A DNA stretch of 50,280 nucleotides from Candidatus Falkowiibacteriota bacterium (lineage in GTDB: Bacteria; Patescibacteriota; Patescibacteriia; Patescibacteriales; Patescibacteriaceae), in assembly GCA_903897785.1 (NCBI GenBank), contig CAIUCZ010000049.1, positions 1 to 50,280 of the forward strand, given 5' to 3'. The notes under the pieces were generated by a model. That model had not been told where the DNA came from and did no database searches. It worked only from the letters and a program-made list of their open reading frames with translations. Position numbers and translations under genes: made by a program. The stretch's first letter is position 1. Each line of letters begins with the position of its first letter. This document shows positions 1 to 50,280 of this stretch, piece by piece.

Positions 1-186
<186 letters not shown>

Positions 187-228
187 AATTCGTAGTATTC
201 GTATTAAATTATCAAATTAAATATAAGT

Positions 229-702
229 TTATCGATTTTTAGCAAAATGCGCGAACGCTTTGTTCGCTTCGGCCATGCGCTGCACATCCAATCGTTTGCG
301 CACTGCGGCGGATTCGCCTTTGGCGCTGTCCATCAATTCGGTCGCTAATTTTTCAGCCATCGGTTTGCCTTTGCGAGCGCGAGCGGCCGTCAAAATCCAG
401 CGGCAAGCCAGTGTATAGCGTCGTTCACCGCGCACTTGAAACGGAATCTGGTAGTTGGCCCCGCCAACCCGGCGGCTGCGCACTTCCAAAAGCGGAGAGA
501 CTTGTTTTAAAGCTTTGGCCAAAACCTGGCGCGGATCTTGTTTGGTCTTATCTTTGATAATATCCAAACAATCATAAACCACCGCTTGCGCCGTCGATTT
601 TTTGCCGTCTTTCATGACGTAGTTGATAAATTTTGCCAAATCCAAATCATGAAATTTCGGATCGGGTAGAATATTTCTTTTTGGTGCCGGTTTGCCACGC
701 AT
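229..702 (-). CDS. rpsG: 30S ribosomal protein S7
   Basis: S7 is a primary 16S rRNA-binding protein that nucleates the 30S head and lies at the E site. The 157-residue product has the usual bacterial length. The N-terminus MRGKPAPKRNILPDPKF, the central VRSRRVGGANYQIPFQV and the ERRYTLACRWI segment are all diagnostic. It lies 121 bp downstream of rpsL in the classic str order. The usual next gene, fusA, is absent: the S7 stop faces the left-edge repeats. No Shine-Dalgarno sequence precedes the ATG, which is directly preceded by an AACTTTC-type heptamer array. Confidence 0.97.
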   Translation of the reverse strand: MRGKPAPKRNILPDPKFHDLDLAKFINYVMKDGKKSTAQAVVYDCLDIIKDKTKQDPRQVLAKALKQVSPLLEVRSRRVGGANYQIPFQVRGERRYTLACRWILTAARARKGKPMAEKLATELMDSAKGESAAVRKRLDVQRMAEANKAFAHFAKNR

Positions 703-790
703 AAGTTGAAAGTTGAAAGTTGAAAGTTATAAAGTTAATAAAGCAACTAACTTTATAACTTTATGAACTTTATAACTTTATGAACTAATT
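703..790. repeat. AAAGTTG/AAAGTTAT heptamer hairpin array (family F1)
   Basis: Tandem AAAGTTG and AAAGTTAT units occupy the left half, and reverse-complement units (CTTTATAACTTTATGAA) the right half, between rpsL and rpsG. The arms can pair into one long AT-rich stem. Confidence 0.85.
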
Positions 791-823
791 TAGTTGTATT
801 TTAATTATTTATTTGGACTTTTT

Positions 824-1288
824 CTACTTGGACTTTTTTTTCTTAGCTACTGATACTAGTTTTGGCGCACCGGCTTTTGGCCGTTTGTTGCCATAACGGC
901 TGCGACCTTGACGACGCGTTTCTACGCCTTGGGCGTCAAACACGCCGCGGACGATTTTGTAACGGACGCCAGGCAAATCCTTGGTCTTGCCGCCGCGCAC
1001 CAACACAATGGAGTGCTCTTGCAAGTTGTGGCCGATACCCGGGATATATGCGGTCACCTCCATACCATTGGACAAACGAACCCTGGCGATTTTACGCAAA
1101 GCCGAGTTTGGTTTTTTTGGCGTGGTGGTGGTGACCTTCAAGCAGACACCGCGTTTAAACGGCGAACCGGTCGGAATAATGGTTTTTTCGCGATGCAAGG
1201 TGTCAGTCACCAATTTTAAGGCCGGCGATTTACTTTTTGTTTTGTTGGCTTTTCGTCCTTGACGCACTAATTGATTGATAGTAGGCAT
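824..1288 (-). CDS. rpsL: 30S ribosomal protein S12
   Basis: S12 sits at the decoding centre and is the classic streptomycin target. The 154-residue product begins [13 protein letters not shown] and carries [17 protein letters not shown] and [25 protein letters not shown], the decoding-loop signatures. The Lys of PKKPNS is intact. Between the N-terminal basic segment and PFKRGVC there is an extra segment of about 15 residues, in the position of the indel known from Bacillus-type S12. There is also a lysine-rich C-terminal tail, which makes it longer than the 124-residue E. coli protein. It is first in the rpsL-rpsG pair and has a promoter about 220 bp upstream. No Shine-Dalgarno sequence is visible. 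Confidence 0.97.
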
Positions 1289-1296
1289 AAAAAAAT

Positions 1297-1500
1297 ACGA
1301 ATATTACAAATTACGCTCGACTTGCTTCTTTTTTAATTATTAGAATACACTACGAATTCATAGTTTGCAAATTGTTCGTAATCTCGTAGCGTCTACCGAA
1401 GACTACAAAAAAATAAAACGCAACGAAAAATTCGTAGCATTCGTAGTGTCTGCCTAGCTCGCGAAAGAAGCAATCACAACGTAATTTGTAGTATTTGCAT
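1297..1500. repeat. F2 spacer array with two copies of a conserved ~60-nt module
   Basis: The rpsL leader is filled with CGAATxxTA units. Embedded are two copies of a module of the form ATTCGTAGTGT-(17-18 variable nt)-GAAGCAAgtc..CGTAATT: one on the minus strand (about 1303-1358) and one on the plus strand (about 1444-1499). Two further copies lie at 13.97 kb and 42.95 kb. Confidence 0.75.
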
Positions 1501-1529
1501 AATGTAGCATAATGATTATTTTAAGTCAA
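1501..1529 (-). promoter_or_regulatory. Promoter of rpsL-rpsG
   Basis: On the minus strand TTGACT (1524-1529) and TACATT (1501-1506) are separated by exactly 17 bp, and the -10 is preceded by ATGC. This predicts a start near 1494 and a leader of about 200 nt that contains the F2 modules. Confidence 0.6.
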
Positions 1530-1571
1530 GCGCTTAATTTAAGACGATTTTTGGCTTACAATAAGACTTAA

Positions 1572-1606
1572 ATTAAAAACACCGCAGCCTGAAGCCGCGA
1601 TGTTAA
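1572..1606 (-). terminator. Intrinsic terminator of the TPR gene
   Basis: On the minus strand ACATCGCGGC, a TTCA loop and GCTGCGGTGT pair (including G-U pairs) and are followed by TTTTTAATT, 15 bp beyond the stop of the TPR protein gene. Confidence 0.6.
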
Positions 1607-1620
1607 TAAAGTTACAAATT

Positions 1621-2382
1621 CTACTTTTTCGGCGCTACTTTGGTCGTTGCCGGCCCGCCTGCCGGCGAGGCAGGTTTGGCAACCGGTTTAGCGACAACCG
1701 GGGTGGCATACTTGTCAAACAAAGCTTGATATTTTTTCACATTAACCGTGTCGCCTTTGGCTTTATAGATATCCACCAAAAAAGCATACCAATCCGGGTA
1801 AGTGCTGTCGATTTTAATGCCTTGATTAATCGGCTCAAGCGCTTTGTCCGGCTGATTTAATTTATAAATATACAACCAAGCCAGCTGGCGATAAGGTACG
1901 ATTATTTTTTGACCGACTTTGGCTTGGACGGTTATCCCCTGTCGGAATACTGTTTCCGCTTTTGTCAAACTGTCCGTCGGCGCGCCTGCCTGCATGCTTT
2001 GCACAATATAAGCTCGACCGAGATTGGACAAAGTCTGCGGATTATTGGGCGCCACCTGGTTGACTTGCTCCAGCAAGCCGACCGCTTCATCAGCACTGGC
2101 TTTGGCTTGCTCGGGCGTTAAATTTTTTCCCGGGAACAAAACATCGTTGGCGCGCGCCATGGCAAACTCTTGCGCGGCCGGCGCCGTTTGCGCATTGACC
2201 GGCTGATTAAACGCCGGCACCGCCGAACTGTTGTTTGCCGGATTCTTGTGGGTGTTCACCCAAAATAGCAACACCAAATCCGCCACTAACACCGCACCCA
2301 AAATGATTACCGTAATCAGCAATTTATTAGAGCCGCGCTGATTGGTCGGCTGGCCGATTAGACCTTTCTTTACAATAGGCAT
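1621..2382 (-). CDS. Membrane-anchored TPR-like protein
   Basis: The 253-residue product has a short cytoplasmic N-terminus, one membrane helix at about residues 21-43, a Pro/Ala/Asn linker, and an extracytoplasmic helical part at about 85-225. Motifs such as LSNLGRAYIVQSM, YRQLAWLYIYK and YPDWYAFLVDIYKAKGD fit about three tetratricopeptide repeats, which usually bind partner proteins. The tail (about 230-253) is Pro/Ala/Lys-rich and includes PASPAGGPA, encoded by an in-frame GC-rich palindrome at 1655-1675 that matches a spacer repeat elsewhere. The gene has its own terminator. The partner and pathway are unknown. Confidence 0.75.
   Translation of the reverse strand: MPIVKKGLIGQPTNQRGSNKLLITVIILGAVLVADLVLLFWVNTHKNPANNSSAVPAFNQPVNAQTAPAAQEFAMARANDVLFPGKNLTPEQAKASADEAVGLLEQVNQVAPNNPQTLSNLGRAYIVQSMQAGAPTDSLTKAETVFRQGITVQAKVGQKIIVPYRQLAWLYIYKLNQPDKALEPINQGIKIDSTYPDWYAFLVDIYKAKGDTVNVKKYQALFDKYATPVVAKPVAKPASPAGGPATTKVAPKK
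1655..1675. repeat. GC-rich CCTGCCGGC palindrome inside a CDS
   Basis: CCCGCCTGCCGGCGAGGCAGG lies in frame in the tail of the TPR gene. Close relatives sit in spacers at 32171-32190 and 42871-42892. Confidence 0.7.
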
Positions 2383-2387
2383 ATGTT

Positions 2388-2490
2388 AAAGTTTATAAAG
2401 TTAATAAAGTTATAAAATTAAAAGTCTATAAAGAAAAATACTTTATGAACTTTATAACTTTATAACTTTATGAACTTTTAATTTATAAAG
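2388..2490. repeat. F1 heptamer hairpin array
   Basis: AAAGTTTATAAAGTTAATAAAG units are followed by reverse-complement CTTTATGAACTTTATAAC units in the 160-bp spacer between the M50 protease and TPR genes. Confidence 0.8.
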
Positions 2491-2542
2491 TCACATCGCT
2501 TTGTTTAGCGATAAAATAATTATAGCACATATCGCCAACCGA

Positions 2543-3184
2543 CTACAAATACCGTCCGCCCAAAATAAAATTGCCCAGCCCGGCAATCAGCGGATAAATA
2601 AAATCAAAAGCGCCAAAGACCGCCAGCGCCGCGATAATAATCATGCCGTAAAGTTCAAATCGATAAAAAAATATTTTTCCTTTGGCCGACAGGAAGGTTA
2701 AAATTATTTTTGAACCGTCCAGCGGCGGCACCGGCATTAAATTAAAGATCATCAAGCCTAAATTTAATAGGCAAACATAAATCGTAAGCAAAGACAGAGC
2801 ATGCGGCAGACTGCCGTCCAATCCCGGCTGGCCGGTCGTCAGAATTAACGCTCGACCGAGCAAGCCGAATAGCACGGCCAAACAAAAATTAGCCGCCGGT
2901 CCGGCCAAAGCCACTTTCAGGTCGCCATATTTTTTGTCACGCAAATTGTAAGGATTATAAGGCACGGGTTTGGCCCAAGCGATCATAAAGCCGGAACCGG
3001 ACAAAATAAACAGCACCGGCAGCAAAACCGAACCGATCCAATCCAGATGAACCAAGGGGTTTAAAGTTAGCCGGCCGGCGTTTTTGGCCGTATCGTCGCC
3101 CAAGACTAAAGCCGCCAGGCCGTGAGCGCATTCATGGACGACGGCGGACATAATCAAGATTATAATTAAAAAAATCTGTAACAT
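2543..3184 (-). CDS. Site-2 protease family (M50) intramembrane metalloprotease
   Basis: The 213-residue product is a multi-pass membrane protein. The zinc motif HECAH is at residues 17-21 in the first helix, and the third-ligand motif NLMPVPPLDGSK (Asp156) lies in a later helix. These are the hallmarks of M50 site-2 proteases of the short SpoIVFB/YwhC type. Family members cut membrane-embedded substrates, often to release transcription factors. There is no PDZ domain and no visible substrate gene next door. The ATG is preceded by AT-rich sequence without a Shine-Dalgarno site. Confidence 0.88.
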   Translation of the reverse strand: MLQIFLIIILIMSAVVHECAHGLAALVLGDDTAKNAGRLTLNPLVHLDWIGSVLLPVLFILSGSGFMIAWAKPVPYNPYNLRDKKYGDLKVALAGPAANFCLAVLFGLLGRALILTTGQPGLDGSLPHALSLLTIYVCLLNLGLMIFNLMPVPPLDGSKIILTFLSAKGKIFFYRFELYGMIIIAALAVFGAFDFIYPLIAGLGNFILGGRYL

Positions 3185-3189
3185 AAAAC

Positions 3190-3262
3190 AAGTTGAAGGT
3201 CGTTAGTCGTTAGTTATAAGTCAAAAACTAACGACTAACGACTTATGACTAACGACTTATTC
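3190..3262. repeat. GTCGTTA-type hairpin array (family F6)
   Basis: GTCGTTAGTCGTTAGTTATAAGTC is answered after five bases by ACTAACGACTAACGACTTATGACTAACGACTT, giving a long perfect-looking stem. The spacer separates the M50 gene from rpmB. Confidence 0.85.
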
Positions 3263-3279
3263 ATGAACTCTATCACAGC

Positions 3280-3308
3280 TTGCCTTTTTTCGCAAAACCT
3301 GCTAACTT
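3280..3308 (+). promoter_or_regulatory. Putative promoter of rpmB
   Basis: TTGCCT (3280-3285) and TAACTT (3303-3308) are 17 bp apart, with TGC immediately before the -10. The rpmB ATG is at 3339. Confidence 0.45.
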
Positions 3309-3338
3309 AAACGAAGTTAAATCTTAATCAACATTTTT

Positions 3339-3515
3339 ATGGCCAAAACTTGCGCTCTATGCGGCCGCGGCGCCACCAAAGACGCTAGCCGGTCTCATTC
3401 CAACATCAAAACCAACAAACGCCAACACATCAATCTGCAAACCAGATCGATTGCCGGCGGTAAAATCAAGACTTGCACCAAGTGCATCAAAACCATGAAA
3501 AAAGTGGCGAAATAA
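3339..3515 (+). CDS. rpmB: 50S ribosomal protein L28
   Basis: This 58-codon gene encodes a short L28, a late-assembling 50S protein. The product starts MAKTCALCGRGATKD and contains RSHSNIKTNKRQ and INLQTRSIAGGKIKTCTKC. Cys5-x2-Cys8 and Cys46-x2-Cys49 form the four-cysteine zinc ribbon of C+ type L28. It is a monocistronic gene with a putative promoter at 3280-3308 and an intrinsic terminator 27 bp after the stop. There is no Shine-Dalgarno site before the ATG (ACATTTTT). Confidence 0.95.
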   Translation: MAKTCALCGRGATKDASRSHSNIKTNKRQHINLQTRSIAGGKIKTCTKCIKTMKKVAK

Positions 3516-3542
3516 AACAATTTGCCATACTAAAAACGCAAT

Positions 3543-3577
3543 AAAAAACAAGGTTAACAACGACCTTGTTTTTTATT
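3543..3577 (+). terminator. Intrinsic terminator of rpmB
   Basis: AAAAAACAAGGT and ACCTTGTTTTTT pair across an eight-base loop and are followed by a T-rich run. Confidence 0.85.
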
Positions 3578-3648
3578 GTTCTATTTAAGGCAATGAGGCC
3601 GGATAACCGCTCCGCCGATTAACGGACAGAGCGCCAAAAACAAACAGC

Positions 3649-3677
3649 TTGACAAAACCAAGACTAATCACTACAAT
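3649..3677 (+). promoter_or_regulatory. Promoter of the 87-aa gene
   Basis: A consensus TTGACA (3649-3654) lies 17 bp before TACAAT (3672-3677). The gene starts 41 bp downstream of the -10 behind a strong AAGGAGG. Confidence 0.7.
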
Positions 3678-3718
3678 ATCAAACAAATAAAGGTTCTTTT
3701 GATAACAAGGAGGTTTTT

Positions 3719-3982
3719 ATGATTTTGCCATTAACCCGCGAAAGTGATTTAAAAATGGAGCTTATCGAGGCGGCGGCGGACAAACTTGAAAAACACGATC
3801 TGGTTTCTCTTGATTTTAATTACGGCGCCCGAGCGGTTGTTGCGGCGCTCAAAACCCAAGATACGGCTTTAGAATTTTTTTGCCGCAACCTGGCGGAAAA
3901 AGACGAATATCTGCAGGGTCTCTTGGATCGAATCGAAACGCTGGATCAATTGTTTAAAACAAACTTCACGACGACAAACTAG
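3719..3982 (+). CDS. Small acidic hypothetical protein, 87 aa
   Basis: I do not recognise this protein. It is helical and charged (SDLKMELIEAAADKLEKHDLV, EKDEYLQGLLDRIETLDQLF), with no membrane segment or signal peptide, so a soluble cytoplasmic helical bundle is likely. Expression signals are unusually complete for this window: a TTGACA/TACAAT promoter, an AAGGAGG Shine-Dalgarno site five bases before the ATG, and a terminator right after the stop. It belongs to the minority gene class here with a strong Shine-Dalgarno site and no heptamer array. Confidence 0.8.
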   Translation: MILPLTRESDLKMELIEAAADKLEKHDLVSLDFNYGARAVVAALKTQDTALEFFCRNLAEKDEYLQGLLDRIETLDQLFKTNFTTTN

Positions 3983-3990
3983 CTCAAAAC

Positions 3991-4020
3991 AAAAAAGGGA
4001 TCGACAGACCCTTTTTTTAT
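3991..4020 (+). terminator. Intrinsic terminator of the 87-aa gene
   Basis: AAAAAAGGG and CCCTTTTTTT pair across a nine-base loop directly after the stop. Confidence 0.85.
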
Positions 4021-4052
4021 TTCGTTAAAGTTTTAACAAAACGAATATCATT

Positions 4053-5219
4053 TTAAAATAGAGATAAAAAATTCTGCCAACTTTTTTTCAAAACTTTAAT
4101 CGGCGCGCGCACGGCTTTCGGTTCGGCATACAACGCCATAATCTTTGGCGCCAACTCGTCCCAATTATAATATTGCCCGGCTCGAGCTCGCGCCAGCTCT
4201 CCGGCGCGTGCCAGCAAATCCGGCTGCTGCAACAGATTTTGCAACTTATTTTTTAGTTCCATCGTGTCATCAACCGGAAAAACAAAACCCGCCTCGCCGA
4301 CCGCGTCTTTATTTTCCGCAATCGAAGAGACCAACACCGCTTTGCCGCGCGCCATCGCTTCCAACAAAGACAAAGACAGGCCTTCGGATTCTGACGGCTG
4401 AACAAACAAACAAGCATTATCATAAAGCTCGGCCAAGACTTGGCCGCTTTGCTCGCCTAAAAATAAAATCCGCTCATCAGTCGCGGCCAAAGCGTAAAGT
4501 TCTTCCACATAATCATCGGTAAAAGCGCTGCCGCCGACAATCACCAATTTTTTATCCGTCTTGATCAGCTTCCAAGCATCAATCAAGCGGCTCAAACCTT
4601 TGTGGCGCACCAAACGAGAAATAGCCACCGCGTAACTATCTTTGGTTAAGCCCCAAGCGCGAATCAAATCGGCCGGAGAATTTGGTAAATTAAGATTGGC
4701 GCCGTTGGCAATGTAATCGGCTTCCAATTGATAGCGCTCGCGCACGTAAGCTTGCATCGACTTGGTGACGACAATCACTTCATCGGCCAAACGACACATC
4801 AACCATTCGCCCAAACGCAAGCTCAAACGTGCCAAGACGCCCCACTTTTGGTGTTCGTAATCGCGGCTTTGCAGGGTGGCGACAATTTTGGCGCGCGGAC
4901 AAAAGATTTTCGGCAGCCAAATCAAGAGCGCCGGACCGATCGCTTGAAAATGAATAACATCGACTTGGCGAAAAACAACATCAATGCAAGCCAAGGCCGT
5001 ATGGCTGATAGCGTCTAAATGCTTGGTATTAACCGAAGGCAGGCTGATCAATTGCATACCGCGATAGCTCTTGGCGTTGACCGGCGTATAATGCGGCCGC
5101 GTGTACACCAAAACCTCGTGGCCGGCCAAAGCCGCACGACTGGCCAAATCCTCGACGTATTTTTCCACGCCGCCGGAAATGGCCGGGACACCCTTCTGTC
5201 CGATAAAAGCAATTCTCAT
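4053..5219 (-). CDS. GT4-type glycosyltransferase
   Basis: The 388-residue product is a two-domain GT-B glycosyltransferase. The N-terminal MRIAFIGQKGVPAISGGVEKYVEDLA glycine loop begins the acceptor domain. The C-terminal donor domain carries SESEGLSLSLLEAMARG, with the EX7E motif at Glu279/Glu287, as in family GT4 retaining enzymes that use nucleotide sugars. It probably adds a sugar to a lipid-linked or surface glycan, but donor and acceptor cannot be read from sequence. It is isolated from the GT-Wzy-Wzz cluster at 44-48 kb. No membrane helix and no Shine-Dalgarno site are seen. Confidence 0.9.
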   Translation of the reverse strand: MRIAFIGQKGVPAISGGVEKYVEDLASRAALAGHEVLVYTRPHYTPVNAKSYRGMQLISLPSVNTKHLDAISHTALACIDVVFRQVDVIHFQAIGPALLIWLPKIFCPRAKIVATLQSRDYEHQKWGVLARLSLRLGEWLMCRLADEVIVVTKSMQAYVRERYQLEADYIANGANLNLPNSPADLIRAWGLTKDSYAVAISRLVRHKGLSRLIDAWKLIKTDKKLVIVGGSAFTDDYVEELYALAATDERILFLGEQSGQVLAELYDNACLFVQPSESEGLSLSLLEAMARGKAVLVSSIAENKDAVGEAGFVFPVDDTMELKNKLQNLLQQPDLLARAGELARARAGQYYNWDELAPKIMALYAEPKAVRAPIKVLKKSWQNFLSLF

Positions 5220-5227
5220 AATAATAA

Positions 5228-5357
5228 AAATAATTTAATACGAATACTACGAACCTTATCCGAATACTACGAACGCTACGAATGCTACGAATTCTTCAGA
5301 ACAACCATTCGTAATGTTTGTAGTATTCGCATTCTAATTCGTAGTATTCGTATTAGA
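5228..5357. repeat. F2 spacer array
   Basis: CGAATACTACGAAC-type 9-mers are followed, after AATTCTTCAGAACAACC, by reverse-complement ATTCGTA units. The array lies between the propeller gene and the GT gene. Confidence 0.85.
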
Positions 5358-5365
5358 TGCAAAAC

Positions 5366-6688
5366 TTATTTAGCTACGGTAGAGGTAACAGTCGGAAATG
5401 CAATACTATAATGCTTGCCGCTTTGCACGCCGGTCGCCGTCACGTTCAAACGCGTTGGCGTCGAGGTGCTGATCGGCACCAAGACATTGGCTTTGAAACG
5501 GCCTTGGCCGTCCGCCTTGGCAGTCAAAGTCTGATCCAAATATTGCACCTTAACACCCTCGTTAACTTCAAAGCCGCCACCGGTAATGGCATAAACATTC
5601 AACGCCGTTCTGGTCTCGCGCAAAAATAGATTCTCTGTGAAAACCGGCCGCGTATCAATCGCCATGGCCTGCGTCCAGGCAATTTTCTTTAAACTGTTAC
5701 CATCCAACACCAAGATATTGGCATTGTCAAAGACGACCAATTTTTCACTGCCATTAACCGTCACCGCTTTCAAACCCATGGCCCAACTGTTCGGTTCATA
5801 TTTGTAAGTAAAATTATAATTGACGGTTTGCAAATTATTTTTATTCATTTTGACCACGCCCACGCCGTCGGAAAAATAAATATCTTGGCCGTTTGAGGAC
5901 GGCACAACATCAAAGCCCTGATCGCCTTTGTGCGTAAAGCTGTTGACGATTTCGCCGTTCAAATTAAATTCTTTAAGCTTGTTGTCGTCGATCGCATAGA
6001 TATAATTGCTGGACGGATCAAGATAAGCGGCATGGTTGCCGTCGGTTTTGGCATAATTCAAAGAAACAACTCGCACCACTTGGCGCTGTTGCATATCAAA
6101 AACTTCCAAGGTCTTGCTGGCCGAATTGATATTGAGAATATAGCGGCTGTTATCGGCCAAACGGACGTTATAGCTGTTGTTGATGTTGGTAAAATTAAAC
6201 GTATCGATCGTGTCCAGGTTGCCGTTCCAAATCTTAATCCCCTTGGCGCCGACCGTTACAATATTGCCGTCCAGCTTGGTGATGCGGCCATACCAATCCC
6301 AAATCGGATTGGACACTTGGCGCGTCGTGGTCAAAGCCAAACCGGCCTGACTCAACGAAGTGATGTCGTAGCGATAAAAACTGGAACCGGCCGAAGCGTA
6401 AGCATACAACCGGCCGTTGCCGCCGATATCTAACAAAACATCATAAAACGGTTTTGGCTGGCCAAAGATCGGATCGTGATAGCTCAAGGTAATTACTTTG
6501 ACCAAAGTACTGCCGGACAATTTCCAAATCTCCAAATTGTTGGTGTTGGTCGTCGCCACGACCAACTGGCCGCGATAGCTGATGGCGTCACCGGCATAAT
6601 AAGACAAAGTTTTGCTGCTGGCACCCGGAATTAAAACGCCGATTGTCAGAATCAACAGAGCCAAAGCGAGAATTTTTTTCTTCATCAT
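5366..6688 (-). CDS. Secreted beta-propeller-like protein with C-terminal Ig-like domain
   Basis: About 440 residues. A signal peptide (MMKKKILALALLILTIGVLIPGASS) is followed by repeated segments such as AISYRGQLVVATT, YIYAIDDNKLKEFNLNGEIV and KLVVFDNANILVLDGNSL, typical of blades of a WD40/YVTN-like propeller. The last 90 or so residues (NVYAITGGGFEVNEGVKVQYLDQTLTAKADGQGRF in pieces) look like an Ig or carboxypeptidase-regulatory-like fold. The protein is probably exported and surface-exposed, binding a partner or glycan. An in-frame TTG lies three codons upstream (6697), but the ATG pair at 6688/6685 better fits the signal peptide. Confidence 0.75.
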   Translation of the reverse strand: MMKKKILALALLILTIGVLIPGASSKTLSYYAGDAISYRGQLVVATTNTNNLEIWKLSGSTLVKVITLSYHDPIFGQPKPFYDVLLDIGGNGRLYAYASAGSSFYRYDITSLSQAGLALTTTRQVSNPIWDWYGRITKLDGNIVTVGAKGIKIWNGNLDTIDTFNFTNINNSYNVRLADNSRYILNINSASKTLEVFDMQQRQVVRVVSLNYAKTDGNHAAYLDPSSNYIYAIDDNKLKEFNLNGEIVNSFTHKGDQGFDVVPSSNGQDIYFSDGVGVVKMNKNNLQTVNYNFTYKYEPNSWAMGLKAVTVNGSEKLVVFDNANILVLDGNSLKKIAWTQAMAIDTRPVFTENLFLRETRTALNVYAITGGGFEVNEGVKVQYLDQTLTAKADGQGRFKANVLVPISTSTPTRLNVTATGVQSGKHYSIAFPTVTSTVAK

Positions 6689-6758
6689 ATAAGTCAACTT
6701 AATAATTAGGCCCGCTTTAAGCTTAGGCCTTTTAAATTTAATTGCAATTTAATTGCTC

Positions 6759-6787
6759 ACCTTAGCATAAATTTTGATTTTGGTCAA
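6759..6787 (-). promoter_or_regulatory. Promoter of the propeller gene
   Basis: On the minus strand TTGACC (6782-6787) lies 17 bp before TAAGGT (6759-6764), which is preceded by TGC as an extended -10. Confidence 0.5.
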
Positions 6788-6794
6788 GGATTAG

Positions 6795-6830
6795 ACAAAA
6801 AATAAACCTTAGCCTGGGTTGGCTAAGGTT
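6795..6830 (-). terminator. Terminator of the winged-helix gene
   Basis: AACCTTAGCC and GGCTAAGGTT form a perfect 10-bp stem with a six-base loop, followed on the minus strand by TATTTTTTG. Confidence 0.85.
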
Positions 6831-6927
6831 AGGTAAAAAATATGAACATCTCAAGGATATGATGCCCATAAACACCCACAATCTTTCAAAAATCACCCAT
6901 AATACATCTTCTCTTCGCAAAAAAATT

Positions 6928-6949
6928 GAGACGCAAAATTTTGCGTCTC
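6928..6949. repeat. GAGACGCA palindrome
   Basis: GAGACGCAAAA is followed immediately by its exact reverse complement. Relatives sit at 18672-18692 and, in frame inside a glycosyltransferase gene, at 31273-31300. Confidence 0.85.
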
Positions 6950-6981
6950 TACCGACTTCCGACTAACAACTTAACGACTTT

Positions 6982-7656
6982 TCACTGAATCCCTAATTCA
7001 TTAATCAACGTAATCCTCCGCCCTTCCAAAATCGAATACAGAAAAACATCGGTCACCTCGCGGCGATAAGCAAAGTCATCGGGCGTCATCATAACGTAGT
7101 TCACTTCGCGCACCAATTCTTGCTCCAACTCTTTGATCGCTTTTAATAATTTTTCCTTGCTCACTCGGCCGACAATAAACAAATCCACCCCCGATTGGGC
7201 GTCGCCGACAAAAAAGCCGGTCAGCGCCAGAAAATCAATTTTGCCGACTTTGGCCAACCGTGCCGCCAAATCGTCTTCGCATGTCATTTGCGATTTAACG
7301 ATCAGGGCTTTCAATTCGTTGAACAGCAAAAAATCGCGATCGACTTCATAATATTTTTTGTCTTGTTTGCCGCCGGCCTCTTCGTCCTCGTCTTTTGGCT
7401 CAACGTCAATCCTTTTACCTTTAATCTTAATCGCTTCCACTGCAAAAGCCCGACCCGCCTGTTTGCTTGTCGCGGGGTTAGCTTTGGTTTTCAACAAACC
7501 GATTTCTTCCAGGTTGGCCAGCTCGCGGCGCACGGCGTTGACTTGCAGATTCAGTTGCCGCGCCACTTCGCGCACAAAAAAACGGCTGTTCTCGTTTAAT
7601 AAAAATAATTTTAGAACTTTAACGCGGGCGTTGGAGCCAAAAAGTTTTGTTAACAT
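6982..7656 (-). CDS. Winged helix-turn-helix protein
   Basis: The 224-residue product opens with a MarR/ArsR-like winged helix (about residues 1-65: NARVKVLKLFLLNENSRFFVREVARQLNL, then NAVRRELANLEEIGLL), which should bind DNA. A charged linker (KDEDEEAGGKQDKKYYEVDRD) leads to an alpha/beta C-terminal domain (FNELKALIVKSQM...IDFLALTGFFVGDAQSGVDLFIVGRVSKEKL...VNYVMMTPDDFAYRREV) that resembles the nucleotidyltransferase-like domain often fused to such helices. No metal-binding GS..D pair is obvious, so catalysis is doubtful. It is transcribed away from the large gene at 7774 and may regulate it or itself. Confidence 0.78.
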   Translation of the reverse strand: MLTKLFGSNARVKVLKLFLLNENSRFFVREVARQLNLQVNAVRRELANLEEIGLLKTKANPATSKQAGRAFAVEAIKIKGKRIDVEPKDEDEEAGGKQDKKYYEVDRDFLLFNELKALIVKSQMTCEDDLAARLAKVGKIDFLALTGFFVGDAQSGVDLFIVGRVSKEKLLKAIKELEQELVREVNYVMMTPDDFAYRREVTDVFLYSILEGRRITLINELGIQ

Positions 7657-7670
7657 ATTTTTTCGTAGTC

Positions 7671-7690
7671 ATCCCCGCGTATGCGGGGAT
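7671..7690. repeat. REP-like hairpin ATCCCCGC
   Basis: ATCCCCGC-GTAT-GCGGGGAT, preceded by GTC, is a single-arm version of the paired GTCATCCCCGC elements at 22.9, 35.3, 36.6 and 44.3 kb. Confidence 0.8.
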
Positions 7691-7718
7691 CTCGTGATAG
7701 ACTAATAAACACCGTCTC

Positions 7719-7747
7719 TTTTACTTTGAATGAAATTATAGTATAAT
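7719..7747 (+). promoter_or_regulatory. Promoter of the 774-aa gene
   Basis: TATAAT at 7742-7747 is perfect; the best -35 at 17-bp spacing (TTTTAC, 7719-7724) is weak. The ATG is 27 bp beyond the -10. Confidence 0.5.
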
Positions 7748-7773
7748 ATCCTCAAGCATTAGTCAAACAAACT

Positions 7774-10098
7774 ATGAGCTATAAATTAGCCCCGTTAGTT
7801 GTTAAACCCGGGCCGAAGATCGGCACGGCCAGTCAAATCTTTTTAAGCCAACCCGACCAAGAGCAAAACGACTTGGCCGGACGATTATTTTTGTTGGCCG
7901 AATTTGAATCAAAAAAAGCCGATGACTTAAAGCTGCTTGATTTTATTATTGAAGAAGCTAACCGCCATTATTATCAAAACTCCAAACTGTTGATTATCGA
8001 ATCCGGCGGCGGTCTGGAAACCGACAAACTGTTTGAATTGGCCGTGGCCAAACTCAATCGCAGTTTGTCCGTCTTTTTGCAAAATAAAAAACTAAAACCG
8101 CAATTGGAAAATGTCAGTCTGACTTTGGGCGCGATCGTCGGCAACCGGCTCAACCTGGCCAACTTCGGCCGCAACCGTGCGCTCTTGGTGTATAAACCAA
8201 AAATCGAAATCAATAATCAACTGGAAGGTTTTGAAATTTTGAATATTCTGGCCAGCGGCAATAACGAGGCCGGTTTATTAAACTTGAATAAATTATTTGA
8301 CAATGTGGTTAACGGCCGTATTCCGGACAATGGTGCTTTGCTTTTGGCCAACGAAACTTTGGCCGAATATCTGTCCGACAAACAACTGGTCAGCATCATC
8401 ACTGCTTTGCCGCCGGCCGGCACGGCCGAACAAATCAAAAACATTGTCGAACAAACCAATAACCACGGCACTTTCCTGGCCGTCGTAGTCAAACAATCAA
8501 TCGGCGGCGATAAAGACGAAAAAAGACCGCCGGCGATTTTAAAACCCATGCCCGAGCGCCGCGGCAGTCTCAATCACACTGCCGGCGGCGATGCCGATTC
8601 GGTCCGGCATTTGAATTTAACCGAGGAACGCACCGAAAAGATTTTAAACCCGGCCACCTTGGGCGGCTTTGGCGCCGTTATCGCCCGTCTCAATCCGTTT
8701 GCTTTGTCACGCGGCCGTAACAAAATCATGAAACAGCCGGAAGCCAGCGGCAGCTCTTTGGCCGGCTGGCGCAAAACTAGCTCCAACAAAAAAAATCTGG
8801 CCAAAAGCATCGGCGACGCCGCCCTGTTGCTTTTATCCGGCGTGGTAATGATTGTCAACGGCTTGGTACACATCTTGAGCAACTTGCCGCAAGCCTTTAG
8901 CCAAATCAAAAACTGGCGCGCCAACTTCAGCCAAGTCGGCTTGGCCATCAAAAGCGCCGGCAGCAAGCGAGTCAGAAAATTATTTCAATTGTCCGCTCGT
9001 TCCAAAATTTTATTGCTGGTCGGCTGTGTTTGTTTGTTAATTCTGGCCGGCAACATTATTTATAGTTCCATCAGCAAAGCCCGCGCCGAAGCCCAGGCCG
9101 CTTATCAAAATAATTTAAGCCAAACCGAAAGCCAGTTGAATCAAGCCGAAGCCAGTTTGGTTTTTCACAACATCGACGGCGCGCGCACCCAGTTGATCGC
9201 CGCCAAGCAAAGTTTGAACAACTGGCCGCAAAAACAAAGCAAAGCCCAACAAGTCGATTGGCAAAAAGACAATGCGCGCTATCTCAAAGATTACAATGAA
9301 GCGTTTAATATTTTATCCGTCAACAATCCAACCGCAGTCATTGATTTGACCAAGTTAAATCAAAATTTTTCCGCCTTAAGTTTGGTTAACGGCCAGCTGA
9401 TCTTATCTAACGCCCAAACGATTTATAAAATCACTGATGGCCAAGCCGCGGCCGTCGCCGATGCAAACAGCTTGATTAAAAATCTGACTTGGCCGGCGGT
9501 TGACGGAAGTTATTTATATTTTTACAATCAAGACGCCATGCTGCGCTTTGATCCGGCCATTGATCAGCTGACCGCCATGAATATCGCCGGTACGGTCGCT
9601 AGTTCATCGGTTATAACCGTCTTTAACAACCGCCTCTTTGCCTTTGATCCGACCAGCGGCCAAGTCGATCGCTGGATTAAAACCGGTGCCGGCTTTACCA
9701 GCGAAAAATTGTGGTTAAAAGTGCCGGCTGATTTATCCAATATCTCTTCGGTCTCGATTGACGGCCAAGTTTATTTGGCTCAAGGCAAACAAATCAAAGA
9801 ATATAATCTCGGCCAGCCGATGTTCTTCCAGCCGGACCAGATTGATCCGGCCATCGCCAACATCGAACAAATCATCGTCTCGCAAAATAATAATTATCTT
9901 TACGCTCTGGATAAACAAAACTCGCGTCTCTTGATTTTTGACAAAGCCGGCAAATATCTTTGGGAATATCAAGCCGATTGTTTAGGCCAAGCCAAAGCGG
10001 TGCAGATCGATGAAGACAAAAAAATTGTTTATTGTTTGGCAGACAACGCGCTTTACAGCTGGCCGGCCACGCATATGAATCAAAAAGCTGCCAAATAA
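7774..10098 (+). CDS. Large membrane protein: PP2C-like N-terminus, one TM helix, propeller C-terminus
   Basis: 774 residues. Residues 1-230 resemble a PPM/PP2C phosphatase fold (KLLIIESGGGLETDKLFELAVAKLNRSL; NLANFGRNRALLVY in place of GDSR.Y), but the metal-binding aspartates are not evident, so it may be a pseudophosphatase. A basic linker leads to a hydrophobic stretch at about 350-370 and a clear membrane helix near 410-430 (ILLLVGCVCLLILAGNIIY). A coiled-coil follows (ARAEAQAAYQNNLSQTESQLNQAEASL), and the C-terminal 270 residues look like a beta-propeller (YLYFYNQDAMLRFDP; LYALDKQNSRLLIFDKAGKYL). The C-terminal part is probably outside the cell. No Shine-Dalgarno site. Confidence 0.7.
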   Translation: MSYKLAPLVVKPGPKIGTASQIFLSQPDQEQNDLAGRLFLLAEFESKKADDLKLLDFIIEEANRHYYQNSKLLIIESGGGLETDKLFELAVAKLNRSLSVFLQNKKLKPQLENVSLTLGAIVGNRLNLANFGRNRALLVYKPKIEINNQLEGFEILNILASGNNEAGLLNLNKLFDNVVNGRIPDNGALLLANETLAEYLSDKQLVSIITALPPAGTAEQIKNIVEQTNNHGTFLAVVVKQSIGGDKDEKRPPAILKPMPERRGSLNHTAGGDADSVRHLNLTEERTEKILNPATLGGFGAVIARLNPFALSRGRNKIMKQPEASGSSLAGWRKTSSNKKNLAKSIGDAALLLLSGVVMIVNGLVHILSNLPQAFSQIKNWRANFSQVGLAIKSAGSKRVRKLFQLSARSKILLLVGCVCLLILAGNIIYSSISKARAEAQAAYQNNLSQTESQLNQAEASLVFHNIDGARTQLIAAKQSLNNWPQKQSKAQQVDWQKDNARYLKDYNEAFNILSVNNPTAVIDLTKLNQNFSALSLVNGQLILSNAQTIYKITDGQAAAVADANSLIKNLTWPAVDGSYLYFYNQDAMLRFDPAIDQLTAMNIAGTVASSSVITVFNNRLFAFDPTSGQVDRWIKTGAGFTSEKLWLKVPADLSNISSVSIDGQVYLAQGKQIKEYNLGQPMFFQPDQIDPAIANIEQIIVSQNNNYLYALDKQNSRLLIFDKAGKYLWEYQADCLGQAKAVQIDEDKKIVYCLADNALYSWPATHMNQKAAK

Positions 10099-10118
10099 AA
10101 AACACTCCTGACCTCTCC

Positions 10119-10212
10119 CTGCCTCGCCGCAGTCTCTCCGACTTAAAGTCGGAGGACTGTGGCGGCATTAAAACAAAAGAGCGTCGTAGTCCCCTCCGGG
10201 AGACTACGACGC
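10119..10212. repeat. Two GC-rich hairpins after the 774-aa gene
   Basis: CCGCAGTCTCTCCGACTT pairs with AAAGTCGGAGGACTGTGG (10127-10162). A second hairpin, GCGTCGTAGTCCCC/GGGAGACTACGACGC, follows at 10181-10212. The first has relatives at 18.7 and 32.0 kb, the second at 36.47 kb. Confidence 0.8.
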
Positions 10213-10220
10213 GGCAGAAT

Positions 10221-10260
10221 AAAAAAACATTCTCAAGATATTGAGAATGTCTTTTTATTT
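10221..10260. terminator. Bidirectional terminator between the 774-aa gene and rplL
   Basis: ACATTCTCAA and TTGAGAATGT form a 10-bp stem with a GATA loop, flanked by an A-run on the left and a T-run on the right. It can serve rplL on the minus strand and the 774-aa gene on the plus strand. Confidence 0.85.
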
Positions 10261-10270
10261 GATAGTAGAC

Positions 10271-10672
10271 TTACTTCAAAGTCACTTTGCCGCCGGCCTC
10301 TTCAATTTTGGCTTTCATCTTTTCGGCTTCTTCTTTCTTGACGCCTTCTTTAATCATCTTCGGCGCGCCATCGGCCAAATCTTTGGCTTCTTTCAAGCCA
10401 AGCTCGGTCAATTCGCGCAAGGCTTTAATGACGGAGATTTTGTTGGCGCCGGAGTCGGATAATTCCACGTCAAAGCTATCTTTCTCTTCCACCACGGCGG
10501 CAGCAGCAGCCGGGCCGGCCATCATCATAGCCGGAGCGGCGGCGGAGACGCCAAATTTCTCTTCCAGGATTTTCACCAATTCGGCTAAATCCAAAACTGA
10601 CAACTTTTCAATGCTGGCAACCAACGCTTGAAATTTTTCCGGGACAATCACGTCCTTGTTCATGTCTGACAT
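10271..10672 (-). CDS. rplL: 50S ribosomal protein L7/L12
   Basis: L7/L12 forms the stalk dimers that recruit translational GTPases. The 133-residue product has the N-terminal dimerisation helices ([29 protein letters not shown]), the Ala/Met-rich hinge and the conserved C-terminal domain ([41 protein letters not shown]). It follows rplJ after a 137-bp spacer and shares its leader. An internal ATG three codons in (MNKDVIV) is an alternative start. No Shine-Dalgarno site is seen; an AATTCCA-type array directly precedes the start. Confidence 0.97.
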
Positions 10673-10682
10673 AAGTTTAATT

Positions 10683-10768
10683 TTGGAATCTGGAATTTAG
10701 AATTTGGAATTTGGAATAAGCTTTTTAATGCTTTCTCCAGATTCTAGATTCCAGATTCTAGATTCTCT
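10683..10768. repeat. GGAATTTAGAATTTGG-type hairpin array (family F3)
   Basis: Heptamer/octamer GGAATTT/AGAATTT units are answered by CCAGATTCTAGATTCCAGATTCTAGA across a short centre, between rplJ and rplL. Confidence 0.85.
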
Positions 10769-10809
10769 TTTTATTTATTAATTTAAATCTTTGCCACGCA
10801 AATTAATAC

Positions 10810-11346
10810 TTAAGCATTTTTCTCGCTAATCGCGCTCAACACCCTGACTAACCCGCGTAAATTACCGGCCAGCACATTGACAAAGCCGGACACCGGAGCA
10901 TTCATCGAGCCGACCAGCTTGGCATACAATTCTTGCTTGGATGGCAACATGGCTAAAGCCTCGACCTCTGCGCCGGTAATATATTTATTTTCCAAAATAC
11001 CGCCGACAAAATGCATCTTTTCTTTTTTCTCTTTGTCGGATTTTAAGTATTTGTCAATAATTTTTGCCGAGATCACTTCGTCTTCATAGCCGAAGATGGC
11101 GGCAATCTGACCGTCAAAATCGCGCGGGTTCAAACCGTCGATCTTCATGTCTTTAATCGCCAAAGACAGCAAGGTCTTTTTGACGGCCAAGTATTCAGAA
11201 TTTTCTGAACGCAGCTGGCTGCGCAAAGCTTCGTTGTCCTTCACGCCTAAAGCATTAAAGTTGGCAAAAAAGACTGATTTGGCGGCACCGAATTTGGCAT
11301 TCAAATCACGCAAAATCTCTTGTTTTTTTAACTTTGTTTTGGGCAT
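10810..11346 (-). CDS. rplJ: 50S ribosomal protein L10
   Basis: L10 anchors L7/L12 dimers to 23S rRNA and, in many bacteria, represses its own operon. The 178-residue product has the family core (KQEILRDLNAKFGAAKSVFFANFNALGVKDNEALRSQLR; EYLAVKKTLLSLAIK; MLPSKQELYAKLVGSMNAPVSGFVNVLAGNLRGLVRVLSAI). The last helix is the L12 binding site. It lies behind a leader with an L10-binding-like fold and an attenuator (11445-11550). There is no Shine-Dalgarno site: four TTTTAACTT-type units run almost up to the ATG. Confidence 0.97.
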   Translation of the reverse strand: MPKTKLKKQEILRDLNAKFGAAKSVFFANFNALGVKDNEALRSQLRSENSEYLAVKKTLLSLAIKDMKIDGLNPRDFDGQIAAIFGYEDEVISAKIIDKYLKSDKEKKEKMHFVGGILENKYITGAEVEALAMLPSKQELYAKLVGSMNAPVSGFVNVLAGNLRGLVRVLSAISEKNA

Positions 11347-11348
11347 AA

Positions 11349-11384
11349 GATAAAGTTAAAAGTTAAAAGTTAAAAGTTAAAAGA
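11349..11384. repeat. AAAGTTAA heptamer array before rplJ
   Basis: Five consecutive AAAGTTA-type units abut the rplJ start codon. Confidence 0.8.
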
Positions 11385-11444
11385 CCTAAATCCCTAAACT
11401 AAAGCTTATAAACTCTTAGATGTTAATAAAATTTGCGACCTTTA

Positions 11445-11471
11445 AAATAAAAAATGCGCCTCAAGGGCGCA
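11445..11471 (-). terminator. Attenuator in the rplJ leader
   Basis: TGCGCC-CTTGA-GGCGCA followed by TTTTTTATTTT on the minus strand, about 100 nt before the rplJ start codon. It shares three bases with the L10 leader closing stem. Confidence 0.8.
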
Positions 11472-11550
11472 GACAAAAGCTTAAAATTAACTAAAACTAG
11501 TTAAATTTTGTCTCGGCAGGACTTAATTTTGGGCCTGCTGTCTGCGACTA
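11445..11550 (-). ncRNA. L10 leader (autoregulatory 5' UTR of rplJ-rplL)
   Basis: The minus-strand transcript has GCAGAC...GTCTGC as closing stem, an inner AGCAGGCC...GTCCTGCCGAG arm and a long AT-rich arm (TTTAACTAG/AGTTAA). The AGACAGCAGG and CCTGCCGAG words match the known L10 leader consensus. Immediately 3' lies a terminator hairpin, TGCGCC-CTTGA-GGCGCATTTTTT (11445-11471), whose first bases overlap the closing GTCTGC. L10 (or L10-L12) binding can therefore be coupled to termination. Confidence 0.85.
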
Positions 11551-11570
11551 GAGTCAAGTTTTATAATCAG

Positions 11571-11598
11571 ACTATAGCAGAAAAGAGAATTATGTCAA
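11571..11598 (-). promoter_or_regulatory. Promoter of rplJ-rplL
   Basis: On the minus strand TTGACA (11593-11598) lies 16 bp before TATAGT (11571-11576), with TGC just before the -10. The predicted start lies about 15 nt before the L10 leader fold. Confidence 0.75.
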
Positions 11599-11605
11599 GC
11601 CACGA

Positions 11606-11691
11606 TAGTTCATAAAGTTATAAAGTTCATAAAATTTATAAAGTCAGTTTATTTTCGACTTTATAAACTTTATGAACTTTATAACTTTCAA
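11606..11691. repeat. F1 heptamer hairpin array
   Basis: AGTTCATAAAGTTATAAAG units are followed by CTTTATAAACTTTATGAACTTT units, directly after the mltG stop. Confidence 0.8.
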
Positions 11692-12717
11692 CTACTTTAG
11701 GTATTTTGCTTTATTCGCGTTATGCTCAGCCAAAGTTCGAGCAAAAACCGTCTGGCCGTTATCCGAGCGCGATAAAAAGTAAAGATAGTCGGTTTTTTGC
11801 GGATAAATCGCCGCTTCAATCGCGTCCAGCCCCGGATTAGAAATCGGCCCCGGCGGCAAACCGTCATGGCGATAAGTATTATACGGCGAATCGACTTGCG
11901 TATCAGCCAAACTGTATTGATCTTTATTCACGCCCAAACAATAAGCCAGCGTGGCACACGACTGCAGTCTTTGCGGCAGAGCCAAACGATTGTAAAAAAT
12001 GCCGGCCACAATTTTCATATCCGCATTGGAGCGCACTTCTTTTTGCACAATCGAGGCCATAGTAATGATTTGAAAAATCGTTTTGCCTTGAGCTTTGATC
12101 GCCGCGCGCAAATCCGGCGTCAGTTTGCTGTCAAAATTAGATAGCATTTTTTTAATCAAAGCTTGACCGTTGTCTTGATTGTAAATTCGATAGGTGTCAG
12201 GGAATAAATAACCTTCCAAATCGGCACCGGCCGTAGCGTCAGCCAAAAAATCATAATTTTTAAACTCTATGGGCAATGCCGTAATCTTGGTGTGGGCCAA
12301 ATCGGCAAAACTGCTGTCAGTAATCAAATTTTGTTGCTTTAGATAGGCGGTAATTTCATTAATACTCATCCCCTCTTTGACCAAAACGGTTTTCTCTTGG
12401 TTAATCGCCTGGCCGGCCGCCAAAATTTCCGTCAAATTTTTTAAGCTGACACGCGCCGGCAAATGGTAAGCTCCGGCTTGCAGCTTTTTGCCCAGCCCGC
12501 TCTGCCAAAAATAAAGCTTGGCCACGTTCGGGCTGTTGATAACTTTGGCCGCCAGCAAATCGCCGACCACTTCGCGCGCCGACTCACCGGACTTAATCGT
12601 CAGAGCAATCGCCTGATTATTGGGGCCGTCCTGCACAACTTTTGCTTGATAAACACCGTCGATCACTAATAGCACCAGTAAAACAACGGCTAAAAGAATG
12701 AGAATATTTTTTTTCAT
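11692..12717 (-). CDS. mltG: Endolytic peptidoglycan transglycosylase MltG
   Basis: MltG (YceG-like) cleaves nascent glycan strands and sets glycan chain length. The 341-residue product has an N-terminal membrane anchor (residues 4-23), a LysM-like segment (IALTIKSGESAREVVGDLL) and the YceG domain. Hallmarks are DLEGYLFPDTYRI, TIFQIITMASIVQKEV with catalytic Glu227, AGIFYNRL, and SPYNTYRHDGLPPGPISNPG. The length is normal. The F1 array lies downstream and an F2 array upstream; the start has no Shine-Dalgarno site (TCTAAAAATT before ATG). Confidence 0.95.
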   Translation of the reverse strand: MKKNILILLAVVLLVLLVIDGVYQAKVVQDGPNNQAIALTIKSGESAREVVGDLLAAKVINSPNVAKLYFWQSGLGKKLQAGAYHLPARVSLKNLTEILAAGQAINQEKTVLVKEGMSINEITAYLKQQNLITDSSFADLAHTKITALPIEFKNYDFLADATAGADLEGYLFPDTYRIYNQDNGQALIKKMLSNFDSKLTPDLRAAIKAQGKTIFQIITMASIVQKEVRSNADMKIVAGIFYNRLALPQRLQSCATLAYCLGVNKDQYSLADTQVDSPYNTYRHDGLPPGPISNPGLDAIEAAIYPQKTDYLYFLSRSDNGQTVFARTLAEHNANKAKYLK

Positions 12718-12727
12718 AATTTTTAGA

Positions 12728-12835
12728 TATAATTCAAATACTACAAATAAGGATTCAAGTCTACAAATGATGTTTGTAATAAATTCACAATATTCGTAGC
12801 GTTCGTAGTATTCGCATTACGTTCGTTCATCGTAT
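12728..12835. repeat. F2 spacer array
   Basis: CAAATACTACAAATAAGG-type degenerate units are followed by ATTCGTAGCGTTCGTAGTATTCG between manC and mltG. Confidence 0.75.
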
Positions 12836-12856
12836 TAAACTTTGCGTTCATTTGCA

Positions 12857-13945
12857 CTATAAATACTTTTCTAAACCTTCTTCTTTTAACTGCTCCACAA
12901 TTTTTTTAGCCTCGACCGAATTAGCGGTGGAAGAAATAAATAAGACATCGGGCGTGTCGATGACGGTTAAAGCTTTAACATCATTGAGCACAATAATTTT
13001 TTGTTGATTTAAATTATAAACTACGTTGTCGCCGGTGGCGCGAGCGTGCACTTGACCGGAAAATAAATTACCTTGCTCGTCGGTTGGCAAGACATGGCGC
13101 ATAATATGCCACTTGCCCAAATCACTCCAGCCGACTTCATTGGAAACACTCATCGCCACGCGCTCGGCTCGGTCGGTGATGGCCGTTTCAATCGTCATTT
13201 TTTCGCACTGGCTATATAAATTTTTAATTTCCGGATCGTGCGAGTCAACTTTCATCAACTCAACCACCCGTTGGCAAATATCCTGCATGGCCGGCTGGAA
13301 CTGCTTAAACTGCTTTTGCGCAAAGCCCAACTGCCAAATGTACATGCCGGTATGGCAATAATAAACCCCGGATTTAATCAACTGGCGGCAATAGTCTTCA
13401 TTCGGCTTTTCTGCCACGCCGGCCACGGCATAAATTGTTTCTTGCCCAGGCTCGGATAATAATTTGCCGGCTTTAAAATAAGTATAACCGACATCGGCAT
13501 AAGTCGGCGTTACGGCCGGCGTCAGAATATAATCAGGATGTTGTTTTAAAAATTCTTCCGACGCGGAGAGCAAATCGATAAACGCCTCTTGATTCATAAT
13601 AAAATCATCAGACGGCAGAGAAGCGACAATCTCGCCCGGAGCAACGAACTCGGCCAAAAAATTTGTTTCCAAACACATCGCCGGGCCGGTGTTGCGGCTT
13701 TCTGTTTCGCTGATAATATTTTTCTCTGACAGTTCGGGGATTTCTTTTCTCAGGCGCTCCGCCAAGTGCGCGTTAACCGAGACAAATAAATCATCGGGGC
13801 CGGCCAAAAGCGGCGCCACTCGCTCATAAGTAGTGCGAATCATGGTTTTGTCGCCGACCAAAGTTTGAAATTGTTTGGGTGCCAGATAGCGCGATAACGG
13901 CCACAGCCGAGTGCCGACGCCGCCGGCGCGGATTACAATCTTCAT
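12857..13945 (-). CDS. manC: Mannose-1-phosphate guanylyltransferase
   Basis: The enzyme makes GDP-mannose from GTP and mannose-1-phosphate for surface glycans. The 362-residue product has the pyrophosphorylase signature RAGGVGTRLWPLSR (residues 6-19), LAPKQFQTLVGDKTMIRTTYERV, the SLPSDDFI metal region, and AGVAEKPNEDY. It is the short form without the C-terminal phosphomannose isomerase cupin. It probably supplies the glycosyltransferases in this window, though no phosphomannomutase gene is present here. No Shine-Dalgarno site is seen. Confidence 0.9.
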   Translation of the reverse strand: MKIVIRAGGVGTRLWPLSRYLAPKQFQTLVGDKTMIRTTYERVAPLLAGPDDLFVSVNAHLAERLRKEIPELSEKNIISETESRNTGPAMCLETNFLAEFVAPGEIVASLPSDDFIMNQEAFIDLLSASEEFLKQHPDYILTPAVTPTYADVGYTYFKAGKLLSEPGQETIYAVAGVAEKPNEDYCRQLIKSGVYYCHTGMYIWQLGFAQKQFKQFQPAMQDICQRVVELMKVDSHDPEIKNLYSQCEKMTIETAITDRAERVAMSVSNEVGWSDLGKWHIMRHVLPTDEQGNLFSGQVHARATGDNVVYNLNQQKIIVLNDVKALTVIDTPDVLFISSTANSVEAKKIVEQLKEEGLEKYL

Positions 13946-14096
13946 AAATAAATGCGAATACTACGAATTACGCGCGACTTGCTTCTGTCGCAGACTGGGC
14001 AGACACTACGAATAAAATGCGAGTGCTACAAATTTTCCATAAAAACATTCGTAGCAATTCGTAGATTCGGATGTTAATTCGTAGTATTCGGATTAC
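13946..14096. repeat. F2 spacer array with one variable-core module
   Basis: The array carries a minus-strand copy (about 13963-14013) of the ATTCGTAGTGT-N17-GAAGCAAGTCGCGCGTAATTCGTA module. A reverse-complement ATTCGTAG arm lies at 14047-14093. Confidence 0.75.
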
Positions 14097-14180
14097 ATTT
14101 TTCGATAACTAAAAATGAACTGGCAAAAATTCGTAATTTATTATAAAATTATACTAACCTAAATCATAAACAAAAACAAT

Positions 14181-14621
14181 ATGATGTTAATCGTTATCTT
14201 AACTCTAGCCGCGGCCGTGATTGCCCAGGCTGGTAAATTTTTAGTTCCGGCCAACTATCGCCGCGGCCTGACCATAAAAAAATTCAACGCCTATTCCGGC
14301 ATGCCCTCCAGCCACGCCGCCACGGTTGTTGCTTTGGCCACGATTGTCGGACTGGTGGCCGGCTGGGCTTCGGCCGAATTTGGCTTGGCTTTGATTTTTG
14401 CCATTTTGATTGTTCGTGACGCCTTGGGCTTGCGCAATCAAGTCGGCGCCGAAGGCAAAGCGATTAATCAGCTGGTCAAAGAATTGCAAAGCAAAAAATT
14501 AATTAACAAGAACTATCCGACGTTCGAAGAACATGTCGGGCATACGGGAGCGCAAGTGCTGGTCGGCAGTTTGATCGGCGTAATAATTAGCTTGTTGGGA
14601 TTCTATCTTTTTCACGGTTAA
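14181..14621 (+). CDS. Divergent PAP2 family protein (DUF212)
   Basis: The 146-residue product is a four-helix membrane protein of the DUF212/divergent PAP2 family, related to lipid phosphatases. The signature GMPSSHAATVVALAT (about residues 40-54) is the counterpart of the PAP2 SGH motif, and FEEHVGHTGAQVLVGSLIG contains a second histidine pair. The substrate is unknown; undecaprenyl or phosphatidyl phosphates are plausible from the superfamily. The start could be either of two adjacent ATGs, and no Shine-Dalgarno site is present. Confidence 0.85.
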   Translation: MMLIVILTLAAAVIAQAGKFLVPANYRRGLTIKKFNAYSGMPSSHAATVVALATIVGLVAGWASAEFGLALIFAILIVRDALGLRNQVGAEGKAINQLVKELQSKKLINKNYPTFEEHVGHTGAQVLVGSLIGVIISLLGFYLFHG

Positions 14622-14625
14622 AAAT

Positions 14626-14750
14626 CCAAAGCTCAAATTTCAAAGCTCAAACAAAACCTAAAATCAAAAGCTCAAAATTATTTTTAAATTTTGAGCTTTG
14701 TGCTTTGTTTGGATTTTGTCCCGATGTTACATCGGGATGGATTTTTCAGT
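14626..14750. repeat. AAATCCAAAGCTCAAA-type hairpin array (family F4)
   Basis: CCAAAGCTCAAATTTCAAAG units on the left are answered by TTTGAGCTTTGTGCTTTGTTTGG on the right. A small CCCGATG/CATCGGG palindrome is nested at about 14721-14738. Confidence 0.8.
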
Positions 14751-15103
14751 TAACCCTGCTTCTTGAATCTGACCGAAAAGACCGGCTCATACTTTTGTTC
14801 ATTCTCATCCACCACCTGGACCATTTCGCCTTTGAGCAATTTTGTCAGCGCCGCATCGTTCAATAACAACAAATCGCTTTCCAAATTGGTTTTTAATTCT
14901 TCCAGCCGATCAAATTCAGGCTTGAAATCGGAGCGCACCGCGTCTTCGATTTTTTTCTTTTTCTCTTTAAATTTTTTCAGCTCTTCTGTCGCTTCTTTAT
15001 AAGAGACCGTGCTTTCCAAGGCATCGCGCCACGACTGGCGCAATTCTTTTTGTTCTTTTTTGTTGATTTTGACGCGATTAAAAATTTCTTGAACGCTAAC
15101 CAT
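14750..15103 (-). CDS. Coiled-coil hypothetical protein, 117 aa
   Basis: I do not recognise a family. The middle of the protein (YKEATEELKKFKEKKKKIEDAV, DFKPEFDRLEELKTNLESDL) is strongly charged with heptad-like spacing, so a coiled-coil or long helical hairpin is expected. The C-terminus (VQVVDENEQKYEPVFSVRFKKQG) looks like a short beta hairpin. No signal or membrane segment. It stands alone between two spacer arrays. Confidence 0.65.
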   Translation of the reverse strand: MVSVQEIFNRVKINKKEQKELRQSWRDALESTVSYKEATEELKKFKEKKKKIEDAVRSDFKPEFDRLEELKTNLESDLLLLNDAALTKLLKGEMVQVVDENEQKYEPVFSVRFKKQG

Positions 15104-15240
15104 AATTAGTAAATTAAGAATTAAGAATTAAGAATTAAAAAATATCAAAAAATATACAAAATCCAGGGGTGACACTATGCCAAAATCAAACCAAAAAGCC
15201 AATCTTTGATTTTTAATTATTAATTTTTAATTTTTAATTG
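15104..15240. repeat. AAGAATTA-type hairpin array (family F5)
   Basis: AATTAAGAATTAAGAATTAA units are answered about 75 bp later by TTTTTAATTATTAATTTTTAATT. The family also occurs in frame inside cysS. Confidence 0.8.
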
Positions 15241-15356
15241 TTCACAAACAGCAGTCTAACACTTGCCGCCGGCTTTGACAATCAAACAATAAAAAAAGCC
15301 GTTTTTACAAACGACTTTAAACTAATTTTGCTCATTTTAAACTCATAATTCTCCCG

Positions 15357-15752
15357 CTATTCCCCTTGCCATGCCAAAATCATTCGCGCGATCAACTTCG
15401 CTTGATTGTCGATGGCTTCGACATAAGGCCGTAAATCAACCGCCAGCATGTTGTCCGCTTCGGCAATACAAGTCAGCAAAGCCAAACGCTTGGTAAGATC
15501 AAACTCCGGCAAATTTTCCCAGACGGGTAAAACCATATTATAGCCGGCGATGTCGTGATTGGCTTTGGCGCAAAGCAATTGGTCTTTGCTGTAGCCAAGA
15601 TCAAATTGAAAAATCAATTCCAACCATTCGATAATCAAATCCAATAAATACGGATTATTCTCCAGCGTATCCGCTAAAACACCAAGACGGGCGTGCTCTT
15701 TCGGCGATAAAAAAGAACCGATCGATCTTTGATTAAATTCCGCATAACACAT
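15357..15752 (-). CDS. Hypothetical protein, 131 aa
   Basis: No family recognised. The product is helical and acidic (SPKEHARLGVLADTLENNPYLLDLIIEWLELIFQFDLGYSKDQLL; LTCIAEADNMLAVDLRPYVEAID). The frame is open to an earlier ATG at 15833, but I prefer the ATG at 15752. It has GGAG seven bases upstream, and the upstream extension overlaps a TTGACA-N17-TTTGAT promoter candidate on the minus strand and the clp promoter on the plus strand. With the longer start the product would be 158 residues. Confidence 0.6.
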   Translation of the reverse strand: MCYAEFNQRSIGSFLSPKEHARLGVLADTLENNPYLLDLIIEWLELIFQFDLGYSKDQLLCAKANHDIAGYNMVLPVWENLPEFDLTKRLALLTCIAEADNMLAVDLRPYVEAIDNQAKLIARMILAWQGE

Positions 15753-15817
15753 AACTCGACTCCAATCTAAAGTTAGTAAGAACAATTTTGCTCCAATCAA
15801 AGCATTTTTGAATGCGT

Positions 15818-15846
15818 TTGTCAAGATTGACATGGCGTGCTATAAT
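15818..15846 (+). promoter_or_regulatory. Promoter of the Clp ATPase gene
   Basis: TTGTCA (15818-15823) and a perfect TATAAT (15841-15846) are 17 bp apart, with TGC before the -10. Predicted start near 15853. Confidence 0.8.
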
Positions 15847-15859
15847 ATTTATAGTTATT

Positions 15860-15886
15860 TTAGCACTCCTGACTATCGACTGCTAA
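15860..15886 (+). promoter_or_regulatory. CIRCE operator (HrcA binding site)
   Basis: TTAGCACTC, nine bases, then GACTGCTAA. This is the CIRCE element TTAGCACTC-N9-GAGTGCTAA with one mismatch. It starts about 7 bp after the predicted transcription start, the usual place for HrcA repression of heat-shock genes. Confidence 0.88.
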
Positions 15887-15945
15887 GTAATATTTTATTT
15901 AATATTAGACAATAATCAGACTATAATTTAATCCCCATAACCAGT

Positions 15946-16025
15946 TTATAAAGTTCATAAAGTTATAAAGTTTATAAAGTATCTTGCTCTATAACTTTAT
16001 GGACTTTATAACTTTATGAACTCTT
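15946..16025. repeat. F1 heptamer hairpin array in the clp 5' UTR
   Basis: AGTTCATAAAGTTATAAAG units are followed by CTTTATGGACTTTATAACTTTATG. The array lies inside the predicted heat-shock mRNA leader, ending 10 bp before the ATG. Confidence 0.8.
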
Positions 16026-16035
16026 AACTATTTTT

Positions 16036-18672
16036 ATGTTTGATAAATTCACCCATAAAGCCCAAGAAGTCATTATCAATGCGCAGATAATCGCTCAAGA
16101 ATTCGGCCAACAATACATCAACGCCCTGCATTTATTAATCGCCTTGCTGGAGCAAAACGATTCATTATTGGAAGACATCCTACAGCAACTCAAAGTCAAC
16201 GACGAAGAATTACGCTTGGCCGCAGAAAATTGGATTGAACGTTTGCCCAAATCGGCCGTCAAAACGCCGGTCGGCATGGTCCAGGGCACGGCCGAAATGG
16301 CCATGATCATGGAACGAGCCGGCCAGATTGCCGGCAGCCTCAAAGACGAGTCGGTCGATGTCGAACATTTGCTTTTGGCGATTGCCGGCATCGAATCGCC
16401 GGCCCAAGCCATTCTGGCGCAAAAAGGTTTGGATGAAAATAAATTTAAACGCATTTTGAAAAAATGGCGCGCCAACCAGCCGACGGAAAATTCGGAAACC
16501 GAAAATCGACCCAGAACCACTCTGGAAAAATATACCGTCAACCTGACCGAAGCGGCCAAAGCCGGAAAACTGGATCCGGTCATCGGCCGGGCCGATGAAA
16601 TCAAACGTTTGATGCAAGTCTTGTCGCGCCGCACCAAAAATAATCCGGTCTTGGTCGGGGAAGCCGGCACAGGCAAAACCGCCATTGTCGAGGGTTTGGC
16701 CCAGCGCCTGGCCTTGGGTGATGCTCCGGAGAGTTTGCAAGGCAAGGACTTACTGTCGTTGGATTTGGGCGCCTTGATTGCCGGCGCAAAATTCCGCGGC
16801 GAGTTTGAAGATCGCTTAAAAACCGTTTTAAAAGAAATTAAAAGCAATGCCAACCAGCCGATTTTGTTTATCGACGAATTGCATACGATTGTCGGCGCCG
16901 GCGCGTCCGAAGGTTCGATGGACGCGTCTAATTTATTAAAACCGGCTTTAGCTCGCGGCGAGTTGCGGGCCATCGGCGCAACAACGACCAAAGAATATCA
17001 TCACTACATCGAACGCGACGCCGCCCTGGAGCGCCGCTTTCAACCGGTCTTGGTCAGCGAACCGAGCGTTGAAGAAACGATGGCCATTTTGCGCGGCATC
17101 AAAGAAAAATATGAAATCCATCATGGCGTGCGCATTTCCGACAAAGCGATTGCCGCGGCCGTCACCCTATCCGTGCGCTATATCAATGATCGCTTCTTGC
17201 CGGATAAAGCCATTGACCTGATGGACGAAGCAACTTCAGCCCTAAAAATGGCGATTGATTCTTCGCCTGACGAACTGGACAATCTCAAAAAAGAAATCAA
17301 TCAACTGTCGATTCAAAAAGCCAATTTAATCGCCGGCCAGCCGCACACCGCCGCCGCGCAAGTCAAAATTTTAAACCAACAAATCGCCGACAGCAAAACC
17401 AAAGCCGAAAACTTGGAAAATCGCTGGCGCCATGAGCAAGCGATTATCCGCGAAATTAAAAAAACCAAATTGGAAATTGAAAACTTGCGTCAACAGGCCG
17501 ATACGATTGAACGGTCGGGAGAAGACCTGGCTAAGGTGGCCGAGATTCGCTACGCTAAAGTACCGGAACTGGACAAACAAATCAAAGCCCAAGAAAAATT
17601 ATTAACCGATTTGCAAGCCGCCGGCCAAAGAATTTTAAAAGAAGAAGTTGATGCCGAGGATATCGCTCGCGTGGTGGCCAAATGGACCGGCGTACCGGTG
17701 AGCAAAATGCTCGACAGCGAAATTAAAAAATTGGTGGACATGGAAAAGTTCTTGCAAGCTCGGGTTGTCGGCCAAACCGACGCTATCAATGCCGTCGCTC
17801 AAGCGATTCGCCGCGCTCGCGCCGGTATCAGCGAAGAAAAACGGCCGATCGGTTCGTTTATTTTCATCGGTCCGACGGGCGTCGGCAAAACCGAACTGGC
17901 CAAGGCCCTCGCCGGCTTTATGTTTAACGACGAAGCTGCTTTGATCCGCCTGGACATGAGCGAATACATGGAAAAACACAGCATCTCAAAGATGATCGGC
18001 TCCCCGCCCGGCTATGTCGGCCATGACGAAGGCGGCCAGTTGACCGACTTGGTGCGACAAAAACCGTATAGCGTAATTTTGTTTGATGAAATCGAAAAAG
18101 CCCATCCGGAAGTCTTTAATATGCTATTGCAAATTTTGGACGACGGCCGCTTGACCGATGCCAAAGGCCGGCACGCCAATTTCAAGAACACCGTCATTAT
18201 TATGACCTCCAACCTGGGCAATGAAATCATTAAAAATTTCTCTATCGGCTTTAACGAAACCACCGCCACCGCCGCCCAAGAAACAAACAAACGCGACCAA
18301 ATAAAAGAGAAAATCGATCGCGTTTTGAAACAAAATTTCAAACCGGAATTTTTAAACCGCATTGATGAGACCATTGTCTTCAATAGCTTGAACAAAGAAG
18401 ACTTGAATCAAATCGTGGATTTAGAATTGACCAAAGTGGAACATCGCTTGGCCAATCAAGACATTAAATTGCGCGTCGCCAAAAACGTCCGCCAGTTGTT
18501 GGCCGACAAAAGTTTTGATCGCCAATTCGGCGCTCGGCCGCTTAAACGGATTATTCAAAATTTGATTTTGAACGAGCTGGCCACGGAAATCATCAGCGGC
18601 CAAATCAAGCAAGGCGATCAAGTGCTGATTAATCTGGGAATGAAGGACGAAATATTGTTGAAGGTGAAGTAG
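16036..18672 (+). CDS. Clp-family AAA+ unfoldase, ClpB/ClpC-like
   Basis: The 878-residue Hsp100 ATPase has a Clp N-domain (1-145), AAA1 with Walker A GEAGTGKT (208-215) and Walker B ILFIDE (276-281), a middle domain of about 125 residues rich in heptads (about 405-530), and AAA2 with GPTGVGKT (about 612-619) and LFDEIEKAHPEVFN. The long middle domain is typical of the ClpB disaggregase. However, AAA2 carries SIGF (736-739) after MTSNLGNEIIKNF, at the place of the ClpP-docking VGF/IGF loop of ClpC/ClpA, which ClpB lacks. It may therefore disaggregate proteins and feed a ClpP protease. It is controlled by a CIRCE operator and lacks a Shine-Dalgarno site. Confidence 0.9.
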   Translation: MFDKFTHKAQEVIINAQIIAQEFGQQYINALHLLIALLEQNDSLLEDILQQLKVNDEELRLAAENWIERLPKSAVKTPVGMVQGTAEMAMIMERAGQIAGSLKDESVDVEHLLLAIAGIESPAQAILAQKGLDENKFKRILKKWRANQPTENSETENRPRTTLEKYTVNLTEAAKAGKLDPVIGRADEIKRLMQVLSRRTKNNPVLVGEAGTGKTAIVEGLAQRLALGDAPESLQGKDLLSLDLGALIAGAKFRGEFEDRLKTVLKEIKSNANQPILFIDELHTIVGAGASEGSMDASNLLKPALARGELRAIGATTTKEYHHYIERDAALERRFQPVLVSEPSVEETMAILRGIKEKYEIHHGVRISDKAIAAAVTLSVRYINDRFLPDKAIDLMDEATSALKMAIDSSPDELDNLKKEINQLSIQKANLIAGQPHTAAAQVKILNQQIADSKTKAENLENRWRHEQAIIREIKKTKLEIENLRQQADTIERSGEDLAKVAEIRYAKVPELDKQIKAQEKLLTDLQAAGQRILKEEVDAEDIARVVAKWTGVPVSKMLDSEIKKLVDMEKFLQARVVGQTDAINAVAQAIRRARAGISEEKRPIGSFIFIGPTGVGKTELAKALAGFMFNDEAALIRLDMSEYMEKHSISKMIGSPPGYVGHDEGGQLTDLVRQKPYSVILFDEIEKAHPEVFNMLLQILDDGRLTDAKGRHANFKNTVIIMTSNLGNEIIKNFSIGFNETTATAAQETNKRDQIKEKIDRVLKQNFKPEFLNRIDETIVFNSLNKEDLNQIVDLELTKVEHRLANQDIKLRVAKNVRQLLADKSFDRQFGARPLKRIIQNLILNELATEIISGQIKQGDQVLINLGMKDEILLKVK

Positions 18673-18768
18673 AGACGCATTGTATGCGTCTCTTTAGGGG
18701 GGGGTGCCACAGCCCCGCCACCGATGTCCTGCTGCTCTTTGCGCGCTTGCGGCGGGGACTATGGCACC
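18672..18768. repeat. Two palindromes after the Clp gene
   Basis: GAGACGCA-TTGTA-TGCGTCTC (18672-18692) begins two bases after the stop codon starts. A larger stem, GGGTGCCACAGCCCCGCC/GGCGGGGACTATGGCACCC, spans 18702-18768. Both belong to families found elsewhere in the window. Confidence 0.8.
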
Positions 18769-18790
18769 CCTGAATATTTTTGAAAAAAAT

Positions 18791-18822
18791 AAAAAAGAAC
18801 AGGCATCTAGTCTGTTCTTTTG
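18791..18822. terminator. Bidirectional terminator between the Clp gene and the 3D-domain gene
   Basis: AAAGAACAG and CTGTTCTTT pair across a nine-base loop, with an A-run on the left and TTTTGC on the right. The minus-strand side (followed by TTTATTTTTTTC) is the stronger. Confidence 0.8.
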
Positions 18823-18843
18823 CTTTATTCGTTAAGTTAAAAT

Positions 18844-19290
18844 TTAATCGCGCATAATCTCAATCACGACCGCCGTATCACGCCGACCAAACTCCAAGCA
18901 TTGTTCTTGGGACTTGGTGGTGAACAAATCAACGGTCAAACCGTATTTTTTTTGCATAACCGGATCGGTTCGATCGCAAACAATATAAATCTGTTTGCCG
19001 ATTTTTACCTTTGACCCGAAAGGAATCCGGTAATCAGATACGGCGCAAGCGCCGACATAGGGCATTTCGCCGTTGGCCATCGGATTGCCGGTGGCGCGAT
19101 ATTTAGTCAAAGAGACAACAGTTTCAACGACTGCGCTCTTTTTAGTTTCCACCGTGTCCGGCTTTGGCATGGCCAAGACCGGCATAAGCGAAACTTGGCT
19201 AGCCGAGTTCCGGCCATACAGCAACAGCAACAGAACCATAACTAAGCCGCAATAGCTTATCTTTAGCAAAAAATGCGCTAATTTAACCAA
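18844..19290 (-). CDS. Secreted 3D (double-psi beta-barrel) domain protein
   Basis: 148 residues. An N-terminal membrane anchor or signal (LLKISYCGLVMVLLLLLYG) is followed by a 3D domain, as in MltA and Rpf-associated wall hydrolases: SLTKYRATGNPMANGE, GACAVSDYRIPFGSKVKIG, IYIVCDRTD, LTVDLF. The conserved aspartates of such domains act in peptidoglycan cleavage. The start is TTG with GAGGT eight bases upstream, so this gene has a real Shine-Dalgarno site. A TTGACA/TAATCT promoter lies back-to-back with the promoter of the next gene. Confidence 0.8.
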   Translation of the reverse strand: MVKLAHFLLKISYCGLVMVLLLLLYGRNSASQVSLMPVLAMPKPDTVETKKSAVVETVVSLTKYRATGNPMANGEMPYVGACAVSDYRIPFGSKVKIGKQIYIVCDRTDPVMQKKYGLTVDLFTTKSQEQCLEFGRRDTAVVIEIMRD

Positions 19291-19332
19291 AATATAACCT
19301 CATAAAATTTAAAGAACAATCTAACGGCTTTG

Positions 19333-19361
19333 AGATTATCACGTTTCAATATTTTTGTCAA
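19333..19361 (-). promoter_or_regulatory. Promoter of the 3D-domain gene
   Basis: On the minus strand TTGACA (19356-19361) lies 17 bp before TAATCT (19333-19338). It abuts the divergent promoter at 19362. Confidence 0.65.
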
Positions 19362-19390
19362 TTGTAAGGCACCTCCATCTGGGCTATAAT
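19362..19390 (+). promoter_or_regulatory. Promoter of the lysozyme-like gene
   Basis: TTGTAA (19362-19367) lies 17 bp before a perfect TATAAT (19385-19390). The ATG is 18 bp beyond the -10. Confidence 0.7.
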
Positions 19391-19408
19391 AAACTTATAA
19401 TTAATTTT

Positions 19409-20791
19409 ATGTTAAAAAAGCTAACCATAGCCTTAATTTTTATTTTTGTCGTCTTAGCCGGCCGGCAGGCCTTGGCTGTTGATAATTTTAATCCCGGCTA
19501 TATCATCAGCGACCAGGAAATCTTAAACACCGGTTCGATGAATGCCGCGCAAATTCAAAAGTTTTTAGAAAAACACAACAGCTTTTTGGCCGGCTACTTA
19601 TGCACCGACAATGACGGCAATGAAGTCAGTTCCAGCTATGCCATTTATGACCGGGCCGTCACCAACGGCGTCAGCCCGAAATTCTTGCTCACTTTGATTC
19701 AAAAAGAACAAAGTTTGGTTGAAGATCCGGCGCCGACCGACGGCCAGCTGGATTGGGCGGCCGGTTATGGCTGTCCGGACGGCGGCGGCTGCAACGCTCA
19801 TTGGCAAGGTTTTTGGAAACAAATTAACAGCGCCGGCATGCAGTTTCGCGACTATATGGACAATCCCCAGCTTTACACTTACAAGGCCGGCGGCACCTAT
19901 GTTTTTGCCAACACTAATGCGCCGAGCCTTGCCGTGACCATTCAAAATCAAGCTACCGCCGGCTTATACAATTACACACCGCATGTTTACAATGGCAATT
20001 TTAATTTTTGGAATATCTGGAATCGGTATTTTGCGCGCGTTTATCCCAATGGCAGTTTGCTAACCGTTTCCAGCTCCAGCCCGATTTGGCTGATTGACAA
20101 CGGCGTCAAGCGGATGTTCTTGTCCGAAGTGGCCTTTGATTCGCGTTTTGATAAAAATAAAATTATCATCGTCAACCAAAGCGATTTGGATTTACTGCCG
20201 ACCGGCACGCCGCTCAAGTTTGAACAATATTCCATCGTGCAGGTGGACAGCACCTCCAGCGGCCCGATTTTATACTTGCTGGTGGACAACACCAAGCGAG
20301 AAATCGCCGATCAAAAAACCTTTCGCCATCTCGGCTATGATCCGTCGGAAATCATTACGGCCAGCTCCACCGATTTGGAGCCGTACCAAGACGGTGAACC
20401 GATTGTCAGCACCTCGACTTATCCGACCGGCGCTCTGTTGCAAGACCGCGCCAATAAAAGTATTTTTTGGGTAATCAATAACACCAAAGCGCCGTTGATT
20501 GACAAGGTATATTTGACCGCCAAATTCAAAGGCCTGGCTGTTACCAAGGTCGCCGCCACTGTGCTGAAAAAATATTCGACCGTAGCGCCGGTCATGCTGG
20601 ACGACGGCAACTTGCTTAAAGGCGACAAAGCCAGCCGCGATAACAATATTTATTTGATTGCCGACGGTCAGAAGCGCCGCATCGTCTCGCTGGATGTGTT
20701 TAATTATTTTGGCTATAAGATGAAAAATGTTATCACCGTGCCGAAGAAGGTGTTGCAATTGTATGTGAATGGACCGGATCTAAGTGAGTAA
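19409..20791 (+). CDS. Secreted lysozyme-like protein with four C-terminal repeats
   Basis: 460 residues from the ATG at 19409. The frame is open further upstream, but that part overlaps the promoter. A signal peptide (MLKKLTIALIFIFVVLAGRQALA) leads to a lysozyme-like domain: IISDQEILNTGSMNAAQIQKFL, then VSPKFLLTLIQKEQSLV, whose Glu is the candidate catalytic acid, and WAAGYGCPDGGGCN. Four repeats of about 60 residues follow, each with an I-W/Y-L-I-N-G-K-R core (SSPIWLIDNGVKRMF, ILYLLVDNTKREIAD, SIFWVINNTKAPLID, NIYLIADGQKRRIVS). They are probably wall- or partner-binding. It likely remodels the cell wall at the surface. No Shine-Dalgarno site. Confidence 0.8.
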   Translation: MLKKLTIALIFIFVVLAGRQALAVDNFNPGYIISDQEILNTGSMNAAQIQKFLEKHNSFLAGYLCTDNDGNEVSSSYAIYDRAVTNGVSPKFLLTLIQKEQSLVEDPAPTDGQLDWAAGYGCPDGGGCNAHWQGFWKQINSAGMQFRDYMDNPQLYTYKAGGTYVFANTNAPSLAVTIQNQATAGLYNYTPHVYNGNFNFWNIWNRYFARVYPNGSLLTVSSSSPIWLIDNGVKRMFLSEVAFDSRFDKNKIIIVNQSDLDLLPTGTPLKFEQYSIVQVDSTSSGPILYLLVDNTKREIADQKTFRHLGYDPSEIITASSTDLEPYQDGEPIVSTSTYPTGALLQDRANKSIFWVINNTKAPLIDKVYLTAKFKGLAVTKVAATVLKKYSTVAPVMLDDGNLLKGDKASRDNNIYLIADGQKRRIVSLDVFNYFGYKMKNVITVPKKVLQLYVNGPDLSE

Positions 20792-20794
20792 AAA

Positions 20795-20880
20795 GTTCAT
20801 AAAGTCCATAAAGTTAAAAGTGTGAGGCTTTATGGACTTTATAACTTTATGGACTTTCAACTTTATAAACTTTTAATTCT
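20795..20880. repeat. F1 heptamer hairpin array
   Basis: AGTTCATAAAGTCCATAAAGTT is answered by CTTTATGGACTTTATAACTTTATGGACTTT, running to the start codon of the next gene. Confidence 0.85.
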
Positions 20881-21675
20881 ATGAGTCTAGTATTTTCCGC
20901 AATAGTTCCTCACCCACCAGTTATACTCCCAACTATTGGTCATGGCCACGAAAAAAAACTGACCGCCACCGCGACTGCTTATCATCAGCTGGCAAGCGAA
21001 TTAAAAGCCGCCAATCCGGAGACGATTATTATTATTTCCCCGCACGGCGCCAATCCGCCGGCCGGTTTGGCGATTAATTTGAGCCCGGAATTTCAAGGCG
21101 AGCTGGCGGAGTTCGGCGACTTGGCCACCGTCAAAAACTATCAAGGCGATATTTTTTTGGCGCAAGAGCTAAAAGATTTATGGCCGGACAACCCGGGCGT
21201 CAAGCTGATTACACAAAAACAATTGGATTATGGTTCTTTTTTGCCGCTGGCAATTTTAGCCGAAACGATGTTCGATTATAAAATTTTGCCGCTTTATTTT
21301 TCCCCGACCGATCTGTCGTATAATTTTTCCTTGGGCAAAACGCTCGGCACTTTTATAAAAAATCATAATAAAAAAATCGCCGTCATCGCATCGGCGGATT
21401 TATCGCATCGTTTGAGCCGCCAAGCGCCGGCCGGCTATAGCCTGAAAGCCAAAAAAATCGAACAAAAAATTATTGATCTGCTGATTCACGATAAGGTTGA
21501 AGAATTTTTGACCATTGATCAGGCGGCTCTGGCGCAAGCGGCCGAATGCGGTTCGCGCAGCATTGCCATGTTGTTGGGAATCCTGGACCAAACTGAACGC
21601 CGGCCAAAACAATTGAGTTATGAAGCGCCGTTTGGCGTAGGATATTTAACTATGAGCTACGAGCTAAAAACATAG
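20881..21675 (+). CDS. MEMO/LigB-like extradiol dioxygenase superfamily protein
   Basis: The 264-residue product matches the class III extradiol dioxygenase (LigB) fold, of which Memo/AmmeMemoRadiSam protein B is a branch. Visible are the N-terminal SAIVPHPPVILP histidine, TIIIISPHGANPP, and IAVIASADLSHRL with its histidine. These positions hold the iron ligands in the family. The usual AMMECR1 and radical-SAM partners are not in the window, so its substrate is unknown. No Shine-Dalgarno site; an F1 array runs to the ATG. Confidence 0.85.
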   Translation: MSLVFSAIVPHPPVILPTIGHGHEKKLTATATAYHQLASELKAANPETIIIISPHGANPPAGLAINLSPEFQGELAEFGDLATVKNYQGDIFLAQELKDLWPDNPGVKLITQKQLDYGSFLPLAILAETMFDYKILPLYFSPTDLSYNFSLGKTLGTFIKNHNKKIAVIASADLSHRLSRQAPAGYSLKAKKIEQKIIDLLIHDKVEEFLTIDQAALAQAAECGSRSIAMLLGILDQTERRPKQLSYEAPFGVGYLTMSYELKT

Positions 21676-21679
21676 CTTA

Positions 21680-21830
21680 TTAAATCCAAAGTTCAAATTT
21701 CAAAATCCAAACAAAGCACCAAATCCAAAATCTAAAAATAAAATTTGAGCTTTATATTTTGGATTTTGTTTGAGCTTTGAAATTTGGATTTTGGATTTTT
21801 CCAGATTCCAGATTCCAGATTTCAGATTCC
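21680..21830. repeat. F4 array plus F3 arm, partly inside a CDS
   Basis: AAATCCAAAGTTCAAATTTC units are followed by TTTGAGCTTTGAAATTTGG and CCAGATTCCAGATTCCAG. The right part encodes the C-terminus of the 125-residue protein at 21752-22129. Confidence 0.8.
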
Positions 21831-22129
21831 ACCTTTGGCTTTCCCAAATTATCCACAATCTTAAAAAAATATTGCCACTTGCTCCCCGTCTTACACAGCT
21901 CTCTTGTATCCGCCAGACATCGCTCCACCACTTCTTTGGGTAAATTTTTACAAATTTTAAAAATCGCACTGCGCTTAAACGGCGGCGCGTTTAGCTCTTT
22001 AATCGCCCGCAAAGCCAAATCCTGCCAGGGGTAAGCCGGCGGTTTTTGTTGATTTTGGCGCGCTTGCAACAGCGAGCCAAAAGCGGAAAATTCGGTGTTC
22101 TGGGTACGTTTAGTCGGTTCCATATTCAT
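21752..22129 (-). CDS. Hypothetical protein with repeat-encoded C-terminus
   Basis: 125 residues from the ATG at 22129; an ATG two codons later is equally possible. The frame is open further upstream, but that part overlaps a terminator and a 35-codon gene. The core (PAYPWQDLALRAIKELNAPPFKRSAIFKICKNLPKEVVERCLADTRELCKTGSKWQYFFKIV) is a compact helical domain of unknown function with the look of a small winged-helix protein. The last 26 or so residues (VESEIWNLESGKIQNPNFKAQ...) are translated from spacer repeats, so an original stop has apparently been lost to repeat invasion. Confidence 0.6.
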   Translation of the reverse strand: MNMEPTKRTQNTEFSAFGSLLQARQNQQKPPAYPWQDLALRAIKELNAPPFKRSAIFKICKNLPKEVVERCLADTRELCKTGSKWQYFFKIVDNLGKPKVESEIWNLESGKIQNPNFKAQTKSKI

Positions 22130-22140
22130 GGGTTTACTAT

Positions 22141-22168
22141 AATAAAAAAGGAGTCGCAACGCAACTCC
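22141..22168 (-). terminator. Terminator after the 35-codon gene
   Basis: GGAGT-TGCGTTGCG-ACTCC followed by TTTTTTATT on the minus strand, 23 bp after the small gene and just before the next minus-strand start. Confidence 0.65.
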
Positions 22169-22190
22169 CAAAAGCTCAATCAGGTTCTTT

Positions 22191-22298
22191 TTAGCGATCT
22201 TTTTTATCGCGCACGCCAACACAATAACCGGCAAAAAAACCTAAAGCTCCGACCGCCGCAATTATCGCCAAAACAACCCAAGGGTTCATCAAGACCAT
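22191..22298 (-). CDS. Small single-pass membrane protein, 35 aa
   Basis: The predicted product is MVLMNPWVVLAIIAAVGALG followed by FFAGYCVGVRDKKDR: one membrane helix with a short basic cytoplasmic tail. I accept it because of its signals. A strong GAGGAGG Shine-Dalgarno site lies six bases before the ATG, a TTGACA-N17-TAATAC promoter lies upstream, and a terminator follows. Proteins of this size often bind larger membrane complexes. No family is recognised. Confidence 0.75.
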   Translation of the reverse strand: MVLMNPWVVLAIIAAVGALGFFAGYCVGVRDKKDR

Positions 22299-22347
22299 CA
22301 GCGCCTCCTCTCGATTTGATTTTTTTCTTAAAGTGTACTAATATAGA

Positions 22348-22376
22348 GTATTAGCATTTAATTTTCATTATGTCAA
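22348..22376 (-). promoter_or_regulatory. Promoter of the 35-aa gene, overlapping the def start
   Basis: On the minus strand TTGACA (22371-22376) lies 17 bp before TAATAC (22348-22353), with ATGC before the -10. The -35 box lies over the first codons of def on the other strand. Confidence 0.65.
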
Positions 22377-22852
22377 CAGCTAATATCTTAGATATCGTCA
22401 TTCATCCCAACGACATTTTGCGCCAAATCTGCGCAAAAATTGCTCCGAATGAAATCGAAAAAGAAAAAATCCAACAGCTGTCCCGCGACATGGCCAAAAC
22501 CATGGTCATCAAGGACGGCTTGGGCTTGGCCGCCCCGCAAGTCGGCCAAATCGTGCGCTTGATCGTCGTCAGCACGGTTGACGGCCCTATGCCCATGCTC
22601 AACCCTGTCATCACTCAAACATCCTTAATTAAAGAATGGGGCGAAGAAGGCTGTTTATCTTTGCCGCAATTATTCGGCCGAGTTAAACGATCCAAATCAA
22701 TCAAAATCGAATTCTTATCGATCAATGGCGAGCGCCGGCGCATCGCGGCCGACGGTTTGCTGGCGCGAGTAATCCAGCACGAAGTGGACCATTTGAACGG
22801 CATTTTGTTTATCGATAAGGCTAAGAATGTCAGGGAGATAGCAGAGGAATAA
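22370..22852 (+). CDS. def: Peptide deformylase
   Basis: Def removes the formyl group from the N-terminal Met of new proteins, using a divalent metal. The 160-residue product has all three motifs: GLGLAAPQVG (50-59), EEGCLSLP (92-99, metal ligand Cys95) and QHEVDHLNG (136-144, ligands His137 and His141, catalytic Glu138). It is followed 101 bp later by fmt, the gene for the formyl-adding step, in the usual def-fmt order. A paired REP-like element sits between the two. No Shine-Dalgarno site. Confidence 0.97.
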   Translation: MSTANILDIVIHPNDILRQICAKIAPNEIEKEKIQQLSRDMAKTMVIKDGLGLAAPQVGQIVRLIVVSTVDGPMPMLNPVITQTSLIKEWGEEGCLSLPQLFGRVKRSKSIKIEFLSINGERRRIAADGLLARVIQHEVDHLNGILFIDKAKNVREIAEE

Positions 22853-22871
22853 ATTTAAAATAAAATAGCAC

Positions 22872-22939
22872 TGTCATCCCCGCGCAGGCGGGGATCTCAT
22901 TATGTTTACGACGAGATTCCCGCATACGCGGGAATGACA
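22872..22939. repeat. Paired REP-like element GTCATCCCCGC...GCGGGAATGAC
   Basis: TGTCATCCCCGCGCAGGCGGGGAT and GATTCCCGCATACGCGGGAATGACA form two inverted hairpin arms. The whole is also a large imperfect inverted repeat, lying between def and fmt. Confidence 0.85.
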
Positions 22940-22953
22940 AGTCTAAAAAAGTC

Positions 22954-23889
22954 ATGCAGAAATTAAAGACAATCTTTATCGGCACTCCCGACTTCGCCGT
23001 CCCTTCGCTCAAGGCAATCCTCGCCGATGATTATTTTAATCTTGCTACTGTCGTCACCCAGCCCGACATGCCGGTCGGTCGACGTATGCTGTTAACCGCC
23101 CCGCCAGTCAAAGTAATCGCCCAAGCGCATCATCTGCCAATCTTACAGCCGCAAAAAATCGAACAAATTTTCGATCAACTGCGCGACCTGCAGCCGGACA
23201 TCATTATTGTCGCCGCTTATGCCAAACTGATTCCGGAAAATATTTTCACTTTGCCAAAGTACGGTTGCATTAATTTGCATGGTTCGTTCTTGCCCAAGTA
23301 TCGCGGCGCGGCCGTGATCCAGCAAGCGATTTTAAATAACGATCGCGAAGCCGGCGTCGCTGTCATGTTGATGGACGAACATTTGGACACCGGCCCGATT
23401 TTGGCGCAAGCTGGTTTATTAATCAATGCCGACGACACGGCCGCCACGCTCTATGATCGCTTGGCTGAATTGGGCGCAAAGATTTTAACCGCAACAATTA
23501 AAAAATATATTAGCGGCGAAATCAAACCGCAAGCGCAAATCGACGCCGATTCGGTTTATTGCCACCGCCTGACCAAGCAAGACGGTTTGATTGATTGGCA
23601 GCAGCCGGCCGCGCAAGTGGAACGATTTGTCCGCGCCATGATCCCCTGGCCGACCGCCTGGACATGGCTCAATGGCAAGCAATTGAAAATTCTGGAAGTG
23701 CAGGCCGAACCGATTGGCTTGAACGCCCAAAAAAGCGGCAAAACTTTTATCTATAACCGCGGTTTGGCCATCCAGTGCGGCACTGATGCTTTAATTGTTA
23801 AACGATTGCAACTGGAAGGCAAAAATCAAATGACCAGCGAAGAATTTTTGCGCGGCCAAAGCGCACTGGTCGGTTCAATTTTGGGTTGA
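22954..23889 (+). CDS. fmt: Methionyl-tRNA formyltransferase
   Basis: Fmt formylates initiator Met-tRNA with 10-formyl-THF. The 311-residue product has the catalytic formyltransferase core IFIGTPDFAVPSL, NLHGSFLPKYRGAA (Asn107, His109) and MDEHLDTGPIL (Asp145), and a C-terminal OB-like domain ending in QLEGKNQMTSEEFLRGQ. The length and order (def-fmt) are normal. It ends with TGA, supporting the standard code. Confidence 0.97.
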   Translation: MQKLKTIFIGTPDFAVPSLKAILADDYFNLATVVTQPDMPVGRRMLLTAPPVKVIAQAHHLPILQPQKIEQIFDQLRDLQPDIIIVAAYAKLIPENIFTLPKYGCINLHGSFLPKYRGAAVIQQAILNNDREAGVAVMLMDEHLDTGPILAQAGLLINADDTAATLYDRLAELGAKILTATIKKYISGEIKPQAQIDADSVYCHRLTKQDGLIDWQQPAAQVERFVRAMIPWPTAWTWLNGKQLKILEVQAEPIGLNAQKSGKTFIYNRGLAIQCGTDALIVKRLQLEGKNQMTSEEFLRGQSALVGSILG

Positions 23890-23892
23890 TTG

Positions 23893-23960
23893 ACTTTATG
23901 AACTTTTAACTTCCTGCCCGAAGTGCTACGCTTAACGTTGCAGGCGGGTAAACTTTTAAC
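23893..23960. repeat. F1 units with a nested GC-rich palindrome
   Basis: TGAACTTTTAACTT is interrupted by CCTGCCCGAAGTGCTACGC...GTTGCAGGCGGG (23913-23948) and resumes as AACTTTTAACTT. Confidence 0.8.
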
Positions 23961-23966
23961 TTATGG

Positions 23967-23988
23967 GGCCTTTTCGTCTATCGGTTAG
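23967..23988 (+). pseudogene. Exact 22-nt copy of the tRNA-Glu 5' end
   Basis: GGCCTTTTCGTCTATCGGTTAG is identical to nucleotides 1-22 of the intact tRNA-Glu at 24057. It stops in the D-loop and continues into a double-hairpin element. Confidence 0.9.
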
Positions 23989-24056
23989 TCGCCTCTTCGG
24001 CGACCCGCCGATGAGGCGGGGACATTTCATTTATAGGCAAAAACAAAAAACAATTT
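23989..24056 (+). mobile_element. Double-hairpin (REP-like) element abutting tRNA-Glu
   Basis: The 68-nt segment begins TCGCCTCTTCGGCGAC (hairpin 1) and CCGCCGATGAGGCGG (hairpin 2, an inverted version of hairpin 1). An AT-rich tail then leads to the intact tRNA. It is flanked by the 22-nt direct repeat. A 70-nt relative lies in the same position upstream of tRNA-Lys. Confidence 0.6.
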
Positions 24057-24128
24057 GGCCTTTTCGTCTATCGGTTAGGACATTGGATTCTCATTCCAAG
24101 AAGACGGGTTCGACTCCCGTAGAGGCTA
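24057..24128 (+). tRNA. tRNA-Glu (CUC)
   Basis: A complete cloverleaf: acceptor GGCCTTT/AGAGGCT with a G-U closing pair, D stem GTCT/GGAC, anticodon stem TTGGA/TCCAA with loop TTCTCAT (anticodon CTC), and T arm ACGGG-TTCGACT-CCCGT. CCA is not encoded. An intrinsic terminator follows at 24135. Confidence 0.93.
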
Positions 24129-24134
24129 CAAAAA

Positions 24135-24176
24135 CAAAGAGCATCCGAGCGTCAGCAAGGATGTTCTTTGCTTTTG
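24135..24176 (+). terminator. Terminator of tRNA-Glu
   Basis: CAAAGAGCATCC pairs with GGATGTTCTTTG and is followed by CTTTTGT. Confidence 0.75.
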
Positions 24177-24338
24177 TAAACAATCAAGGGAGTCGAGCAG
24201 GTTGGAAGCGAGCTAGCCTGAGGGACGAAGGCGCAGCGAGCGTCGTCCCGATGCCCATCGGGGCGCCAACCCTGGACAAGCGAGTCCGGCCCAGCGGACG
24301 AGCGCGGAACTCCTGTAGGAGCTACAAAAATAAAAAGC
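24177..24338. repeat. GC-rich segment ending in a degenerate copy of the tRNA-Glu 3' end
   Basis: This stretch has no gene. It holds small palindromes (CCCGAT/ATCGGG at 24247-24262; GGAC/GTCC at 24273-24286) and repeated GCGAGC words. At 24309-24338, ACTCCTGTAGGAGCTACAAAA matches ACTCCCGTAGAGGCTACAAAA at the tRNA 3' end (24113) with few mismatches. It looks like an old duplication or attachment-site remnant. Confidence 0.5.
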
Positions 24339-24360
24339 CGCTCCAAAAAATTGGAACGAC
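24325..24360 (-). terminator. Terminator of the 101-aa gene
   Basis: On the minus strand GTCGTTCCA pairs with TGGAGCGGC (with G-U pairs) and is followed by TTTTTATTTTT. Confidence 0.75.
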
Positions 24361-24366
24361 CATATT

Positions 24367-24672
24367 TCACAAAGCCTTTTCATCGGACAACATCGTAATC
24401 TCATGCCTGATCAAAAACCTTTGCATCGCCAGCTCCTCGGGCGGCAACGAACGGTTGGCCTTTTTTAATTCGGCCAAAAATTCGGCCACGGTAATAAATT
24501 TTTTATCAAACGGAATATTTGAATGCTCTTGCTCCCAGCGCTGGCGCTGTTTGCCCCAAACCGTTTCCGCTTCCATTGATTTTGCCGGCCAATCTTGAAT
24601 TTCCGCCAACAAACCGGCATCCGACAGGCGCAACATTCTTTCATAATTTTGCGTCAAATTTTTCAGTGCCAT
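24367..24672 (-). CDS. Hypothetical protein, 101 aa
   Basis: No family recognised. The product is a soluble, helical, Glu/Lys-rich protein (LTQNYERMLRLSDAGLLAEIQDWPAKSMEAETVWGKQRQRWEQEH; KFITVAEFLAELKKANRSLPPEELAMQRFLIRHEITM in pieces). The ATG at 24672 is chosen over a GTG one codon earlier because AAAGGAG is well spaced from it. It is one of the genes with a clear Shine-Dalgarno site and a standard terminator. It lies just upstream of the tRNA region on the opposite strand. Confidence 0.75.
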   Translation of the reverse strand: MALKNLTQNYERMLRLSDAGLLAEIQDWPAKSMEAETVWGKQRQRWEQEHSNIPFDKKFITVAEFLAELKKANRSLPPEELAMQRFLIRHEITMLSDEKAL

Positions 24673-24701
24673 CACGGCTCCTTTTTTTAATGAACAAAAA
24701 A

Positions 24702-25847
24702 TTAAATCGCTTTTCTAATTATCATCATCAACTTACTATAAAACTCCAAATTATTCAAACTGGCCAAACGAAGACCTAGAGGCTCGTTGATTTTGAATAA
24801 ATAATGCAAATAGGCCCGTGACAGCCGGCGCAATTCAGTTTGTGTGGAATTTAAGTTGATCGGCTGTTTATCATTGGCAAACTTGGCATTGGCAATATTT
24901 TGTTCTTCATAAAACTCGCCTAACTTTTTTGTCGTGCCGCTCAAATAGTCACTAATCATTTTTTCTGCCCCGGTTTTAAACAAAAATAATTTTCCATGCC
25001 GGCCTTCGCGCGTCGGAATAACACAATCAAACATATCCACTCCGCGGCGCACCGCCTCGACGATGTTGTCCGGATAACCGACACCCATCAAATAACGCGG
25101 CTTATCTTTGGGCATGGCCGGCATTAATTTATCAAGCACGTCATACATTTGCAGTGCCGTCTCCCCGACCGACAAGCCGCCGATGTTGTAACCGTCAAAG
25201 CCGATATTTTTTAAGCCGGTCAAACTTTGCGCCCGCAAGTCATGATCCAGCCCGCCTTGCACCACGCAGAAAAGCAGCGGCTTTTGGCCTTTGATTTTTT
25301 GCTGATAAGTTCTGGCTCGCTCGGCCCAAGCCGTTGTCAATTCCACCGCTTTTGCCAATTTGGCTTTTGTCGCCGGCAAAGCGACGCATTCATCCAGACA
25401 AACGGCAATATCCACGCCAAACGCGCACTGCAAACGCAATGACTCTTCCGGCGTCAGTTCGAACGTCCGGCCGTCGACATAAGATTGAAAGATAACCCCG
25501 CGCTTGGTCAGTTTGACGAGATTTTCACCACTCTTGTTTCTATTTTTAGCCAAAGAAAAAACTTGAAAACCGCCTGAATCGGTCAAAATTGACTGCGGCC
25601 AATTCATAAACTGATGCAAACCGCCTTGGGTTTTGATCAATTCATCGCCCGGCCGCAACATTAAGTGATAAGTGTTAGACAAGATTTGTTCAAACCCAAG
25701 TGCCGCAATAGCAGACGTGTCCAGATGTTTGACTGCGCCTTGCGTCGCCACCGGCATAAACAGCGGTGTTTGCACCACGCCGTGATTGGTCGTTAATTCA
25801 CCGCGACGCGCCGCGGTTTTTTGTTTGGTTTTTTTAAGCTTAAACAT
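24702..25847 (-). CDS. tgt: Queuine tRNA-ribosyltransferase, zinc site degenerate
   Basis: Tgt exchanges guanine-34 of GUN tRNAs for a queuosine precursor or queuine. The 381-residue product has LSNTYHLMLRPG, LTDSGGFQVFSL (Asp90), VVQGG, GYNIGGLSVGE, GVGYPDNIVEAV and VDMFDCVIPTR with nucleophile Asp274. The C-terminal zinc site is odd. Where the family has CxCxxC there is LNSTQTEL (about 331-338), with no cysteine, although the final His348 of AYLHYL is kept. An extra segment, ISDYLSGTTKKLGEFYEEQN, precedes it. The enzyme may fold without zinc. No queuosine-synthesis gene is in the window. Confidence 0.93.
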   Translation of the reverse strand: MFKLKKTKQKTAARRGELTTNHGVVQTPLFMPVATQGAVKHLDTSAIAALGFEQILSNTYHLMLRPGDELIKTQGGLHQFMNWPQSILTDSGGFQVFSLAKNRNKSGENLVKLTKRGVIFQSYVDGRTFELTPEESLRLQCAFGVDIAVCLDECVALPATKAKLAKAVELTTAWAERARTYQQKIKGQKPLLFCVVQGGLDHDLRAQSLTGLKNIGFDGYNIGGLSVGETALQMYDVLDKLMPAMPKDKPRYLMGVGYPDNIVEAVRRGVDMFDCVIPTREGRHGKLFLFKTGAEKMISDYLSGTTKKLGEFYEEQNIANAKFANDKQPINLNSTQTELRRLSRAYLHYLFKINEPLGLRLASLNNLEFYSKLMMIIRKAI

Positions 25848-25851
25848 TAAT

Positions 25852-27843
25852 TTACTTTAGTTTTACCAAGCCGTCGTTGGCCGGCAAATTCGGATCATCT
25901 TCCAGTTTGCTGGTTTTGGCCGGCGCGGTTAATTTTATCGTCTGCTTGATTTGATTGTCCTGCGCGCTGACATTGGCCGTCGGCACGACAATCATCAGCT
26001 TGCCCGCATCGGCCGCGCTCGGCGACAGTGTGACGCTAAATTCACCGTTTATTTGTGGCGAACTGGCCGGCCAAGCACCGATATTCCAACTGACACGCCG
26101 TGACGCATTATCATAAGAAATATTACCGGCGGTTGTCTGTGTGCCGTTGGCAAAATTGACTTCGGCCGGCATTACAACGGACATTAAAACATCGGATAAA
26201 CTGTGCCAGCTGTTGGAAAGCTGCCAATAAACTTTGACTGTGCTTTGTTGATTAACCACCGGCGGTATGGGCCCCGAACCCACGGCAAGATTATCACTGT
26301 TAAAATATTTCACCGTTTGGCCGGCCGACAAATCGCTGCCCAGATAAATCGTCACCGGATTGGTCAACAACTGCGCGCTGACGGTCGAGGTCGGGCTTTC
26401 GGCGGTAGAAAAATCATAAACAAACTTGGCTTGGCTGACAAATTGATTTTGCCCGAGGTTAAGCAAGGCGGTCATCGGTTTTAATCTGACCGTAAAATTA
26501 ATCGTGCTGGTGGTATTGTTAGCGCCGGTTTGCAACTCCGGCAAATCGTTTAAGTCCCAAGTCAAGGCATTGCCCGCCTGCTGGCTGCCATGCGTATCGA
26601 TAATACTCGGCCAATCCACCAAATTATTATCCAAAAATACGCTGACCGTGGCATTATTAATTTTCATGTCCGCCGGTTTGCCGACCGTCAAAGCATAAGT
26701 CAAAGTCTGGCCGGGATTGGCGATAAGCGAAACTGGATTATTTTCAACCTGCAAAGCGGCGGACAACTGGCCGGTCGGCCAGGCAAAGTTAAGCGGCTGG
26801 CTATAAACTTTATAATACTTACCGTCCAAACCCTTGGCCAAAAGAGACACGGTCAACGGCTGGTTGGCCGGCGGAAAAGCCAAATATTGAAAATGAACGG
26901 CAAAAGTTTGCAGCGCGGTCGGCCAAGAACTGATTCCCCACACCCCGGGCGAAAGCAAACCGGTCATGCCCGACGGCCAGGTCTTGCGGCGGTCAATCGT
27001 CCAAGCCAGCTCACTGCCGCCGTCAATTTGCAATTGACAATCGGTCAAATAGTTGATTGGCTGTGTGTCGTAATCGACAATCAAAGTCAAATCCTGATTC
27101 AAAGCCGGCGCACTCGGCGCGATAGGCATAAGGTTGACGCCCAGTGTGGTCAAGTTGACATTGGTTTGCGCGTTTTTGGTAAACTGGCTGGAAAAATCAG
27201 TTGGCTGATAAGCCGCTTGCACGGAAAAATTGACCGTGGAACTGGCCAGCGCCAGCATTTTGCCTTTGAGCTTGATTTCACCGGAAGCTTTTTGGGCCAG
27301 CTGATCAAACTGCCAATTGTTGGCATCAATCCCGGCCGGCTGGCTATCCTCTTGCTGCCAGCCGTCCGGCGCCAATAAATGCAATTGCAAATTTTTAATC
27401 GCCGCCCGGTCCAAATTCTGATAATCGATCGTCACAAAAAAATCTTGGCCGACCGCCACCTGTTGCGGATCGGCGGTAATCGTCAAATTAAAATCAGTCG
27501 GATTATTGGCCGTTTCCCAGCGGCTGACGCCATAAGCCACGGCCGCGCCGATACCCAGCAAAAGAATTAACCACAACAAACGGCGCAACCAGCGGCCCCA
27601 AAAGCCGACGCGGTGCTTTATTTCCATTTTTTTGGGGTTGATAATCCGGCCCGCATCGTCTTGATAAACCTGTTTTAAACTGCCGGCCACTTCCCGCCGT
27701 GAAACAACCGGCGGTTTGACCGGCAGAGGTTTGATCACCGCTTTGTCCAGCAGGTCGTCGAGATTATAAACATCCGGCTTGCCGGTGCGGCTGATCAGCT
27801 TCTTGGCTTTGCTAGCTTTGGCAGACTTATTCTTTTTAAGCAT
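25852..27843 (-). CDS. Membrane-anchored extracellular repeat protein (DUF11/CARDB-like)
   Basis: 663 residues from the ATG at 27843; upstream codons lie in spacer repeats. A basic cytoplasmic tail of about 85 residues leads to one membrane helix (about 87-106, LLWLILLLGIGAAVAYGV). Several beta-sandwich domains follow outside, of the kind DPQQVAVGQDFFVTIDYQNLDRAAI and NPGQTLTYALTVGKPADMKINNATV, typical of DUF11/CARDB or Ig-like adhesin modules. It is adjacent to and co-directional with the DUF4012 protein, so the two may act together at the surface. The role is unknown; adhesion or wall organisation is plausible. Tgt starts 5 bp after its stop. Confidence 0.75.
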   Translation of the reverse strand: MLKKNKSAKASKAKKLISRTGKPDVYNLDDLLDKAVIKPLPVKPPVVSRREVAGSLKQVYQDDAGRIINPKKMEIKHRVGFWGRWLRRLLWLILLLGIGAAVAYGVSRWETANNPTDFNLTITADPQQVAVGQDFFVTIDYQNLDRAAIKNLQLHLLAPDGWQQEDSQPAGIDANNWQFDQLAQKASGEIKLKGKMLALASSTVNFSVQAAYQPTDFSSQFTKNAQTNVNLTTLGVNLMPIAPSAPALNQDLTLIVDYDTQPINYLTDCQLQIDGGSELAWTIDRRKTWPSGMTGLLSPGVWGISSWPTALQTFAVHFQYLAFPPANQPLTVSLLAKGLDGKYYKVYSQPLNFAWPTGQLSAALQVENNPVSLIANPGQTLTYALTVGKPADMKINNATVSVFLDNNLVDWPSIIDTHGSQQAGNALTWDLNDLPELQTGANNTTSTINFTVRLKPMTALLNLGQNQFVSQAKFVYDFSTAESPTSTVSAQLLTNPVTIYLGSDLSAGQTVKYFNSDNLAVGSGPIPPVVNQQSTVKVYWQLSNSWHSLSDVLMSVVMPAEVNFANGTQTTAGNISYDNASRRVSWNIGAWPASSPQINGEFSVTLSPSAADAGKLMIVVPTANVSAQDNQIKQTIKLTAPAKTSKLEDDPNLPANDGLVKLK

Positions 27844-27856
27844 ACTTTTAATGGTT

Positions 27857-28010
27857 CCTAAAGTTATAAAGTTCATAAAGTTATAAAGTAAATTCACTTT
27901 ACAACTCCCTGCCCGTAATGCTACGCCCGCCAGCAATGCTGAGCATAGCTCTGCGGGCTGGCATAGCGTTGCAGGCAGGTCAACTTTATGAACTTTATAA
28001 ACTAATTTGT
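27857..28010. repeat. F1 array with a nested GC-rich palindrome
   Basis: AAAGTTATAAAGTTCATAAAG units enclose CCTGCCCGTAATGCTACGC...GCGTTGCAGGCAGG (27908-27979). The palindrome itself contains a further insert (CCGCCAGCAATGCTGAGC...). CTTTATGAACTTTATAA follows. Confidence 0.85.
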
Positions 28011-28059
28011 AAGATTAATGATTAAATTATTATCATCCTTAATCATACCACAAAAAAAA

Positions 28060-30570
28060 TTATTTCTGAACGTTGATCACTCCCGCCCACCCTTGGTCGC
28101 TCGTCAACTGCGTTTGGTCGGAAAAGCCGTTGCCCGTGGCCACGGTGCTATCCGGATAAGTCCAAGCCATATTTTGGCCGGCCGGCAGAATAACCTTGAG
28201 GCTAAAATTCTCAACTAAAACACCCGGCTGTTTTTGTACCAACAGGCTATAGCTGTAAAATTGGTTATTGGCAAAGAGGCTTTTTAACTGATTATACCAA
28301 CCGATTTCTGGTTTTGGCTGCAGTTTAAACGGCAAACGGTAAGTTAAAGTGGCTGTTGTGCTTTCTCCCGGCTTAGTCGTCAACCAATTAGCAAAAACCG
28401 TTTTGTTAAATTCTTGATAAATCATTGTTTGGCTTATGGGATCAAGCACAGCTTGTTCTTCGGGAGCAAAATCCGGATCATGCTCCCAATCATTAGAACT
28501 ATAATTAGATGCCGGCCAACCAACAAATGGGTTATTAAAGCCAATAGCCGACAACAATTGGCTACCGGCCGGCACATAGACCCGTAGCCAATCAATATTA
28601 TCAATGTCAGTAAGACCTCGAATAAGATTATCCGTTGACGTGCCATAATGTGTTCGCGTAATGGTCAGCTTATCAACGACGGAGTTGTCAGGCAAAATTT
28701 GCACTTCCTGTTCAATGCCAACCCTGATCATGCGATCACTCTTACCGCCATGAATATTGGTGTTAGCCACTTGCAAATAATCCTGGGGAGCTTGTTTGAT
28801 TCGTCCATCCCAACCAAGATTAATCATCTCTTGTTCCAAAGCGGGATCAGAAAAATACAACATAATATGCTTTTCTGCCAAGGAAGATTCAAAAACGGTC
28901 ATAACCTTAAGCAAGACCTCTTTGTTGTTTAAACGTTTGGGCAATTCCTCCATAATCTTAGCCAATAAATCACCAATCATTTTTTTTGGAGCCACGGGAT
29001 GACCATATTGCTTTTTTACATCATGCTGTTCCACCACAACTTGCGTTTCTTGCCAAAAATTATCAGCCGTTAACGTCAGGCCATATTCTTTCTGCATGTC
29101 AATCGGCCCCATAGCCGATAAAAGCCTTTCCATGACGGTCGGCGTGAGAGTAATCACTCCGTCGGCGCTCGAGCCGCCAGAAATTTCATACATTTTCATA
29201 ATTTGTTTGGCACTAGCGGGCCAATCAGACCACCAGTTAGAATCGACAAAACGCCAAGGTCCGCCAAAAATTTCCACCGGATAAGGCGGTACAATTCGTC
29301 GCGATCGCTGCCGATCAAGTAGGCCATATGGTCCGTCAACCGGCACATCGATTTGATTAATTTTACCACCACTAATATCAACAACGGCAAAACTGCCCAA
29401 AAAACCGCCGCCGCCGCGCATTTCAGCATTATTTTGAAAAACAAAAAGATAACGCTTGCTGGATTGCGCGCCCAAAAACGTCGCCAGCTGGCCGGACATA
29501 TCTTTAATCTGCGCCAAGCTGGTCGCCAAAAAATCCGCCTGCCCGGAGAGACTGACGAATTTCTGGCGATATTCCAAAGGCAGCTTGTTAGCATCAATAT
29601 TTTTGACTGTGTCCGACAGTTGATTAGCCAACGCCAAATCAACCGTGCTATCTTGATTTAATTTATTTAACAAACCGATCCAATCGCGATTAGCCTGGCC
29701 GGACAACAGACCGGATAATAAACCGCTGGCATTCTCACCAAGTTTGGCGGCAATTTGCCCGGCCAAAATAATATTTTTTGATTGGCTGGCCAACTGCATT
29801 TGCTGATCCGGCGCCAAAGAAGCTAAACTTAAAAAAACATTGTTGATTTGCGACAGTTGATTCTGCGCCGTTAAAAAATTCCGGCCGGCTGACACAAAGC
29901 TAGTCTGCGCTTGAGCAAAATCCTTGTTAGCCAGCAGCGTTTTAGCTTGATCCAGGTCAGCCAAAGCCGCTTGCGAAGCTTCGGCCACATTGGCTTTCAC
30001 TTTGGTCAAAGATTGATAATAAGAATAAATTTTAAACGGCGCGATAATCGCCAAAACAATAACCACCGCCATCACCCAGCGTGGCCAAGCATGGGGCCGT
30101 GACGGTTTTTGCCATAACTTTTGCGCTTGACCGGTCAGACCAGAGGCACTGGCCACGGCTCCGCCAACTAGTAACAAGCCCAGCCACTTGACGGCGTTGC
30201 CAAAACCTAAAATAATTTTTAAAAATAATCTGCCCAAAAAAATCCACGGCTGGATAAATAGCCAAGCGATAAATTTTAGACCGACCCAGAGACTGTTTAA
30301 AATAAACACCGGCAAACGCAGCAGCCACAAAAAAACACCGGCGATTCCCCGGCCGACCAGCAAAAAGCCGTTGCCCAGCATGCCGAGTAGCCCAAAGATA
30401 ATCCGGCCGACGCCGGCAAAAACACCGACAAGCGCTTGGCCGATAAAACCGAGCGTTCTTTCTACCACTTGTCCGAGTTTTACTACCAACAACAAAACAA
30501 ACTTAACCAGCCGAACAATAAGCAAGTCGTTAAAGATGTCTTTGGTTTTATTTTTATTAAAGTCTGACAT
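28060..30570 (-). CDS. DUF4012 domain membrane protein
   Basis: 836 residues from the ATG at 30570; codons upstream of it are spacer repeat. The first 180 residues hold several amphipathic or membrane helices (LIVRLVKFVLLLVVKLGQV; IFGLLGMLGNGFLLVGRGIAG in part; WVMAVVIVLAIIAPF). A helical bundle follows (ADLDQAKTLLANKDFAQAQTSF), then the DUF4012 domain with YLFVFQNNAEMRGGGGFLGSFAVVDI (in pieces) and DSNWWSDWPASAKQIMKMYE. DUF4012 is frequent in CPR genomes and distantly recalls LytR-CpsA-Psr-like surface enzymes, but its activity is unknown. It is probably cell-surface, paired with the downstream repeat protein. Confidence 0.85.
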   Translation of the reverse strand: MSDFNKNKTKDIFNDLLIVRLVKFVLLLVVKLGQVVERTLGFIGQALVGVFAGVGRIIFGLLGMLGNGFLLVGRGIAGVFLWLLRLPVFILNSLWVGLKFIAWLFIQPWIFLGRLFLKIILGFGNAVKWLGLLLVGGAVASASGLTGQAQKLWQKPSRPHAWPRWVMAVVIVLAIIAPFKIYSYYQSLTKVKANVAEASQAALADLDQAKTLLANKDFAQAQTSFVSAGRNFLTAQNQLSQINNVFLSLASLAPDQQMQLASQSKNIILAGQIAAKLGENASGLLSGLLSGQANRDWIGLLNKLNQDSTVDLALANQLSDTVKNIDANKLPLEYRQKFVSLSGQADFLATSLAQIKDMSGQLATFLGAQSSKRYLFVFQNNAEMRGGGGFLGSFAVVDISGGKINQIDVPVDGPYGLLDRQRSRRIVPPYPVEIFGGPWRFVDSNWWSDWPASAKQIMKMYEISGGSSADGVITLTPTVMERLLSAMGPIDMQKEYGLTLTADNFWQETQVVVEQHDVKKQYGHPVAPKKMIGDLLAKIMEELPKRLNNKEVLLKVMTVFESSLAEKHIMLYFSDPALEQEMINLGWDGRIKQAPQDYLQVANTNIHGGKSDRMIRVGIEQEVQILPDNSVVDKLTITRTHYGTSTDNLIRGLTDIDNIDWLRVYVPAGSQLLSAIGFNNPFVGWPASNYSSNDWEHDPDFAPEEQAVLDPISQTMIYQEFNKTVFANWLTTKPGESTTATLTYRLPFKLQPKPEIGWYNQLKSLFANNQFYSYSLLVQKQPGVLVENFSLKVILPAGQNMAWTYPDSTVATGNGFSDQTQLTSDQGWAGVINVQK

Positions 30571-30571
30571 T

Positions 30572-30690
30572 GAGTTGAAAGTTATAAAGTTCATAAAGTT
30601 ATAAAGTAAATTCACTTTATAGCTTCCTGCCCGTAATGCTACGCACAGCGTTGCAGGCGGGTCAACTTTATGGACTTTATGAACTAATTT
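30572..30690. repeat. F1 array with a nested GC-rich palindrome
   Basis: AAAGTTATAAAGTTCATAAAG, then CCTGCCCGTAATGCTACGC-ACAGCGTTGCAGGCGGG (30626-30661), then CTTTATGGACTTTATG. This is a near-twin of the 27.9-kb spacer. Confidence 0.85.
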
Positions 30691-31877
30691 AAGGCTCCCA
30701 AATAAACATTCTTCGTGGCCAGCGCCGCCTTATTCCAATCATATTTCTTAACCTGCTTATAACCCAAAGCAATCAATTCTTGGCGCAAACCCTGATCGGT
30801 CAAGACCTGAAACACTTTGGCCACAAAATCTTCTTTTTGCTCCGGATCAAAATAAACCGCCGCCTCGCCCAAAATTTCCGGCATGCTGGTTTTATATGAG
30901 CTGATGACCGGACAGCCGTGGGCCATCGCTTCCAGCGGCGGCAAGCCAAACCCTTCGTACAAAGACGGAAAAACATAAGCCGCGGCTCGAGCAAACAACA
31001 AACGCAATTCACAATCCGGCACATAACCGGCAAAAGTTACGGAACGCTCGCCGACTTCTTGCCATAAATTTAAATTTTTTGCTTCTTGCTTTAACTGGCG
31101 ATAAAAATAATCATCCTTGCCCACCAAAACCAATTTTAATTCCGGCACCAGCGCCAAAAGCGGCCGCATCGCTGACAATAAAAATTTTAAATTCTTGTGC
31201 GGATAAGCGTTGCCGACGTAAAGTAAAAAATTACCGTTGATTTGATAGCGCGCCAAGACTTCGACCGCATCCGTAGAGACGCATTGCAATGCGTCTCTAC
31301 CACTAGATAAATTTTTGGTAAAATCCGCCACGCCCTCGCGAATCACCTGCACTTTCTGCGGCTTGATTTTAAAATGGGCCACAATGTCGTTTTTAGTAAA
31401 TTCAGATACGGCAATTATTTTTTGCGCCCGCGCCACCGCCACTTTCATATTTAACCAATAGGCCAGCAATTTAAAATAATAAAAAAATCGCGGCAAAGTC
31501 GTTCGTTTATTGGTGTGATGTTTGGTTAAAATTAAGTCATGAATCGTCACCACAAACTTGGTCGGACAAAACAGGGGCACATTAAAATGCGGAAAATGCA
31601 TTAAATCAACTTTGGCCCGGGCGATAAGAATCGGCATTGTCCATTGTTCGGCAAAACTATACCAGCGGCACGGTGCCAACACTTTGCGCACTCGGTCATT
31701 AGGCACGACAAAATTCGCAAAGTTGTCTTTGCCCAAAAAGATGACATAATGATTGATTTTGTCTTGGCTGATGACGCGATCGACAATTTCTTGGGTGTAC
31801 CGACCCAAGCCCTTGCCGACCGGACCGTAAAAGCGCGCGTCAATGCCAATCGTTTTGCGCTGATTTTCGTTAAACAT
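30684..31877 (-). CDS. GT4-type glycosyltransferase with in-frame palindrome insertion
   Basis: The 397-residue GT-B enzyme has the N-terminal GIDARFYGPVGKGLGRYTQEIV loop, HDLILTKH and KIIAVSEFTKNDIV. The C-terminal domain has FLLYVGNAYPHKNLKFLL, PSLYEGFGLPPLEAMAHGCPV (EX7E) and AAVYFDPE. This resembles WfbU-like mannosyl/glucosyltransferases of family GT4. Residues 193-203 (GRDALQCVSTD) are encoded by a 28-bp perfect palindrome (31273-31300) of the GAGACGCA family inserted in the linker between the two domains. The frame stays open, so the enzyme is probably functional. Its target glycan is unknown. Confidence 0.9.
   Translation of the reverse strand: MFNENQRKTIGIDARFYGPVGKGLGRYTQEIVDRVISQDKINHYVIFLGKDNFANFVVPNDRVRKVLAPCRWYSFAEQWTMPILIARAKVDLMHFPHFNVPLFCPTKFVVTIHDLILTKHHTNKRTTLPRFFYYFKLLAYWLNMKVAVARAQKIIAVSEFTKNDIVAHFKIKPQKVQVIREGVADFTKNLSSGRDALQCVSTDAVEVLARYQINGNFLLYVGNAYPHKNLKFLLSAMRPLLALVPELKLVLVGKDDYFYRQLKQEAKNLNLWQEVGERSVTFAGYVPDCELRLLFARAAAYVFPSLYEGFGLPPLEAMAHGCPVISSYKTSMPEILGEAAVYFDPEQKEDFVAKVFQVLTDQGLRQELIALGYKQVKKYDWNKAALATKNVYLGALN
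31273..31300. repeat. 28-bp GAGACGCA palindrome inside the GT gene
   Basis: GTAGAGACGCATTG is followed by its exact reverse complement. It begins with GTAG, like classical REP elements. Confidence 0.9.
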
Positions 31878-32092
31878 AAATAAAACAAAACTGGCCGAAT
31901 ATCTCCGTCTTGCCGCCCCGATGCTCTATCGGGACGGCGGTTAAACCCGGTCGGCTTTAGTTTTATTTTATCATTTTAGGATAAGACTGGCAATGGCAAG
32001 AGTAAAGGCATCCGGCAACGTCTGGGGGCGCCATAGTCCTCCCGACTTTAAGTCGGGACGGGGCTATGGAGCCCATTTTGCCTACAACTTTT

Positions 32093-32130
32093 CAATAAAA
32101 CCGCAATCTTTGAGTACAAAAAACTGCGGT
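32093..32130 (-). terminator. Terminator of the T4SS-like ATPase operon
   Basis: On the minus strand ACCGCA and TGCGGT pair around a 19-base loop and are followed by TTTATTG, 88 bp after the stop. Confidence 0.6.
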
Positions 32131-32139
32131 AAGACAGAA

Positions 32140-32216
32140 CGCATGATTCGTAGCTTTCGTAGTATTCGGACCTGCCTGCCGGCAGGCAGGTTTAATTCGT
32201 AGCATTCGTATTAGAT
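32140..32216. repeat. F2 units interrupted by a perfect 20-bp GC palindrome
   Basis: ATTCGTAGCTTTCGTAGTATTCGGA, then CCTGCCTGCCGGCAGGCAGG (32171-32190), then TTTAATTCGTAGCATTCG. Confidence 0.85.
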
Positions 32217-32217
32217 G

Positions 32218-34779
32218 CTAAACTTTTTTGTCCTCAGAGGCCTTTGTTGCAAAATATCTCTCGGCAATCTCCGCTTCCACAATCTGTTTGTCGCGCCCAT
32301 ATTTTAAGCGCGACAAAGTTTTGAGCTGTTCGCTGATTTCCGGCTTTGCGATGCCAAACAACGGCCACGGGGTTTTGAGCGAGAACGGCCGCGCCGAAGT
32401 GTTATCGATTAATAACTTGACATAAGCCATACCGCGCTCCAAATTGATTAAGTCAAATTGATTGCACGGCGGATTAAATTCTTTGACCAAAAATTCGGCG
32501 TCTTCCGGGCCGATTTTAAAACTGACCAAAGTGCCGACGTTGCCAAAGACCGCGTCTTTAATGGCCGTGTTATTTTTAACCGTCAGCTGGCCGATGTATT
32601 GATGGGCCATAATCAAAGACAAACCGTATTTGCGCGCCTCGGACAGCACTTGGCAAATCGAATCGGTGGTAAAATTTTGAAACTCATCAATGTATAAATA
32701 AAAATCCTGGCGTTGGCCGGAAGGCAAATCGGCGCGCGACAAAGCCGACATCAAAATCTTACCCACCAAAATCATACCCAAAAGATAAGCGTTTAATTCG
32801 CCGACCACGCCTTTGGGCAAACTGATTAATAAAATTTTTCGCTGGTCCATCACGTCGCGCAAATTGAACGAACTTTTCTGCTGGCCGATAATCGGCCGCA
32901 TCAGATCATTGGAAATAAACGACGTCAATTTGGAAGTGATATAAGGCACGACATTGGCCAGCGCCGCATCGCCGCCGGCCTTTTCCGCTTCTTGCCGCCA
33001 AAAATCCACCACGGTGTAATCAGTGCACTTGCTTAGCTTATAATTGCGAAATGTCGGATCGGATAAAACCTTGGGAATTTCCATCAAAGTCGAACCGGAG
33101 GCCGGATCGCTCATCACCAAAAGCATGGCGTTGCGCATGTATTGTTCAAAAATCGGACCGCCGGTCGCTTTTAAATCATAAAGTTTGTCAAAAATGCCGA
33201 TCATTTCGTTGATGACAAAAGTTTTTTGCTCCGGATAGCGTTCGTCAAACTCGAGCAAATTCAAGCCCAACGGCCGCTCGCTGTCCGCCGGATTAAACAA
33301 AATAACATCTTCGGCTCGTTCCGGCGGGATGCGCTCCAAAATGTCCGCCACCAAATCGCCGTGCGGATCAAGCAAGCACAAACCATTGCCATTGATAATA
33401 TCTTGAATCGCCAGGTTAGCAAGTAAAATTGATTTCCCCACGCCGGATTTACCAACCATATACATATGCCGGCGGCGATCCGCTGATTTGATGCGCACTT
33501 CTTTTTTTGCGCCGCGATAATAATTTTCACCCAAAATCAAACCGTCCGTCGGCAAATTGACCGGAGAGGCCGCTTCTTTGGCCGACAGCCATAAGACATT
33601 GGGCGTAGCCGTCGTGGGTAAAGGCAAATGATAGAGGCTGGCCAGCTCTTCGCTATTCAATAAACAACTTTGTTCCTCGTCAAAATGCCGGGCAATAAAA
33701 TCGCTAATTACCCGCTCGCCTTGCTTTTGCCGCAGTTGGCCAAAGCTATTGCCGTATTGATAATGATTATACTGGGCAAAACTGGCTGCCAAATTGTTGA
33801 GCAGGGCTTCGGCGGCCGGACGGCTGGGTGCGCTGGCCACAATTCTGATGTTGACTTCCAATCCGGCTTTGGCATTTTTTTGCTCCATGGCTTTGACCGC
33901 GTCGGCTTCCAGTTGTGACAATTGCTTTTGCGGCTGCAGTTTATTTTTACCACTCGAATTCATGGCGCCGGCAATTTCCGCCGGCCAGGCCAACGCCTTG
34001 GCCCAAGCGTCATCTTTGATCGCTTGGCGAATCGAACCGAGTTTATGAATTTTTGTGACGAGCTTGGCCACTTTTTTATGCCAGCGCCGCGGCGCACTGC
34101 GCACGACAAACTGAATCGCCGCTCCGCTTTGCGCGTCCAATCGCCCGAGCAAATTAATCAGGTTGGCCATCTGGTCGGTATCTTCTTGCTCATAAGTTTT
34201 TAAGGGAAAAATATAATGAGCATTGGTGCGCAAACTGCCGGCCGCCACCTGGCTGCTGGGTTGAAAAATATTATAATCCGGCACGGCGGCAATGTCGGCT
34301 TCCGGATAATAAGCATGCATCGTTTGCTCCAGCAAATTCCCTTGGCTGGCCGGCGCGACCACATAAAAACAAATCGTGCCGTCGATCGCCACCAGCTCCA
34401 TAGAAAAATGATCATTGCGGCCGAACAGCCAATGGCCGATCCCCTTTTGCGAAGCAAGACCGCCAATCGCCGCCACAATCGCTTCGCTTTTGGCAATGTC
34501 GTTGCGCAAGCGCTCGGTCGGCGCGCTGGCCTGGGCTTTTTGCTCTTGCTCGGATTGATCTTTGGGCAAACGGACCAAAAAAATTTGCTGGCGCGTATAG
34601 GACAGCCGATGCAACCGATGGCGAGCGCGCTCAAACAAAACAAAGGCGATGATTAGTAAAACAACTAAACCGATAAGCCACAAAATAGCCGAGCCGTTGA
34701 ACTGCCAAGCTCCGGCCAAGCCGTTGTAGTTGCTGGGGTTATTGCCAAAGGCAAAATTGTTGGTGGAAAAATCATTCAT
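32218..34779 (-). CDS. TraG/VirB4-like type IV secretion ATPase
   Basis: The 853-residue product has a membrane helix at 32-50 and a large N-terminal part that resembles VirB4-like proteins. A RecA-type ATPase domain follows: MVGKSGVGKS Walker A (443-450), LCLLDPHGDLVADIL, FYLYIDEFQNF Walker B (693-700), and LSEARKYGLSLIMAHQYIGQL. The DPHGD and QNF motifs fit the TraD/TraG DNA-binding coupling or DUF87 group. It should drive DNA or protein transfer, or power pilus assembly. The upstream 156-residue gene overlaps its start by 8 bp, so the two are translationally coupled. Other T4SS subunits are not in the window, except a VirB2-like protein at 48 kb. Confidence 0.87.
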   Translation of the reverse strand: MNDFSTNNFAFGNNPSNYNGLAGAWQFNGSAILWLIGLVVLLIIAFVLFERARHRLHRLSYTRQQIFLVRLPKDQSEQEQKAQASAPTERLRNDIAKSEAIVAAIGGLASQKGIGHWLFGRNDHFSMELVAIDGTICFYVVAPASQGNLLEQTMHAYYPEADIAAVPDYNIFQPSSQVAAGSLRTNAHYIFPLKTYEQEDTDQMANLINLLGRLDAQSGAAIQFVVRSAPRRWHKKVAKLVTKIHKLGSIRQAIKDDAWAKALAWPAEIAGAMNSSGKNKLQPQKQLSQLEADAVKAMEQKNAKAGLEVNIRIVASAPSRPAAEALLNNLAASFAQYNHYQYGNSFGQLRQKQGERVISDFIARHFDEEQSCLLNSEELASLYHLPLPTTATPNVLWLSAKEAASPVNLPTDGLILGENYYRGAKKEVRIKSADRRRHMYMVGKSGVGKSILLANLAIQDIINGNGLCLLDPHGDLVADILERIPPERAEDVILFNPADSERPLGLNLLEFDERYPEQKTFVINEMIGIFDKLYDLKATGGPIFEQYMRNAMLLVMSDPASGSTLMEIPKVLSDPTFRNYKLSKCTDYTVVDFWRQEAEKAGGDAALANVVPYITSKLTSFISNDLMRPIIGQQKSSFNLRDVMDQRKILLISLPKGVVGELNAYLLGMILVGKILMSALSRADLPSGQRQDFYLYIDEFQNFTTDSICQVLSEARKYGLSLIMAHQYIGQLTVKNNTAIKDAVFGNVGTLVSFKIGPEDAEFLVKEFNPPCNQFDLINLERGMAYVKLLIDNTSARPFSLKTPWPLFGIAKPEISEQLKTLSRLKYGRDKQIVEAEIAERYFATKASEDKKV

Positions 34780-35242
34780 AAGACAAACCGGGTTTCAAAC
34801 CCAAAATCTTATCGGTTTTAATTTTTGCTTCTTGCTCGATAAAGAATTTATTAACCCCGGGCAAAGCCGTCAGCCAGTCTTTAATCAACTGCCAAATCTT
34901 GCGCGCTTGCACCTTGGCTTCGGCCAGCATGATTTTAATCTGTTGTCCGATTGCTTCGCCGCGCACTTTAAACGCCTGGCGATCGGCCGGCGCCAGTTGC
35001 TGGTACAAATCGCACAAATCCTCTTCCAGCACCGATTCAATTTGCTTATCCAGCTCGACAATCGGCGCAGCCGACGCGGCCGGCGCGCTGACGATCGGTT
35101 GAAAAACAACAGACTCCGGTTCCTTCATTGGCTCATCAACTTTTTGCGGCGGCAATTCCAAAGCTTGCTCCAAGGTGGGCACGCGTTCCGCCACCGGCGG
35201 TAATTCCACTTTATTCTCGGTTGAAAAATTAGGTTGAGCCAT
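34772..35242 (-). CDS. Small partner protein upstream of the T4SS-like ATPase
   Basis: 156 residues from the ATG at 35242; an earlier in-frame ATG at 35257 is possible. The N-terminal 75 residues are Pro/Glu/Val-rich and probably disordered. The C-terminal half is helical (DLCDLYQQLAPADRQAFKVRGEAIGQQIKIMLAEAKVQARKIWQLIKDWL in pieces). I know no family name. The 8-bp overlap with the ATPase gene argues for a shared complex. No membrane segment. Confidence 0.72.
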   Translation of the reverse strand: MAQPNFSTENKVELPPVAERVPTLEQALELPPQKVDEPMKEPESVVFQPIVSAPAASAAPIVELDKQIESVLEEDLCDLYQQLAPADRQAFKVRGEAIGQQIKIMLAEAKVQARKIWQLIKDWLTALPGVNKFFIEQEAKIKTDKILGLKPGLSYE

Positions 35243-35337
35243 AAGATTATGCGTCAATTCAATTTATATTTTATATTATACAGCAAACGAGAGCACAACA
35301 CAAAAAAACAAATTATTATCGCCGTTCTTGAGGTTTG

Positions 35338-35410
35338 GTCATACCGGCGTATGCCGGTATCCAGTTTTGTTTGCATAATTCTCTGGATCCCGGCATACGC
35401 CGGGATGACA
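35338..35410. repeat. Paired REP-like element
   Basis: GTCATACCGGCGTATGCCGGTATCCAG and CTGGATCCCGGCATACGCCGGGATGAC form two hairpin arms and one long inverted repeat. The sequence differs from the 22.9-kb copy, but the architecture is the same. Confidence 0.9.
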
Positions 35411-35440
35411 TGCTACTAGAGAACTACTTGATACGACCGT

Positions 35441-35469
35441 TTGCTCCTCAAGCAAGATTTTGCTATAAT
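35441..35469 (+). promoter_or_regulatory. Promoter for a leaderless CorA-like gene
   Basis: TTGCTC (35441-35446) lies 17 bp before a perfect TATAAT (35464-35469). The ATG at 35477 is 7 bp beyond the -10, at the expected transcription start. Confidence 0.7.
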
Positions 35470-35476
35470 TAAAGTC

Positions 35477-36418
35477 ATGAACCGCAAAAAGAAAATTTCT
35501 GACAAAATTCAGCAAATCATTATTGATAATCCTCAGACTAATTACAGTTTGGAATGGTTGAACGTGGAAAACGCCGGCACTAAAGAACTGGATTATTTAC
35601 GCCAGCATTTTCATTTTAACTTTGATCACTTGAAAGCTTCCATGGCGACGGTCTTTTCCCAGCGGCCGATGGTCATGCAACAAGATAATTATCTGTTTTT
35701 GGTGTTACATTTTCCGACATTATCCGGCAAACAAATCATTGCCGGCGAAGTGGAGTTTTTTATCGGCCACGGCTTTTTGGTCAGCGTCCACAACAACAAT
35801 CTGCCGGCCTTGACCGACATGTTTACTTTGGGCAAAAAAGACGCCACCGGTTTTTTGGCTTATCAGGACGGCTCATCGGCGATTTTATTGTATGAAATTC
35901 TCGATCGCTTGATGAAGTCTTGCTACCCCCTGATCGATCACAACAGCGCCGCCATTTCCAAAGTGGACGAAGTAATTTTTTCCGGCAAACAAAAAGAAGC
36001 GGTCGCCGATTTGCTCACCTTGCGCCGCAATATTATCAACGTCAAAAAAATCATGCAAAATCATAAAAATATTTTGCAGCACTTGGTTGATTTGCGCTCC
36101 AGTATTGTCAGCCAAGAGCAAATCAAAGAAAGTTATAACCAGCTGGTGGAACATTCCAAACGCATCTGGGAAATGCTGGATAACCAAGACGACTTGCTCG
36201 ACGCTTTGGCCAAAACCAATGAATCACTGATCAGCTATCGCACCAACAATATCATGAAGACTTTGACCGTCGTCACCATCGGTCTTTACATTTTTAGTTT
36301 TACCATAAACCTCATCCACAACGGCGGCACCGAGCGAGATTTTTGGCTGATTGGCGTTTTGGCCGTGGCCATTGCCCTTGCTTTGGTGTTTGTGTTCCGC
36401 AGAAAAAAGTGGCTCTAA
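35477..36418 (+). CDS. CorA-like transporter family protein without a GMN motif
   Basis: 313 residues from the ATG at 35477. The frame has an earlier start, but the promoter overlaps it. The protein has the CorA layout: a soluble alpha/beta N-terminal domain, a long stalk helix (SKVDEVIFSGKQKEAVADLLTLRRNIINVKKIMQNH in pieces) and two C-terminal membrane helices (LTVVTIGLYIFSFTINLI and FWLIGVLAVAIALALVFVF). At the end of the first helix CorA channels carry GMN; here the sequence is FTINLIHNGG. Ion selectivity may therefore differ, or the protein may not transport Mg. The mRNA is predicted to be leaderless. Confidence 0.8.
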   Translation: MNRKKKISDKIQQIIIDNPQTNYSLEWLNVENAGTKELDYLRQHFHFNFDHLKASMATVFSQRPMVMQQDNYLFLVLHFPTLSGKQIIAGEVEFFIGHGFLVSVHNNNLPALTDMFTLGKKDATGFLAYQDGSSAILLYEILDRLMKSCYPLIDHNSAAISKVDEVIFSGKQKEAVADLLTLRRNIINVKKIMQNHKNILQHLVDLRSSIVSQEQIKESYNQLVEHSKRIWEMLDNQDDLLDALAKTNESLISYRTNNIMKTLTVVTIGLYIFSFTINLIHNGGTERDFWLIGVLAVAIALALVFVFRRKKWL

Positions 36419-36561
36419 AAAGTCGAGAGTCGTTAGCCATGAGCTGTTAGTCAAAAAATGATTTTTGCCGCGTCGTAGTCTCCCGCAGGGGGACTACGAC
36501 GCTCTTTTTTTAAACTCACCCCCAATAAGTGCAGTGAGAGACTACGACCGGGCAAAACACT

Positions 36562-36676
36562 GTCATGCCCGCGAAAGCGGGAATCCATTCAATTCGTCGC
36601 TCTATAATATCAATGGATCCCGAACCCGCGCTACGCCTTAGCTTCGGCGAGGCGAGTGAGTACTCCGGGATGACAA
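36562..36676. repeat. Composite REP-like element with nested insert
   Basis: GTCATGCCCGCGAAAGCGGGAATCCATT on the left pairs with AATGGATCCCG...CTCCGGGATGAC on the right. The right arm is split by AACCCGCGCTACGCCTTAG and CTTCGGCGAGGCGAGTGAGT. Confidence 0.85.
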
Positions 36677-36695
36677 CCTTTTCGTAAGGTCTAAA

Positions 36696-36734
36696 AATAA
36701 AAGAGAACCCTGTGACAGGTTCTCCGTTTTTTGT
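36696..36734. terminator. Terminator-like hairpin
   Basis: GAGAACC-CTGTGACA-GGTTCTC, with an A-rich left flank and CGTTTTTTG on the right, lies between convergent genes and can serve both strands. Confidence 0.75.
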
Positions 36735-36804
36735 TTTAAATTAAAGATACTAAAGATTAGACTTGCTAAATATGAGTAGCTTGTCATAAAGCGCCGTGGC
36801 ACCG

Positions 36805-37833
36805 TCAGGAATGGATATCGACTGATTTATTCGGCACAGCCTTTTGGCTAAGAAAATCAATCAACTCATGGTGCTTGTCCGGCTCAATCAATTTCTGTGT
36901 GCATCTTCCCAACAAATGCTTTAACAAATTTTTACGCATGATGTTGTGTCCGCCGCAATAAGGGCAAGCTTTGGCCGCGTCCGGATCGCCTTGTCTTTCT
37001 TTGATGATCAACCACAAAGCGTCTTTGTCTTGCGGCCACAGCGTATCAGCTTCTTTCTTCTCTTCTTTTTGCTCCACAATCGGCACGCTCGTCGGTTTTT
37101 CCGGCGCGATAACAATCGGTTGTTCAGATAAAATAATCGGTTCAACTGCGGCTGCTTTTGTTTGCTGACGTGGATATCTCCGGAAAAAAAACCGGCCGAT
37201 AATCGCCAACAAAATTACGGCGATCGCTATTGCAACCAACACGTCGCGAACTGTAGCCGCGACGCTTTTTTCCTCACTCGGCTTTGCCGCGGCTTGAATC
37301 GGTTGAAAATCAACGCGAACCTTGATTTGTCCCTCCGCTTGGACAGGTGTAAATATCACTTCGGCATGCGCATCTTTTGGCAAAATACTCGACAGAGAAT
37401 CTTTGACCAATTCGGCATAACGGCCGGCCAATGATAATTTTTGATTAAACACGCCTTGCGGTCGCACAAAAACCGAAATCATCAAATTAACATCACCCTT
37501 GATATCCTTGTTCGTTTCATCGTTGAGCAACATTTGCAAAACGCTACGCTTGAGCTTTGGATAAACTGTCGTCAAAAAATCATGATCGACCAGCGGCAAA
37601 AGAATTGTCCAGCTGACATATGATCCGGATTTAAAACCGTCGCAATAAGCGATTGCTCGCGGCCGAATCTTAATCGGTCTATTTTTAACAATCGACGGTG
37701 CTTCAACGGTCGCCGCTTGAATAGTATCAAGCGTTAAATTTGTTTCCTGTGCCCGTAGGCAATCAGGGGAAACGAGAACAAAAACAATGAGGCAAATGAT
37801 TGCCATAGCGAATGAAAAAATTGAATTTTTCAT
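36805..37833 (-). CDS. Secreted/membrane protein with C-terminal zinc-finger-like motif
   Basis: 342 residues of unknown family. A signal peptide (about 1-28) is followed by an extracytoplasmic domain (30-190) with the pattern SVLQMLLNDETNKDIKGDVNLMISVFV. A membrane helix follows (about 197-217), then a Pro/Glu-rich linker. A C-terminal module has Cys290-x2-Cys293, then His306 and Cys311, like a CCHC zinc finger on the cytoplasmic side. The protein could sense an outside signal and pass it to an inner partner. Expression signals are clean: a TTGACA/TATTTT promoter and AAAGG before the ATG. Confidence 0.7.
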   Translation of the reverse strand: MKNSIFSFAMAIICLIVFVLVSPDCLRAQETNLTLDTIQAATVEAPSIVKNRPIKIRPRAIAYCDGFKSGSYVSWTILLPLVDHDFLTTVYPKLKRSVLQMLLNDETNKDIKGDVNLMISVFVRPQGVFNQKLSLAGRYAELVKDSLSSILPKDAHAEVIFTPVQAEGQIKVRVDFQPIQAAAKPSEEKSVAATVRDVLVAIAIAVILLAIIGRFFFRRYPRQQTKAAAVEPIILSEQPIVIAPEKPTSVPIVEQKEEKKEADTLWPQDKDALWLIIKERQGDPDAAKACPYCGGHNIMRKNLLKHLLGRCTQKLIEPDKHHELIDFLSQKAVPNKSVDIHS

Positions 37834-37963
37834 GATAAAACCTTTCTCTATAAAATGTTAAACAACGGGCTTTGGGCCGTCGGTTTTGCTTCAAAAATTA
37901 TTAACTTTGAGCTCGACTTTGGCTTTGGCTTTTGGCTGATCGACCATCAATCAATCCGGTTGT

Positions 37964-37992
37964 AAAATATCATACTTAATTGATTATGTCAA
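37964..37992 (-). promoter_or_regulatory. Promoter of the zinc-finger membrane protein gene
   Basis: On the minus strand TTGACA (37987-37992) lies 17 bp before TATTTT (37964-37969). This predicts a 5' UTR of about 120 nt with repeated TTTGGCT words. Confidence 0.6.
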
Positions 37993-38078
37993 GACTAAAG
38001 CCTGTTTCCTGCGAAATTGGCTAATTTTAAGCAAAAATATTCATTATTGAATCATCCTTATCTGCCCGACCGTAACCC

Positions 38079-38108
38079 TTGACAAATATCAAGAAATCAC
38101 CGTATAAT
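38079..38108 (+). promoter_or_regulatory. Consensus promoter of the unidentified RNA
   Basis: A perfect TTGACA (38079-38084) and a perfect TATAAT (38103-38108) are separated by 18 bp. It is the only promoter in the window with both boxes perfect. Confidence 0.85.
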
Positions 38109-38224
38109 AATCTATTAAATTCATTTTGGCCGGCAACGGTCAGAGTGGTTTAACAAAAAAGGCCTTGAACCTTAACAATCAAGAAACAATAAAACAACCG
38201 ACCATAAAACTGCCAACAAATCCC

Positions 38225-38260
38225 AGCCGACAAGCAAGGCCACGGCCGACGCTTAAAGCC
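38225..38260 (+). repeat. 36-nt RNA repeat, copy 1
   Basis: Starts AGCCGACAAGCAAGGCCACG. It differs from copy 2 at one position (AAGG versus AAAG). Confidence 0.9.
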
Positions 38261-38424
38261 TGTGATGATGGCAGTCAGATTGCCAAGCAACCGCAAGCCC
38301 CTAACCCGCGATGTCGTTGATCCGATCTCTTGCTGAGACAAACGGAAAATGATCAGTGGTTTAATATATTTTAGGGAGTGAATTATCCCAAAGTTTTTCC
38401 GGTTATCAACCAAAATTATAATCA

Positions 38425-38460
38425 AGCCGACAAGCAAAGCCACGGCCGACGCTTAAAGCC
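38425..38460 (+). repeat. 36-nt RNA repeat, copy 2
   Basis: Starts AGCCGACAAGCAAAGCCACG, exactly 200 nt after copy 1. Upstream it shares a TCAACC...ATTAT context with copy 3. Confidence 0.9.
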
Positions 38461-38526
38461 AAAAAAGTCTTCTTTGATAAAGACCGCCCGGTCGACTATG
38501 ACAAATTTTATTTCAACCGCATTATT

Positions 38527-38562
38527 AAGCCTACAAGTAGAGCTACGGCCGACACTTAAAGC
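38527..38562 (+). repeat. 36-nt RNA repeat, copy 3 (diverged)
   Basis: Starts AGCCTACAAGTAGAGCTACG and ends GGCCGACACTTAAAGCT. It has about seven differences from copy 2, clustered where pairing partners could co-vary. Confidence 0.85.
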
Positions 38563-38628
38563 TGAACATCAGGGGAAAAATAAAATTATTCGTCATGGTT
38601 GCAGGACAACTTTTCTAATTTACTCAAT

Positions 38629-38660
38629 CGGCAAAAGTTAAATTTTGCCGCCCCTTTTTT
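38629..38660 (+). terminator. Terminator of the unidentified RNA
   Basis: CGGCAAAA-GTTAAA-TTTTGCCG is an 8-bp stem followed by CCCCTTTTTT. Confidence 0.8.
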
Positions 38661-38735
38661 ACCGCCCGGCTAACGGGTTAACATATATTAAATTATTTAC
38701 CCTATTTTCCAAAAAATTCTCAAAGGAGATCAATC

Positions 38736-39809
38736 ATGAAAAAAAACTTCGCCGTTATGGCATTTTTCTTTGTTATAACGAGCTGCCTGGCCGTCGCTCA
38801 AGCTCACAGCGACAACGCACCTTACATCGGCATTGATTATTTTGATTCATTGTCCGCTTGCCAGATGCTTGACTCGGTGCAAACCGCCCCTGACAATTGT
38901 TTAAAAATCCCGGAATTTTACACGGTAAAATCTGGCGACAATTTAACCAAAATCGCCGCCCTGTATAAAACGACGGTCGAAAATTTATTGGCCAACAACC
39001 CGCAGATTGCCAATCGCAACTTGATTCGTGTCGGTCAAAAATTATTGATTGACTATAATTTGCTGACTTTCTCTTGCCAGGACCAACCTATGGCCGGCAT
39101 TTGCGCCGAAGATTCGCTCTGGTCCGAGCTGAAACTCGCCTACAATTTTAATTTAAACGAAGCCAAGGCCCAGTTGATTAAAGACAAAGCGAGCGCCAGC
39201 CCAAAAGACAAAACCAACAAACGCCATCAGCAAAAAATAAACAAAAACGTCAAACCGCCCAAAATAAATCAAGCCCAAATGTCATTCTTGGACAAGGCCA
39301 AACTGCTCGGTGTCAAATTCAACGAAAACGGTTATCAACATTCTTTGCGAGAAATCGCCGAAAATTTAATACCGAAAATTCGTTACAGCCAAGACGAACG
39401 TTATCAGCTGGGCTGGGAAAAAAACAAGCAAGGCGAATACAATTTGATCATTTATCTGGATTGCTCGGCTTGCGCCAATTTCTTGCTGGCCGTCTACGGC
39501 TTGCCTTCTCCCGGCAACACTTCCGGTTCGATTTTTGCCAAAGGCGGCAAACGACAAAAACTTGATCTTGACGCTTTGCGCCCGGGTGATTTGGTCGGCT
39601 GGGTCGGTCATGTCTTGACTTATATCGGCCCCGATAAAACCGGCTCCCCGCTCTTTGCCATGGCCAGTACCGACGAAGTCGCCAAAAACAAACAAGCCTT
39701 AATTGTCGGTGTCGACTACCTGAACAAAATAAAAAATCACAAATACATGGTCAAAGTTTCTCCGGAAACACCCACCCTGGTCGCCACTAACGCCAAGGTG
39801 CAAAAATGA
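38736..39809 (+). CDS. Secreted LysM and NlpC/P60-like peptidoglycan hydrolase
   Basis: 357 residues. A signal peptide (1-23) is followed by one LysM peptidoglycan-binding domain (about 62-106, [24 protein letters not shown]), a Lys-rich linker and an NlpC/P60-type papain-like domain. Candidate catalytic residues are Cys243 in [10 protein letters not shown] and His292 in GWVGHVLTY. Such enzymes cut peptide cross-links in the wall. AAAGGAG precedes the ATG at good spacing. It lies 76 bp downstream of the unidentified RNA terminator and ends in its own terminator. Confidence 0.88.
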
Positions 39810-39817
39810 ACGCAAAA

Positions 39818-39855
39818 TTAAAAGCCCTCACGATCTATCGGAGGGCTTTTCTATT
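39818..39855. terminator. Terminator between the LysM hydrolase gene and dus
   Basis: AAAAGCCCTC and GAGGGCTTTT form a 10-bp stem with an 11-base loop. T-runs on both strands make it bidirectional. Confidence 0.88.
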
Positions 39856-39857
39856 AC

Positions 39858-40823
39858 TCAATTTCCTGTTTGCAAAATTTCTTTTACTTCGGCCAAGCTG
39901 TTTGTCTGCAATAATTTTATTTTCAAGGCTTTTGCTTCCGGCCGGCCGGCCAAATACCAGCCCAAGTGTTTTCTAAACTCCACAAAATGTTGGCCAGCAA
40001 AAAATTCTTCAAACATTTGACCATGCTCCAGCGCCAGGTCGATTATTTTTTTTAAATCTTGCGGCTTGCCAACGCCGCCGTTTAATTCGGCAAACAGCCA
40101 AGGGTTACCCAGCACGCCGCGCGCCAAACCCAAACCATCCGCTTCGGTTTTTTCTAAAATATTTTTTGCTTCGGCCAAATTATTAATTGCGCCATTGGCC
40201 AAAATCACGCCGCCAAAAACTTGCCTGGCATTTTTAATCATCTCAGTGTCAATCGGTCCGGCAAAACCTTGCGCCAGCGTCCGGCCGTGAATCATCACCG
40301 CGCTGATGTCCAGATCGCTCATCGCCTCGAGCCAGGTCAAAGCATCGACATCCTTGGCACCCGCCCGGATTTTCACCGACACCGGCAAGTCGGTATTATC
40401 CAACACCGCCTTAATCACCGCGTGCGATTTTTTAACGTCAACAAACAAGGCCGAGCCCGCGCCTTGTTTTAATACTTTGGGCACCGGGCAACCAAAATTA
40501 ATGTCAATGCCGGAGATAAGTTGAAAGTTAAAAGTTGAAAGTTGAAAGTCGGTTTGATTGGTTAATAATTTCACGGCATCGGCAAACTGCTTTGGCTCCA
40601 CACCAAACAGTTGCACAATATATGGAGACTCCTCCTCTGTCGCGCGCAACAATTCCAAAGTTTTTTCCGGCCGGTGCGTCAACGCGGCGACGCTGGCCAT
40701 TTCGCTATACAAAACAGCAGCGCCGAATCTTTTGCAGATGCGGCGAAAAGGCGAATCGGTGATGCCGGCCATGGGGGCTAGGGCGTAGATTGGTCGTAGC
40801 AGGTTATGCCAAAAATTTAACAT
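39858..40823 (-). CDS. dus: tRNA-dihydrouridine synthase with in-frame repeat insertion
   Basis: Dus reduces uridines of tRNA D-loops with FMN and NAD(P)H. The 321-residue product has YALAPMAGITDSPFRRICKRFGA, EMASVAAL, IDINFGCPVPKVLKQGAGSAL with catalytic Cys112, PVSVKIRAG, VMIHGRTLAQGF, ANGAIN and GLGLARGVLGNPWLF. Residues 92-102 (DFQLSTFNFQL) are encoded by AAAGTTG-type heptamers identical to the spacer arrays (40515-40550). They sit in the loop between helix ADAVKLL and the strand GIDINFG. The fold should tolerate this surface insertion. Confidence 0.95.
   Translation of the reverse strand: MLNFWHNLLRPIYALAPMAGITDSPFRRICKRFGAAVLYSEMASVAALTHRPEKTLELLRATEEESPYIVQLFGVEPKQFADAVKLLTNQTDFQLSTFNFQLISGIDINFGCPVPKVLKQGAGSALFVDVKKSHAVIKAVLDNTDLPVSVKIRAGAKDVDALTWLEAMSDLDISAVMIHGRTLAQGFAGPIDTEMIKNARQVFGGVILANGAINNLAEAKNILEKTEADGLGLARGVLGNPWLFAELNGGVGKPQDLKKIIDLALEHGQMFEEFFAGQHFVEFRKHLGWYLAGRPEAKALKIKLLQTNSLAEVKEILQTGN
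40515..40550. repeat. F1 heptamers inside dus
   Basis: AAGTTGAAAGTTAAAAGTTG and a following GAAAGTTGAAAGT lie in frame within dus. They match the arrays at 703 and 11349. Confidence 0.9.
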
Positions 40824-40880
40824 GGAATTTGGAATTTAGAATCTGGAATTTGGAACAAAATCCAAAGTTCAAAATTCAAA
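40824..40880. repeat. F3/F4 units upstream of dus
   Basis: GGAATTTGGAATTTAGAATC, then TCCAAAGTTCAAAATTCAAAT, with a small CCGCCCGCTGGCGG palindrome after them. Confidence 0.8.
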
Positions 40881-40935
40881 TCCGCCCGCTGGCGGAGTGG
40901 AGGCCATAAATGTCTACTGACAATAATAAAACGAA

Positions 40936-41391
40936 TTAAACTCTATCTGCCGTCAAAACTAATTTAACATGATCATGCTGATGGCCGGGATCAAACTCGG
41001 TAAATTTTTCAACTTTAATATTTTTAAATTTTTCTTGAAAATAAACTTGCAACTCTTCTGCGGAAAATCCCTTAGCGCCAAGCACTTGATCGGATTTATC
41101 AAAAGTTTGAATCAATAATTTCCCGCCCTGTCTTAAATTATTAAAACAAGCCAAAACAAACTCTTCTTTATTTTTAATAAATTGAAACACAAAATTAGAA
41201 TAAACAAAATCAAACAGTTGATCAGCTTTATAAGACAAGTTCAAATCAACTTCCGGCAAATCAACGCCAAAGGCAGACCAGCCCAATTGTTTTAAAGCCG
41301 CCACATCAACACCCTTGCCACAGCCTAAATCCAAAGCCGCGCCCGGCGCGGGAAAATTATGCTCAACAAAATTGGCTAAATATTTATTCAT
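40936..41391 (-). CDS. Class I SAM-dependent methyltransferase
   Basis: The 151-residue product is a minimal Rossmann methyltransferase: ALDLGCGKGVDVAAL (motif I), FGVDLPEVDLN (acidic residue that holds the ribose), FDFVYSNFVFQFI (motif IV region) and LRQGGKLLIQTFD. The substrate cannot be read; it resembles the tellurite-resistance TehB and ubiquinone-methyltransferase-like small enzymes. It lies 30 bp downstream of cysS on the same strand and may share its transcript. Confidence 0.85.
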   Translation of the reverse strand: MNKYLANFVEHNFPAPGAALDLGCGKGVDVAALKQLGWSAFGVDLPEVDLNLSYKADQLFDFVYSNFVFQFIKNKEEFVLACFNNLRQGGKLLIQTFDKSDQVLGAKGFSAEELQVYFQEKFKNIKVEKFTEFDPGHQHDHVKLVLTADRV

Positions 41392-41421
41392 TATGGTAAT
41401 TCTTAATTCTTCATTTTTAAT

Positions 41422-42843
41422 TTACTTGTACCTGATTTTTGTCTCCTCTTTCGTGTCCTCAATCGCAAAGCCCAGCTCCGCCAATTTATCGCGCAACCGG
41501 TCCGACTCGGCCCAATTCTTGTCAGCCCGCGATTGCAGCCGAGCTCGAAAAATTTCTTGGACCTCTTTCGGCAAATCTTCTGTATTTAAACTTAGAGCTG
41601 TCTTTAAATTTAAGCCCAGCACTCGGTCAAAATCCAAAACAGTGGCTAACTTTTCATCATCAGACAAGTCAGATTTTAAAACTTCTTGAAAAACAGCTAA
41701 CGCTTGCGCTGCGTTCAAATCGTCATTAACGGCGTTTAAAAATTTTTCTTTATATTCGTCATTCGCAATTTTTAATTCATAATTTTTAATTTTTAATTCT
41801 CGCACTTGATTATACAAATGCTCCAGACTGTTCTGCGCCGTTATTAAACTCTCCTCGCCATATTCCATGGGCTTGCGATAATGCACCTGCAAGGCGCTCA
41901 AGCGATAAACCAAAGGATTAATCTGCCGGTCCAATAAACCTTTTTGCAAAGTTAAAAAATTGTCATCGCTCTTGGCCATTTTTTTGCCGCCGGCAATATT
42001 TAAAAACGCGCCATGCAGCCAATAATTAAAAAACTTTTTGCCGGTCGCCGCTTCGCTTTGAGCGATCTCGTTGGTGTGGTGGACATTAATATGATCAATG
42101 CCGCCGCAATGAATATCCAGCCGCTGCCCCAAATATTTCAAACTCATAGCCGAACACTCAACATGCCAGCCGGGAAAACCGACGCCCCACGGGCTATCCC
42201 ATTCCATTTGGCGCCTGCCCTGAGCGGAGTCGAAGGGTTCTCCATCTTTAAAACTAAATTTCCACAAAGCAAAATCGGTCGGATTTTTCTTCTCTTCATT
42301 TTTTTCCACCCGCGCGCCTTCTTTCAGCTCATCCAGTTTCAAGTGGCTCAGTTTGTTGTAATCTTTGACTTTGGCCGTGTCAAAATAAACGCCGTCCGAA
42401 GTTTTGTAAGTAAAGCCCTTGTCTTCCAAAACTTTAATCAAATCAATTTGTTCTTGAATATTGTCGGTGGCTTTGCACCAAATGGTCGGCTCCAGGATAT
42501 TTAACGCCGCCAGGTCTTTTTTTAAAGCGTCGGTATAAAATTGGGCAATCTCCCAGGCGCTTTTGTGCTCGCGACGGGCACCGAGTTCTAATTTGTCCTC
42601 GCCCATATCCATATCACCCGTCAAATGGCCGACATCAGTGATATTCATCACATGCTTGACGTCATAGCCATTGTAAAGCAAAACTCGTTTGAGCAAATCT
42701 TCAAACAAGTAGGTGCGCAAATTGCCCAAATGGGCATAGTTATAAACCGTCGGCCCGCAAGTATATAATCCGACCTGACCGGCGACGATCGGTTTAAACT
42801 CCTCCTTTTTGAGGGACAATGTGTTGTATAGAAATATAGACAT
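41422..42843 (-). CDS. cysS: Cysteinyl-tRNA synthetase with two in-frame repeat insertions
   Basis: CysS charges tRNA-Cys. The product has 473 residues from the ATG at 42843; the frame extends upstream into spacer repeats. It has the HIGH-like YNYAHLGN, zinc ligand Cys29, GWHVECSAM (Cys230), DHINVHHTNE (His255, Glu259), and KMAKS (288-292). Two surface loops contain spacer-repeat sequence. FDSAQGRRQ (204-212), just before WDSPWG, is encoded by a CCTGAGCGGAGTCGAAGGG element. KIKNYELKIANDE (351-363) is encoded by AATTTTTAATTC units. Both keep the frame. The C-terminal domain is complete. Confidence 0.95.
   Translation of the reverse strand: MSIFLYNTLSLKKEEFKPIVAGQVGLYTCGPTVYNYAHLGNLRTYLFEDLLKRVLLYNGYDVKHVMNITDVGHLTGDMDMGEDKLELGARREHKSAWEIAQFYTDALKKDLAALNILEPTIWCKATDNIQEQIDLIKVLEDKGFTYKTSDGVYFDTAKVKDYNKLSHLKLDELKEGARVEKNEEKKNPTDFALWKFSFKDGEPFDSAQGRRQMEWDSPWGVGFPGWHVECSAMSLKYLGQRLDIHCGGIDHINVHHTNEIAQSEAATGKKFFNYWLHGAFLNIAGGKKMAKSDDNFLTLQKGLLDRQINPLVYRLSALQVHYRKPMEYGEESLITAQNSLEHLYNQVRELKIKNYELKIANDEYKEKFLNAVNDDLNAAQALAVFQEVLKSDLSDDEKLATVLDFDRVLGLNLKTALSLNTEDLPKEVQEIFRARLQSRADKNWAESDRLRDKLAELGFAIEDTKEETKIRYK
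41765..41809. repeat. F5 octamers inside cysS
   Basis: GCAATTTTTAATTCATAATT and the following TTTAATTTTTAATTC are in frame and encode an ELKIKNYELKI-type segment. Confidence 0.85.
42213..42243. repeat. CCTGAGCGGAGTCGAAGG element inside cysS
   Basis: GCCTGCCCTGAGCGGAGTCG followed by AAGGGTTC encodes EPFDSAQGR. This word is a widely dispersed bacterial repeat; here it lies in frame within a conserved enzyme. Confidence 0.8.
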
Positions 42844-42847
42844 AAAT

Positions 42848-43011
42848 TTAATACGAATGTTACGAATTAAACCCGCCTGCCGGCGAGGCACGGTCCGAAT
42901 ACCACGAATTGATTACGAATTCGTTCCGCCGGCCGGCGGATTCGCATTCATTCGTAGTGTATACCAATTGCGATGGCAGAAGTAACCCCAACGTAATTCG
43001 TAACATTCGTA
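42848..43011. repeat. F2 array with palindromes and one variable-core module
   Basis: CGAATGTTACGAATT units carry a nested CCCGCCTGCCGGCGAGGCA (42871-42890) and a CGCCGGCCGGCG palindrome (42926-42938). Then comes a plus-strand ATTCGTAGTGT-N18-GAAGTAACCCCAACGTAATT module (about 42951-43010). Confidence 0.8.
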
Positions 43012-43347
43012 TTATTTACCTTTCAAATTTTGCGCGGCATAATTAAATTCCAAGAAATATTTTTGCCACTGGCTGTCGGTTGATTGATAAAGATTATCGC
43101 CAAAACTGTCCACCCACATTTCTCGAGCGCGGCAGACTTCTTTGGCGCGCTGGCTATTCTTGGCATCGGCCAAAGTCAAATCAAACAACTCCAAAGCGCG
43201 TTCAAAAGCCAACTGCGAATAGACTTGATTGCCTTTATTTTTCCAATTGATCGCCCGGATAACCTCACTGCCGATATTGGCCAGTTGCTCGATCAAAGAC
43301 AAGTGTAACCAAGTATCGCTCGTTTGTTGATCGTGTTGATTATTCAT
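43012..43347 (-). CDS. Helical hypothetical protein coupled to DUF5674
   Basis: 111 residues with no family I can name. It is all-helical in appearance (TWLHLSLIEQLANIGSEVIRAINWKNKGN; LAFERALELFDLTLADAKNSQRAKEVCRAREMWVDSF), with a conserved-looking central bundle. Its ATG overlaps the DUF5674 gene end by 8 bp (GATGAATAA arrangement), so the pair is translationally coupled and the products may interact. The gene-pair layout, two small overlapping soluble proteins, is compatible with a toxin-antitoxin pair, but nothing in the sequence proves it. Confidence 0.72.
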   Translation of the reverse strand: MNNQHDQQTSDTWLHLSLIEQLANIGSEVIRAINWKNKGNQVYSQLAFERALELFDLTLADAKNSQRAKEVCRAREMWVDSFGDNLYQSTDSQWQKYFLEFNYAAQNLKGK

Positions 43348-43684
43348 CTTTCACTAAATTATTAATTATTTTTCTAATCTCGTCTTGGATAGCCAAATCA
43401 TCAACCGAGCGGCTGCGATTACCTTGGGACGGCCGCAGATTGATCATCGAATCAAACTCCACAAAATCATCGCCCGCCAAATCAGGATACAAATTAATCC
43501 CCCAAAGACTCGCTTGTTTTGAGCCGTTGGCCAACAGCAGAGCCTCTTCGTCGGCATGCAGGCCGGCATCAATCGCCATCAATCCCAAATCAACGTCAAC
43601 CACCGCCTTGACCAATGAGCCGAACATTTTAGCCGACATCGCCTTTAATTCGGCAATAGTAATGTTGTCTTTAACTATTTTCAT
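43340..43684 (-). CDS. DUF5674 family protein
   Basis: 114 residues with the DUF5674 signature: MKIVKDNITIAELKAMSAKMFGSLVKAVVDVDLG, ADEEALLLANGSKQASLWGINLYPD, and FVEFDSMINLRPSQGNRSRSVDD. The family has no known function. The conserved charged loop RPSQGNRSR suggests binding of a phosphate or nucleic acid, which is only inference. It is the first gene of a two-gene unit with the helical protein at 43012. Confidence 0.85.
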   Translation of the reverse strand: MKIVKDNITIAELKAMSAKMFGSLVKAVVDVDLGLMAIDAGLHADEEALLLANGSKQASLWGINLYPDLAGDDFVEFDSMINLRPSQGNRSRSVDDLAIQDEIRKIINNLVKDE

Positions 43685-43718
43685 ATATCCCTAGCCTAGC
43701 AAAAAAGTTATAAAATGG

Positions 43719-43753
43719 CAATAAAAAAGCACAGCCATTGTTTGGCGTGCTTT
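43719..43753 (-). terminator. Terminator of the RpoA-CTD-like gene
   Basis: On the minus strand AAAGCACGCCA and TGGCTGTGCTTT pair and are followed by TTTTATT. Confidence 0.85.
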
Positions 43754-43763
43754 ACTACGATTG

Positions 43764-44144
43764 TTACCAGGGTGACGGCTCCAGACGATTGAGTTGAGCT
43801 TTAATCTCTTGGATTTGCTCGTCGCTAAAACCGTAATAATTAACCAGATGGCCGATCGAGGTGTTGACCAAGTCGCCGACAGTTTTTAAGTTTGACTCAA
43901 ATAACTTTTTTCGACAACAAGGCCGTAGATTTAGACAATCAATGCTCTTGGCGATAGCTTTTTTGGGCTCGCTTTGTTTGACGAGCTTTTGAGCGCGATG
44001 TTTCAAGTTCGCTCTTGAAGGCTTTTTGTACCATTTTTTTGTTCCCAAAAAAATGTCGACTTGATCGCTTGCTTTCTCTTCCGCTTTTTTCAGAAAAGAA
44101 ATCTTGCGTATAAGCTTGCGCTTTCGTCCGCTGATAAGGGCCAT
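43764..44144 (-). CDS. Basic protein with RpoA-CTD-like helix-hairpin-helix domain
   Basis: 126 residues from the ATG at 44144, chosen because AAGGAG lies five bases upstream; a GTG two codons earlier is less likely. The N-terminal half is very basic (GRKRKLIRKISFLKKAEEK; KKWYKKPSRANLKHRAQKLVK). Residues from about 65 on (SIDCLNLRPCCRKKLFESNLKTVGDLVNTSIGHLVNYYGFSDEQIQEIKAQL) follow the pattern of the RNA polymerase alpha C-terminal domain. That domain binds UP-element DNA and activators. A free-standing copy could bind DNA or compete with RNA polymerase. Function unproven. Confidence 0.75.
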   Translation of the reverse strand: MALISGRKRKLIRKISFLKKAEEKASDQVDIFLGTKKWYKKPSRANLKHRAQKLVKQSEPKKAIAKSIDCLNLRPCCRKKLFESNLKTVGDLVNTSIGHLVNYYGFSDEQIQEIKAQLNRLEPSPW

Positions 44145-44180
44145 AATCACTCCTTAAAATTGTAAAAAAACCATTCTGCT

Positions 44181-44255
44181 TGGAGCCGGAAAGAGGACTC
44201 GAACCCCCAACCTACGGTTTACAAAACCGTTGCTCTACCATTGAGCTATTCCGGC
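44181..44255 (-). tRNA. tRNA-Thr (UGU)
   Basis: A complete cloverleaf on the minus strand: acceptor GCCGGAA/TTCCGGC, D stem GCTC/GAGC, anticodon stem ACGGT/ACCGT with loop TTTGTAA (anticodon TGT), and T arm GGGGG-TTCGAGT-CCTCT with G-U pairs. CCA is encoded (44181-44183), unlike the Glu and Lys genes. No upstream 5'-end duplication is present. Confidence 0.95.
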
Positions 44256-44305
44256 AAATAATGCTTTTATTTATAGCTAAAAATATGCAAAAAAGCAAAT
44301 CGATT

Positions 44306-44383
44306 TGTCATCCTGAGGAACGAGGGATCTCTTACGCCTAAAGCTTAAGAATTAAGAGATCCCTCGCAAGGCTCGGGATGACA
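44306..44383. repeat. Paired REP-like element
   Basis: TGTCATCCTGAGGAACGAGG-GATCTCTTA and TAAGAGATCCCTCGC-AAGGCTCGGGATGACA make one long inverted repeat with an F5-like centre. Confidence 0.88.
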
Positions 44384-44424
44384 AAACCTTATTTTTAATT
44401 TTTAATTGTCATTTTGCATTTTGA

Positions 44425-44459
44425 CCCGCCTGCAACACTATGCGTGTATTGCGGGCAGG
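44425..44459. repeat. CCCGCCTGCAACAC/GTATTGCGGGCAGG palindrome
   Basis: Fourth copy of the GC-rich palindrome family seen at 23.9, 27.9 and 30.6 kb. It overlaps the 3' end of the next GT gene and encodes its last residues. Confidence 0.85.
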
Positions 44460-45694
44460 GATTTTAATTTTGCATTAATCAACAGTCGATAAACTTGATT
44501 CAATTCTCGATAATGTTTTTCCGCGGAAAAGTTGGTCACCATCAAGGCTCGGCCTGCTCGGCCGGCCGTTTCCAATTTTTGCTTGTCAAAATAAAGCCGG
44601 TTTAATTTCTCGGCCAAATCCTTGGCATCGCCGGCTTTAAACAGCCAGCCGCTTTGGTTGTTTTTTAGCGTCTCCGGCAAACCGCCAATCTCGGCCGCCA
44701 ACACCGGCTTGCCCACAGCTTGCGCTTCCAGACTGACCAAGCCAAACACTTCCGGCCAGACCGACGGCACGATCAACAGCCCCGCTTGACGCGTCAGCTC
44801 GACCAGTTCATGACCGAACTTCGGCCCGACCAGTTCCACTCGCTCGCTTAATTTTTTATCTTTAATCAGTTGCGCCAAGTGTTTATACTCCGGCCCGAGA
44901 CCGGCAATTTTTAATTTAACATTGCGGTCAGCCAGACCCATCGCCTCAATCAACACGTCAAGCCCTTTCTCCGGTACCAGCCGGCCGACAAACAAAGCGT
45001 AATCCCCCGGTCTGAATTCCGGCTCGGCTTTGGTCGAGACAAACAGCGGCAAAACTTTAATTTTGTCCGCCGGATAACCATGTGCCACCAGTTTGTCTTT
45101 AACAAATTGCGACGGCGCTAAATACAAGTCGACCAAGCGCTCATAAAATTTAAATACCCGATGATGCATATAAAACTCGGCGGTCGCCAACAGACTGCGG
45201 CGCCAAGAGCCGTTAACCGAACGCCGCGTCAGACAATGCCATAGGTTATCACACACTTCTTCGGCCGAACCGAAACGATCAAACATATTATAATTCGGGC
45301 AAATCAGCTTCCAGTCATGGACCGTCATCACCACCGGCAAATTAAATTTTTTGGCCGCCACCAACACCGACGGCGACAGCTGATGATAAATATTATGCAC
45401 ATGCACGATGTCCGGTTGTTCTTGGCGGATTAATTTTTTTAATTTATGCGCCGCTTCAAAGCTATAAATCATCCGGCCGGGTAAACGCAACAAGTCGTGC
45501 AAAGTCGGCCGATGAAAATCGATTTGGCTGACAAAAAAATCCTCGCGCTCGTCCGGCAAATTATGCTCGCCGGCCATGCAAAATTTAACCGTTTCCCAAC
45601 GGTTGGTTTTGAGCAAATCGGCCAAGGCTAAAAAATAGCCGTCCGCCCCGCCCTTGGCATAATTAAATTTATTAATCAATAAGACCTTGGTCAT
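44438..45694 (-). CDS. GT4-type glycosyltransferase (capsule/exopolysaccharide)
   Basis: The 418-residue GT-B enzyme has LLINKFNYAKGGADGYFLALADLL (WcaI/GT4 start), HVHNIYHQLSP, VMTVHDWKLICPNYNMFDR, YALFVGRLVPEKGLDVLIEAM, and PSVWPEVFGLVSLEAQAVGKPV, the EX7E region. This pattern fits capsular glycosyltransferases of the WcaL/WbpX kind. Its start overlaps the Wzy-like gene by 23 bp, so the genes are coupled. The last seven residues (SLPAIHA) come from a nested palindrome, so the original C-terminus may have been replaced. Confidence 0.9.
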   Translation of the reverse strand: MTKVLLINKFNYAKGGADGYFLALADLLKTNRWETVKFCMAGEHNLPDEREDFFVSQIDFHRPTLHDLLRLPGRMIYSFEAAHKLKKLIRQEQPDIVHVHNIYHQLSPSVLVAAKKFNLPVVMTVHDWKLICPNYNMFDRFGSAEEVCDNLWHCLTRRSVNGSWRRSLLATAEFYMHHRVFKFYERLVDLYLAPSQFVKDKLVAHGYPADKIKVLPLFVSTKAEPEFRPGDYALFVGRLVPEKGLDVLIEAMGLADRNVKLKIAGLGPEYKHLAQLIKDKKLSERVELVGPKFGHELVELTRQAGLLIVPSVWPEVFGLVSLEAQAVGKPVLAAEIGGLPETLKNNQSGWLFKAGDAKDLAEKLNRLYFDKQKLETAGRAGRALMVTNFSAEKHYRELNQVYRLLINAKLKSLPAIHA

Positions 45695-47105
45695 AATTTT
45701 GCATTAACCCCCAGGTCAGCCAAAAAAAGCTGCCCAAAAAATTCGCTTCCAGATACGGCTGGAACAACCAAGCAAGCGCCTGCACGGCCGCCAAACCGAT
45801 CAAACTGATTTTAAGCCAGCGCGACCAATCGCTTGCGGCTTTGCGCTTGCCGATTTTGCAGGCCAGATTTGCCAGCCATAAAAACAGCAAGCCCAAACCC
45901 AAAACACCGGTTTGCATCAAAATCGCCAGCCACGAGTTGTGCATATTGCGCAACTCCACGACCGCGCGATAACCGTTCAAATTAATGGCCACGCTTTGGC
46001 CGAAACCGGCCCCGATCAACCATTGCCAGCCGTAATTATGCCAAGCCGTCTGCCACACCGCCTGCCGCCACATAACGCTGCTGTCATCGCCGACGGTTAA
46101 AGCATTGACGCGCAGTGACAACTGCCGGCCGGTGTCAATCAAAGAACGGCTCACCGGCAAATAATAAGCGCCGGCGATAATCAGCGCGGCGGCCAAAAGT
46201 ATTCCAATTACCAGCCACAAATATTTTTGGCACAAGCGGCCCAAAGCTTGACGCCATTGCCCGCCCAGCTGCGTCAGTATTATTAACAACCCGCCCAGCA
46301 AAGCGATCCACAAATGGCGCATCAACGAACCGACAATACCGATCAGCCACAGCGGCAGCAAAACGGTCAGCCATTCGGCCAAACGATTGCGCCGAACAAC
46401 GGCGTAAGTCACCGCCGGCAAAAACAGCAAGGTTAAATAAAAAGCATGATTAAACGCCAAGACGCGCGCGCCGGGCGTAGACAAAGGCGTATACTGCGTC
46501 CACAAACCGGTGCCGGTATAAAGCCCATAAGCCAAAAAACCCAAAATGCCGACGCCGCCGGCCAAAGCAAACGCGAACAAACGGCGCAAATGTTCGCGAC
46601 GATCGATCAACCAAGCGGTCAGCCAGAAAAGCAAAGCATACAAGCCGTAATTTTTCCACGAGCTGAACGTCGGCTGCAACGGATTGTTCAGCACTAGCCA
46701 GCTGTAAAAAAAATTAACACTGACCGTTGCGATAAAAATAGCCAACAGCCAATCGCTCGCCCGCCAGCTAATTTTGGTGCGACCGGACAAAAAAGCAATC
46801 AGCCAAGCAACGATCATTGCCAAAAATAAAACATCAAACAAATAAAATTTATACTCCTGCCCGCCCACTGTCACCGGGGCCAGCGTAAAAAACTTTTCCC
46901 AGATAAACGTCAAAAAAACCAGAGCGTAAAGCCCGGCGCGCGGCCGCGCCAGAACCAGAGCAAAACTGGCGGCGGCGCACAACAAATATAAATAGAAATT
47001 AAAGCCGGCAAAAAAATTTAAAAAAATCACCAGCGACAGCAAAACAATCACGGCGCCGGCGGCCATAACATCGTTATTAATTTTGATCGCGCCGCCGTTG
47101 GCCAT
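45672..47105 (-). CDS. O-antigen ligase/polymerase-like membrane protein (Wzy/WaaL)
   Basis: 477 residues from the ATG at 47105, 4 bp after the Wzz-like stop; the frame is open further upstream but lies over the Wzz gene. The protein has about ten membrane helices (VIVLLSLVIFLNFFAGFNFYLYLLCA; ALVFLTFIWEKFF; YGLYALLFWLTAWLI) and a large outer loop. The segment RNMHNSWLAILMQTGVLGLGLLFLWL is the Wzy_C/O-antigen ligase signature with the conserved HN. It should polymerise or ligate lipid-linked glycan units outside the membrane, with chain length set by the neighbouring Wzz-like protein. Confidence 0.85.
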   Translation of the reverse strand: MANGGAIKINNDVMAAGAVIVLLSLVIFLNFFAGFNFYLYLLCAAASFALVLARPRAGLYALVFLTFIWEKFFTLAPVTVGGQEYKFYLFDVLFLAMIVAWLIAFLSGRTKISWRASDWLLAIFIATVSVNFFYSWLVLNNPLQPTFSSWKNYGLYALLFWLTAWLIDRREHLRRLFAFALAGGVGILGFLAYGLYTGTGLWTQYTPLSTPGARVLAFNHAFYLTLLFLPAVTYAVVRRNRLAEWLTVLLPLWLIGIVGSLMRHLWIALLGGLLIILTQLGGQWRQALGRLCQKYLWLVIGILLAAALIIAGAYYLPVSRSLIDTGRQLSLRVNALTVGDDSSVMWRQAVWQTAWHNYGWQWLIGAGFGQSVAINLNGYRAVVELRNMHNSWLAILMQTGVLGLGLLFLWLANLACKIGKRKAASDWSRWLKISLIGLAAVQALAWLFQPYLEANFLGSFFWLTWGLMQNYDQGLID

Positions 47106-47109
47106 AAAA

Positions 47110-47925
47110 TTAATTTTCTTCGCCCGCCACAGACTTAACGGAGGCGGGTTCAACAAATTCATCGGTTGAACCGAACATCGCCTGGCGATAAAGTTCTTCT
47201 TCTTGATTAAATTTGACAGCCGGCGAACTGAAAAAATTCTTGGTCGTTTGCGCGTCAAGTTCGCTCGGCGGCAATCGATTGTCAACCCGGCGGCGCGCCA
47301 CAGGCCACAAGCGCAGATCATAACGCGCCGGCGGCAGAAGATAACCGTAAGTGATACCCAAAAAAGCGCCAAACAACGCGGCTAGAAATAGCACCAAAAA
47401 AATATTCGGTTGATTGGGCCAAGTGGAGTTAAGCGGCTGATCAAGTAATTTGATGGAAATGCTGTTGCCCAAGCCGTGATAATCGCCGTTTTTGTCGATT
47501 AAAACCTGGCTGACCGCGGCAGCGATCCGGCCGGCCTGATCCGCCTGCGGATGATAAGCGGCCACCTCCACAATCCCCGTGCCGGCCACCGATTTGATGT
47601 CGATTGTTTTGGCCCATTTTTTCAATTGCTGATTGGGCGTCGCGCCAAAATAGCTTTCATCCACTCCCAAATTGGCGGCCGCCACTTGATTAAAAAAATC
47701 GCTGGAATAAGCCACCTTGGCCAACAGCGAACTGATGTAGTCGCCGGGCTGGGAAACGTCTTGGGGATTGGTGTTGCTGCTGACCACCAGCAAACGGGCG
47801 GTCGAAGTATATTTTAAAGGCGATAAAAAACAAAAAACAACGGCCAAAACAACACTGATGACGACAAAAGTGCCGATGGTCGCGGCTTTGGCTTTGATTA
47901 GCTTTAAGAATTGCAAAAAAGTCAT
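47110..47925 (-). CDS. Wzz-type polysaccharide chain-length/co-polymerase protein
   Basis: The 271-residue product has the Wzz architecture: a short N-terminus, TM1 (about 15-36, IGTFVVISVVLAVVFCFL), a periplasmic-type domain with YTSTARLLVVSSNTNPQD and VEVAAYHPQADQAGRIAAAV, and TM2 (about 175-197) after the Pro-rich LLDQPLNSTWPNQPN. A cytoplasmic tail of about 70 residues replaces the tyrosine-kinase domain of larger homologues. It is first in the Wzz-Wzy-GT operon. No kinase or flippase gene is in the window. Confidence 0.85.
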   Translation of the reverse strand: MTFLQFLKLIKAKAATIGTFVVISVVLAVVFCFLSPLKYTSTARLLVVSSNTNPQDVSQPGDYISSLLAKVAYSSDFFNQVAAANLGVDESYFGATPNQQLKKWAKTIDIKSVAGTGIVEVAAYHPQADQAGRIAAAVSQVLIDKNGDYHGLGNSISIKLLDQPLNSTWPNQPNIFLVLFLAALFGAFLGITYGYLLPPARYDLRLWPVARRRVDNRLPPSELDAQTTKNFFSSPAVKFNQEEELYRQAMFGSTDEFVEPASVKSVAGEEN

Positions 47926-47996
47926 AAAGGTTGGGTTTTACTCTAAAACTCAAGTAATACCAAACTATAGGACTTTTTTAAGAATTTGTCAATGGG

Positions 47997-48069
47997 TGCG
48001 TCGTACTGGATTCGAACCAGTGACCTTGTGCTTAAAAGGCACCTGCTCTACCAACTGAGCTAACGACGC
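47997..48069 (-). tRNA. tRNA-Lys (UUU)
   Basis: Cloverleaf on the minus strand: acceptor GCGTCGT/ACGACGC, D stem GCTC/GAGC, anticodon loop CTTTTAA (anticodon TTT) with a G-A mismatch at the top of the anticodon stem, and T arm CTGG-TTCGAAT-CCAG. CCA is not encoded. Confidence 0.93.
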
Positions 48070-48139
48070 TTATTAATTGTAAAAACCTGCTTCCGCCTCC
48101 TCGGCGGATCGCCCATCGGCTAAGTCGCCGATGAGGCGA
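48070..48139 (-). mobile_element. Double-hairpin (REP-like) element abutting tRNA-Lys
   Basis: On the minus strand the 70-nt segment begins TCGCCTCATCGGCGAC, directly after GTAG of the partial tRNA copy. It contains CCGCCGAGGAGGCGG and ends in an AT-rich tail before the intact tRNA. The two hairpin words match the tRNA-Glu element at 15/16 and 14/15 positions. Confidence 0.6.
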
Positions 48140-48161
48140 CTACCAACTGAGCTAACGACGC
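48140..48161 (-). pseudogene. Exact 22-nt copy of the tRNA-Lys 5' end
   Basis: GCGTCGTTAGCTCAGTTGGTAG equals nucleotides 1-22 of the intact gene. It is the same length and ends at the same D-loop position as the tRNA-Glu copy. Confidence 0.9.
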
Positions 48162-48245
48162 AAAAATGTAAAAAAATATAGCGGTTGAGCTAACTTTGTC
48201 TAGGTTAATATAAAACTTTAAAAAAGGCAAGTCCTGGCTTTATTC

Positions 48246-48929
48246 TTACGCCTGCAACGTTTGAATCACAAAATTCACAATTACATAAGAAGAAAAGATC
48301 ACCACCATGCCGACAATCGCCCAAACCAAAATCGCCTTGCCCTTGGCCACGGTCTTATCGTTGCCCATGGCCGTCAGCCAAGTCACGCCGCCGATAATAA
48401 ACATCACCAAACAAATGGCGCCGATAATCCCCATGATACTGTTAATCACCTTGCCGATCAGTTTGGGGATGGAATCAATACTGGCGGGTAAAGGATTTGG
48501 CAAATGACAAACACCATTACTGCAGTCGGCGCTGGAGCCGCTAATGCCATTGCCTGTCGGCGTGCCGCCAATACCGTTGCCCGCCTGAGTACCACTAATA
48601 CCGTTGCTAACCACACCGCTGCCAACGCTGTCCGAGATACAACTTCCGCCGACTCCGATATTATCGGAATGAGAGTTGGCAACACAAGAATAATCAGTTT
48701 TTTGATAACCGTCAGTTAAATTTGCATGTGGCGTTCCTGTAATGTTGCAATTACCGCAATCGGTTACGTCAACCGAATAGTATTGATAATACTCCGGCGC
48801 CGGAATGGCGTCACTTGCTTGTTTTACTAAAAGGGTGTCTTTCATTAAACAACAAGTGGTCGCAAGAACAGTCACTGGTAAAAAAAATACTGTAAAAACA
48901 AAACTAATAACGGAAAGTTTCTTTGCCAT
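48246..48929 (-). CDS. VirB2/TrbC-like pilin-type membrane protein
   Basis: 227 residues. A signal peptide (1-24), a Cys-rich segment (TCCLMKD, DCGNCN) and a Gly/Ser/Asn repeat region (GISGTQAGNGIGGTPTGNG) are followed by two C-terminal membrane helices: IMGIIGAICLVMFIIGGVTWL, then AILVWAIVGMVVIFSSYVIV, with the turn AMGNDKTVAKGK between. This TM pair is the VirB2/TrbC pilin pattern common in CPR genomes. It may form a pilus-like fibre or pore with the TraG/VirB4-like ATPase at 32 kb, although the genes are far apart. No Shine-Dalgarno site. Confidence 0.8.
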   Translation of the reverse strand: MAKKLSVISFVFTVFFLPVTVLATTCCLMKDTLLVKQASDAIPAPEYYQYYSVDVTDCGNCNITGTPHANLTDGYQKTDYSCVANSHSDNIGVGGSCISDSVGSGVVSNGISGTQAGNGIGGTPTGNGISGSSADCSNGVCHLPNPLPASIDSIPKLIGKVINSIMGIIGAICLVMFIIGGVTWLTAMGNDKTVAKGKAILVWAIVGMVVIFSSYVIVNFVIQTLQA

Positions 48930-48980
48930 AAAATTAAAATATTTTCTTATGTTTATTTTAACACAAACTTAAAAAAGTTA

Positions 48981-49011
48981 AAAGGCGCTAACTCTGATGA
49001 GCTAACGCCTT
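48981..49011 (-). terminator. Terminator of the 350-aa membrane protein gene
   Basis: On the minus strand AAGGCGTTAGCTC-ATCA-GAGTTAGCGCCTTTTT is a near-perfect 13-bp stem with a tetraloop. Confidence 0.9.
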
Positions 49012-49032
49012 CTTCTATTGACTAAAAAACTA

Positions 49033-50085
49033 TTAAGGGGTGTCTACAATATTTTTTATTGTAACAACAACATCTTTATCTTTTGCCGCTATATAAAGCT
49101 CGCCTGGTCTGCTGGCATCAACCGCTTTATAGTATCTTCTGGCACTATTTCCGGCCGGCATGGGGTATGGATTGCCACTCCCGGGAACAGAATAACCATC
49201 TACCGAATAAAAATTGTCAGAGGCTTCAAACTCTACCAACTTAGGCTTGTCAAGCATAATGTTGTTGGCAACCATCACCGGATTATCGCCGACATGCAGA
49301 GTAAAAACTCTTTTGCCCGGCCAAACGGTTGGCGGTGTCGGCTGCGGCGGAGTATTGGAGTAATTTTGATTATTAACATTACTCACCGCTTCCACGCGCG
49401 CCGGTTGAAAATCGTCTTTACCATAATTCTTGAACAAATCCAAGCTGTCTTGATAAGTCAGCTGATTGTTAATCATTTTGCTTTGAAGCTTTTTCAGATT
49501 TTTATTTTTCAGCGTCTGTCTCGCTTGTTCGAACTCTAAATTCGAAGTATAAGATTCGCCGTCGGCTTGACTCATCGTGGCGTCAAATTTAACAGCGAAA
49601 TTTTCACAACCAAAAACCTTAAAGGCGATATATTTGGTATGGAATATGCCATTACAAACAAGAATCAACAGACAATAAACAATTGCGCCAACGGCATAGA
49701 CCTTAGTAAATTTTTTCAACCAATCGGAATCGGTCTCATAACGTAATTGATGAACAGCTAAAATTGTCGTTGCTAAAACAGAGACAGCCAGGGCGTAAAC
49801 GCTAAGATAATAAGGCACTGTCGCCAAGACCAAAAAAACAGTCATAACATACAAACTGACAGTCAGTGCCAAATTGTTTAATTTTTTAGCAGAAACCGGC
49901 TTAGCAAAATCGTCGTTATTCATCGTCATCGGTGCCAATAAACAAACCGCTCCGATAATCAGACCAATAAACGCGATCGCCGTCATATGACCGCCAACAG
50001 CCAAGCAAATACCAAGACCGGTGGCAAGAATAATTATCCCGAGCAATGCCCAAGTTTTCCAAGAATGAAACAAAGTTCTTAACAT
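49033..50085 (-). CDS. Multi-pass membrane protein with C-terminal extracellular domain
   Basis: 350 residues of unknown family. About five membrane helices occupy residues 10-150 (WALLGIIILATGLGICLAVG; AIAFIGLIIGAVCLL; VSLYVMTVFLVLATVPYYLSV; VGAIVYCLLILVCNGIF). A linker with a helical hairpin (LEFEQARQTLKNKNLKKLQ) and a Pro-rich stretch (NTPPQPTPPTVWPG) follow, then a beta-rich end domain (RVFTLHVGDNPVMVANNIML...YYKAVDASRPGELYIAAKDKDVVVTIKNI). Expression signals are clean: a TTGACA/TATGGT promoter, AAAGG before the ATG, and a strong terminator. A surface role is likely. Confidence 0.7.
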   Translation of the reverse strand: MLRTLFHSWKTWALLGIIILATGLGICLAVGGHMTAIAFIGLIIGAVCLLAPMTMNNDDFAKPVSAKKLNNLALTVSLYVMTVFLVLATVPYYLSVYALAVSVLATTILAVHQLRYETDSDWLKKFTKVYAVGAIVYCLLILVCNGIFHTKYIAFKVFGCENFAVKFDATMSQADGESYTSNLEFEQARQTLKNKNLKKLQSKMINNQLTYQDSLDLFKNYGKDDFQPARVEAVSNVNNQNYSNTPPQPTPPTVWPGKRVFTLHVGDNPVMVANNIMLDKPKLVEFEASDNFYSVDGYSVPGSGNPYPMPAGNSARRYYKAVDASRPGELYIAAKDKDVVVTIKNIVDTP

Positions 50086-50144
50086 GATAGAGCCTTTCTG
50101 AATTTGAGATTAATAATATTAAATTTTTAAAAAACATTGTCTAA

Positions 50145-50173
50145 ACCATAGCATATTTTATACGCTTTGTCAA
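50145..50173 (-). promoter_or_regulatory. Promoter of the 350-aa membrane protein gene
   Basis: On the minus strand TTGACA (50168-50173) lies 17 bp before TATGGT (50145-50150), with ATGC before the -10. Confidence 0.75.
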
Positions 50174-50215
50174 TGATTAGGATGTTTTACCTTAAAATTA
50201 GCCAAATTATTCATA

Positions 50216-50254
50216 AAAATAAAAAGACGTCGACTATAAAAATCTGACGTCCTT
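50216..50254 (-). terminator. Terminator of a gene beyond the right edge
   Basis: On the minus strand AAGGACGTC and GACGTCTTT pair across 14 bases and are followed by TTATTTTTAT. Confidence 0.7.
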
Positions 50255-50280
50255 AAAATAAAGAACTATTAGAAAACGGC

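Follow-up and report, generated by a model that had tools for sequence, protein, structure and literature searches.

RNAs of the CsrB/RsmZ type titrate a protein by means of repeated hairpins with GGA in the loop, which are bound by CsrA/RsmA. RNA leaders are known to control LysM-type wall proteins; the c-di-AMP (ydaO) riboswitch is one of them. The large ornate RNAs of bacteria, for example env-120 ROOL with 659 nt and OLE with about 600 nt (PMC12286853), are, of the known kinds, closest in size and appearance to the locus presented here. This locus was found in a window of 50,280 nucleotides, the whole stretch of DNA that was analysed, from a Candidatus Falkowiibacteriota bacterium, whose lineage is one with few known non-coding RNAs. 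Its three repeats lie in the roughly 0.9 kb between two divergently oriented genes; its features are presented in Table 1. The locus is best explained as a non-coding RNA gene that stands alone, is specific to its lineage and measures about 548 nt, a reading to which we give an even chance. No description of an RNA like this candidate was found in the literature.

Table 1. Features of the candidate RNA locus and its neighbour genes (window coordinates)
Feature	Position	Strand	Remarks
Divergent upstream gene, orphan membrane protein	36805..37833	-	one weak family match only
Sigma-70 type promoter TTGACA-N18-TATAAT	38079..38108	+	12/12 consensus positions
Inferred transcript of the candidate RNA	38113..38660	+	about 548 nt; start from the -10 box, end from the U-tract (exact ends inferred)
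5' hairpin with GCAA (GNRA) tetraloop	38115..38153	+	z -4.0; 41-nt core z -5.6
Closing helix	38155..38162 with 38653..38660	+	AAAAAAGG with CCUUUUUU; predicted, mean pair probability 0.91
Arm A, stem ACUGCCA/UGGCAGU around repeat 1	38209..38275	+	stem 38209-38215/38269-38275
Repeat 1, two-fold-symmetric hairpin	38225..38260	+	reference copy, 100%
Hairpin B	38306..38359	+	predicted fold; no repeat inside
Long-range helix around repeats 2 and 3	38376..38625	+	GAGUGAAUUA/UAAUUUACUC; 38376-38385 with 38616-38625, pair probability 0.95
Repeat 2 arm, UAUCAA/UUGAUA + CGGU/ACCG	38400..38486	+	alternative fold; 38404-38409/38474-38479
Repeat 2	38425..38460	+	97% identical; strands agree 11/11 outside complementary N4
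Arm C, 9-bp + 10-bp stem around repeat 3	38494..38600	+	38494-38513/38578-38600
Repeat 3	38528..38563	+	81% identical; seven changes vs repeat 1; UACG loop
Terminator-like hairpin and U-tract	38629..38660	+	8-bp stem 38629-38650, then CCCC, then six T to 38660
Downstream gene, LysM protein with signal peptide	38736..39809	+	start 76 nt past the terminator

An earlier, sequence-only reading of this DNA had placed a perfect promoter before the region and an intrinsic terminator behind it, and both are borne out (Table 1). Perfect TTGACA/TATAAT promoters with a spacer of 16-19 nt occur just seven times in the 869-kb assembly of 78 contigs, the candidate locus included. Three of the others precede infA-rpmJ-rpsM, secE-nusG-rplK and tRNA-Asn (the gene names were assigned by eye from the translations), and another match sits near the 3' end of an open reading frame. 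The promoters before infA-rpsM, secE-nusG-rplK and tRNA-Asn suggest that this form is the organism's consensus for its most expressed genes. The candidate locus shares this type of promoter, so its strong transcription is plausible. For a genome of 0.87 Mb, maintaining an RNA of 548 nt behind a promoter that ranks among its strongest is costly. The terminator hairpin has pair probabilities of 0.86-1.0 in the ensemble of the whole RNA, and no partner competing with it is predicted there. The U-tract starts four C residues after the stem, so that termination at 38660 may be leaky.

The three 36-nt repeats, also described before, are confirmed. They start 200 and 103 nt apart, with intervening spacers of 164 and 67 nt, and all copies lie within 340 nt. 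The repeat folds as a hairpin AGC-CKAC-AAGY-ARR-GC-YACG-GC-CGAC-RCUU-AAA-GCY, with CACG or UACG loops and no GGA within the repeat. Both strands of this hairpin read GC-CKAC-N4-ARR-GC. Outside N4 the identity between the strands is 10/11, 11/11 and 9/11 for repeats 1, 2 and 3, respectively. The N4 segment differs between the strands yet is complementary in all three copies (AAGC/GCUU, AAGU/ACUU). At the DNA level the paired half-elements GCCKAC-N4-ARRGC are direct repeats 19 nt apart, six in total, and the two halves of the repeat could have been made by a 19-nt tandem duplication. Only N4 would then have diverged, and into complements, which points to a paired RNA. With a self-complementary helix in the middle and the same element on both strands, each hairpin would have two equivalent internal loops. 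This symmetry, and the enclosure of each copy in a stem of its own, were missed by the sequence-only reading.

Between repeats 2 and 3 there are six differences; all eight pairs are kept, and one of them changes from C-G to U-A. Random substitution retains all eight pairs of repeat 3 in 7-14% of trials, and a shuffle control of the pair counts was not significant (170/500); the pair retention is weak evidence for an RNA structure. The repeat was found nowhere else in this genome by the repeat covariance model and sequence scans, and no further hairpin of this symmetric type was found in this genome or in the relative G012. The confinement to one locus contrasts with the dispersed intergenic repeats of the same genome.

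The stems that enclose the three repeats are mutually unrelated in sequence. The complementarity of the repeat flanks was compared with that of shuffled flanks, giving p-values of 0.016, 0.052 and 0.006 for repeats 1, 2 and 3; with random sites of the window as the reference, the three copies together give a joint P of 0.015. The arm around repeat 2 is absent from the minimum-energy fold. A fold forced to hold all three repeat hairpins and this arm has an energy of -133.9 kcal/mol versus -138.4 kcal/mol for the free fold, a cost of 4.5 kcal/mol. The GNRA-capped 5' hairpin of the sequence-only reading is recovered with a favorable z-value (Table 1). The whole region has a z of -3.3 to -3.5 relative to shuffles when the plus strand is folded, and of -1.6 for the minus strand. 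On the same scale, 52 other 548-nt stretches of the window have a mean of -2.0 with a standard deviation of 2.2, and several are much lower. The very low background values are probably due to palindromic repeats and tRNAs. The z-value of the whole region lies within this background, and therefore folding energy alone is insufficient for the case of a structured RNA.

The search of the locus against Rfam 15 (4227 covariance models) gave no match at the gathering score, in agreement with the earlier statement that it could not be matched to common bacterial RNAs. On the plus strand there was nothing even at E<=5, and the four weak matches on the minus strand (E 0.7-4.3) are unrelated. The covariance model of the repeat has no credible match in the genomes covered, 111 from the order and 380 from the class. 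Five weak matches (E 0.007-0.044 per genome) were rejected, the best one being inside a 725-aa ORF. Two palindromic repeat copies by tRNA-like sequence in the relative G290 share mainly the UUCG/UACG-capped core and were judged convergent. The spacer in question (positions 1300-2000 of locus L023) is rich in tRNAs and contains tandem partial tRNA-like copies with palindromes such as TGCCTACGCTAAAGCTTCGGCCGACAGGCA. A blastn search that covered 98 relatives plus 380 genomes from the phylum gave two short matches only, both judged to be due to chance: 28 nt in an A-rich stretch beside a start codon (G053) and 38 nt in G524. An exact pattern search of 84,980 species genomes gave one 21-nt match, apparently in coding sequence, on a GC-rich Gemmataceae contig (L012), also judged chance. 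No homologue was found in plasmids, phages and viral contigs, or in about 1,000 related genomes in all; the family sample consists of twelve members, all of other genera than that of the host.

The non-coding gaps of this genome and of G012 were scanned for a like architecture, and no second locus was recognised. One region considered as such, L104 (contig 54 of this assembly, 6158-6620), proved to be an ORF enclosed by a partial tRNA duplication. This minus-strand ORF (6264-6641) is GIY-YIG-like by eye and adjoins a tRNA, which is partly duplicated 335 nt away. It is a possible homing-type insertion with a partial tRNA copy. As no homologue of the candidate RNA was found, there is no independent covariation for it. 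The novelty of the RNA holds for everything searched. The claim that it is structured is partly upheld, the folding energy being ordinary for the window and the repeats having one compensatory pair.

The genomic setting of the locus differs from that of the one relative examined, G012. There, the distance on one contig between CysS and the homologous part of the gene at 34772 is about 0.3 kb, and a VirB4-like ATPase follows. In the present genome those three genes stand apart by a block of about 6 kb (35258-41421), which contains CorA, the orphan minus-strand gene, the candidate RNA, the LysM gene, Dus and a methyltransferase. The block is missing between the same neighbour genes of G012, and its G+C content is not deviant. 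It was either gained here or lost in G012. The locus therefore belongs to a block that is variable among genera, and this fits the absence of homologues. No match to the LysM protein was found in the family. Its C-terminus resembles a Cys/His hydrolase (DCSACANF..., by eye only; no Pfam match).

Several other sequence elements were observed in the window. The CysS gene (41422-42891) has an in-frame insert of about 8 aa (...EPFDSAQGRR...) that the G012 homologue lacks; by its look, a palindromic repeat has entered this coding sequence. An ORF antisense to the gene contains ALSGVEGF, a similar string. A dispersed palindromic element, GTCATCCCCGCGTATGCGGGGATC, has four copies at window positions 7668, 22873, 35338 and 36562. 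Another dispersed palindrome, CCTGCCCG...TGCTACGC..GCGTTGCAGGCGGG, is found near gene boundaries at 23904, 27961, 30617 and 30643. AT-rich AAAGTTATAAAGTTCATAAAGTT repeats occur at 723, 2388, 11606, 15942, 20792 and other positions; they are often arranged as inverted pairs in intergenic spacers.

Other explanations of the locus have to be considered. Open frames of 64 and 87 aa span the repeats, and 36 nt is a usual length for a CRISPR repeat, which might suggest a degenerate protein gene or a CRISPR remnant. This is very improbable. The three ORFs overlapping the region (64, 87 and 97 aa) have codon scores of -0.17, -0.14 and -0.16, compared with a mean of -0.11 (standard deviation 0.25) for spurious ORFs and 0.11 to 0.54 for real neighbouring genes. 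The two plus-strand ORFs have no Pfam match, and the reading frame differs among the repeats; on both counts, the lack of a credible gene and the differing frames, the sequence-only reading was right. The spacers between the copies are irregular for a CRISPR array, which would have regular short ones, and complementary stems flank each repeat. A dispersed REP-like element was rejected as well, there being three copies only, all at one place. Less probable still is an unrecognised housekeeping RNA, with RNase P RNA as the candidate. Bacterial RNase P RNA of type A (RF00010) was not found in this 96% complete assembly, although the model passes its cut-off in 27 of the 31 genomes searched. However, three other drafts are also without a match, so that an assembly gap is the likely reason for its absence here. 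The relatives in the family carry canonical type A RNA, whereas the candidate locus does not match RF00010 even at E<=5, and for the RNase P core (CR-I GAGGAAAGTCC, CR-IV and CR-V) it gives only partial motif matches, the best such as 10/15 for GAGGAAAGTCCGGGC. The tmRNA gene of this genome is located elsewhere (C31:7375-7764), and ARAGORN detected no tmRNA within the window.

The main rival is a long 5' leader of the LysM gene, that is, a cis-acting attenuator whose three hairpins would sense a protein or ligand and allow read-through. It owes this rank to the lack of any promoter of at least 9/12 between the terminator and the LysM start codon. In addition, the gene shares the strand of the terminator, follows it directly and has a strong ribosome-binding site, AAAGGAG. 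However, the terminator hairpin is unopposed in the ensemble, leaving no antiterminator visible, 548 nt is very long for a leader, and no riboswitch family of Rfam matches. This function is possible but somewhat doubtful. The locus might also act at the level of DNA, either as six direct GCCKAC-N4-ARRGC elements bound by a DNA-binding protein or as three small palindromic mobile elements in an otherwise non-functional spacer. Dispersed intergenic repeats are abundant in this genome and the halves of each repeat are direct repeats, which would agree with such a role. It appears unlikely, since there is no copy elsewhere in the genome, the N4 halves differ in all copies exactly so as to be complementary, and the copies are enclosed by unrelated stems.

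A stand-alone structured RNA is supported by the class of the promoter, the lack of a coding signal and of an Rfam match, and the symmetric hairpin held in three stems. At the sequence level the locus has its own promoter and a terminator-like end, and the plus strand folds better than the minus strand relative to shuffles. In the mechanism that we propose, the strong consensus promoter would drive a non-coding RNA from 38113 to 38660, which is predicted to close into a multi-arm fold with its 5' and 3' ends paired. Every repeat hairpin would form the tip of a separate arm, and the RNA would thereby probably present three (six half) binding sites. It would act as a scaffold or titrating sponge for an RNA-binding protein, probably dimeric, or dock to its own copies. 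This role, judged from the anatomy of the RNA, is doubtful. We propose only tentatively a new class of large RNA, in which a module of symmetric hairpins with paired identical internal loops binds a new dimeric protein or its own copies. If transcribed, it would be a large orphan RNA carrying a symmetric motif in several copies, and a good candidate for a new RNA-protein or RNA-RNA assembly.

The comparison with known systems can now be made in detail. The candidate resembles the ydaO/c-di-AMP leaders in having a terminator-like element upstream of a same-strand LysM gene, but it has no Rfam riboswitch match and no alternative antiterminator is predicted. As in CsrB/RsmZ, several copies of one hairpin multiply a site within one RNA. 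However, the hairpin of the candidate is longer and symmetric, with internal loops, and has no known binding protein; a sponge of this type was rejected, as the repeats lack GGA-loop sites. The candidate differs from OLE, ROOL and GOLLD in that it has no sequence or covariance-model match to them, belongs to no conserved family and is not near a phage or tRNA island. It is similar to these RNAs in size class, multi-arm fold, intergenic location, lack of coding and presumed abundance (PMC12286853), and its self-complementary elements could likewise allow RNA-RNA contacts.

Follow-up and report, generated by a model that had tools for sequence, protein, structure and literature searches.

Results

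Interrupted tRNA copies at the Lys and Glu loci

The window, the whole 50,280-nucleotide stretch of DNA that was analysed, carries on its minus strand an intact tRNA-Lys(ttt) gene and, 5′ of it, a partial copy of the same gene that is broken by a hairpin element. Read 5′ to 3′, the features of the locus are:

48175..48202 (-): promoter-like site TAGACA-16-TATATT, just 5′ of the interrupted copy (consensus scan, 10/12 matches)
48140..48161 (-): interrupted ("decoy") copy of tRNA-Lys, nt 1-22, GCGTCGTTAGCTCAGTTGGTAG, an exact match to the intact gene
48092..48139 (-): hairpin element at the 3′ edge of the D-loop, comprising GTCGCC-TCATC-GGCGAC, an extra inverted arm, and TCCGCC-GAGGA-GGCGGA
48085..48091 (-): tRNA-Lys nt 23-29 (AGCAGGT), resuming 3′ of the hairpin element (read from sequence)
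47995..48069 (-): intact tRNA-Lys(ttt), the sole TTT lysine tRNA found in the genome

The exact repeat of tRNA-Lys nt 1-22 that an earlier note on this DNA had described was found at 48140-48161(-), with TCGCCTCATCGGCGAC directly after it. The same arrangement was present on the opposite strand, as the note had stated, at tRNA-Glu(ctc), where the whole of it spans 23967-24129(+) and is followed by an element of another kind:

23967..23988 (+): interrupted copy of tRNA-Glu, nt 1-22
23989..24020 (+): double-hairpin element of the same family as the Lys element, TCGCC-TCTTC-GGCGA and CCCGCC-GATGA-GGCGGG
24021..24026 (+): tRNA-Glu nt 23-28 (GACATT), resuming 3′ of the element
24057..24129 (+): intact tRNA-Glu(ctc)
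24188..24325 (+): second kind of tRNA-linked element, 3′ of tRNA-Glu, in three parts

The interruption lies at a common D-loop position in both copies, as had been claimed, but the proposed simple cut at nt 22 did not stand: tRNA sequence resumes past the hairpins at both Lys and Glu, which makes each an insertion into the D-loop rather than a truncated copy. The insertion point was placed at A21^G22, the boundary of D-loop and D-stem, since one G serves both GGTAG and the closing pair of hairpin 1. The elements measure 48 nt at Lys, with the extra internal inverted arm, versus 32 nt at Glu. They are related, though not through an identical hairpin word as had been supposed, since the Glu word (TCGCCTCTTCGGCGAC) differs from the Lys word by one loop base. 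The compensated closing pair of hairpin 2 was seen again, as T-A in Lys (TCCGCC..GGCGGA) and C-G in Glu (CCCGCC..GGCGGG). We likewise agree that the resemblance is not due to chance: allowing up to 3 mismatches, the hairpin word occurs at 5 sites versus 0.46 expected, and the cross-locus background of partial tRNA matches is 0.024 per tRNA flank. The window's tRNA-Thr(tgt) is without an interrupted copy, also as described.

The second-kind element at Glu consists of an inverted T-arm piece (24188-24196), a GC-rich core of ~110 nt, and a degraded direct copy of the tRNA-Glu 3′ end (24307-24325). In this genome, tRNA-Arg(cct) and tRNA-Pro(cgg) have a similar element on their 3′ side, as do several tRNAs in the relatives G002 and G009, and none of the loci tested gave an Rfam match above the gathering score. 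On the other side of the locus, 5′ of the Glu copy, a palindrome-like repeat CCTGCCCGAAGTGC..GCAGGCGGG was observed at 23912-23948; repeats related to it interrupt tRNA copies in G002 and G009.

The consensus promoter scan found no site between the interrupted Lys copy and intact tRNA-Lys, only the one 5′ of the copy, and the RNA folds of the copies were stronger than those of shuffled sequence (z = -4.2 for Lys, -3.8 for Glu). Stable folds, compensated pairs and promoter placement would all suit a functional leader, transcribed before tRNA-Lys, whose fold regulates transcription or RNase P processing. The promoter evidence at Lys is weak and does not generalise, however, as the pattern of a promoter 5′ of interrupted copies was not significant across 15 loci (p = 0.39). 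Partial copies also occur downstream of tRNAs, most tRNA genes have none, their positions and hairpins vary by locus, and relatives do without them, all of which leaves a leader function improbable.

Partial tRNA copies across genomes

The genome that holds the window (G000) is an 869-kb draft in 78 contigs, 96% complete, and probably of Patescibacteria (CPR) type, judging from its size and its relatives. Partial copies were found at about 10 of its 44 tRNA genes (nine plus Thr(ggt)), nearly always on the same strand as the tRNA. Besides the D-loop, interruptions fall in the anticodon loop (Tyr), in the T-loop (Arg, Pro, Ser and others) and, in relatives, at 12^13; at most loci read, the copy continues until the arm that bears the hairpin closes. 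Differing cut positions, which the earlier note had listed as a point against its reading, therefore do exist, but they do not imply chance or artefact; they indicate that tRNA-targeting insertions with a link to GIY-YIG nucleases form a wider class.

We compared partial copies with small GIY-YIG ORFs in eight genomes, all of one family. Four genomes with at least two such ORFs each had copies at 9/44 (G000), 16/39 (G002), 12/28 (G009) and 8/42 (G008) tRNA genes, while three genomes without small GIY-YIG ORFs had them at 0/44 (G003), 0/39 (G012) and 0/37 (G010), or 45/153 versus 0/120 genes overall (Fisher p = 2e-13). The eighth genome (G004), which has one small GIY-YIG ORF and none beside a tRNA, showed no same-strand copy among 42 genes, only one stray inverted 12-mer. 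Counted by genome, copies were observed in 4/4 with two or more ORFs versus 0/4 with none or one (p = 1/70). G008 and G012, two members of one genus, differ in copies as their GIY-YIG counts predict.

The copies have a consistent geometry. Upstream copies represent the 5′ part of the tRNA in 22/25 cases and downstream copies the 3′ part in 23/29, as expected when an insertion is followed by rebuilding of the displaced half. Fragments that flank tRNA genes usually come from integrase-mediated integration, and downstream 3′ fragments are its classic product. If an integrated element had made the tRNA the attachment site of a tyrosine or serine integrase, its remnant would be expected to include a displaced half beside a rebuilt intact tRNA, and the downstream 3′ fragments fit this as well. 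The units here span only 60-400 nt, however, and hold a GIY-YIG ORF or none; no integrase was seen in the loci read, and both the hairpins in the relics and the upstream 5′ relics are foreign to integrases. We therefore think it quite improbable that an integrase made them.

Repeats do break contigs in this draft: the Thr(ggt) copy straddles a contig break, with C54 and C59 both ending within it. Many assemblies made independently nonetheless share this anatomy, with sequences particular to each tRNA, and we give an assembly or sequencing artefact almost no credence. Misassembly, a concern of the earlier note, is excluded by the same arrangement in independent genomes.

The hairpin family

With A or T allowed in the loop, the hairpin-1 word has seven matches in the window genome, which correspond to six loci, since those on C54 and C59 come from a single locus split between the ends of these contigs. 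Four are at tRNA copies, namely Lys, Glu, Thr(ggt) and Thr(cgt), and two are non-tRNA sites (C22 and C30). At Thr(cgt), the element interrupts the 3′ part of a second tRNA, a part that is otherwise complete. The hairpin pair is preceded by GTAG, TTAG or GCAG, and the two non-tRNA sites have GTAG or GCAG. One hairpin pair is thus common to different tRNAs, and each copy retains the sequence of its own tRNA.

Across an alignment of nine D-loop copies, which includes one non-tRNA site (L001) and in which Lys was entered minus its extra internal arm, hairpin 1 is invariant. Hairpin 2 shows two compensated pairs, with two unpaired cells at one pair; the T-A closing pair of Lys is outside the pairs counted. 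Copies may hold more than one hairpin, as in tRNA-Val of G002, where a single copy has several, at 12^13, 21^22 and the T-loop. Multiple hairpins per copy in relatives indicate that hairpins accumulate in relics, either because the same machinery places them there or because relics tolerate them. GC-rich hairpins within 130 nt of tRNAs reach a density of 1.2-1.8 per kb in genomes with copies versus 0-0.35 in the others.

The single hairpin CCCGCC..GGCGGG is dispersed in 12 exact copies, some apparently within protein genes. The hairpin CCCGCCGATGAGGCGGG, or near variants of it, was seen apparently within coding sequence at six loci (L050, L056, L059, L061, L064 and L066), recalling the palindromic elements inserted in Rickettsia genes. 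A self-splicing tRNA intron was considered and rejected: searches of six loci against Rfam gave tRNA alone above gathering scores, with no intron family, and a complete intact tRNA stands alongside.

REP palindromes carry a GTAG foot. The family described here resembles REP/RAYT systems in its dispersed palindromes, its direct and inverted pairs and a GTAG-like foot before the hairpin, although at the tRNA copies the GTAG is the tRNA's own D-loop. REP-like palindromes might accordingly insert autonomously at the loop edges of neutral tandem tRNA duplications, with the GIY-YIG genes as mere neighbours. The dispersed single hairpin, the two non-tRNA hairpin pairs after GTAG or GCAG and the copies with several hairpins (G002 Val) all favour this account. 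It leaves three things unexplained, however: the absence of copies in the three GIY-YIG-free genomes, the placement of ORFs between copy and intact tRNA, and the 5′/3′ geometry. No Y1_Tnp domain (PF01797) was found in the 96%-complete window genome, on which ground transposition by RAYT was rejected, and we consider the REP-like account unlikely.

Long forms with a GIY-YIG ORF

The Lys and Glu elements of the window contain no GIY-YIG ORF. Elsewhere, a GIY-YIG ORF lies between the relic and the intact tRNA. The form with the window's own hairpin pair comes from a relative of the same order (L081), in which tRNA-Gln nt 1-22 is followed, at the same D-loop site, by this hairpin pair, GACAATA, a GIY-YIG frame and intact tRNA-Gln; this frame, the sole ORF found with exactly this hairpin pair, has two stops. 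The window genome itself has the long layout at two genes. Its Tyr locus (C54) runs from tRNA nt 1-35 through hairpins, TAAATCTGC and an intact GIY-YIG ORF to intact tRNA-Tyr. Its Leu locus (L084, on C25) has a 5′ relic with hairpin, intact tRNA-Leu, the GIY-YIG ORF and a 3′ relic with hairpin. The two Leu relics match each other in the acceptor stem (GCCGATG / CATCGGC) but do not match intact tRNA-Leu there, and by their sequence it looks as if the C25 element had brought a different tRNA-Leu with it.

Relatives have the long layout at Lys (L095), Val (L112), Leu (L088), Ser (L107), fMet (L109) and Gln (L116), with intact ORFs at Lys L095, Val L112, Leu L088 and Ser L107, as at Tyr C54 and Leu C25. 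At L112 (1501-1746), the GIY-YIG ORF overlaps intact tRNA-Val and stops at the TAG of the D-loop. Searching public genomes with the L107 protein as the only query also recovered the long layout, with intact ORFs, in Thermodesulfobacteriota, Moraniibacteriota and Parcubacteria (L119, L121, L129, L130). The tRNA-Ser genes of Syntrophaceae (L119, L121) have a duplicated leader and 5′ half whose anticodon loop contains a double hairpin; the ORF and then the intact gene follow. No flank gene was common to the window and L095, L077, L080, L081 or L112. In G009, a GIY-YIG ORF by tRNA-Lys(ttt) lies beside a homologue of the window's neighbour gene, whose family matches two ORFs in that genome, so that orthology is unproven.

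Among small GIY-YIG ORFs of the window genome and relatives, 11/29 loci are within 300 nt of a tRNA, versus 3.4% by density (p about 1e-9). A second set gave 22/40 within 400 nt, a rate that is inflated because some of its loci were found with a tRNA-linked query. Of the 69 loci, 33 are near a tRNA (300-400 nt or less), and all 33 ORFs lie on the strand of the tRNA, an agreement that is not accounted for by query bias. A repeat in inverted pairs, GTCATCCCGAG..GAGGGATCTCTTA, was observed 5′ of the window's tRNA-Thr (44330-44390); it also flanks two other GIY-YIG ORFs of the genome (C1, C75; L082, L085), which suggests a separate GIY-YIG-linked repeat family.

The tRNA-linked nucleases are about 80 aa long. 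In nine of them, Y5, Y16, G18, R26 and E62 are invariant and correspond to the GIY-YIG catalytic residues; none of the nine reaches the NCBIfam cut-off, and they share no stretch conserved enough for a profile scan. A PDB search with one of the nine showed resemblance to UPF0213 proteins and, weakly, to I-TevI. On a tree of 61 proteins, which is rough because it rests on few columns, tRNA linkage is clustered (12 changes versus 19.9 when shuffled, 0/500). The linked proteins do not form one clade, and one well-supported side holds 30/35 linked proteins. In phage and plasmid collections, one tRNA-linked nuclease had only sparse, distant relatives. With catalytic residues and a gene beside its putative target, the tRNA, the long forms show two features expected of a free-standing GIY-YIG homing element.

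Discussion

We interpret the Lys and Glu features, with a probability of roughly 0.6, as ORF-less versions of a mobile element whose targets for homing are tRNA genes. A small GIY-YIG nuclease would cut within a loop of the tRNA gene, in the window's case the 3′ edge of the D-loop, and repair by recombination would insert the element and provide a new copy of the displaced half. One intact tRNA would always remain, with the displaced half left as an adjoining, hairpin-marked relic, and loss of the ORF would yield the short forms of the window. Our best guess is that hairpins at the interruption point of the relic might bar its cleavage, its recombination partnering or its competition with the tRNA.

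Several observations weigh against homing. The Lys and Glu elements lack an ORF, the sole ORF with their exact hairpin pair is degenerate, and the intact tRNA retains the presumed target site. The association comes from eight genomes of one family, and the linked nucleases do not form one clade. Single hairpins and the two hairpin pairs outside tRNAs indicate that hairpins can spread by another route. As the window elements have no nuclease, we class them as probable derivatives of tRNA-targeting GIY-YIG homing elements and not as proven members of that group.

Among experimental work, the closest precedent is SegB, a free-standing GIY-YIG homing endonuclease of phages T4/T6, whose gene likewise adjoins tRNA genes and which cleaves inside them (PMC13096335; review PMC2988022). 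The motif that SegB favours, RAWTSGAAC, is the T-loop sequence GTTCSAWTY in reverse complement, and the enzyme brings about tRNA amplification through recombination (PMC13096335). The elements here are bacterial and their proteins, at about 80 aa, much smaller, and neither interrupted, hairpin-bearing tRNA copies nor ORF-less short forms are among the SegB features described in the portions of these sources on which we draw. RNA hairpins are also known close to the start codons of homing endonuclease genes in T4 (PMC2988022), and by analogy the hairpins just 5′ of the ORF could have a second role of this sort. Short GC-rich double hairpins that are dispersed and thought to be mobile are described from organelle DNA of Allomyces and sponges (PMC2800124, citing Paquin et al. 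2000), whereas those here sit at the interruption point of a tRNA copy by an intact tRNA and are tied to GIY-YIG ORFs. Integrative elements with tRNA attachment sites share the displaced tRNA piece and the rebuilt intact tRNA; the units described here differ in being tiny, in having upstream 5′ relics and relic hairpins, and in coding for a GIY-YIG nuclease where those elements have an integrase.

The features at Lys and Glu belong to a wider and apparently undescribed pattern. The freely accessible literature yielded no report of hairpin-interrupted tRNA copies tied to bacterial GIY-YIG genes. More tentatively, and with somewhat less than even confidence, we propose a widespread class of bacterial selfish elements in which ~80-residue GIY-YIG nucleases home into tRNA loops and rebuild the tRNA. 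Mobile hairpins at the loop edge would accompany them and disable the displaced half, giving rise to nuclease-free derivatives that spread among tRNA genes. Being essential and highly conserved, tRNA genes are ideal targets for selfish DNA, provided they can be rebuilt. If this is true, the SegB theme of phages would extend to cellular genomes of several phyla. It would offer a possible reason why some small genomes have many small "GIY-YIG nuclease family" proteins without an assigned role, and it would account for the tRNA fragments and hairpin-riddled pseudo-tRNAs that hamper annotation.
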